A stretch of 32,616 nucleotides of DNA, from positions 1-32,616 of the forward strand of contig JAADFK010000028.1 of NCBI GenBank assembly GCA_013152925.1, in the 5' to 3' direction. This document shows positions 1 through 32,616 of the stretch, piece by piece. The position numbers and the translations under genes were made by a program. Each line of letters begins with the position of its first letter. Within the stretch, counting starts at the first letter, position 1. The DNA is from Acidobacteriota bacterium. Its GTDB lineage: Bacteria; Acidobacteriota; Thermoanaerobaculia; Thermoanaerobaculales; Sulfomarinibacteraceae. Under the pieces are notes generated by a model that saw nothing but the letters and a program-made list of their open reading frames with translations, ran no database searches and was not told the origin of the DNA.

Positions 1-2033
1 GGGGCGCCTCCGGCAAGCTCGCCGGCCAGCTCGGGGTGGCCGGCCTGCTCCAGAAGGGCGCGGGCCCGCCTGAGCATGGCCGGATCGGCGCCGTCGCCGG
101 TCAGTTGCCGGAGCTGGGCCATGGCGTCTCCCGTGCGCCCCACGGCCAGGAGGGCCTGGACCAGGTTGAAGCGCGTTGGAACGTCGCCGGGATGCTGCTT
201 CACGGCCCGCTGGAGGTGGGGAATGGCCTGCGCCAGGTGCCCCGTGTGGGCGGCGGCCTCGGCCAGCATGTTGACTGCGGCCGGCTCGCCCGGCCGCAGC
301 TTCAGCACGGTTTCCAGCTCCTTGGCCGCCTCGTCCCATTGCTTCTCGTTGACCAGGGCGCGGGCCAGGTTGAGGTGCGCCGAGGGCGGCTGGGGATCGT
401 AGTCCACGGCCCGCCGGAAGGCCTCGGTCGCCTCGCTGAGCTTGCCGGTTTCGGTGTAGGCGACGCCAAGGTCGTAAAGTGCGGCGTAGAGGTCCGGCTT
501 GAGCTTGAGGGCCTTCTCGAGGTAGGGGATGGCTGCCTTCCAGTCCTGCTGGGCGAAGGCGATCCGGCCCAGGTTCATCCAGGCCTCGTAGAAATCCGGG
601 AGCCTGTCAAGGACCAGGCGCGTCGCTTTCTCGGCCTCGAGGTAGTTGCCCTCGGAGATCATGCGGATGGCGCGCTGATTGGCCTCGTGGACCTCGATCA
701 GGTCCTTGGGGTCGGGCCGGCCGGGCTCGATGGCCAGGGTGTCCTCGACGTCGCTCGCAAGGTACCCGAGGGACTGGAGCTTGGCCGCCGCTTCGCGGTC
801 CGTGGCGGTATGAGATGCGGTGGCGGCCAGGGAGGCCAACCTGGTGTCGGCGTTGAGTGCGCGCTGCAGGCGGCGTACGGTGTCGCGGCGCCCTGCCAGC
901 AGGTTGGCGGTCTCGCCGGGGTCCGTCGGGAGGTCGTACAGCTCGGACCGCGTGGTGCGGATGTACTTCCACCGGCCGTCGATCTCGCCCAGGAGCGGGT
1001 TGGCGCCGTAGCGGGTCGGCGTCAGGCTCTCGAAGTAGAGCGTGCGGTCCGCCTCCAGAGCGTTCTTTCCGCGGAGGGCGTTTGCCAGGTCGTGCCCCTG
1101 GACGGTGGCCGGGGCCGGGACGTCCAGGAGATCGCAGACGGTGGGAACCACGTCGATCAGTCCAGTGGGCCCGTCCAGCCGGGTTCCGGGGGGGATGCCG
1201 GGTCCGTGGAAGATACAGGGTACGTGGAGGGCCGGCTGGTAGACGAAGTAGGAGTGGGTGTCCTCTCCGTGCTGGCCCAGCTCCTCGCCATGATCCCCCA
1301 CCAGGACGATGAGCGTGGTGGCGTCCAGGCCGTGGGCCTTGAGAGCGCCGAGGAAACGGCCCACCTGCTGGTCGGCGTAGGCGATCTCGCCGGTGTACGG
1401 GTCATCGGCGAACTTCGAGGCCCAGGGTGCAGGGGGGTCGTAGGGCTCGTGGGGATCGTAGAGGTGCAGGAAGATGAAGAAGGGCTTGCCGCCGTGGGAG
1501 TCCAGCCACCGTATGGCGTGGTCGACGGTCTCGCTGCCCCGCCGCTCCGTGCCGAAGTCGGTGCGGACGGGGTTGTCAAAATGGTCGTCCCAGGTGCCGA
1601 AGCCCTGGGAGAGGCCGAAGCGGTGGTCGAGCACGAAGGCGCTCACGAAGCCGGCGGTTTGCCAGCCCTTGCCCTGAAGGACCTCGGCCAGGGTTTCGGC
1701 GCTGTCCCGGAGGCGGTAGTTGAAGTTGTCGTGGACGCCGGTGACCGGCGGGATCATGCCGGTCAGGAGGCTGCTGTGCGCCGGCAGGGTCATGGGTACA
1801 GGTGTCGTCGTGTGTGCGAGCAGGGCGCCGCCGGCGGCCAGCGTATCGATGGCCGGCGTCACGCCACCCTTCATGCCGTAGCAACCCAGGTGATCGGCCC
1901 GCGTCGTGTCCAGGCTGATGATCACGAGGTTCCTGGCCCTGGGGGTCCGGTGGCAACCGGCGGCGGGAAGAAGGGCCACGGCCAGCACCAGGGCCGCGGC
2001 GGCGCCAACGGGAACGCTGCGAAGGCTTGCCAT
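1..2033 (-). CDS. Sulfatase-like (alkaline phosphatase superfamily) lipoprotein with C-terminal TPRs, partial
   Basis: The frame is open from the ATG at 2033 to the window edge (677 codons, no stop). The N-terminus is basic, then hydrophobic, and ends in AAGC with Cys27, an approximate lipobox, so it is probably an exported lipoprotein. The metal-site motif SLDTTRADHLGCYG follows at about residues 38-51. Where formylglycine sulfatases have C/S-x-P-x-R-x-x-L-x-T-G, this protein has TLPAHSSLLTG, so the Cys is Thr and the Arg is His. Later motifs include GDHGEELGQHG. Roughly the last 230 visible residues are TPRs, for example AAIPYLEKALKLKPDLYAAL. The family hydrolyses sulfate or phosphate esters; the Thr variant makes formylglycine chemistry unlikely, and a phosphoester or transferase role is possible. 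There is no Shine-Dalgarno; TAGCCT lies 6 nt before the ATG. The C-terminus lies outside the window. Confidence 0.9.
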   Translation of the reverse strand, partial: MASLRSVPVGAAAALVLAVALLPAAGCHRTPRARNLVIISLDTTRADHLGCYGMKGGVTPAIDTLAAGGALLAHTTTPVPMTLPAHSSLLTGMIPPVTGVHDNFNYRLRDSAETLAEVLQGKGWQTAGFVSAFVLDHRFGLSQGFGTWDDHFDNPVRTDFGTERRGSETVDHAIRWLDSHGGKPFFIFLHLYDPHEPYDPPAPWASKFADDPYTGEIAYADQQVGRFLGALKAHGLDATTLIVLVGDHGEELGQHGEDTHSYFVYQPALHVPCIFHGPGIPPGTRLDGPTGLIDVVPTVCDLLDVPAPATVQGHDLANALRGKNALEADRTLYFESLTPTRYGANPLLGEIDGRWKYIRTTRSELYDLPTDPGETANLLAGRRDTVRRLQRALNADTRLASLAATASHTATDREAAAKLQSLGYLASDVEDTLAIEPGRPDPKDLIEVHEANQRAIRMISEGNYLEAEKATRLVLDRLPDFYEAWMNLGRIAFAQQDWKAAIPYLEKALKLKPDLYAALYDLGVAYTETGKLSEATEAFRRAVDYDPQPPSAHLNLARALVNEKQWDEAAKELETVLKLRPGEPAAVNMLAEAAAHTGHLAQAIPHLQRAVKQHPGDVPTRFNLVQALLAVGRTGDAMAQLRQLTGDGADPAMLRRARALLEQAGHPELAGELAGGA

Positions 2034-2039
2034 GGGGCG

Positions 2040-2045
2040 AGGCTA
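2040..2045 (-). promoter_or_regulatory. Putative -10 of a leaderless sulfatase transcript
   Basis: TAGCCT lies exactly 6 nt upstream of the ATG at 2033, which would put transcription initiation on the start codon. The same hexamer at the same distance precedes the gene at 26244. No recognisable -35 is visible here. Confidence 0.4.
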
Positions 2046-2070
2046 TCACAGGCGGGCCGGCCGGGAGCGC

Positions 2071-2076
2071 TACACT
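2071..2076 (+). promoter_or_regulatory. Possible -10 for the CDF transporter gene
   Basis: TACACT is followed by about 34 nt to the GTG start, leaving room for a short leader with the GGAG at 2099-2102. No -35 match at the usual spacing. Confidence 0.25.
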
Positions 2077-2110
2077 TGGGTATTGACGAGCTCTCGGCGG
2101 GGAGACGGAC

Positions 2111-3271
2111 GTGCTGACACGGACACTGGAAAAGATGGCGCTCGGCGGCCGGCCGGCCGGTTCGGCCGAGGGCCGGGAGCGTTTGGGCGTCCTGGAGGGC
2201 TGGGTCAGCGTGGCGGTCAACGTGGTGGTCTTTCTGGCCAAGATCATCCCGGGCCTCCTGATCGGCAGCGCCAGTCTCGTGGCCGATGCCGTCCATTCCC
2301 TCGGCGACGTGGCGACCTCGGCGGTGGTCATCTGGAGCTTCCGGGCCTCGGCGAGGCCGCCGGACAAGGAACACCCCTTCGGCCACGGCCGCATCGAGAA
2401 CATCGCCTCCCTGATCATCGCCGTCCTCCTGTTGGTGGCAGCCGTGGAGCTGGGACGCTCGGGCGTGGGGCGCCTGGTGCATCCGAAACCCGTTCGTGCC
2501 AGCTGGGCGCTGCTGGGCGTGCTCGCCGTGACCATCGGGCTCAAGGAGTGGCTGGCACGCTTTGCCGGGCAGCTGGGAAGGCGGCTGGATTCCGGCGCTC
2601 TCAAGGGGGACGCGTGGCACCATCGCAGCGACGTGCTGGCCACGACGGTCGTCCTGGCGGCGCTGGCCGGGGAGCGGCTGGGCTGGCGTTTCCTGGACGG
2701 CGCCGCGGCACTGATCGTGGCGGGCTTCGTGGCATGGGCCGGCATCGCCCTGGTTCGTGCGTCCATGGATCCCCTGATCGGGGAGGCGCCCCCGGGCGAG
2801 CTCCGGGAGACCATTCGTTCATTGGCCTTGGCCGTGAACGGCGTCCAGGCGGTACACCACATCATGGTGCACGCCTATGGCAGGCTGTCGGTCATCTCCC
2901 TCCACGTGGAAATACCGGCGGAATGGGACGTGCTCCGGGCCCATCGCGTGACGGAGGAGGTGGAGGCGCGCGTTTCGGAGGCCCTCGGGGCCATAGTGGT
3001 GGTGCACATGGACCCGGTCGATCGCGCGCACCCGCTGTACCCCGCCATGGCCGCCCACCTCGACGAGATACGCGCGGGAATGGAGGGGTTTCGCCAGTAC
3101 CACGATCTGCGTATCTCGGGGACCCCCGAACAGTGCACGGTGGCATTCGATGCCGTGCTTGACGGCCGGGATCGCGCGGATCTGGAAGCGGCGATCCGGG
3201 AGGCGGTTCGCGGGCGCTTTCCCCAGGTGGGCGAGGTTCTCATCGAGGTTGAGACGACGCTGGCGTACTGA
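2111..3271 (+). CDS. Cation diffusion facilitator (CDF) transporter with two C-terminal domains
   Basis: Inner-membrane divalent metal/proton antiporter (Zn, Fe, Mn or similar; metal not determinable here), 386 aa. The two intramembrane metal-site signatures are visible: D59-x-x-H62-x-x-x-D66 in TM2 (DAVHSLGD) and DAWHHRSD at 167-174 in TM5. HPFGHGR at 89-94 marks the cytoplasmic loop. After the membrane region there are two consecutive alpha/beta modules of about 60 residues (roughly 255-315 and 320-384), where most CDF proteins have one metal-sensing C-terminal domain. The GTG at 2111 is chosen because GGAG lies 8 nt upstream; the ATG at 2135 is an alternative. It is followed by nhaA on the same strand after 175 nt, so both genes concern ion homeostasis, but nhaA has its own possible promoter. 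Confidence 0.9.
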   Translation: MLTRTLEKMALGGRPAGSAEGRERLGVLEGWVSVAVNVVVFLAKIIPGLLIGSASLVADAVHSLGDVATSAVVIWSFRASARPPDKEHPFGHGRIENIASLIIAVLLLVAAVELGRSGVGRLVHPKPVRASWALLGVLAVTIGLKEWLARFAGQLGRRLDSGALKGDAWHHRSDVLATTVVLAALAGERLGWRFLDGAAALIVAGFVAWAGIALVRASMDPLIGEAPPGELRETIRSLALAVNGVQAVHHIMVHAYGRLSVISLHVEIPAEWDVLRAHRVTEEVEARVSEALGAIVVVHMDPVDRAHPLYPAMAAHLDEIRAGMEGFRQYHDLRISGTPEQCTVAFDAVLDGRDRADLEAAIREAVRGRFPQVGEVLIEVETTLAY

Positions 3272-3343
3272 GGCGGCCCGGCTTGCGCCGTGCCGTCGAG
3301 ACACGTGTCCCGGGGCCGGCGCGGGTGGTGAGGCTCCGGGCTG

Positions 3344-3352
3344 TGCTACCTT
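3344..3352 (+). promoter_or_regulatory. Possible extended -10 promoter for nhaA
   Basis: TGC-TACCTT fits an extended -10 (TGn plus hexamer) in the gap between the CDF gene and nhaA. It would give a leader of about 88 nt containing an out-of-frame ATG at 3394. Confidence 0.3.
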
Positions 3353-3446
3353 CGAGTCGGCGTTCCGGGGAGTTGGATGGGCTGGGAAGCAGCATGATGA
3401 ACGTGGCTCCAGCACCGTGGAGCGGATCTGAAGGGGAGATGGTGAG

Positions 3447-4772
3447 ATGGAAGTTCCCGGGGGGCATGACAACCGTGGTATGAACGGATTCCTCCTCCGT
3501 TTCATCCACAGCGAGGTTTCCGGCAGCATCGTGCTGCTGATCTGTACGGTCATCGCCCTGGTGTGGGCCAACTCGCCCTGGGCCGGGAGCTACCAGCACA
3601 TGCTGCACATCAAGGCGGGGATCAGCTGGGGCGGCCATACCTTCGAGCTCTCGCTCCACCACTGGGTCAACGACGGGTTGATGGTTGTCTTCTTCTTCGT
3701 CGTCGGCCTGGAGATCAAGCGGGAGCTGGTGGTCGGGCGGCTCTCCTCGCTGGACCGGGCCATCCTGCCGGTGACGGCCGCCCTCGGGGGCATGGTCGTT
3801 CCGGCGCTTCTCTACTACGCCATCAACCACGGGGGTCCAGCGGCGCGGGGGTGGGGCATCCCCATGGCCACGGATATCGCCTTCGCCCTGGGCCTCCTGG
3901 CCGTGTTCGGCAAGCGGGTGCCCATCGGCCTCAAGGTCTTCCTGATGGCGCTGGCAATCGCCGACGACCTCGGTGCCGTGGCGGTCATCGCCATCTACTA
4001 CACGGAGAAGATCAACATGACGGCCCTGATCACGGCGGCCGTCCTCCTGGTAGCTCTGGCGGGCTTCATCAAGGCGCGGGTCAACCGGGTGGGGATCCTC
4101 GCGGTGGTGATCGTCGCGTTCTGGGCCGCTGTCCTGGTCTCCGGCGTCCACGCCACCGTTGCCGGCATCCTGGTGGCGTTTCTCGTTCCAGTCAAGGCCA
4201 GCATGGATCCGGACGAGTTCATCGGGGCCCTGGCAACGAGCCTGGACGAGCTCAAGGAGTGCGGTGACCTGTCGCGGCACAGCATGATCGAGAAGTCGAC
4301 CCAGCTGGGCGCCATCGACAGGGTGTGGACGGCAGGGGCACGTATGTACCCCTCGGGCCTGGCCCTGGAGCACTACCTCCATCCGGCCCAGGCCTTCTTC
4401 GTCCTCCCGCTCTTCGCCCTCTTCAACGCCGGCGTGGTCATCTCCGGCGATGTGGGAAACGTGCTGCTGAGCGCCGAATCCCTCGGCGTCATCGTCGGGC
4501 TCTTCGTTGGCAAGCAGCTCGGCATTTTCGGCTTTTCGTGGATCGCCGTCAGGAGCGGGTGGGCCCACCTTCCGGAGGGCGTCACATTCAAACAGGTGTG
4601 GGGCGTAGCCTGCCTGGCGGGCATCGGGTTCACCATGTCGCTGTTCGTCAGCGATCTGGCCTTCAACGCGCCGGAGCTGCTGGCCGGTGCCAAGCTCGGT
4701 ATCCTCGTCGCCTCGCTCCTGGCTGGCACCTGGGGAGCGATCCTGCTCTCCCGGTTCCTCCCCAGGGAGTAG
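3447..4772 (+). CDS. nhaA: Na+/H+ antiporter NhaA
   Basis: Inner-membrane electrogenic Na+(Li+)/H+ antiporter, 441 aa, with the whole NhaA pattern: RFIHSEVSGSIVLL and ALVWANSPW in TM1, FFFVVGLEIKRE at 83-93, ATDIAFALG with Asp143, and ADDLGAV with the ion-binding pair Asp173/Asp174 (E. coli Asp163/164). It ends with a TM segment rich in small residues and RFLPRE. Two starts are credible. ATG 3447 has AGGGGAG 8 nt upstream and was chosen. ATG 3480 gives the more typical NhaA N-terminus (MNGFLLRF), and an upstream frame opening at 3394 ends in TGA overlapping that ATG. It is convergent with the patatin gene. Confidence 0.96.
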   Translation: MEVPGGHDNRGMNGFLLRFIHSEVSGSIVLLICTVIALVWANSPWAGSYQHMLHIKAGISWGGHTFELSLHHWVNDGLMVVFFFVVGLEIKRELVVGRLSSLDRAILPVTAALGGMVVPALLYYAINHGGPAARGWGIPMATDIAFALGLLAVFGKRVPIGLKVFLMALAIADDLGAVAVIAIYYTEKINMTALITAAVLLVALAGFIKARVNRVGILAVVIVAFWAAVLVSGVHATVAGILVAFLVPVKASMDPDEFIGALATSLDELKECGDLSRHSMIEKSTQLGAIDRVWTAGARMYPSGLALEHYLHPAQAFFVLPLFALFNAGVVISGDVGNVLLSAESLGVIVGLFVGKQLGIFGFSWIAVRSGWAHLPEGVTFKQVWGVACLAGIGFTMSLFVSDLAFNAPELLAGAKLGILVASLLAGTWGAILLSRFLPRE

Positions 4773-4840
4773 CGGCCCGGTGGCCGGCCGAAGGGCCGTT
4801 CATCGCCGTTGCTGCAGAAAGCCCACGACGACCCGGGAGC

Positions 4841-7108
4841 TCAGAACGTCTGGCCGAGGAAGAAGTAGTACTGGTTGCGACCGCCTTCCCCCCAACCGAC
4901 GGCCAGGTAGAGGGGCCCCAGGACGCTGTCGACACCCAGGTAGAGTGAGCCCGCCGTGTGGAGGGCCTCCCAGCCCAGAGGTGTGTCCAGAACGACGGCA
5001 TTGCCGGTTTCCAGGGAGACGCCCAGGTACACGGGCATGGACAGGAACCCCGAGACGTCGTTCATCCGCCGGCGGATGTTGAGGCTCCCGAAGGCGACGC
5101 GGCCGCCGATGAGCTCGTCCGGGAAATAGCCGGAGAGCCGGAGGAAACCGCCCAGCGAGTACAGCGACACCGGGTTGCTGTTGGGGTGATCCATGTCGGT
5201 GTCCCCCAGGATCGTGGTGGCCTCGACGGTCAGCCTCCCGAAGGTGAAGGCGCCCCGCGCCCTGAGGGATTCCGCCATGTAGTTTTCCTCGCCACCGAGA
5301 GCGGTCAGCGATTGCAGGAGCTCCGCCCGGACCTGGAACCCTTTCCGGGGGAAAACCAGCCGGTCGGCGGTGTCCACGTTGAGCTGGAAACGGGCGGCCC
5401 CGACATCGGCCTTCGCGTGCGGGAGAATCGGAAGACCGACCAGGAGATCGCCGCGTGAGGTGCCGGCAAAGGCGCCGAGGCGGAGCTCCGCCCAGTTGCC
5501 CAGGACCCGGCCCATGTCAACGCCGATCGCCGCATCCTTGATGCGGTAGGTGAAGAGCTCTCGGCCATCGGCAACCACGTTGTAGTTGTTCTGCTCGGCA
5601 AAGACATAGGGCGAGACGAACCAATTCATCCCGCCGTCCAGGGGCTGGTACAGCTCCGCCCGGATCTTGGGGTGCGACCCGACGTTGAGGTCCAGCCGGT
5701 ACTCACCCCCGAGACGGTTGATCAGGAACCGCGTGTACCGCACGCCGAGGTTGAACTTGGCCTGCCTGCCGATGTCCGATTCCAGGCCCAGGGCGAAACG
5801 CACCATGCCGGTCCCCAGGCTGCTCTCGCGGGTCCTGACAGTCAAGATCGTCTTCCCGTTCTTCTGGTTCAGGTCGTAGTCGGCGAGATCGAACACGCCG
5901 AGCCCGTAGATGTCCTGGAGGTCGACGGCCAGCTGCCGGGAGTCCAGGGACTGGCCGGGCTTCACATGGAGGTGGTCGGCGATCACCCTGTTGCGCAATC
6001 GGCTGTCATTGACCAGCTTGATCTCATCGACGACCGGCCCGGGCCCGCAGCCCACCCGGCGCCCCCTCCGCTGCTTCCACCGCTGGTACTCCTGGGGGCT
6101 GAGAGAGTACCGGCGCAATGCGGCGGCCGCGTCTCGGGCGGCCTTCTCACCGTCGAGGACCGCCTCGCGGGCCTTGTCGAAGTCCGCCGAGCTGATGTCC
6201 CCGAGGTCGGGAACGATCAGCACATCGCTCCGTCGGAGGGTCGTGATCTGGGCCTCGGTCGTTCGCCGGGTCAGGAGCGTGGACACCTGATCCAGGATGC
6301 TCAGCGCGGACTTCAGCTTGTCCTCGGAGGCCATGGGCGTGCTGATGTCCACGGCGATGACCACGTCGACGCCCATCTGCCGGGCCACGTCCACGGGCAG
6401 GTTGTCGGCGATGCCGCCGTCGACCAGGAGGTGCTTCCCGATCCGGACGGGTTGGAAGACGCCGGGGATCGACATGCTGGCGCGCATGGCCAGGGCCAGG
6501 TCACCGCTGGAGAGGACAACGGGATCGCCGGTGACGATGTCGGCGGCCACGCAGCGGAATGGCGTGGGGAGCTCGTCGAAGCTCCGGACGCAGGCGACGG
6601 GAAGGGTGAAGGTCCGCAACAGGTGGGTTATGGTCTGGCCCTGGACGGCCCCCTTGGGGATGAGCAACTTGCCCTTGCGTACATGGACGGTGGCCTTGAC
6701 GTAGTAGCCGTTCTCGTCGCTCTTCCTTCGGAAGCTCAGCCGGTTGCGCGGCGGCCTGTCCTTGAAGGCCGCGTTCCAGTCGAGATCGTAGAGAATCTGG
6801 CGGATCTCGTCGGGGCTCTTCCCGCTGGCGTAGAGCCCTCCGACCAGGGCGCCCATGCTCGTGCCCGTGACGACGTCCACGGGGACGCGGAGCTCCTCCA
6901 GGATTTCGAGAACGCCCGCGTGGGCGGCCCCGCGGGCGCCGCCGCCCGACAGCACCAGGCCGATGCGAGGTCGGCGTGGAGGCGTGTCCTTTCCCGCCGT
7001 GCGGCCGGTGACCGGCAGTGCCACGAGGAGGAGTGCGAGGAGGACGGAGGGGCTGCCACGACGGGGGGAGGGCCCGGGCCTTCGCGTGTTCCGCTTGATT
7101 CTCATCAT
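4841..7108 (-). CDS. Patatin-like phospholipase with POTRA and outer-membrane beta-barrel (PlpD-like)
   Basis: A 755-aa protein with a Sec signal (hydrophobic stretch about 20-34), then a patatin domain: oxyanion loop SGGGARG (54-60), nucleophile elbow GTSMG with Ser84, and catalytic Asp230 in DGG (230-232), so the Ser-Asp dyad is complete. Around residues 355-425 there is a POTRA-like segment (DEIKLVNDSRLRN...). The rest looks like a 16-strand Omp85-type barrel and ends in ...YFFLGQTF with a terminal aromatic residue. This is the layout of type Vd secreted phospholipases such as PlpD, which act at or beyond the outer membrane. The natural lipid substrate is unknown. The start is ATGATG without its own Shine-Dalgarno; a 4-codon frame (ATG at 7119) with AGGA 7 nt upstream ends in TGA overlapping this start. 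It has its own promoter at 7154-7182. Confidence 0.93.
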   Translation of the reverse strand: MMRIKRNTRRPGPSPRRGSPSVLLALLLVALPVTGRTAGKDTPPRRPRIGLVLSGGGARGAAHAGVLEILEELRVPVDVVTGTSMGALVGGLYASGKSPDEIRQILYDLDWNAAFKDRPPRNRLSFRRKSDENGYYVKATVHVRKGKLLIPKGAVQGQTITHLLRTFTLPVACVRSFDELPTPFRCVAADIVTGDPVVLSSGDLALAMRASMSIPGVFQPVRIGKHLLVDGGIADNLPVDVARQMGVDVVIAVDISTPMASEDKLKSALSILDQVSTLLTRRTTEAQITTLRRSDVLIVPDLGDISSADFDKAREAVLDGEKAARDAAAALRRYSLSPQEYQRWKQRRGRRVGCGPGPVVDEIKLVNDSRLRNRVIADHLHVKPGQSLDSRQLAVDLQDIYGLGVFDLADYDLNQKNGKTILTVRTRESSLGTGMVRFALGLESDIGRQAKFNLGVRYTRFLINRLGGEYRLDLNVGSHPKIRAELYQPLDGGMNWFVSPYVFAEQNNYNVVADGRELFTYRIKDAAIGVDMGRVLGNWAELRLGAFAGTSRGDLLVGLPILPHAKADVGAARFQLNVDTADRLVFPRKGFQVRAELLQSLTALGGEENYMAESLRARGAFTFGRLTVEATTILGDTDMDHPNSNPVSLYSLGGFLRLSGYFPDELIGGRVAFGSLNIRRRMNDVSGFLSMPVYLGVSLETGNAVVLDTPLGWEALHTAGSLYLGVDSVLGPLYLAVGWGEGGRNQYYFFLGQTF

Positions 7109-7153
7109 GCAGGCACCATGTTTCCGTCCTGATGGACTCGTGTTGTCGAAATC

Positions 7154-7182
7154 ATGGTATCGCAGCGCCGGTGGGTCGCCAA
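7154..7182 (-). promoter_or_regulatory. Promoter for the patatin-like gene
   Basis: On the minus strand, TTGGCG (7182-7177), a 17-nt spacer and TACCAT (7159-7154) lie in the gap between the cydC stop (7199) and the patatin start (7108). This suggests transcription separate from the cyd genes. Confidence 0.45.
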
Positions 7183-7198
7183 CCGCACCGGCTTCGGC

Positions 7199-8968
7199 TC
7201 ACGGCAGAACGGCGCCGTGCTGGAGCTCCCAAAGCCGGCGGTAGAGGCCGCCGGCCTCGAGGAGCTGCAGGTGGCAGCCGCGCTCCACGATACGCCCCGT
7301 CTCCATGACGGCGATCTCGTCGAAGCTCTCCATGCGGACGAGCCGGTGGGTGACCATCAGGGTCGTGCGCCCGGTGACGAGGGTCTCCAGGGATGCCAGC
7401 AGCTCGTCCTCGGTGCCGGGATCGAGGTTGGCGGTGGGTTCGTCCAGGACCAGGAGGGCCGGATCCCGGAGGATGGCGCGGGCGATGGCCAGGCGCTGGC
7501 GTTGACCGCCCGAAAGGGAGGCGCCGCGTTCGCCGATCCAGCTGTCCAGCCCCGAGGGGAGCTCGCGGACGGTCCGGTCCAGGCGGGCGGCGCGGAGGGC
7601 GTCCCAGATCTCGGCCTCGGTGGCATCGGGGCGGGACAGGAGGAGGTTCTCGCGGAGGGTGCCGGCGAAGAGGTGCGTGGTCTGGGGGACGACACCCAGG
7701 AACCGGCGAAGGGCCTCGGCCCGGTACCGCCGGATGTCATGACCGAAGAGCTCGAGGTCGCCCTCCCAGCCTTCCCAGAACCTCAGGAGCAGGGCGATGA
7801 GTGTGGACTTGCCGGCGCCGCTGGGGCCGACAAGGGCCAGCCGGGCACCGGGGGGGATCTCCAGGCTGATGCCGTCGAGGACCGGAGCCGGCACAGCCCG
7901 GGCGGCAGCCCCATCCTCCGGCGGGTAGGCGAAGCGCAGGTTCCTGGCGAGCAGGACTGGAACGCCGGGGCGCGGGCCGGGTACGGGAATGGGCTCCGCA
8001 GGATCGGCCACGGCGGGAGGGCGATCGACGATCTCGAAGAGCCTGTGCGCGGCTTCCTGCTGGTCCTCGAGCTGCTCCGCCGCTGCGGGCAGCGGCTGAA
8101 TCGCCTCGAATGCCGCCAGCGCCACCAGGCTGAGAACGGTCAGGGAAACCCCGTCGAACCGGCCGCCGTGGACGAGTGGGATGGCGGTGATCAGGAGGGC
8201 GAGAACGGCCAGCTGCGCCACGAGGCCGGTCAGGGCCTCGTCCAGGGCTCTGACGCGGCTGGCTCGCCGCTCGATGGCCGCCATCCGGCGTGCCGCGCCG
8301 GAGAGGCGCGCGACGGCCTCCTCCTGGCGGCCGGAAGCCAGGAGATCCTCGATCCCCTGGACCAGGTCTACCGACGCCGCGTGGAGGAGGGCAGCGGCGA
8401 GGCGGCCCTCTGTGCCGAATCCCCGTGAGAACCGGCGAAGGAGTAGAGGTACGACGATGCCACCCACGAGCATGGAAGCGACGAAGACGGCGGCCACAGA
8501 GGCGCCGTAGCGCAGGAGGAAGGCACCGGCCCCCACCGTCACGGCGAGGGCCACCAGGGGCGGGCCCAGCGCGCGCACGAAGAGTGTCTGGAGCGTCTCC
8601 ACGTCCGAGATAGCCCGGGACAGCAGGTCGCCGCTCCGGGCCAGGGTCAGCCGAGCCGGCGCCAGGGGTTCCAGCCCGGCGTAGAACCAGACCCGCAACC
8701 GGGCGAGGATCCGGAATGTCAGGTCGTGGGAGATCAGCCGCTCCACGTAGCGAAAGAGGCCGCGCGAGATCCCGAAGAACCGGACCCCGACGATGGCCAC
8801 CTGGAGCTCGGCGATGGAGGGGTGGAGGGCGGCCGAGGCGATCAGGAAGGCCGAGGCGCCCATCAGCCCGATGCCGGCGCCGACGGTGCCGGAGCCCATG
8901 AGGACCGCCAGGGCGAGCCGGCCGCGGGGAATCCGGATCAGGGCGACCAGGCGGCGGAGGGCGCTCAT
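7199..8968 (-). CDS. cydC: Cytochrome bd assembly ABC exporter subunit CydC
   Basis: An ABC half-transporter of 589 aa: a six-helix membrane domain (about 1-300) followed by an ATPase domain. Walker A GPSGAGKST, signature LSGGQRQR and Walker B LLVLDEPT are intact, with the H-loop in VTHRL. With CydD it forms the inner-membrane heterodimer needed to assemble cytochrome bd; thiol export and haem handling have both been proposed as its activity. The start ATG overlaps the cydD stop by 4 nt (ATGA), so translation is probably coupled. The same frame stays open upstream to 10747, but that part is antisense-like read-through inside cydD and is not part of this protein. Identity as cydC rather than cydD rests on order and on the partner's features. 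Confidence 0.92.
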   Translation of the reverse strand: MSALRRLVALIRIPRGRLALAVLMGSGTVGAGIGLMGASAFLIASAALHPSIAELQVAIVGVRFFGISRGLFRYVERLISHDLTFRILARLRVWFYAGLEPLAPARLTLARSGDLLSRAISDVETLQTLFVRALGPPLVALAVTVGAGAFLLRYGASVAAVFVASMLVGGIVVPLLLRRFSRGFGTEGRLAAALLHAASVDLVQGIEDLLASGRQEEAVARLSGAARRMAAIERRASRVRALDEALTGLVAQLAVLALLITAIPLVHGGRFDGVSLTVLSLVALAAFEAIQPLPAAAEQLEDQQEAAHRLFEIVDRPPAVADPAEPIPVPGPRPGVPVLLARNLRFAYPPEDGAAARAVPAPVLDGISLEIPPGARLALVGPSGAGKSTLIALLLRFWEGWEGDLELFGHDIRRYRAEALRRFLGVVPQTTHLFAGTLRENLLLSRPDATEAEIWDALRAARLDRTVRELPSGLDSWIGERGASLSGGQRQRLAIARAILRDPALLVLDEPTANLDPGTEDELLASLETLVTGRTTLMVTHRLVRMESFDEIAVMETGRIVERGCHLQLLEAGGLYRRLWELQHGAVLP

Positions 8969-10713
8969 GGGGCGGCCTCGCCGGCGGCCAGTAGCCTCGC
9001 GTACTCGCCACCGAGATCGAGGAGCTCCCGGTGGGTGCCGTGCTCGACGACGCGGCCCTCTCTGAGCACGGCGATGCGGTCGGCTCTCCGGACCGTGGCC
9101 AGGCGGTGGGCGATGATCAGCACCGTGCGTCCCTCCATCAGGCGGGTGGTCGCCCGCATCAGGCGGGCCTCGAGCTCGGGATCCAGCTGGGAGGTCACCT
9201 CGTCCAGCACGAGGATCGGAGCGTCCTTGAGGAAGGCCCTGGCCAGGGCCAGGCGCTGTGCCTGGCCCCCGGAGAGCCCGAGCCCCCCCTCGCCGATGGG
9301 TGTGCCATAGCCCAGGGGAAGCCCCTCGATGAACTCCGCGGCATGGGCCGCCCGGGCGGCGCGCCGGACGGCCTCCATGGGGGCGTCCCGGCGGGTCAGC
9401 CGGATGTTGTCGGCGACGGTCGCCGCGAAGAGGTGGGGGCGTTGGGGCACCCAGGCAAGCCGGGCCCGCCAGGCGTCGGGCGGAACCTCCCGGAGGTCGA
9501 TGGCGCCGGCGGTGATCCGCCCCCCGGTAGGGTCGGCGAAGCGGAGGAGCAGCCGGGCGATGGTGGACTTCCCCGCACCGCTGGGGCCCACGAGGGCCAG
9601 CTGCTGGCCCGGAGGGAGATCCAGCGTGATCCCCGAAAGTGCAGGCGTGGCCTGCTCTTCCCCGCCGGCAGCCGGAGCGTAGGTGTACGAGACCCCTTCG
9701 AAGCGCACATGGGGCACGGGTTCGAGCTCCCGGGAGCGATCGCCGGAAGTGGCCACCGCCACCGGCATCCGCAGGAGGCCGAAGAGACGATCCGCGGCGG
9801 CCACGCCCTCCATTCCCGCGTGGAAGTTGGCGCCGAGGCGGCGGAACGGGAGGTAGAACTCGGGCGCCAGCAGGAGGATGAGAAAAGCGGGTTCGAAGGC
9901 CATGCGGCCGTAGAGGAGGCGGAGCCCAACCTCGACGGCGATGACGGCCGTGCTGATGGTCGCCACCATCTCGAGGACGAGCGAAGACAGGAACGCGACG
10001 CGCAACACCTCCATGGTCGTGGCCCGGAAACGCTCCGTCAGGCGGGCGATCGCCGCCGCCTGTTCCCGGCTCCGGCCGAATATCTTGAGGGTCGTCAGGC
10101 CCTGGACGGCATCGAGGAACCGGGCGCTCATCCTGGACAGGGCGCCCCAGCGTCTCCGGCCCATGGACTCCGCGGCCCTGCCGATCAGCACCATGAATAC
10201 CGGAATGACCGGCGCTGTCAGGAGAAGCACGAGCCCCGAGATCGGATCCCGGAGCGCGATGAACACGGCTACCAGCGCCGGGATTGCCGCCGTCCGGCCG
10301 ATCTGCGGCAGGTAGTCGCGGATGTAGGCATCGACGGCCTCGATGCCCTCGGCCATGGCAGCACTGAGCTCGCCCGTTCGCTCGCGGCCCAGGACCAGCG
10401 GCCCGGCGGTGGTCAGACGGAGGGCCAGCCGCCGGCGGAGATCGGCCTTGACCGAGATGGCGGCGCCGCCGGCCGCCACGTTGGCCAGCCAGGTGAAGAC
10501 AGCGCGGCTCAGGGCCGCGACGCCGAGGAGGATCAGGGGAGCCCGGACCTCGTCGAGGCCGTGGCCGCCGAGGAAGACCTGGGCGACAATGGCCGCCAGG
10601 CAGGCGGCCCCCCCCACGGTGGCGGCTGCCGCCGCCACCGACGCCGTCATGGAAACGATAAGGGGAGCCCTCTCTGTTCGGGCAACTTCGACAAGGCGCC
10701 GGTCCAGGTACAT
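8965..10713 (-). CDS. cydD: Cytochrome bd assembly ABC exporter subunit CydD
   Basis: An ABC half-transporter of 582 aa: membrane domain (about 1-310) with CydD-like stretches such as SGLVLLLTAPVIPVFMVLIG and APEFYLPFRRLG. The ATPase domain has Walker A at 376-383 (GPSGAGKS), signature LSGGQ at 480-484, and Walker B ILVLDE at 500-505. It partners CydC in the inner membrane. It follows cydB by 82 nt, a gap that holds a strong terminator-like hairpin, so its expression relative to cydAB may be reduced or separately driven. The Shine-Dalgarno before ATG 10713 is weak. The gene order cydABDC on one strand, next to the oxidase itself, makes the assignment firm. Confidence 0.93.
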   Translation of the reverse strand: MYLDRRLVEVARTERAPLIVSMTASVAAAAATVGGAACLAAIVAQVFLGGHGLDEVRAPLILLGVAALSRAVFTWLANVAAGGAAISVKADLRRRLALRLTTAGPLVLGRERTGELSAAMAEGIEAVDAYIRDYLPQIGRTAAIPALVAVFIALRDPISGLVLLLTAPVIPVFMVLIGRAAESMGRRRWGALSRMSARFLDAVQGLTTLKIFGRSREQAAAIARLTERFRATTMEVLRVAFLSSLVLEMVATISTAVIAVEVGLRLLYGRMAFEPAFLILLLAPEFYLPFRRLGANFHAGMEGVAAADRLFGLLRMPVAVATSGDRSRELEPVPHVRFEGVSYTYAPAAGGEEQATPALSGITLDLPPGQQLALVGPSGAGKSTIARLLLRFADPTGGRITAGAIDLREVPPDAWRARLAWVPQRPHLFAATVADNIRLTRRDAPMEAVRRAARAAHAAEFIEGLPLGYGTPIGEGGLGLSGGQAQRLALARAFLKDAPILVLDEVTSQLDPELEARLMRATTRLMEGRTVLIIAHRLATVRRADRIAVLREGRVVEHGTHRELLDLGGEYARLLAAGEAAP

Positions 10714-10740
10714 CAGCAGGATGATCCCAAACCCGGCAGG

Positions 10741-10776
10741 AAAACACGAGCCGGGAGGTGGTCCTCCCGGCTCGTG
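10741..10776 (-). terminator. Intrinsic terminator between cydB and cydD
   Basis: A perfect 14-bp inverted repeat (arms 10745-10758 and 10763-10776) with a 4-nt loop is followed, reading on the minus strand, by TTTT at 10744-10741. It starts 19 nt after the cydB stop. The flank on the other strand has no T-run, so it acts in the cyd direction only. It probably ends or attenuates cydAB transcription before cydDC. Confidence 0.85.
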
Positions 10777-10795
10777 GGCATGGTCCTGGTGTGCG

Positions 10796-11809
10796 TCAGT
10801 ACTCCAGCTCGGAGTCCACGGTCAGCCGCTTGCGGAAGATCCAGTAGGCCCATGCCTGGTACACCAGGACGAAGGGAACGAGGATCAGCGCCACGATGGT
10901 CATGACCTTGAGCGTGTACTGGCTGGAGGAGGCGTTGTAGATGGTCAGGCTCCACTCCGGGTTGAGGCTCGAGACCAGGAGCCGCGGGAACAGGCCGACG
11001 AAGAGGGTGATCACGGAGAAGACGATGGAAAGGGCCGTCATGACGAAGGCCCAGCCCTCCTTGCCGTTGCCGAGGAAATACCGCACGAGGATCAGGGCCA
11101 CGACGGCCGCCAGGGGAACGACGCCGGGATCGTAGCCCATCCGCGTGAAGAAGTCGGTCGTCGTGGCCGCCAGGATGACGTAGACGATGAGCATGAGAAC
11201 CGCAACGGGCCAGATCTTCTTGGCAGCTGCCAGCGACCGCTCACGGATCTCACCGGCCGTCTTCAGCGCCAGGAAGGTCGCGCCGTGGAGCGAGAAGACG
11301 GCCACGGCCGCCAGGCCGCCCGCCAGGGAGAAGGGGTTGAGCAGATCGAAGAAGTCGCCCGTGTAATCCATGGCGGCGTTGACGGGGAGGCCGTGGAGCA
11401 GATTGCTCATGGCGACCCCCCAGAGCAACGCCGGAACCAGCGAACCGAAGAAGATCGCCCAGTCCCAACCGTTGCGCCATCTGGAGCTGAGGTCCTTGCT
11501 CCGGAACTCGAAGCTGACACCTCGAACGATCAGGGCCAGGAGCATCAGCGTCAGGGCCAGGTAGGCACCGCTGAAGAGGGTCGCGTAGAAGTGCGGGAAG
11601 GCGGCGAACAGCGCTCCACCGGCGGTCAGCATCCACACCTCGTTGCCATCCCACACCGGCCCGATGGTGTTGATGATGACCCGGCGCTCCCGGTCGTCGT
11701 GTCCGAGGAAGGGCAGGAGCATGCCCACCCCGTAATCGAAGCCCTCGAGGAAGAAGAACCCGGTGAAAAGAACGCCGATCAGAATGAACCACAGGGTGTT
11801 GAGATCCAT
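10796..11809 (-). CDS. cydB: Cytochrome bd ubiquinol oxidase subunit II (CydB)
   Basis: A 337-aa polytopic inner-membrane protein that pairs with CydA in the oxygen-reducing bd oxidase. The N-terminus MDLNTLWFILIGVLFTGFFFLEGFDYGVG is reproduced here only in its hallmark part, FFFLEGFDYG. It continues with the conserved GPVWDGNEVWML and AFPHFYATLFSG segments, then the C-terminal PFVLVYQAWAYWIFRKRL. Length is typical for the shorter CydB forms. A strong Shine-Dalgarno (GGGAGGTGG) sits in the 13-nt gap after the cydA stop, so the two subunits are co-translated from one mRNA. Confidence 0.97.
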   Translation of the reverse strand: MDLNTLWFILIGVLFTGFFFLEGFDYGVGMLLPFLGHDDRERRVIINTIGPVWDGNEVWMLTAGGALFAAFPHFYATLFSGAYLALTLMLLALIVRGVSFEFRSKDLSSRWRNGWDWAIFFGSLVPALLWGVAMSNLLHGLPVNAAMDYTGDFFDLLNPFSLAGGLAAVAVFSLHGATFLALKTAGEIRERSLAAAKKIWPVAVLMLIVYVILAATTTDFFTRMGYDPGVVPLAAVVALILVRYFLGNGKEGWAFVMTALSIVFSVITLFVGLFPRLLVSSLNPEWSLTIYNASSSQYTLKVMTIVALILVPFVLVYQAWAYWIFRKRLTVDSELEY

Positions 11810-11822
11810 CTTCCACCTCCCC

Positions 11823-13193
11823 TCAGGCCATCTCGCCGGTCGCGGCCGGCTCCGCAGCTTCCGTGATGCCGGCCTTGGCGTACTTGGTCAGGAGCTTGAC
11901 GTCGAAAACGATCAGGATCGCGTACAGCAGCGTGAAGGTGATCAGCGAGAAGGCTACCGAGCCCGCTCCGACGGTGTTGGACACGCCATCCGCTACCTTC
12001 TGGAGGCCGAAGACGATCCACGGCTGGCGCGCCATCTCGGTGAAGATCCAGCCCGTGCTGTTGGCGATGTAGGGGAGGAAGAGCGCCCAGAACATCCACC
12101 GCATCAGCCGGGGCGATTCCTCGAACGTTCCCTTCATGCTGGCTCGGAGGGACAGGAGGCCCAGGAGCAGCATGAGGAACCCGGCGCCAACCATGATCCG
12201 GAAGGTCCAGTAGGAGATGGCCACCGGGGGAACATACTCGCCCGGTCCGTACTTCTGGACGTACTCCTCCTGGAGGTTGTTGATTCCCTTGACCTCGCCG
12301 CTGAACCTGTTGTAGGCGAGGAAGCTCAGGGCGCCCGGAATCCGGATGGCGAAAACGTCTCTTCGCTCCTTCTCGTTGCCGATGGTGAAGAGCGACATTC
12401 CCGCCGGGTTCTCGGTCTGCCAGAGTGCCTCGGCGGCCGCCATTTTCATGGGCTGGATCTTGAACATGTACTGGGCCTGGGCGTGGCCGACGAGAATGAC
12501 GGCCGCCGTGCCGATCAGCCCGTAGACGGTGCCCCAGCGGAAGGAGCGGCGAAAGATATCGGCCCGCGGCGAGCCCTTGAGCAGGTGCCAGGCGGAGATC
12601 CCAGCGACGAAGAACCCCGCCGTCGTGACGGCCGAGGCGAACACGTGGGGCCATTGCACCCAGAGATGACCGTTGGTCAGGATGGCGAAGAAGTCCGTCA
12701 TCTCCGCGCGCCCGTTGCGCAGTGCGTAGCCAACGGGCTGCTGCATGAAGGAGTTGGCCGCGAGGATCCAGAGAGCCGAGAGGTTGGAGCCGATGGCCAC
12801 CAGCCACATGACTGTCGCATGGAGCCTGGGCGAGATCTTGTCCCAGCCGAAGATCCAGACGCCGAGGAAGGTGGATTCCATGTAGAAGGCCAGGAGCGCC
12901 TCGATGGCCAGCGGGGCACCGAAGATGTCACCCATGAAGCGCGAGTACTGGGACCAGTTCATGCCGAACTGGAACTCCTGGACGATGCCCGTGGCGACGC
13001 CCATGGCGAAGTTGATGAGGAAGAGCTTTCCCCAGAACTTGACCATGGCCTTGTAGCTCTCGTCGCCACTGGTGACGTACTTCGTCTCCATGATGGCGAG
13101 GAGCACCGACAGACCAAGGGTCAGCGGCACGAAGAAGAAGTGGTACACGGTTACGATGCCGAACTGCAACCGTGCGAGGGTCAACGCATCCAT
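11823..13193 (-). CDS. cydA: Cytochrome bd ubiquinol oxidase subunit I (CydA), short Q-loop form
   Basis: A 456-aa inner-membrane quinol oxidase subunit that binds the three haems. Expected ligands are present: His18 in VYHFFFVPL, the His in WPHVFASAVTTAG (E. coli His186), and the Met in FRIMVGAGFL (E. coli Met393). GWIFTEMARQPW matches the conserved GWxxxExxRQPW motif. The segment between GALSFLAYNRFSG and FRIMVG is about 60 residues shorter than in E. coli, so it lacks the long C-terminal Q-loop insertion and is of the short-loop type. The start at 13193 has an almost perfect Shine-Dalgarno (AAAGGAGGT, 6 nt away). Transcription probably begins near 13421, which gives a leader of about 228 nt. 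It is the first gene of cydABDC. Confidence 0.97.
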   Translation of the reverse strand: MDALTLARLQFGIVTVYHFFFVPLTLGLSVLLAIMETKYVTSGDESYKAMVKFWGKLFLINFAMGVATGIVQEFQFGMNWSQYSRFMGDIFGAPLAIEALLAFYMESTFLGVWIFGWDKISPRLHATVMWLVAIGSNLSALWILAANSFMQQPVGYALRNGRAEMTDFFAILTNGHLWVQWPHVFASAVTTAGFFVAGISAWHLLKGSPRADIFRRSFRWGTVYGLIGTAAVILVGHAQAQYMFKIQPMKMAAAEALWQTENPAGMSLFTIGNEKERRDVFAIRIPGALSFLAYNRFSGEVKGINNLQEEYVQKYGPGEYVPPVAISYWTFRIMVGAGFLMLLLGLLSLRASMKGTFEESPRLMRWMFWALFLPYIANSTGWIFTEMARQPWIVFGLQKVADGVSNTVGAGSVAFSLITFTLLYAILIVFDVKLLTKYAKAGITEAAEPAATGEMA

Positions 13194-13427
13194 CGGCTAC
13201 CTCCTTTTTCTCCCAAGGAATAGGAAACCTCGGCCGGTGGTCTGCACCGGTCGAGGGTCGATGCTGCGGCCAGAGCCCTTGCGGATCTGGACACTCACTG
13301 CTCAGATGATCGATGGAGCACATGTTGGCGGGATGGAGTTGGTGGCCGTGGACTCTCTGAAACGCGGGGGTTTGCGGGACCTCAATCATGGCCACCAGCG
13401 TTCGGCCTCCCAGCTCGACTGGCGCGG

Positions 13428-13436
13428 AGTATACCA
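13428..13436 (-). promoter_or_regulatory. Extended -10 promoter of the cyd operon
   Basis: On the minus strand TGG-TATACT is a good extended -10 (TGn plus hexamer, 5 of 6 matches), which would explain the absence of a -35. Predicted start of transcription is near 13421. Confidence 0.5.
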
Positions 13437-13489
13437 CAAAGAACCGGACGCATTCCTACCAAGTCGTGCATCGGCACCGTGGGGAAGCG

Positions 13490-13495
13490 TATACT
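13490..13495 (+). promoter_or_regulatory. -10 box of the dsbA-like gene
   Basis: TATACT, 52 nt upstream of ATG 13548; predicted start near 13503 gives a leader of about 45 nt containing AGGAGG. The -35 region is poor. Confidence 0.45.
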
Positions 13496-13547
13496 CTCGC
13501 GGTATGCTTGATCTCGACCATTCCATGAAGCTGCTAGGAGGCATTCC

Positions 13548-14726
13548 ATGACGTTGAACCGTTTCCATCGTACGATGATCTCCCTTCTGTGCGGCCTGGT
13601 GCTGCTGAGCCCGGCGGCCGCCGTCTTCGGGCAGGAGACCGCTCAGAAGACAGCGCCGGCAACCTCCGCGGCGCCGCCGGCCGATGCCGGGAGCTCCAAG
13701 GTGGTTGCCACGTACTCCCTGGGCGAGATCACCCAGGCGGAGGTCGATCGCCTGATCGGCGTCCAGCTGGCCCGGCTCGCCATGCAGCGCTACGAGTTGG
13801 AGACCCGGACAATCCGCCAGATGGTCTCCGAACGCCTCCTCAGGGCCCAGGCGCTCAAGGAAGGGATGACCCGCGACCAGTTCTACGATAGGTACGTCAC
13901 GGCCCGGATCACGGAGCCCACGGACGCCCAGGTGGAACAGGTGATGAAGCAGTACAGGTCGCAGCTTCCCAAGGACGACGGCGACGCGCGCAAGCTGGTC
14001 CGCCAGGCGCTCAAGGACCGCCAGAAGCAACGGTTGGAGAAGGCCCTGGAGGCGAGCTTGCTCAGGGGCGCCAATCTTCAGATCACGGTGGAGGAGCCGC
14101 GTTTCCCGGTGAGGGTCGCCGCGGACGATCCGGTCCGGGGTCCTGCTGACGCGCCGGTTACCATCGTCGAGTTCTCCGACTTCCAGTGCCCCTTCTGTTC
14201 GCGGGTGCAGACAACGCTGCACAGGATCATGGAGACCTACCCGGCGCAGGTGCGGATCGTCTTCAAGAACATGCCGGGTCAGCGTCACGACCGCGCGAAG
14301 CCGGCCGCCGAGGCGGCCATGTGCGCGGGCCGTCAGGGCAAGTTCTGGGAGATGCACGACTGGCTCTACACTCACCAGAAGACATTGGACGACGACTCCC
14401 TGAAGGCGGAGGCCAAGGAGCTGGGTCTCGACATGGACGCCTTTGCCACCTGCACCTCCAAGCACCAGACCATGGCGCAGGTCGAAGCCGGCCTCAAGGA
14501 GGCCCGCGAGCTCGGTCTCAACGGAACGCCCATCTTCTTCGTCAACGGCAGGATGATCCGAGGGGCGCAACCCTTCGGTGTGTTCGACGATGCCATCCGT
14601 TCGGAATTGAAGCGGCTGGGAATCGCGGCGCCTCCCACGGCGCCGGCCGTCCGCGAGGCCTCGAAGCCGCCGGTGACGGGTCCGGCGGGTAAGCCCGTTG
14701 GAGCCGGCACCACCAAGAAGGACTGA
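13548..14726 (+). CDS. Periplasmic DsbA-like thiol:disulfide oxidoreductase with SurA-like N-terminal region
   Basis: A 392-aa exported protein. The signal peptide covers about residues 1-29 (hydrophobic ISLLCGLVLLSPAAAVFG). Residues about 52-185 are charged and helical and resemble the N-terminal region of SurA-type chaperones, without a parvulin domain. Residues about 195-360 form a DsbA/thioredoxin_4 domain with the redox pair Cys214-Pro-Phe-Cys217 (FQCPFC) and cis-Pro328 in NGTPIFFVNG. The C-terminal tail is rich in Pro, Ala and Lys. It probably oxidises or isomerises cysteines in exported proteins. AGGAGG at 13536-13541 supports the start. It is divergent from the bd oxidase operon, whose CydDC exporter is also tied to periplasmic redox. 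A DsbB-type partner is not in the window. Confidence 0.9.
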   Translation: MTLNRFHRTMISLLCGLVLLSPAAAVFGQETAQKTAPATSAAPPADAGSSKVVATYSLGEITQAEVDRLIGVQLARLAMQRYELETRTIRQMVSERLLRAQALKEGMTRDQFYDRYVTARITEPTDAQVEQVMKQYRSQLPKDDGDARKLVRQALKDRQKQRLEKALEASLLRGANLQITVEEPRFPVRVAADDPVRGPADAPVTIVEFSDFQCPFCSRVQTTLHRIMETYPAQVRIVFKNMPGQRHDRAKPAAEAAMCAGRQGKFWEMHDWLYTHQKTLDDDSLKAEAKELGLDMDAFATCTSKHQTMAQVEAGLKEARELGLNGTPIFFVNGRMIRGAQPFGVFDDAIRSELKRLGIAAPPTAPAVREASKPPVTGPAGKPVGAGTTKKD

Positions 14727-14754
14727 CGGCGAGGGAGCTCCGGCGGACCGGCGG

Positions 14755-16434
14755 TTACCGGGGTGAGGCTCGCCTGGTCGGCCGTGCGGCTCGTGGCGAT
14801 CCGGGCTTGGCTGCCGGGACGAAGGCTCTTCCGGCGAGGATGCGTCCGAATCCGTCGCGGAGGATCAGGCGCAGCTCCCAGGGAACGTAGGGGTTGCCTC
14901 CGGGCCATACGCCGAGGGCGGCGGGTCCTTCCACGTTGGCCGTGCCCCGACCGAGGGTGGGGCCCGAGAAGCCGGCATTCGGCACGGCCTGCAACTCCCA
15001 GCTGGCGAGGGCGGCGGCGGGATCGGCGCTGAAGATGGCGGCGATCCCGGAGATGGCGACGGACTGGCCCCAGGCGGGAGGCCGTGCGGGCGGGTCGATG
15101 ATCCAGGTGACGGCGATCAGGCCGCTGCCCCCGACGGCGGGGGTGCTCTCGACGGAGGTCGTGTCCGCCAGGATCCGACCGCGATCGTAGGCGCCGAAAC
15201 GGGTCAAGGCTCCCGTGGGGTCCGAGGGATAGGGAAGGGCCACACTTCCGTGGAGCTCGATGGTTGCGTTTCCGGTTGCCTCCAGGTCGCAGGTGAAGGT
15301 CGAGCCGGTGACGACGACGTAGGCGGTGTCCGACGCGCCGAAGTAGCCGCCGGAGCCGTCCACGGTGCTCCGGTCGAGACGGAGCGAGGAATCCTGGAAG
15401 GCGAGGGCCTCACCGATGGTGGAGTCCTCGACGGTCACCTCGGCATGGTCTTCAGGGTAGAGGTTCCAGGTGTCGATGGCGGCGTCCTCGAGACGCAGGG
15501 TTCTGTCATCGAGCTCCAGAGCACGCGTCAGCGGTGGGCCGCCGTTGACCAGTCCGCTGATCGAGGTTGGGTTGGGCAGGTGCAGACCGACGACAACCCA
15601 GTTGTCCTCGCCGATGTCCCGGAGGGTCAGGTCGGATCCCGGTCGAACCAGCAGGGGCCACAGGAGAACCTGGCAGCGCTCAAGATGACAGGCCTGAGCG
15701 ATGCCGGTGGCTCCGGCAGGTGGGAAATCCCAGGTCTCGATGAAGCCGGGAAGGGGCGGCGAGTAGACCGCGGTGGACCCCTCCGGGAAGGTGGGCCACA
15801 CCCAGAGGTTGCCGTCTCCAGGATCTCTGGGAATGTCCTCGAGGGTGATGCCTGCGGCGTCCTGGAGAATCACCTCGAAATGACCGTTGAGGCGCTGGGC
15901 CAGGAGCCGGCCATGTTGAAAAGCCACGAGCTGAACCGGATCGAAATCCGTGTCCCGTAGAGTCAGGGTGGCGTTGCCAAGGACCATGAGTCCGTGGTGA
16001 ACGTCGTTTGGAATGCGGTAGTTGCAGCCGTCGATGAGCACCGTTGCGTCGTCGGTGACGGCAAGAGTGTACTGGCTGTTGTAGATGCTGAGGAAGCGGA
16101 TGACGGAGTCCCTGAGCTCCGCGTGGCCCGACTGCGCGACCCACAGGTTTCCGGTGAGGGAAAAGCCGGGCTCGGGTACATCCTGGACGATCAACTCGCC
16201 GCCGTCCGCCACGATGACGTCGCCCACGTCCATGGGCTCGGTCACGACGACACGGCTCGTGATGATCCAGGGCCCGGACTGTGACAGGGCGCGGGTCCCG
16301 GCGGCCGGCGCCGTTGCTTCCACCGCGGGAATACCCTGCGGCCGTCCCGGGAAGGCGGGCGTGGCGCCATGGACCTGTCCAGCGGCCGTGGCGAGCACAA
16401 GCGCGGCGAGGACGGAGAGAGCCCGTGAATCCAT
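14755..16434 (-). CDS. Secreted beta-helix-like protein of unknown function
   Basis: A 559-aa protein with a signal peptide (MDSRALSVLAALVLATAAG..., cleavage near residue 24). Most of the chain is made of short strands in a repeating pattern of alternating hydrophobic residues with D/N-S/T turns: LTLRDTDFDPV, LTLRDIGEDNWVVVG, VTVEDSTIGEALAFQ, LRLDRSTVDGSGG, VVVTGSTFTCDL. This is typical of right-handed parallel beta-helices. A C-terminal part (about 440-540) reads like an Ig-type or FN3-like domain (WELQAVPNAGFSG, WELRLILRDGFG). No catalytic motif is visible, so it may be a surface, adhesion or polysaccharide-binding protein. It lacks a Shine-Dalgarno; TACAAT lies 5 nt before the ATG. It ends 28 nt from the convergent dsbA-like gene. 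Confidence 0.8.
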   Translation of the reverse strand: MDSRALSVLAALVLATAAGQVHGATPAFPGRPQGIPAVEATAPAAGTRALSQSGPWIITSRVVVTEPMDVGDVIVADGGELIVQDVPEPGFSLTGNLWVAQSGHAELRDSVIRFLSIYNSQYTLAVTDDATVLIDGCNYRIPNDVHHGLMVLGNATLTLRDTDFDPVQLVAFQHGRLLAQRLNGHFEVILQDAAGITLEDIPRDPGDGNLWVWPTFPEGSTAVYSPPLPGFIETWDFPPAGATGIAQACHLERCQVLLWPLLVRPGSDLTLRDIGEDNWVVVGLHLPNPTSISGLVNGGPPLTRALELDDRTLRLEDAAIDTWNLYPEDHAEVTVEDSTIGEALAFQDSSLRLDRSTVDGSGGYFGASDTAYVVVTGSTFTCDLEATGNATIELHGSVALPYPSDPTGALTRFGAYDRGRILADTTSVESTPAVGGSGLIAVTWIIDPPARPPAWGQSVAISGIAAIFSADPAAALASWELQAVPNAGFSGPTLGRGTANVEGPAALGVWPGGNPYVPWELRLILRDGFGRILAGRAFVPAAKPGSPRAARPTRRASPR

Positions 16435-16439
16435 GACCC

Positions 16440-16445
16440 ATTGTA
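16440..16445 (-). promoter_or_regulatory. Putative -10 of a leaderless beta-helix gene transcript
   Basis: TACAAT (5 of 6 to TATAAT) lies 5 nt upstream of ATG 16434 on the minus strand, with no Shine-Dalgarno between them. Confidence 0.45.
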
Positions 16446-16571
16446 ACCGTGCTTGAACATCGCCGGCCGGTCCTCCCCCCGTCGGAGGGCCAGTGGACGC
16501 AGCTCTTCGGGGAGACGGGGGGCTGTTCGAAGTCCATGACCCGTCGTGACGTGGTTCCTGGAGGCTCTTGG

Positions 16572-16600
16572 TTGCTCCCCGGGCTGGCGCGCGTTACCAT
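16572..16600 (+). promoter_or_regulatory. Promoter of the tRNA gene and probably the following operon
   Basis: TTGCTC (16572-16577), a 17-nt spacer and TACCAT (16595-16600), ending 7 nt before the mature tRNA 5' end. Confidence 0.5.
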
Positions 16601-16607
16601 GACGGAT

Positions 16608-16680
16608 GGGCCCATAGCTCAGCGGTGAGAGCCGCCGGCTCATAACCGGTCGGTCCCAGGTTCGAATCCTGGTGGGCCCA
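16608..16680 (+). tRNA. tRNA with CAT anticodon (Met or lysidine-type Ile2)
   Basis: A 73-nt cloverleaf. The acceptor stem pairs GGGCCCA (16608-16614) with TGGGCCC (16673-16679), with discriminator A at 16680. The D-stem pairs GCTC with GAGC. The anticodon stem-loop is GCCGG-CTCATAA-CCGGT, so the anticodon is CAT. The T-arm is CCAGG-TTCGAAT-CCTGG. CCA is not encoded. The first pair is G-C, so this is not an initiator tRNA. The pairs C4-G69 and C5-G68 are the ones that favour TilS modification in E. coli tRNA-Ile2, whereas E. coli elongator tRNA-Met has U4-A69 and A5-U68. I therefore lean to tRNA-Ile2 reading AUA after lysidine formation, but this cannot be settled from one gene. Confidence 0.95.
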
Positions 16681-16723
16681 CGGCGCCGGTGAGGTCACGC
16701 GACGGTGCGAGGAGGGGGTTTTG

Positions 16724-17476
16724 GTGGAGAACGTACGTGAAGAGTTGATCCTGATGATCCGGCTGCAAAGGATTTACGACCGTATTTCCGAGGCGATCAC
16801 CGAGCAGAGGACGCCGCCCGAAGACGTGCGGCAACTCGCCGAGGAGAATCGGCGCCGGCAGCTGGAGCTGGAGGAGCTGCAGGATCGCATGGAGGGGCTG
16901 GAGGCGGAGCTCCAGGAGGTCAACCGGGCCCAGGAGGAATCCCGCATGGAGCTGGAGCACTTCCAGCGTCAGAAGGGCATGGTGACCAACGAGCGGGAGT
17001 TCACCGCCGTCATCAATGAGATCGATTTCGCCACCCAGGCCCTGGAGAAGGCGACGGTGCGGCGTCAGGAGATCGAGGAGGGGATCGAAGCCCTGAGCTC
17101 CGAGATCGAGGAGCGGCGGAAGGCGCGCCCCGAGGAGGAAGATGCCCACCGGGATGTGACGGAGCGTTGGGAACACCGCCGCGCCAAGCTGACCAAGGAG
17201 ATTCACGAGTTGGCTGCCGAGGCGCGCCGGCTGGAGGAACAGCTGCAGCCCGCCAACCGTTCCCGCTTCTTGCGACTCCTCAAGAGCAAGCACGGCACGG
17301 CTCTGGCGCCGGCCATCGAGGGCTCGTGCTCGCTGTGCCACTTCGCACTGAGGCCCCATCTCCAGCAGCGGGTCCGTCGTGCCGAGGAGATCATTGCGTG
17401 CGAGCACTGTTACCGGATTCTCTACATGCCGGAGCTCGAGAACGAGGCCGGTCCAGGGGAGGATGGCCGGGGATGA
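16724..17476 (+). CDS. C4-type zinc-ribbon coiled-coil protein (DUF164/CdsZ-like)
   Basis: A cytoplasmic protein of 250 aa. Residues about 1-180 are a long charged coiled coil (repeated EEL, LEAEL, IEALSSEIEE patterns), followed by a C-terminal zinc ribbon with Cys202-x-x-Cys205 (CSLCH) and Cys226-x-x-Cys229 (CEHCYRILY). This is the layout of the widespread bacterial C4 zinc-ribbon family. Its biochemical role is poorly settled; links to RNA and to secretion have been proposed. GTG 16724 is chosen over TTG 16721 because AGGAGG at 16710-16715 is 8 nt away. No terminator separates it from the tRNA that ends at 16680, and yggS follows after 24 nt, so tRNA, zinc-ribbon gene, yggS and yggT probably form one transcript. 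Confidence 0.88.
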   Translation: MENVREELILMIRLQRIYDRISEAITEQRTPPEDVRQLAEENRRRQLELEELQDRMEGLEAELQEVNRAQEESRMELEHFQRQKGMVTNEREFTAVINEIDFATQALEKATVRRQEIEEGIEALSSEIEERRKARPEEEDAHRDVTERWEHRRAKLTKEIHELAAEARRLEEQLQPANRSRFLRLLKSKHGTALAPAIEGSCSLCHFALRPHLQQRVRRAEEIIACEHCYRILYMPELENEAGPGEDGRG

Positions 17477-17500
17477 GGGCCGGGGACCGGGGTAGTTGCC

Positions 17501-18196
17501 ATGACGCCGGACCTTGCTGAGCGCCTCTCCCTGGTGCGGCGGAGGATTGAAGCGGCCCTCGAACGATCCGGACGGCCTCCGGGTTCGGTGACCCTGATCG
17601 CCGTTGGCAAGACGCAGCCCGCCGAAACCGTGGCATTGGCGGTCCGTGCCGGCGCCACCGACGTGGGGGAAAACCGCGTTCAGGAAGCGGCGTCCAAGAA
17701 ACCTGGCGTTCCGCCCGCCACCTGGCACCTGATCGGCCCGCTGCAGCGCAACAAGGCCCGGCTGGCGCTGGAGACATTCGACGTCATTCACACGGTCGAC
17801 CGGATGCGGCTCGTGGAGCGCCTTCAGCTGCTCCTCGAGGAGCACTGGCCGGGCCGGGTGCTCCCCGTGTTTCTCGAGGTCAACATTGCGGTCGAGCCCC
17901 AGAAGGCCGGCGTCTCGCCGGACCATGCCGGGGACCTGGCCCGTGAGGTCGCGGGAGCGCCCTCCCTGGAGCTGCTGGGCCTGATGAGCATTCCACCCTT
18001 CGTGGACAGCCCCGAGGCGGCGAGACCCCATTTCCGCAGGCTGGTCCGCCTGAGGGGGGAGCTGGAGCAGGATCTCGGGCGGCGTCTGCCCGGCCTCTCC
18101 ATGGGCATGAGCCACGACTATGAAGTGGCCATCGAGGAGGGGGCCACCCACGTGCGGGTGGGAACGGCCATCTTCGGAGCGCGGAGGGCGCCGTGA
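17501..18196 (+). CDS. yggS: YggS/PROSC family PLP-homeostasis protein
   Basis: A 231-aa single-domain TIM-barrel protein that binds pyridoxal phosphate and takes part in PLP and amino-acid homeostasis without a known catalytic reaction. The PLP lysine is Lys37 in LIAVGKTQP. Other family blocks are GENRVQEA, WHLIGPLQRNK, FLEVNIAVEPQKAG, LLGLMSIPPF and the C-terminal SMGMSHDYEVAIEEGATHVRVGTAIFG region (SMGMSHDYE quoted as the phosphate-binding part). It overlaps yggT by 4 nt (GTGA). This yggS-yggT pairing is common in bacteria and suggests coupled translation. Confidence 0.95.
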   Translation: MTPDLAERLSLVRRRIEAALERSGRPPGSVTLIAVGKTQPAETVALAVRAGATDVGENRVQEAASKKPGVPPATWHLIGPLQRNKARLALETFDVIHTVDRMRLVERLQLLLEEHWPGRVLPVFLEVNIAVEPQKAGVSPDHAGDLAREVAGAPSLELLGLMSIPPFVDSPEAARPHFRRLVRLRGELEQDLGRRLPGLSMGMSHDYEVAIEEGATHVRVGTAIFGARRAP

Positions 18197-18492
18197 AGCT
18201 GTTGCGAGTAATCTTCGTCCCGGTCCTTTCGGTTCTCGACCTCGTGTTGATGCTGACAATGTGGCTGGTGATCATCCGGGCGCTGATCTCCTGGGTGGAG
18301 CCCAACCCCTACAACCCAATCGTCCGCACGTTGCGTCAGATCACGGATCCACTGCTGAGACCGCTGCAGAAGCTCCAGTGGAGGCTGTTCCGGCGGCCCC
18401 TGCCCGTCGATCTATCACCCCTTTTTGCGGTCCTGATCATCTTCATGTTGCGGGTCTTTCTGGCGCAGCTTCGCCTGGCGATTCTGTATTGA
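18193..18492 (+). CDS. yggT: YggT family membrane protein
   Basis: A 99-aa inner-membrane protein with hydrophobic segments at about 8-30 and 73-95, joined by a loop holding the family motif LISWVEPNPYNPIVRTLRQITDP in its central part (WVEPNPYNP...TDPLLRP). This corresponds to one YggT repeat; E. coli YggT has two. The function is unknown; a link to ion or osmotic homeostasis or to division has been suggested in other bacteria. The GTG start lies within the yggS stop (GTGA), so its translation depends on yggS. Confidence 0.92.
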   Translation: MKLLRVIFVPVLSVLDLVLMLTMWLVIIRALISWVEPNPYNPIVRTLRQITDPLLRPLQKLQWRLFRRPLPVDLSPLFAVLIIFMLRVFLAQLRLAILY

Positions 18493-18526
18493 GGTTCGTG
18501 TGGAGCCATTGCCCGTCGCGAGAATG

Positions 18527-18555
18527 TTGAGTTTTCCACGATCTTGTGAAAAGAT
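18527..18555 (+). promoter_or_regulatory. Putative promoter of the M20 gene, leaderless arrangement
   Basis: TTGAGT (18527-18532), a 17-nt spacer and AAAGAT (18550-18555), followed by 6 nt and ATG 18562. The -10 match is only 3 of 6. A small ATCTT/AAGAT hairpin overlaps it. Confidence 0.35.
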
Positions 18556-18561
18556 TCCCAT

Positions 18562-19806
18562 ATGAAAAGGCGTGAGGTTGACGGACCGGCTCGTGTGGAT
18601 CCCCAGGCCGAGGTCGAGGTCCTGCGGCGGGCCGCCGAGGCTGCGCCGCAATGTATCGACTTCCTCCGTGATCTGGTGACGATTCCTTCGCCCTCCGGGG
18701 CGGAACGTCTTGCCTGCGAGCACGTGGCCCGGGAGATGGAACGTCTGGGCTACGACGAGGTCCACGTGGACGGCATGGGCAACGTGCTGGGCCGTATCGG
18801 GAACGGTCCGCGCGTGATTGCCTTCGATGCGCACGTGGACACCGTCGGCATCAGCAACCCGACGCAGTGGAAGGTCGATCCCTTCGGTGGGAGCATCACG
18901 GGTGGCGTTCTTCACGGGCGGGGTGCGTCGGATCAGAAGGGTGGTCTGGCCGCCATCGTCCACGGGGCGGCGATCCTGAGGCACGTGGGGCTTCCCGAGG
19001 ATGTGACGGTCTGGGTGACCGCCACGGTCAACGGTGAGGATTGCGTCGGTCTGGCGTGGCAGTACATCATCAACGAGTCCGGCCTCAAACCCGAGGCCGT
19101 GGTCATCGCCATGCCCTCGCACCTGGGCGTGTGCTTCGGTCAGCGTGGGCGCGTGGAGATCCGGCTGACCACCTATGGCGTGGGTGCCCACGGCGCCCAG
19201 CCGGAGCGGGGCGCCAACGCCATCTACGCCATGGCGCCCATCGTCCAGGGCATCGAGCGGCTCCACGGCCGCCTGAAGAAGTCGCACCCACGCCTGGGCA
19301 AGGGGTCCATCGCCGTCACCGGCATCTCCTCCCAGTCGGCCTCCCTGACGGCCATCCCCGACGAGTGCACCATCTACCTGGACCGGCGGATCACCATCGG
19401 TGAGACCCGGGAAGCCGCTCTGGCCGAGCTCGAGGGCCTGCCTGCCGTGCAGGCCGTCGATGCCGTGTTCGATGTGTTGCACTACGAGAAGCCGTCCTGG
19501 AAGGGTCTGAGCTACCCGACTGAGAAGTGCTTCCCCGCCTGGGAAACCCCGGAAGACAGCCCGGCCGTGCGAGCGGCCCTGGCCACCGCGGCCAACGTCC
19601 TGGGCCGCAAGCCTCGCATCCACCGGTCGAACTTCTCGTCCAACGCCTGCACCACCGCTGGCATGTTCGGCATCCCAACGGTCGGTTTCGGGCCTGCCGA
19701 CGAGGTCCATTCGCACTCGGTCAACGACCAGATTCCCCTGGTCCAGCTTCAGCCGGCCATGGCGTTCTACGCGCTCTTCCCATCGTTCTACCTCAAGGCG
19801 GAGTGA
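18562..19806 (+). CDS. M20-family hydrolase homologue, YgeY-like, with altered active site
   Basis: A 414-aa cytoplasmic protein, collinear over its length with E. coli YgeY (M20 metallohydrolase superfamily), whose substrate is not established. Kept metal ligands: His91 (AHVDTV), Asp124 (GRGASDQKGG), Glu159 and His385 (HSHSVND). His210 in the dimerisation domain is also kept. Two positions differ. Where YgeY has EEDCDG this protein has GEDCVG, so the general-base Glu is Gly158. Where YgeY has the TEPT metal ligand it has AMPSH, so that Glu is Met184. Either the activity is lost or the chemistry has changed. The YgeY resemblance and alignment are from memory. No Shine-Dalgarno; a -10-like box ends 6 nt before the ATG. 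Convergent with pyk, 11 nt apart. Confidence 0.85.
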   Translation: MKRREVDGPARVDPQAEVEVLRRAAEAAPQCIDFLRDLVTIPSPSGAERLACEHVAREMERLGYDEVHVDGMGNVLGRIGNGPRVIAFDAHVDTVGISNPTQWKVDPFGGSITGGVLHGRGASDQKGGLAAIVHGAAILRHVGLPEDVTVWVTATVNGEDCVGLAWQYIINESGLKPEAVVIAMPSHLGVCFGQRGRVEIRLTTYGVGAHGAQPERGANAIYAMAPIVQGIERLHGRLKKSHPRLGKGSIAVTGISSQSASLTAIPDECTIYLDRRITIGETREAALAELEGLPAVQAVDAVFDVLHYEKPSWKGLSYPTEKCFPAWETPEDSPAVRAALATAANVLGRKPRIHRSNFSSNACTTAGMFGIPTVGFGPADEVHSHSVNDQIPLVQLQPAMAFYALFPSFYLKAE

Positions 19807-19817
19807 GGGCGCCCGGC

Positions 19818-21245
<1,428 letters not shown>

Positions 21246-21283
21246 GATGGACTCCAATCGCCGGGTGTGTCCGGCAGGGGATC

Positions 21284-21289
21284 ATTCTA
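21284..21289 (-). promoter_or_regulatory. Possible -10 box of pyk
   Basis: TAGAAT on the minus strand (5 of 6 to TATAAT), 38 nt before ATG 21245. No clear -35. Confidence 0.4.
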
Positions 21290-21305
21290 CCCGGCCCTGA
21301 CGTGG

Positions 21306-21311
21306 CATAAT
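21306..21311 (+). promoter_or_regulatory. Putative -10 of a leaderless CocE-type hydrolase transcript
   Basis: CATAAT (5 of 6) lies 5 nt upstream of ATG 21317, with no Shine-Dalgarno in the region. Confidence 0.45.
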
Positions 21312-21316
21312 CGGGC

Positions 21317-23011
21317 ATGGTCTTCCAACTGAAATCTCGGCACCTCCTCGCGGCCCTGTTCCTGCTGGCCGCGGCACGTTCCGGCGCCCAGACCTTCACG
21401 ACGACCGTACCGGCCCCGGATGGCACGCCGCTGGCCACGGACGTCTACCTCCCTCTCCTGGGATCATCCTGGCCGGTCATCCTGATCCGGACCCCCTACG
21501 GCAAGGATGGCATGCACGACACCTGCGTGGCGGCGAATATCCTGGGGTACGCCTGCGTGGCGCAGGACACCCGGGGCCGGTTCGACTCCGGGGGTGAGGA
21601 CACGGTCTTCCGGGATGATGGTCCCGACGGCCGGGCGGCCCTGGAATGGCTGGCCGGCCAGGAGTTCTGCAACGGCAAGGTGGGCACCTTCGGCGGATCG
21701 GCGCTGGGAATCACCCAGTACATGATGGCGCCTGGCGCGCCGGGGATCCTCAAGTGCCAGGTGCCGGTCTTCGCCACGGCGGACCTGTACCACGTTGCCA
21801 TGTTCCAGGGAGGCGTTCTGCGCCACTCCCTGGTGTACAACTGGCTCGAGGGCCAGGGTTCCCTGGGGTACCTGCCTGTCATCCTGGACCACCGGTGGTG
21901 GGATGCCTGGTGGGCCGAGGCGACGCCGCTGCTCCATCCGCAGGAGGTCCGTGTCCCGACGCTGCACGTGGCCGGCTGGTACGACATCTTTCTCCAGGGC
22001 AACCTCGAGGCCTTCACCGCCTGGCAGGAGCTGGGCGGCGAGGGGGCCCGTGGCCGGCAGAATCTCGTGGTCGGACCGTGGACCCACGGCTACGATCCGG
22101 GCGGCACGACTGCGGGCCAGCTGAGCTATCCGGAAAGCTCCCAACTCGACCCCGTCGTGCTCACATTGGACTACCTGGAGCACTGGCTCAAGGGGAAGGA
22201 CAACGGTGTGGCCGGCTGGCCGCCGGTGCGGATCTACCTGATGGGCGCCGTGGGCGAGGCGGGAGCCCCCGGCAACGTCTGGATCGACCTGGACCGCTGG
22301 CCTCCCGCGCTGCCGCGGCGCCAGCTCTTCCTGACGGCCGCTGGGGGGCTGGCGTGGACGCCCCCGGACCCGGGACAGGTGGACCTCGTGGCCGATCCCG
22401 CCGATCCCGTGCCAACCCTTGGGGGCGCCAACCTCTTCCCCAACCTGGAGGTGGACGGCCGGCCCATGGGCTCGGGCCCCTGGGATCAGCGCTCCGTGGA
22501 GGACCGGCCGGACGTGCTGAGCTTTACCACGCCCGTGCTGGCGTCGCCGGTCACCGTGGCCGGCAGGTTGTGGGCCCACCTCTGGGTGCTTCCCGACACA
22601 CCCGACCTCGACCTCTCCGTGCGCCTGACGGACGTCTACCCCGACGGCCGCTCCATGCTCGTCATCGACGGCATCGCCCGCGCCCGCTTCCGCTGCGGCG
22701 AGGACCGGGAGTGCCTCCTGACGCCCGGCGTTGCCGCCCGGATCGACGTGGATCTCTGGTCCACCGCCATCGTCTTCAACGCCGGGCACCGCATCCGCGT
22801 GGACATCGCCGGCTCCAACTGGCCCCGCTTCGAGGTCAACCCCAACGACGGGGGCTCCCTCGATGAGCCCCCGGGTAGCGGTGTGGTTGCCCACCCGCGG
22901 ATCCTGGTGGGCCCGGTCCACCCCTCGAGCCTCGACCTGCCGGTGCTTCCCACGTCCCGGAGCCCCCGCCGTCCTGCGGCGCGGGCCGTTCCCACGGGCT
23001 TCCGCCGCTGA
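21317..23011 (+). CDS. Secreted CocE/NonD-type serine hydrolase (X-Pro dipeptidyl-peptidase S15 family)
   Basis: A 564-aa exported alpha/beta-hydrolase. The signal peptide ends near residue 24 (LAALFLLAAARSGAQ). A catalytic triad is visible: Ser128 in GTFGGSALG, Asp223 in AGWYDIF, and His257 in GPWTHG. The C-terminal half (about 330-545) is the jelly-roll domain usual in this family (TPVLASPVTVAGRLWAHLWV; GHRIRVDIAGSNWPRFEVNPN). Relatives cleave acyl-proline dipeptides, cocaine esters or beta-lactam esters; the substrate here is unknown, and a periplasmic peptidase or esterase is the best guess. It probably has a leaderless mRNA. A hairpin at 23153-23182 may end its transcript, and further inverted repeats lie between. 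Confidence 0.92.
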   Translation: MVFQLKSRHLLAALFLLAAARSGAQTFTTTVPAPDGTPLATDVYLPLLGSSWPVILIRTPYGKDGMHDTCVAANILGYACVAQDTRGRFDSGGEDTVFRDDGPDGRAALEWLAGQEFCNGKVGTFGGSALGITQYMMAPGAPGILKCQVPVFATADLYHVAMFQGGVLRHSLVYNWLEGQGSLGYLPVILDHRWWDAWWAEATPLLHPQEVRVPTLHVAGWYDIFLQGNLEAFTAWQELGGEGARGRQNLVVGPWTHGYDPGGTTAGQLSYPESSQLDPVVLTLDYLEHWLKGKDNGVAGWPPVRIYLMGAVGEAGAPGNVWIDLDRWPPALPRRQLFLTAAGGLAWTPPDPGQVDLVADPADPVPTLGGANLFPNLEVDGRPMGSGPWDQRSVEDRPDVLSFTTPVLASPVTVAGRLWAHLWVLPDTPDLDLSVRLTDVYPDGRSMLVIDGIARARFRCGEDRECLLTPGVAARIDVDLWSTAIVFNAGHRIRVDIAGSNWPRFEVNPNDGGSLDEPPGSGVVAHPRILVGPVHPSSLDLPVLPTSRSPRRPAARAVPTGFRR

Positions 23012-23205
23012 GGGCCGGGAGGGGCTGACGCTGCCGCTGCTTCAGCCCCGGGAGGATGGCGAAGCTCTCCGGGCGGTGGAGATTGGGGCTCCAGGGGGCG
23101 GTCTCTGGAGGGAGCAAGGTGTGACTCCACCGGGGATTCGTCTCTCCTTCCCGGCACGGCCGACCACGGGGCCGGCCGTGCCTTTCGGAAAAAGGTGTGA
23201 GCTTC
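23012..23205. other. Hairpin-rich spacer between convergent genes
   Basis: No gene. Inverted repeats: 23021-23028/23042-23049 (8 bp, 13-nt loop); an outer 8-bp stem 23074-23081/23125-23132 enclosing a 6-bp stem 23089-23094/23105-23110; and 23153-23161/23174-23182 (9 bp). Confidence 0.55.
23153..23185 (+). terminator. Possible terminator after the CocE-type gene
   Basis: A 9-bp perfect stem (23153-23161/23174-23182) with a 12-nt loop, followed by only TTT then C. It is weak by the T-run, and the stem is GC-rich. Confidence 0.35.
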
Positions 23206-25347
23206 TCAGAACCGGGCGAGGACGCCGGCGAAGTATTCACGGCCGGGTCCCGGCTGGTAGGAGTTGCCGTCGGGGTCGGGCTCGGTGAAGGCGATGTAGC
23301 TGGTACCGGTCAGGTTGCGGATGGCCAGCATCACATCCATCGTGCCGGTGGCGCCGAGGTGGACGCGGTACTTCAGCCGCAGATGAACCAGGGTGTATCC
23401 ATCGATCCAGGTTGCGTTGGTCCCGTCGATATAGGCGCGGCTCCGCGCGTCGACGGCGGCGCCGAGCGCCAGGTGGCACAGGGGACTGTACTCCACGTCG
23501 AGGTACGCCATCTGCCGCGGCGTGTTGGGAAGCCACGTGTCCGAATAGACGATGTCGCCGATGGAGACCTCGTCGTACTTGAAGTGCGAGTAGGTGTAGG
23601 CCAGGCGGAGCGTCAGCCGGTCGATGGGAAGCCACAGGAGCTGGGTTTCGAGGCCGTATCGCCGGCTGTCCCCGGCGTTCCGGTAGAAGGTCTCCAGGGG
23701 GCGATCGGGCCTTCGGTACCGTCCGAAGTCGCCGTGGGTCATCAGGCGGAACAGCGCCACCTCGTAGGTGAGGCGCGTCCAGGCCTGACCCCGGACACCG
23801 GTCTCGAAGCTGTGGGATGTCGCCGGCCGGAGGCCCTCGTTGAATCCGCCGAGGCTGTCCGGGTTGCTGGCGAGCTCCTCCGTGGCCGGGGGGAGGAAAC
23901 CCTGACCCCAGCTCGCGTAGAACCCCAGGCTGGGCCGCCAGCTCCAGGCGGCACCCAACCGCGCGGTGGTCTTGGAGAAGGTGGCGTTTCCCGAGAGATC
24001 GACGCCGCCGGCCTTGAGCCGGTCGTCAAGCTCGTTGTCGATGTGGTCGTGCCGTGCCCCGAAAACGATGTTCCAGTTGTGACCGAGATCGAGGCGGTCG
24101 AAGGCGAAAAGGGCCTTTCCGCCCTGGGAGATCAGCTGGTCGGCCACGATCTCCGGTCCTTCCAGGCCACCACCGAGGTTGGGTCTCTTGTACTCGTCGA
24201 TGTCTTGCCAATCGAGATCGGCGCCCGCGTCGAGGTGGTTTCTCAGCGAGCCGATGGATGACTGGAGTGAGTACTGAACAGATCCGCCGTAACCGTCGTA
24301 GCCGCTGTGGATGATCGACGAGGGAACGGATTCCCTGTACCGGGTATGGCGCCCGTAGACGGTGAAGGAGATTCTCTGGGCCGGGCTCAGATCGTACTGG
24401 CCGCAAAAGCCGAGGGTGCCGCGGCGGGTCTTCTGGTACTCGTTGTAGGCCAGGGCGTCGGGGTTGGCCTGGGTGGGGTCTTCCTCGACCTGCTCCAGGT
24501 TGAGACCCTCGGCGTTCTCGTTGAAGAAGGAGGTCCCGGCGACGATGGCGGTCAGGCGCAGCCGGTTGGTGTTCCGGAGCTGGATCTTCCCGTACAGGTT
24601 CGTGCCGTTGAAGGCGGTATGAACCCGGTAGCCGTTCCCCTGGTTGCGGGAGACGGCGAAGCGGTAGCGCATGCCGTCGTGCGCTCCACCCGCCTGGGCG
24701 AGAACCTTGAAGAAACCGTGAGAGCCGAGGTCCAGCCGCGCCAGGCCATCGATGGGACCGGGACCGCCGTCCGAGGTGGCGATGTTGATAATTCCGCCGG
24801 AGCCGGCGCCACCGTAGAGGGAGGAGGCGGGGCCCCGCAATACCTCGATCCGCTGGACCGTCGCCCAATCCACGTCGTAGAGGTCGGGAACGAAGCCCGT
24901 GGGATCGTTGAGTGGGATGCCGTCGAGAAGAACCTTGATGCCCCGGATTCCGTGTTCGGTCAGTATGCCCTGACCGCGGATGGAGAGGTGGACGCGTTCG
25001 CCGTTGGCCTGGTTGTCGACCTTCACACCGGGGACGCTGGCCAGGGCCTCGTCCGCGGCGATGGTCCGTGGCATGACGGACAGGATCGACCGGTCCACCA
25101 CGGTGGTCGCGGCCGGGTTTTCATTGAGCGGGATGTCCATGCGTGGTGCGGTGACGACCACCTCTCCGCCGGCGACTCTCGCTGTCTTTCCGGCCTTTCC
25201 GGCGGGAGCCTTGACCTGGGGTTCCTCATGGTTCTGGCCTTCCAGGCTCCATCCGGGAACGGCCAGCAACAGGGCGCCGAGCACGACGCCGGTGATTTGC
25301 AAGAAGCGTTCGAGTCTCCTCGCCACGCTCGGTAGTCTCGTGTACAT
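23206..25347 (-). CDS. TonB-dependent outer-membrane receptor
   Basis: A 713-aa receptor for energised uptake of a ligand such as an iron chelate, cobalamin or sugar. A signal peptide (hydrophobic about 17-33) is followed by a plug domain (about 62-185): EVVVTAPR, a probable TonB box region, then DEALASVPGVKV, LSIRGQGI, GIRGIKVLLDGIPL, and IEVLRGPASSLYGGAGSGGIINI. A 22-strand barrel follows and ends in AGVLARF with a terminal Phe. The plug motif GIRGIKVLLDGIP resembles siderophore/ferric-citrate type receptors, but the ligand cannot be assigned. ATG 25347 is chosen over 25425 because AGGGAGG lies 6 nt upstream. It lies 177 nt behind the Kre9-like gene and is probably in the same transcript. 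No TonB, ExbBD or ABC importer in the window. Confidence 0.95.
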   Translation of the reverse strand: MYTRLPSVARRLERFLQITGVVLGALLLAVPGWSLEGQNHEEPQVKAPAGKAGKTARVAGGEVVVTAPRMDIPLNENPAATTVVDRSILSVMPRTIAADEALASVPGVKVDNQANGERVHLSIRGQGILTEHGIRGIKVLLDGIPLNDPTGFVPDLYDVDWATVQRIEVLRGPASSLYGGAGSGGIINIATSDGGPGPIDGLARLDLGSHGFFKVLAQAGGAHDGMRYRFAVSRNQGNGYRVHTAFNGTNLYGKIQLRNTNRLRLTAIVAGTSFFNENAEGLNLEQVEEDPTQANPDALAYNEYQKTRRGTLGFCGQYDLSPAQRISFTVYGRHTRYRESVPSSIIHSGYDGYGGSVQYSLQSSIGSLRNHLDAGADLDWQDIDEYKRPNLGGGLEGPEIVADQLISQGGKALFAFDRLDLGHNWNIVFGARHDHIDNELDDRLKAGGVDLSGNATFSKTTARLGAAWSWRPSLGFYASWGQGFLPPATEELASNPDSLGGFNEGLRPATSHSFETGVRGQAWTRLTYEVALFRLMTHGDFGRYRRPDRPLETFYRNAGDSRRYGLETQLLWLPIDRLTLRLAYTYSHFKYDEVSIGDIVYSDTWLPNTPRQMAYLDVEYSPLCHLALGAAVDARSRAYIDGTNATWIDGYTLVHLRLKYRVHLGATGTMDVMLAIRNLTGTSYIAFTEPDPDGNSYQPGPGREYFAGVLARF

Positions 25348-25430
25348 GTCTGCCTCCCTCTGGGGATCCGGTTTTCCGTTTCCCGTCCCGGAACCGTTGT
25401 GGCCCATGGACCGTGCGGCAGGCATCGGCA

Positions 25431-25461
25431 GGACACGGGGGGTACCAGTAACACCGTGTCC
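25431..25461 (-). promoter_or_regulatory. Hairpin in the leader of the TonB-dependent receptor gene
   Basis: A perfect 8-bp inverted repeat (25431-25438/25454-25461) with a 15-nt loop, 84 nt upstream of ATG 25347. I found no B12-box or Fur-box match, so its role is open; it could equally be the 3' end structure of the preceding gene, although no T-run follows. Confidence 0.3.
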
Positions 25462-25524
25462 ACGTTGCCGGCCACTGCCCGGGTACGGGCGAGCCGTGCT
25501 GTTCGCTCGAGGAAATGCCGGAGA

Positions 25525-26244
25525 CTATTCCCGCTGAGGGATGGAGGCCGGACGGCGCGAGGGAGAGGAACGGCGCCGTGGATGGCTCCGCGGACCGGAA
25601 CCGGGGGTCCGGCCGGTGGTCATCTCCGTGTGATTCGTACGGACGTGATCCCGTTCCCACCGGGATTCCAGGGGCTCCAGCGGCGTGGCAGAACCGATGA
25701 TCCCGGCCAGCCGTGTCCGGCGGGGGACGATCGGCGCGAGCGACGATCCCCACGTTCGGGCGAGCCACCATTCGCCGCCGTGGAAGGTGAGACCCGCCAG
25801 CAAGGTTGAGCAACTGGAGGAGATGGCGAAGGGCGCGCTCATGGTACCGAGCTCCTCGCCGGCTCCCCTGGAGAGGCGGATCTGGAGGCGTGCCGAGGAG
25901 CTCGGGAGGTTGGGAATCCTCCACCGGTAGCTGCGGCGGGCCGGATCGAGCTCGATGGTCAGCCGTACCGTGGCCCCGGTGCTGTCATCGAGCAGGAGGA
26001 GAAGCTCGAACTCCCGGGTGTCCGGAGGAAGCGGGGTCCACCGGACGGTCAGGAGCTGCCCGGGATGCACCGTCGAGGCGGGCTCGGGAGAGAGGAAGCG
26101 GACAGCCGGCTCCTGTCCGGCGGGCAGGGTCGCCGCCACCAACAGCGCGATCGAGAGGGTCCCGGCCAAACAGAGGCACCGCCGCCCGTCGAACCTGCGA
26201 CGACGTCGAAGCACATTGGCCTGGTGCTGGGGGTGACCCCGCAT
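25525..26244 (-). CDS. Secreted protein with Kre9/KNH-like Ig-fold domain
   Basis: A 239-aa exported protein. The basic N-terminus (RRRRRFDGRR) and the hydrophobic segment at about 24-42 form a long signal peptide or anchor. Residues about 46-145 resemble the Ser/Thr-rich, Kre9/KNH-like Ig-fold: VRFLSPEPASTVHPGQLLTV, then a WTP block, FELLLLLDDSTGATV, YRWRIPNLPSSSARLQIRLS. The C-terminal 95 residues are rich in Arg, Pro and Ser with no recognisable fold. Function unknown; such domains often occur in extracellular glycan-related proteins. A promoter-like TTGATC-N17-TAGCCT ends 6 nt before the ATG and there is no Shine-Dalgarno. It precedes the TonB-dependent receptor by 177 nt, so the two may act together at the outer membrane. 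Confidence 0.75.
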   Translation of the reverse strand: MRGHPQHQANVLRRRRRFDGRRCLCLAGTLSIALLVAATLPAGQEPAVRFLSPEPASTVHPGQLLTVRWTPLPPDTREFELLLLLDDSTGATVRLTIELDPARRSYRWRIPNLPSSSARLQIRLSRGAGEELGTMSAPFAISSSCSTLLAGLTFHGGEWWLARTWGSSLAPIVPRRTRLAGIIGSATPLEPLESRWERDHVRTNHTEMTTGRTPGSGPRSHPRRRSSPSRRPASIPQRE

Positions 26245-26250
26245 GGGGGC

Positions 26251-26279
26251 AGGCTACCAGGAGGCCCGCGCAGGATCAA
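26251..26279 (-). promoter_or_regulatory. Promoter of the Kre9-like gene, leaderless arrangement
   Basis: On the minus strand TTGATC (26279-26274), a 17-nt spacer and TAGCCT (26256-26251), then 6 nt and ATG 26244. This is the best complete example of the leaderless pattern in the window. Confidence 0.5.
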
Positions 26280-26468
26280 GCCGGTTGAGCGGCGCCCGCT
26301 CCCGGTCACGCCGTGGCGAGCGCTGGTCGCGTGAGGGCCGGGTCCCGTCCGGCAACGGTGCGTTTGAGCGCTCCCGGCCCCAGGTCGCGAGCCCTGCCGT
26401 GCGGCCGCCGAAGCACCTCTCCGCGAGGATCCCCGTTTCCGTGGGATCTTCTGCTCCGGTGGCTGAGC

Positions 26469-28388
26469 TCAGCCGCCCCCGCTGAGCAACGACTCGAGGA
26501 GGCCACCAAGACCCCTGTCGCCGGAGAGGGCGGACTCGAGATCGACGGAGATGGAGGGGCTGGTGACGGGTCCCCGGACGATGGTTGGGATGACGAGCCT
26601 GCCGCTGCCGTCGCGGAGCGACGAGAGGAAGGAGGCTCTTTCCACGAGCTTGGCGGACAGGGCCGCGTCGAGGCGGACCTTGAGCTGGAGCCGGACGGTC
26701 CCGCGGACGGGATCGAAGGTCCCGGAGCCCCGGGCTTCGAGCTCGGGGCTGTCGAGCTCGAGGCCGGATACCCTCCAGGGAAGACCGTTCATGACGAGCT
26801 TCAGCTGCGCCTTGTCGAAGGAGGCGCGTTTTTTCCGGCCACCTTTCCGGGTGGCCCCAGACGAGCCCAGGGCGTGGAGCATGTCCTTCCACGACCCGCC
26901 CTTGCCCAACTGGGCGGTGATGGTGGAGACGAGGTCCCAGCCCGGGATCCTGAGACCGGTGACGGTGGCGGTGACCTTTCCCCGAAGGCCTGCCGGTCCG
27001 GGGATCCCGCTGGAGAGATCGGTCCGGAGCGTGGCTTCGGCCGCCGCGGAGCCCGCGATCTCCCTGGCATGGGGCACGGCGAAGGACAGCAGAAGCCGCC
27101 GGAGGTCGCTGCCCTGGAGCTTGGCCTTGAGGGAAAGGGTGCCCGGTGGGCTCAGGGGGACGAGCCCGGCCTTCGCCTGGAGCCCGCCACCGGCGAGAAT
27201 GCCGCGAAGGGAGGTGATCGTGAGACGTCCGTCCTCCTCGTACCGGAATCTCACCCTGACCTGGCGGATGGGGGGCAGGCCGGCCATCAACCGGAGCACT
27301 GCGGCCGAAATGGTCCCCGAGGCGGTGGCGGTGAGGATGCCCTTGGAGCTCCGGCGGATCCGGGCGATGCCCTGCACCTGCCCCGGCCCCTTGAGCTCGG
27401 CGGGGACGGGATGCAGGGCGCGCGCGATGGCCATGGCCGCCTCGACGGAAGACAGCGGAAGCTCGACGTTGAGATCCAGCTTGGGCGCCAGGGAGCCGGA
27501 GGCCACGAGCGTTCCTCCCAAGGCCTTCATGCGGAAGCTCCGCAGCTCCCAGCCGTGGGGCTTCCTGGCGATGGAGAGGCGAAGCTCGGCCCTCTTGAGC
27601 GGTGCCTGGCCGTCGAGGAGGGCCAGGTGTTTCGCCAGGACGTTTCCCTCGATCCGCAGCACGCCGGGCGCCAGGCCGAGTGTTCCCGAGAGGAACGAGC
27701 CGGGTCGCAGCAGGTCCTGGACCAGCCAGGGTGGCAGATTCTCGGGGCGGAGCCCTTCGAAGGCGATGGTCGTTGGGCCGCCGAGGGCCGAGGTCACGCT
27801 CAGCCCGCCCTCGCCGACCCGGCCGGAGAGCTTGAGGCGCTTGCCGGCGGGGAGGATGGAACCGCTGACCTGTGTCAGGGCCCAGATCGACGAGGCTCTC
27901 GGGAGCTGGTGCTTGACCGTCAGGCTGCCGTTTCGGATCTCCACGCGGGCGATCGTGACCTTGGGCCCCCGGCGGCCCTCTTCCCCCGCTGTCCCGGCGC
28001 TGCCGCCGGTCGTTCGGGGCAGGGAGGGCAGCTGCAGCCCCTCTTCGGTCCACAGGAGCGTGATCGCCGGTTTGATGACGTCGATCTTCCGGATGGCGAG
28101 GGTGCCCTTGAGGAGCGGTTTGAGCTCGACGCGGATGCGAAGCGTCTTTACCTCCGTGCGGAATCCGGAGGCGGGATCGCTGAGCTCCACGGGACGGATG
28201 CGGATCGTGGCTCCTCCGAAGAGCTGGAGCTTGAGCTCGCCGAGGCTGACCTTCCAGCCGGTGGCCTCGTGGAGAGCCGCCTCGATCTGTGGCCTGTACC
28301 GCTCAGGGTTGAGGTACCTGGGGAGGAGGACGGCGGCGGCGGCGATCAGTACGACCACGATCGCCAGAATCGCAATGGCTTTCTTCAC
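26469..28388 (-). CDS. AsmA-like envelope protein
   Basis: A 639-aa protein with one N-terminal membrane anchor (MKKAIAILAIVVVLIAAAAV region, residues 3-23) and a long periplasmic part rich in beta strands. The start of the soluble part (LNPERYRPQIEAALHEATGWKV in essence, ending in SLGELKLQLF) is the AsmA N-terminal signature. The C-terminus has the AsmA_2-type motif RLVIPTIVRGPVTSPSI. Relatives are bridge-like proteins thought to help move phospholipid between the membranes. The GTG start has GGAGG 8 nt upstream. It follows the HAD gene by 58 nt; that gap holds TATGAT (28430-28435) and a 7-bp hairpin (28406-28412/28421-28427) just before the Shine-Dalgarno, so it may be made from both an upstream and a local promoter. 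Confidence 0.9.
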   Translation of the reverse strand: MKKAIAILAIVVVLIAAAAVLLPRYLNPERYRPQIEAALHEATGWKVSLGELKLQLFGGATIRIRPVELSDPASGFRTEVKTLRIRVELKPLLKGTLAIRKIDVIKPAITLLWTEEGLQLPSLPRTTGGSAGTAGEEGRRGPKVTIARVEIRNGSLTVKHQLPRASSIWALTQVSGSILPAGKRLKLSGRVGEGGLSVTSALGGPTTIAFEGLRPENLPPWLVQDLLRPGSFLSGTLGLAPGVLRIEGNVLAKHLALLDGQAPLKRAELRLSIARKPHGWELRSFRMKALGGTLVASGSLAPKLDLNVELPLSSVEAAMAIARALHPVPAELKGPGQVQGIARIRRSSKGILTATASGTISAAVLRLMAGLPPIRQVRVRFRYEEDGRLTITSLRGILAGGGLQAKAGLVPLSPPGTLSLKAKLQGSDLRRLLLSFAVPHAREIAGSAAAEATLRTDLSSGIPGPAGLRGKVTATVTGLRIPGWDLVSTITAQLGKGGSWKDMLHALGSSGATRKGGRKKRASFDKAQLKLVMNGLPWRVSGLELDSPELEARGSGTFDPVRGTVRLQLKVRLDAALSAKLVERASFLSSLRDGSGRLVIPTIVRGPVTSPSISVDLESALSGDRGLGGLLESLLSGGG

Positions 28389-28446
28389 GGAGCTTCCTCC
28401 CGAGAGGGCGAGCGTGCCGTCTCGCCCCGATCATAACCCGGTCGGA

Positions 28447-29136
28447 TCAGGGGCGGGACCGCAGGAAACGCAGGAGCTCGCGAATGCCGGGGAAGTGAAG
28501 GTCGGCCCCTTCGATCAGCAACGGGTCGGTGGTGTGGAGGAGGCAGACCCGCCCGACGCCTGCCTCCCTCGCAGCCTCCAGGTCGTAGCGGGAGTCGCCG
28601 ACCACCAGGCAAGCCTCCGGGGGAACACCCAGGCGGCGCGCGGCCTCCCTGAAGGGGGCGCCGGACGGTTTGTAGAAGCCGGAGTCCCGGGTCAGCACCA
28701 GGTCGAGCCGGAGGCCGAAGCGGTCCAGCAGCCGGCGAGTATTGGCCTCGCTGTTGTTGGTCACCAGGGCCGTGGCCAGGCCGGCGTTCCGGAAGGTCTC
28801 GAGGAGCTCGCGGGCCCCTTCGTGAAGGGTTGCCCGGCCCGACGCTTCGCGCTCGATGGCTTCCAGCTCCCGCCAGCGTGCCTCGCGCGCACCATCGGGA
28901 AGGCCGTTGAGCGAGTCGATGATGGAGGGCCCGTCGACGCCCAGGCGCCGGCGGATCTCCTTCCAGTCGTAGGTCGAATCGATCAGCGTGCCGTCCATGT
29001 CGAGGAGGACGGCGCGAAGGTCCTGGAGATCGGAGGGGCGGCCAGGCCCGCGCGGGTTCGGGGGCCGGTTGTCCTTCCCGCCGGTTTCGGCCCGGCGCGC
29101 AGGAGGACCGGAGGAGCGTGGCGTGGAGCCCTTCAT
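28447..29136 (-). CDS. HAD-superfamily phosphatase
   Basis: A 229-aa cytoplasmic hydrolase of the HAD subfamily IA type (phosphoglycolate-phosphatase-like). Motif I is LDMDGT with Asp46 (nucleophile) and Asp48; motif II is ALVTNNS; the motif III Lys is in YKPSGAPF; motif IV is VVGDSRYDLEAA. The cap lies between motifs I and II. The substrate is unknown. The first 40 residues are Pro- and Arg-rich and look disordered. ATG 29136 overlaps the TGA of a possible 39-codon ORF. ATG 29247 is an alternative that lengthens the tail by 37 residues and sits 10 nt from the same GGGAGG. Placed after nnr, perhaps as another metabolite-repair activity. Confidence 0.88.
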   Translation of the reverse strand: MKGSTPRSSGPPARRAETGGKDNRPPNPRGPGRPSDLQDLRAVLLDMDGTLIDSTYDWKEIRRRLGVDGPSIIDSLNGLPDGAREARWRELEAIEREASGRATLHEGARELLETFRNAGLATALVTNNSEANTRRLLDRFGLRLDLVLTRDSGFYKPSGAPFREAARRLGVPPEACLVVGDSRYDLEAAREAGVGRVCLLHTTDPLLIEGADLHFPGIRELLRFLRSRP

Positions 29137-29252
29137 GCCGGGGTGGTCCGGAGGGTGGCGCCGGACCGGCCCGGCCGGTCGCGACCAGGGTGTGCCGTGG
29201 CCTTGAAAGGCTTCCCCGAGCGGGCGTGCCGGTGGAATCTCCGGCATTTCAT
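29133..29252 (-). CDS. Possible small ORF (39 aa) between nnr and the HAD gene
   Basis: ATG 29252 lies 5 nt after a good GGGAGG, 36 nt downstream of the nnr stop. It encodes a very basic peptide (MKCRRFHRHARSGKPF at the N-terminus) and ends in TGA overlapping the HAD ATG (ATGA). It could be a real small protein, a leader for translational coupling, or chance; the alternative is that the same Shine-Dalgarno serves ATG 29247 of a longer HAD protein. Third-position GC (about 82%) is slightly higher than in the competing frame (about 76%), which is not decisive. Confidence 0.3.
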   Translation of the reverse strand: MKCRRFHRHARSGKPFKATAHPGRDRPGRSGATLRTTPA

Positions 29253-29288
29253 GGTGGCCTCCCTGGCGAATGCGCCTGGTAGCATGCC

Positions 29289-30905
29289 TCAGAGCAACCG
29301 GATCATGCCGCAGCAGTCGGCGACGAGCTCCCCGTACCGCTCCCTGTAGTCGGCCACGGCGGCCGGAAGGGCGCCGGCGATGGAACGCGCGGTCATCCCG
29401 TCCTCTCCTCTCTCGGCGGCGGCCAGGTCCCCGGCGTGACCGTGGAGGAACACCCCCGTCCGGACGGCGGCCTCGAGATCGAGGCCGAGGCCCGAAACGG
29501 CCGAGATGGTGCCGGTCAGCACATCGCCCGAGCCCGCGGTCGCCATGCCCGAGTTGCCGGAGCCGTTGATGAAGACCCGGCCATCGGGCAGACCGATCAG
29601 CGAGTGGGCGCCCTTGAGGACGATGATGCACCCGAGATCCCCCGCCGTCCTCTGGACCACGGGGATGGGGTCGGCCGTGATCCCGGCGACAGAGAGTCCG
29701 GTCAGGCGGGCCATCTCGCCGGGATGAGGCGTCAGCACCGTGGTCCCTGCCGGGCGGTTGCGAAGGAGACCGGGATCGGTGGCGAGGGCCGTCAGGCCGT
29801 CCCCGTCCACCAGCACGGGACCGGGAACGGCGGCCACCAGGCGCCTGGCCAGCTCCTGGGCCTCGTCATGGAGGGAGAGGCCGGGTCCGACGACGGTGAA
29901 GTCGAGCCGGGCCGCCAGCTCCAGCAAACCGTCGAGGGCCTCCAGGGAGAGGGCGCCCTCCGGCGTCTCGGGCTGGGGCACGAAGACCACCTCGGGCGCG
30001 ATGGTCGCCAGGTGGGGAGCCACGGATCGCGGCGCCGCCAGGCGGGCGTAGCCGCCGCCGGCCCGCAGGTGGGCCAGGGCGGAGAAGGCCGGTGCGCCGT
30101 AGTAGCCCGCGGCGCCGGCCACGAAGAGGGCGTCGCCGAAGCTCCCCTTGTGCCCGTCGGGCCGCCGTGGGGGCAGCGGGGCGGGCTCGTTGGTCTCTAC
30201 CGTGATGGCCGGATCGTCCCAGAGCTCCGGCGGAAAGGAGATGTGCGTGACGAAGAGATCGCCGCCCAGCTCGTAGCCGGGGAAGAGGAGGTTGCCGCGC
30301 TTGGGCAGCCCGAAGGTCACGGTGAGGTCGGCCTCCACGGCGACGCCGAGAATCCGCCCGGTGTCGCCGTCGACGCCGGAGGGGATGTCCACGGCGACCA
30401 CCGGCCGTGGCGCGGCGTTGACCTTTTCGATGACCTCCCGGTAGACACCGCCCACCTCGCGGCTCAGGCCGGTGCCAAGCATGGCGTCGACGACGATGTG
30501 GCTCCAGGCCAGGGAGGCCGCGATCTCCTCCATGGGAGGCTTGACGGCCACGGGTATCCCCATCTTCCGGACCATCTCCAGGTGCAGCGACGGGGCCTCG
30601 TCGTACCGCGAGGGGTCGGAGAGGACGATTACCCGCACCTCGCCGCCCGAGGACCGGAGCTTGCGTGCGACCACGAAGCCGTCGCCGCCGTTGTGGCCTC
30701 CGCCGCACAGGATCGTAAAGCGGAGGCCCTCGATGCCGGGTCCGCTCCCGTCCTGCGGGTCGAGCGAATCGCGTCCGAGCTCCATCAGGATGGCGAAGTA
30801 CACGGCCTCGCCGGCATTCTCCATCAGGAGCTCTCCGGGGATGCCGTGCTCCGTGATGGCCGTACGGTCCAGGTTCCGCATCTCGTCGACGGTGCACACG
30901 CGCAT
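29289..30905 (-). CDS. nnr: Bifunctional NAD(P)H-hydrate epimerase / ADP- or ATP-dependent dehydratase
   Basis: A 538-aa metabolite-repair enzyme that restores damaged NAD(P)HX to NAD(P)H. The N-terminal YjeF epimerase domain (about 1-220) has MRVCTVDEMRNLD, LMENAG and GGGHNGGDG (68-76), and VDAMLGTGL and VDIPSGVDGDTG. The C-terminal ribokinase-like dehydratase domain (about 235-538) has HKGSFGDALFVAG, LTPHPGEMARL, VLKGAHSLI and the nucleotide/substrate motif AGSGDVLTG (457-465). ATG 30905 has GGGAGGTGG close upstream; the open frame runs further 5' to 31202, but that part overlaps the divergent kinase and is not coding. Promoter at 30929-30956. First gene of a run with the small ORF, HAD and AsmA-like genes. 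Confidence 0.96.
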   Translation of the reverse strand: MRVCTVDEMRNLDRTAITEHGIPGELLMENAGEAVYFAILMELGRDSLDPQDGSGPGIEGLRFTILCGGGHNGGDGFVVARKLRSSGGEVRVIVLSDPSRYDEAPSLHLEMVRKMGIPVAVKPPMEEIAASLAWSHIVVDAMLGTGLSREVGGVYREVIEKVNAAPRPVVAVDIPSGVDGDTGRILGVAVEADLTVTFGLPKRGNLLFPGYELGGDLFVTHISFPPELWDDPAITVETNEPAPLPPRRPDGHKGSFGDALFVAGAAGYYGAPAFSALAHLRAGGGYARLAAPRSVAPHLATIAPEVVFVPQPETPEGALSLEALDGLLELAARLDFTVVGPGLSLHDEAQELARRLVAAVPGPVLVDGDGLTALATDPGLLRNRPAGTTVLTPHPGEMARLTGLSVAGITADPIPVVQRTAGDLGCIIVLKGAHSLIGLPDGRVFINGSGNSGMATAGSGDVLTGTISAVSGLGLDLEAAVRTGVFLHGHAGDLAAAERGEDGMTARSIAGALPAAVADYRERYGELVADCCGMIRLL

Positions 30906-30928
30906 GGTCCACCTCCCTGTCGCACGTG

Positions 30929-30956
30929 ATTGTGACACCGGGGGCGTGCAGGTCAA
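30929..30956 (-). promoter_or_regulatory. Promoter of nnr
   Basis: On the minus strand TTGACC (30956-30951, 5 of 6), a 16-nt spacer and CACAAT (30934-30929, 4 of 6). Predicted start near 30922 leaves a short leader carrying the Shine-Dalgarno. Confidence 0.55.
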
Positions 30957-31019
30957 GTATCCGGCCCGCCATTCGTGGAGCCGCTGCACCGTGGCGACGA
31001 GGCGCCGGGCGCGCCGGGT

Positions 31020-31025
31020 TACCAT
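31020..31025 (+). promoter_or_regulatory. Putative -10 of a leaderless FGGY kinase transcript
   Basis: TACCAT lies 6 nt upstream of GTG 31032. The GGGAGG between them directly abuts the start codon and is too close to act as a Shine-Dalgarno. The same hexamer precedes the tRNA (16595) and the patatin gene (7154). Confidence 0.4.
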
Positions 31026-31031
31026 GGGAGG

Positions 31032-32616
31032 GTGAGCTCCAAGAGTTACATTCTCGCCATCGACAACGGGACACAGAGCGTGCGGGCCCTGCTCTTCGAC
31101 CTGGAGGGAAACCTGGTGGCCCGCTCCAAGGTCGAGCTGGTGCCCTACATCTCCGACCGGCCGGGTTGGGCCGAGCAGGACGGGGAGTACTACTGGCAGC
31201 ACCTCTGCACGGCGTGCCGTCAGCTTTGGGACACGAGCCCGGTCTCACCCGAGGCCGTGGCCGGGGTCGCCCTGACGACCCAGCGCAACACGGTCCTCCC
31301 TGTCGATGACAGTGGCAAGCCGCTGCGGCGGGCCATGGTCTGGCTGGACCAGCGCCGCACGGAGGGGCTGCCGCCCGTGGGCGGCGCCTGGGGTCTGGCC
31401 TTCCGCCTGCTGGGTCTTGCGGACACGGTGGCGTACTTCCAGGCTGAAGCCGAGGCCAACTGGCTGGCAGCTCACGAGCCCGATGTCTGGGACAAGACCG
31501 GCAAGCTGCTTTTTCTCTCGGGCTTCCTGACCCACCGCCTGACGGGCCGTTTCGTGGACTCCGTTGGATGCCAGGTGGGTTTTCTGCCCTTCGATTACAA
31601 GGCCCTTCGCTGGGCGTCACCGAGGGACTGGAAATGGAAGGCCGTGCCGGTGCGGCCAGAGATGCTGCCGGAGCTGGTGGAGCCCACGGAAATCCTCGGC
31701 GAGATCACCTCCGGGGCGTCCCGGGCGACGGGTATACCAGCGGGGCTGCCCCTGGTGGCCGCCGCCGCGGACAAGGCCTGCGAGGTCCTGGGCTCCGGCG
31801 CGCTGGATCCGTCGATCGCCTGCCTGAGCTACGGCACGACGGCCACGGTCAACGTCACCTCCCGGCGGTATGTCGAGCCCCTGCGCTGGATTCCGCCCTA
31901 TCCGGCGGCGGTGCCCGGTGCGTACACTCTCGAGGTCCAGATCTACCGAGGCTACTGGATGGTCTCCTGGTTCAAGAAGGAGTTCGGTGAGCGGGAGATG
32001 CGCCTGGCGAAGGAGCGGGGCGTCACGCCGGAGAGCCTCTTCGACGAGCTCGTAAACCGGGTGCCGCCGGGGTCGGAAGGCCTGGTGTTGCAACCCTACT
32101 GGTCGCCGGGCGTGAGGATCCCCGGCCCCGAAGCCCGGGGCGCCGTCGTCGGCTTCTCCGACGTCCACACGCGGGCCCACATCTACCGGGCGATCCTCGA
32201 GGGGCTGGCCTACGCTCTTCGCGAGGGCCTCGAGAGGATCCAGGCGCGTACGAAGGTGCCCATCCGGGAGCTCAGGGTCGCCGGCGGAGGCTCCCAGAGC
32301 GATGCCGCTCTCCAGCTGACGGCGGACATCTTCGGGCTGTCCGTCATCCGTCCGCACGTGTACGAGGCGTCGGGTTTGGGAGCGGCCATGGACGCCGCCG
32401 TCGGCCTTGGCCTCCACGGGAGCATGGAGGACGCCGTCCGTGCCATGACCCACCCCGGGCAGCGCTTCGAGCCCGACTCGGCGAACCGGGCCCTCTACGA
32501 TGGCCTCTATCGCAGGGTCTACCGGCGCCTCTACGACCGCCTGCGGCCGTTGTACACCGAGATCCGTTCCCTGACCTCAGGGAATCGTGCTCAGGGGCCG
32601 CCCGGGACGACGGGGG
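31032..32616 (+). CDS. FGGY-family carbohydrate kinase, partial at the 3' end
   Basis: The frame runs from GTG 31032 to the window edge without a stop (528 codons visible). It is a sugar or polyol kinase: the N-terminal phosphate-binding motif is [18 protein letters not shown] in essence (IDNGTQSVR), then [17 protein letters not shown] and AMVWLDQRR. The C-terminal lobe has [26 protein letters not shown] and the FGGY signature-like [19 protein letters not shown]. Substrate (glycerol, xylulose, ribulose or other) cannot be assigned; it is not an obvious glycerol kinase. Both lobes are present, so only the C-terminal tail is missing. It is divergent from nnr. No usable Shine-Dalgarno. Confidence 0.9.

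Follow-up and report, generated by a model that had tools for sequence, protein, structure and literature searches.

M20 metallohydrolases usually hold two metals, and a Glu deprotonates the water that bridges them. In E. coli ArgE, this general base is E144. One report on E. coli ArgE describes Zn1 as held by H80, D112 and E169 and Zn2 by D112, E145 and H355, with Zn1 occupied in mono- and di-zinc structures alike, and places E144 in the substrate-binding set (PMC11270798). According to a second report, the reductive degradation of uric acid involves E. coli YgeY (b2872; NF009555/TIGR03526), which acts on albizziin at its ureido group, and albizziin was converted to pyruvate by YgeY and YgeX in an assay that contained CoCl2 (PMC12507026). 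A further paper notes disagreement over the order of the two ureido cleavages (PMC12990295).

A YgeY-type protein with an incomplete M20 catalytic set

We identified a YgeY-type M20 protein in the window (the whole stretch of DNA analysed, 32,616 nucleotides), which belongs to a genome of 3.67 Mb in 237 contigs. The gene runs uninterrupted from ATG to TGA (Table 1). Its product contains the M20 metallohydrolase domain pair, catalytic and dimerisation, as indicated by fold search and by Pfam matches to Peptidase_M20 (Pfam accession PF01546, 76.7 bits) and M20_dimer (Pfam accession PF07687, 61.9 bits). The best NCBIfam model is that of the YgeY family (NF009555), which the protein passes with 452.6 bits over residues 19-412 (cut-off 321). 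An AlphaFold2 model built from a 7-row alignment reached a pLDDT of 84.5 and a pTM of 0.85 (a Clostridium relative was modelled with a pLDDT of 80.9). The nearest solved folds are DapE 5vo3 (Z 35.6), 7uoi (35.4), 3pfo (35.4) and 5-nitroanthranilate aminohydrolase (34.9), Z values that differ by at most 1 being counted as tied.

To assign residues, we aligned the 18 variants jointly with 57 canonical YgeYs, 30 relatives of the ArgE/DapE type, and ArgE and DapE of E. coli. ArgE E144, E145 and E169 correspond to G158, E159 and M184 of the window protein, and H80, D112, H195 and H355 to H91, D124, H210 and H385. The protein thus has four of the five M20 metal ligands and lacks the Glu base, and at the two positions (base and Zn1 ligand) where all 59 canonical NF009555 members have Glu it has G158 and M184. 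These results bear out the original prediction of a YgeY-like M20 protein in a clean frame, with Gly158 (codon GGT) and Met184 (codon ATG) alongside a retained His91, Asp124, Glu159, His210 and His385; the roles that it gave to these residues are correct in the ArgE-anchored alignment.

Table 1. Genes and codons of the variant locus, with positions in the window
Feature	Positions	Strand	Basis
C4 zinc-ribbon protein; upstream neighbour here and in 13/17 other variant loci	16721..17476	+	PF02591
YggS-type PLP-binding protein; upstream neighbour here and in 13/17 other variant loci	17501..18196	+	PF01168
YggT-family membrane protein; separates the variant gene from yggS in the window, L048 and L058	18193..18492	+	PF02325
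Variant YgeY-type M20 protein, 414 aa; catalytic and M20 dimerisation domains	18562..19806	+	Pfam, NCBIfam, AF2
Codon 91, His; Zn1 ligand equivalent (ArgE H80), kept 18/18	18832..18834	+	joint alignment
Codon 124, Asp; bridging ligand equivalent (ArgE D112), kept 18/18	18931..18933	+	joint alignment
Codon 158 (GGT), Gly; general-base position (ArgE E144)	19033..19035	+	joint alignment
Codon 159, Glu; Zn2 ligand equivalent (ArgE E145), kept 18/18	19036..19038	+	joint alignment
Codon 184 (ATG), Met; Zn1-ligand position (ArgE E169)	19111..19113	+	joint alignment
Codon 187, His; His 15 and Arg 1 (L026) in Gly/Ser158 members, Gly in both Glu158 members	19120..19122	+	
Codon 191, Cys; invariant 18/18 in the clade; canonical Tyr 49/59, Cys 0	19132..19134	+	
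Codon 210, His; dimer-domain substrate His equivalent (ArgE H195), kept 18/18	19189..19191	+	joint alignment
Codon 363, Cys; invariant 18/18 in the clade; canonical Val/Ile/Thr in the 58 rows reaching it	19648..19650	+	
Codon 385, His; Zn2 ligand equivalent (ArgE H355), kept in 17/17 readable	19714..19716	+	joint alignment

Distribution and conservation of the variant clade

The variant gene is found, at one copy per genome, in 18 of the 20 genomes of the window's Thermoanaerobaculia-type family. It was not seen beyond this family in a search of the class (148 genomes, E 1e-60) or of the phylum (396 genomes, E 1e-100), residues 158 and 184 being inspected in all matches listed. In the two remaining family genomes (loci L107 and L108), the contigs stop 53 and 37 bases past the yggS match; absence of the gene is not established there, because the contigs terminate just where it would begin. 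A pattern scan of named genomes returned three other YgeY-like loci and four variants (L011, L012, L014 and L017, from Acidobacteria or Thermoanaerobaculales/Thermoanaerobaculia), which were counted once.

We extracted 78 YgeY-type sequences, 18 of them variants. The other 60 comprise 56 acidobacterial sequences, E. coli, a Clostridium, an Armatimonadetes MAG and L010 (Clostridium bovifaecis; Lys158, Glu184), which has an interrupted frame and was removed before counting to leave 59 canonical sequences. In L010, this ygeY relative was noted around positions 4986-5555. In a tree of 75 rows (L010, L077 and L078 omitted), the 18 variants group on a single, long-stemmed branch (stem 0.75; support 100/100). 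This branch adjoins L028, L029, L041 and L042, a join supported at 94/82, and it retains 100% SH-aLRT in a control tree built without the active-site loops.

Separately, 12 of the 20 family genomes (L067-L078) also carry a canonical-type YgeY, which belongs to a distinct subgroup and is 43-48% identical to the window protein. The window's own genome has no second match at E 1e-60. It does contain a partial M20 match on another contig (42% over residues 29-132) that adjoins a sequence resembling acetylglutamate kinase by eye and is perhaps the genome's ArgE-type deacylase.

Canonical YgeYs have Glu at 158 and at 184 (59/59 each), and the ArgE/DapE-type relatives have Glu at 158 (30/30) and always an acidic residue at 184 (E 22, D 8). 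Variants instead have Met (16) or Leu (2; L023 and L024) at 184, a difference of 18/18 from 59/59 that is beyond chance. At 158 they have Gly (15), Ser (1) or Glu (2; L022 and L025). The check that had been proposed, conservation of Gly158 and Met184 among homologues, therefore yields a clade-wide variant present in 18 of 20 family genomes. The original claim that base and metal ligand are both replaced stands across the clade for the ligand (18/18) but is not universal for the base, the loss of which is inessential to the clade's function because L022 and L025 have Glu158.

Other parts of the site are conserved. H91, D93, D124, E159, H210 and R276 are kept in 18/18 variants, and all 17 sequences that extend to H385 have it. 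Among the 20 pairs nearest to each other by dN, Nei-Gojobori omega spans 0.075-0.243 (dS is saturated in several), and the variant gene is under purifying selection. Sequence decay and assembly error are ruled out, since 18 genomes share the substitution and omega stays well under 1; substitution in an intact frame, rather than decay, had been the earlier reading.

Canonical YgeY has 65 positions with conservation of 95% or higher, of which the clade keeps 51 and has lost 14. Nine of the 14 lost positions fall in four active-site loops (around the base, the Zn1 ligand, the FSTNG segment and His385), whereas the kept positions divide into 10 in the loops and 41 outside; the Fisher one-sided p of 0.002 for this enrichment is descriptive only and is no test, because the loops were drawn after the list of lost positions had been seen. 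Eight of 10 clade-specific replacements (near-invariant in the variants, with another residue in at least 85% of canonical sequences) also lie inside the four loops. Beyond 158 and 184, active-site-loop changes include Y191C, W356S, T360S, V363C, T186S and D162V. Ser186, Cys191, Ser356, Ser360 and Cys363 have become invariant in loops that carry catalytic residues, as has Ala326 outside them. As read from the sequences, this pattern of losses and new invariants is remodelling rather than erosion. Within the clade, the most parsimonious history on the control tree takes two changes each at positions 158 and 187 and a single change at 184; positions 191, 360 and 363 need none. Given one change at 184 against two at 158, the loss of the metal ligand most likely came with the clade's origin, and position 158 has varied.

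Gene neighbourhood and relation to uric acid degradation

Genes for a zinc-ribbon protein and for a PF01168 protein that we take to be YggS precede the variant gene in 14 of 18 loci. Outside the window, a gene named by eye as rpoD lies further upstream in 11 of the variant loci with this arrangement, and L053 has a Pfam-tested dnaG further upstream. The arrangement is missing around the variant gene in four genomes (G106, G105, G099 and G095): yggS is located elsewhere in G099 and G105 and on another contig in G095, and was not found in G106 at E 1e-20. G105 (L109, L110; L062) contains two separate zinc-ribbon/yggS/yggT loci, and its variant gene sits apart from both, beside a gene that by eye looks RsgA-like. 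A long open frame in G097 was considered as a YggS-variant fusion and rejected, as the yggS match maps upstream, to different coordinates, and the additional frame is unlike YggS. Elsewhere in the window, positions 13548-14726 encode a DsbA-like thioredoxin domain fused to about 190 N-terminal residues that have no Pfam match.

Homologues of the uricolytic genes used as a membership criterion (ygeW, ygfK, ssnA, ygeX and hyuA) were not found near the 18 variant loci at E 1e-10, on contigs from 3.8 kb; several of these contigs are short, and missing neighbours are weak evidence there. By position at least, the variant gene has left the uric acid cluster. At the canonical sister loci L064-L066, a YgeW homologue (57-59%) adjoins ygeY in 3/3, 2/3 also have a homologue of YgfK residues 1-400 (40-41%), and L066 also has YqeA, SsnA and XdhD matches.

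Within the family, a homologue of E. coli YgeX was identified in one of 20 genomes (G105) at E 1e-20. SsnA-like proteins (35-40% identity) occur in 15 of 20, which makes a purine-type pathway elsewhere in some family genomes possible; the window's genome has only a 26% match. A related pathway may persist in some family genomes, together with their other YgeY copy. In G106, 1.6 kb separates an SsnA-like gene (37%) from the second, canonical-type YgeY (L067, contig C5). YgeX was not found in G106, and the pair perhaps belongs to a variant purine-type pathway.

Candidate functions and comparison with known systems

The explanation that we favour, and to which we give about an even chance, is that, in the ancestor of one Thermoanaerobaculia-type family, a metallohydrolase of the YgeY type became separated from the uric-acid-degradation cluster and had its active site remodelled for a new role. 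The variant protein probably does a new job. In the sequences, the Zn1-ligand Glu has given way to Met or Leu, and the base Glu is lacking in 16 of the 18 variants. What remains of the metal site is a complete Zn2 ligand set (D124, E159 and H385) together with H91. Met is not required as a ligand, because L023 and L024 have Leu184, and its dispensability suggests that site 1 was lost rather than converted. The protein would then bind one catalytic metal at most; site 2 would hold it, and H91 would be an additional or second-shell ligand. The usual two-metal scheme is not available to a protein in which Glu158 and Glu184 are absent, and canonical Glu-base hydrolysis of albizziin or similar ureido or amide substrates would be impossible. 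An amino-acid-like ligand may still be bound between the metal, His210 and Arg276.

More specifically, and tentatively, we propose a one-metal M20 enzyme in which the Zn1 site has been dismantled, the Zn2 metal is the sole catalytic one, and His187 or a Cys191/Cys363 thiolate would serve as base for a new reaction. All three residues would lie near the metal, judging from their neighbours in the chain. We lean somewhat towards an enzyme with changed one-metal chemistry over a pseudoenzyme devoid of any catalysis, because the clade retains Asp93 and His210 and the new polar and thiol residues are invariant.

A protein that binds a ligand without catalysis would be just as compatible with the kept metal ligands and His210. 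Such a true pseudoenzyme, for which the chances are modest, would hold a small amino acid or a ureido compound between the site-2 metal and His210/Arg276 without turnover, or would bind a partner, perhaps with an effect on what the adjacent YggS does. YggS acts in PLP and amino-acid homeostasis. The freedom of position 158 to be G, S or E is consistent with a binder, as are the two Leu184 members and the adjacency of yggS in 14/18 loci. This adjacency is weak evidence, however, because the yggS locus is generic housekeeping, and yggS is away from the variant gene in three of the other four genomes and was not found (E 1e-20) in the fourth. Retention of Asp93 and other catalytic-machinery residues in 18/18, and the rise of new invariant Cys and Ser residues, also argue against a mere binder; nothing found points specifically to the regulator role that had been suggested. 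At the other extreme, the protein could be an active hydrolase that keeps the ancestral YgeY reaction, with His187 as base or with Cys191, Cys363 or H91 completing the metal site. Gly or Ser at 158 always accompanies His187 (15) or Arg187 (1), and the Glu158 pair has Gly187, which hints at a base swap, but this pattern reflects only about two evolutionary changes. Moreover, with no uricolytic homologue near the variant gene (E 1e-10) and YgeX not found in 19 of 20 family genomes (E 1e-20), the ancestral product would be without a known next enzyme, and we regard retention of the ancestral reaction as very improbable.

A slip in register would alter the assignment itself: Glu159 would be the base, Asp160 (Glu in L026) the Zn2 ligand, and only the Zn1 ligand truly lost, which would leave a hydrolase with one unusual metal site. 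We consider this unlikely. Two sparse MAFFT sets (13 canonical sequences with E. coli ArgE/DapE, with or without 4 variant rows) do place ArgE E144/E145 on 159/160, and phmmer against 7uoi opened a gap at the Glu-pair region. Residue 160 is acidic in 18/18 variants (17 Asp, 1 Glu) and in 52/59 canonical YgeYs. On the other hand, a third sparse run with 6 variant rows only, all three MAFFT modes applied to the 57 canonical sequences and 30 relatives without variants, and the joint alignment agree on 158/159, as does a profile alignment to H. influenzae DapE (5vo3). The variant-free alignments set E. coli YgeY E148/E149/E174 on ArgE E144/E145/E169. Canonical YgeYs have invariant Glu158 and Glu159 (59/59), while residue 160 varies (A, W, E or P in 8/59; non-acidic in 7/59, with A 5, W 1 and P 1), which also speaks for 158/159 as the functional pair. 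In this register Glu159 retains its own role, and the modelled strand ends at 157, immediately before 158; a slip would leave the loss of Glu184 unexplained. A shifted alignment, which the original prediction had named as its refutation, is thus confined to two of three sparse sets that are off by one, and the larger alignments settle on 158/159. Five canonical-type YgeYs (L038, L039, L079, L080 and L081) read EEAC rather than EEDC, so that Asp160 is replaceable with both Glu kept.

If the favoured reading, a YgeY-type protein remodelled for a new role, is right, a gene in 18 of 20 family genomes is annotated 'YgeY hydrolase' by profile though it lacks the catalytic set, and reactions are wrongly assigned because NF009555 is passed without that set. 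The natural series E158/M184, G158/M184, S158/M184 and G158/L184 lends itself to exploring the capabilities of an M20 scaffold that has one metal and lacks a Glu base. A one-metal enzyme class, if real, would imply that the product of a core gene in one family of Acidobacteriota carries out a new reaction. Among the matches listed, we found no description of a clade-wide loss of this kind in YgeY in the open literature. Nothing directly on point was found there for M20 pseudoenzymes, the 'M20' matches in one review (PMC11266112) being reference DOIs.

The closest described system is E. coli YgeY, to which the variant is 44% identical over window residues 20-414. The two share the NF009555 assignment and five of seven compared base, ligand and dimer-His positions. 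Unlike YgeY, the variant is without the Glu base, has Met for the Zn1-ligand Glu and replacements of Tyr191, Trp356, Thr360 and Val363, and has no uricolytic homologues nearby (E 1e-10). E. coli ArgE and H. influenzae DapE share the fold (5vo3, Z 35.6), and the equivalents of ArgE H80, D112, E145, H355, H195 and R264 are kept. In contrast, the equivalents of E144 and E169 are absent, and the variant scores 157 bits against the ArgE/DapE subfamily model TIGR01910, under its cut-off of 217.6. A further comparison, by fold alone, is with 5-nitroanthranilate aminohydrolase (PDB 5k8m-5k8p; Z 34.9), which has an M20-like fold and different chemistry and is listed in a 2025 paper among hydrolases thought to use SNAr-type paths (PMC11903332). 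Identity to the variant is only 19-20%, and the substrate class is unrelated. The fold and ancestry of the variant are already known.
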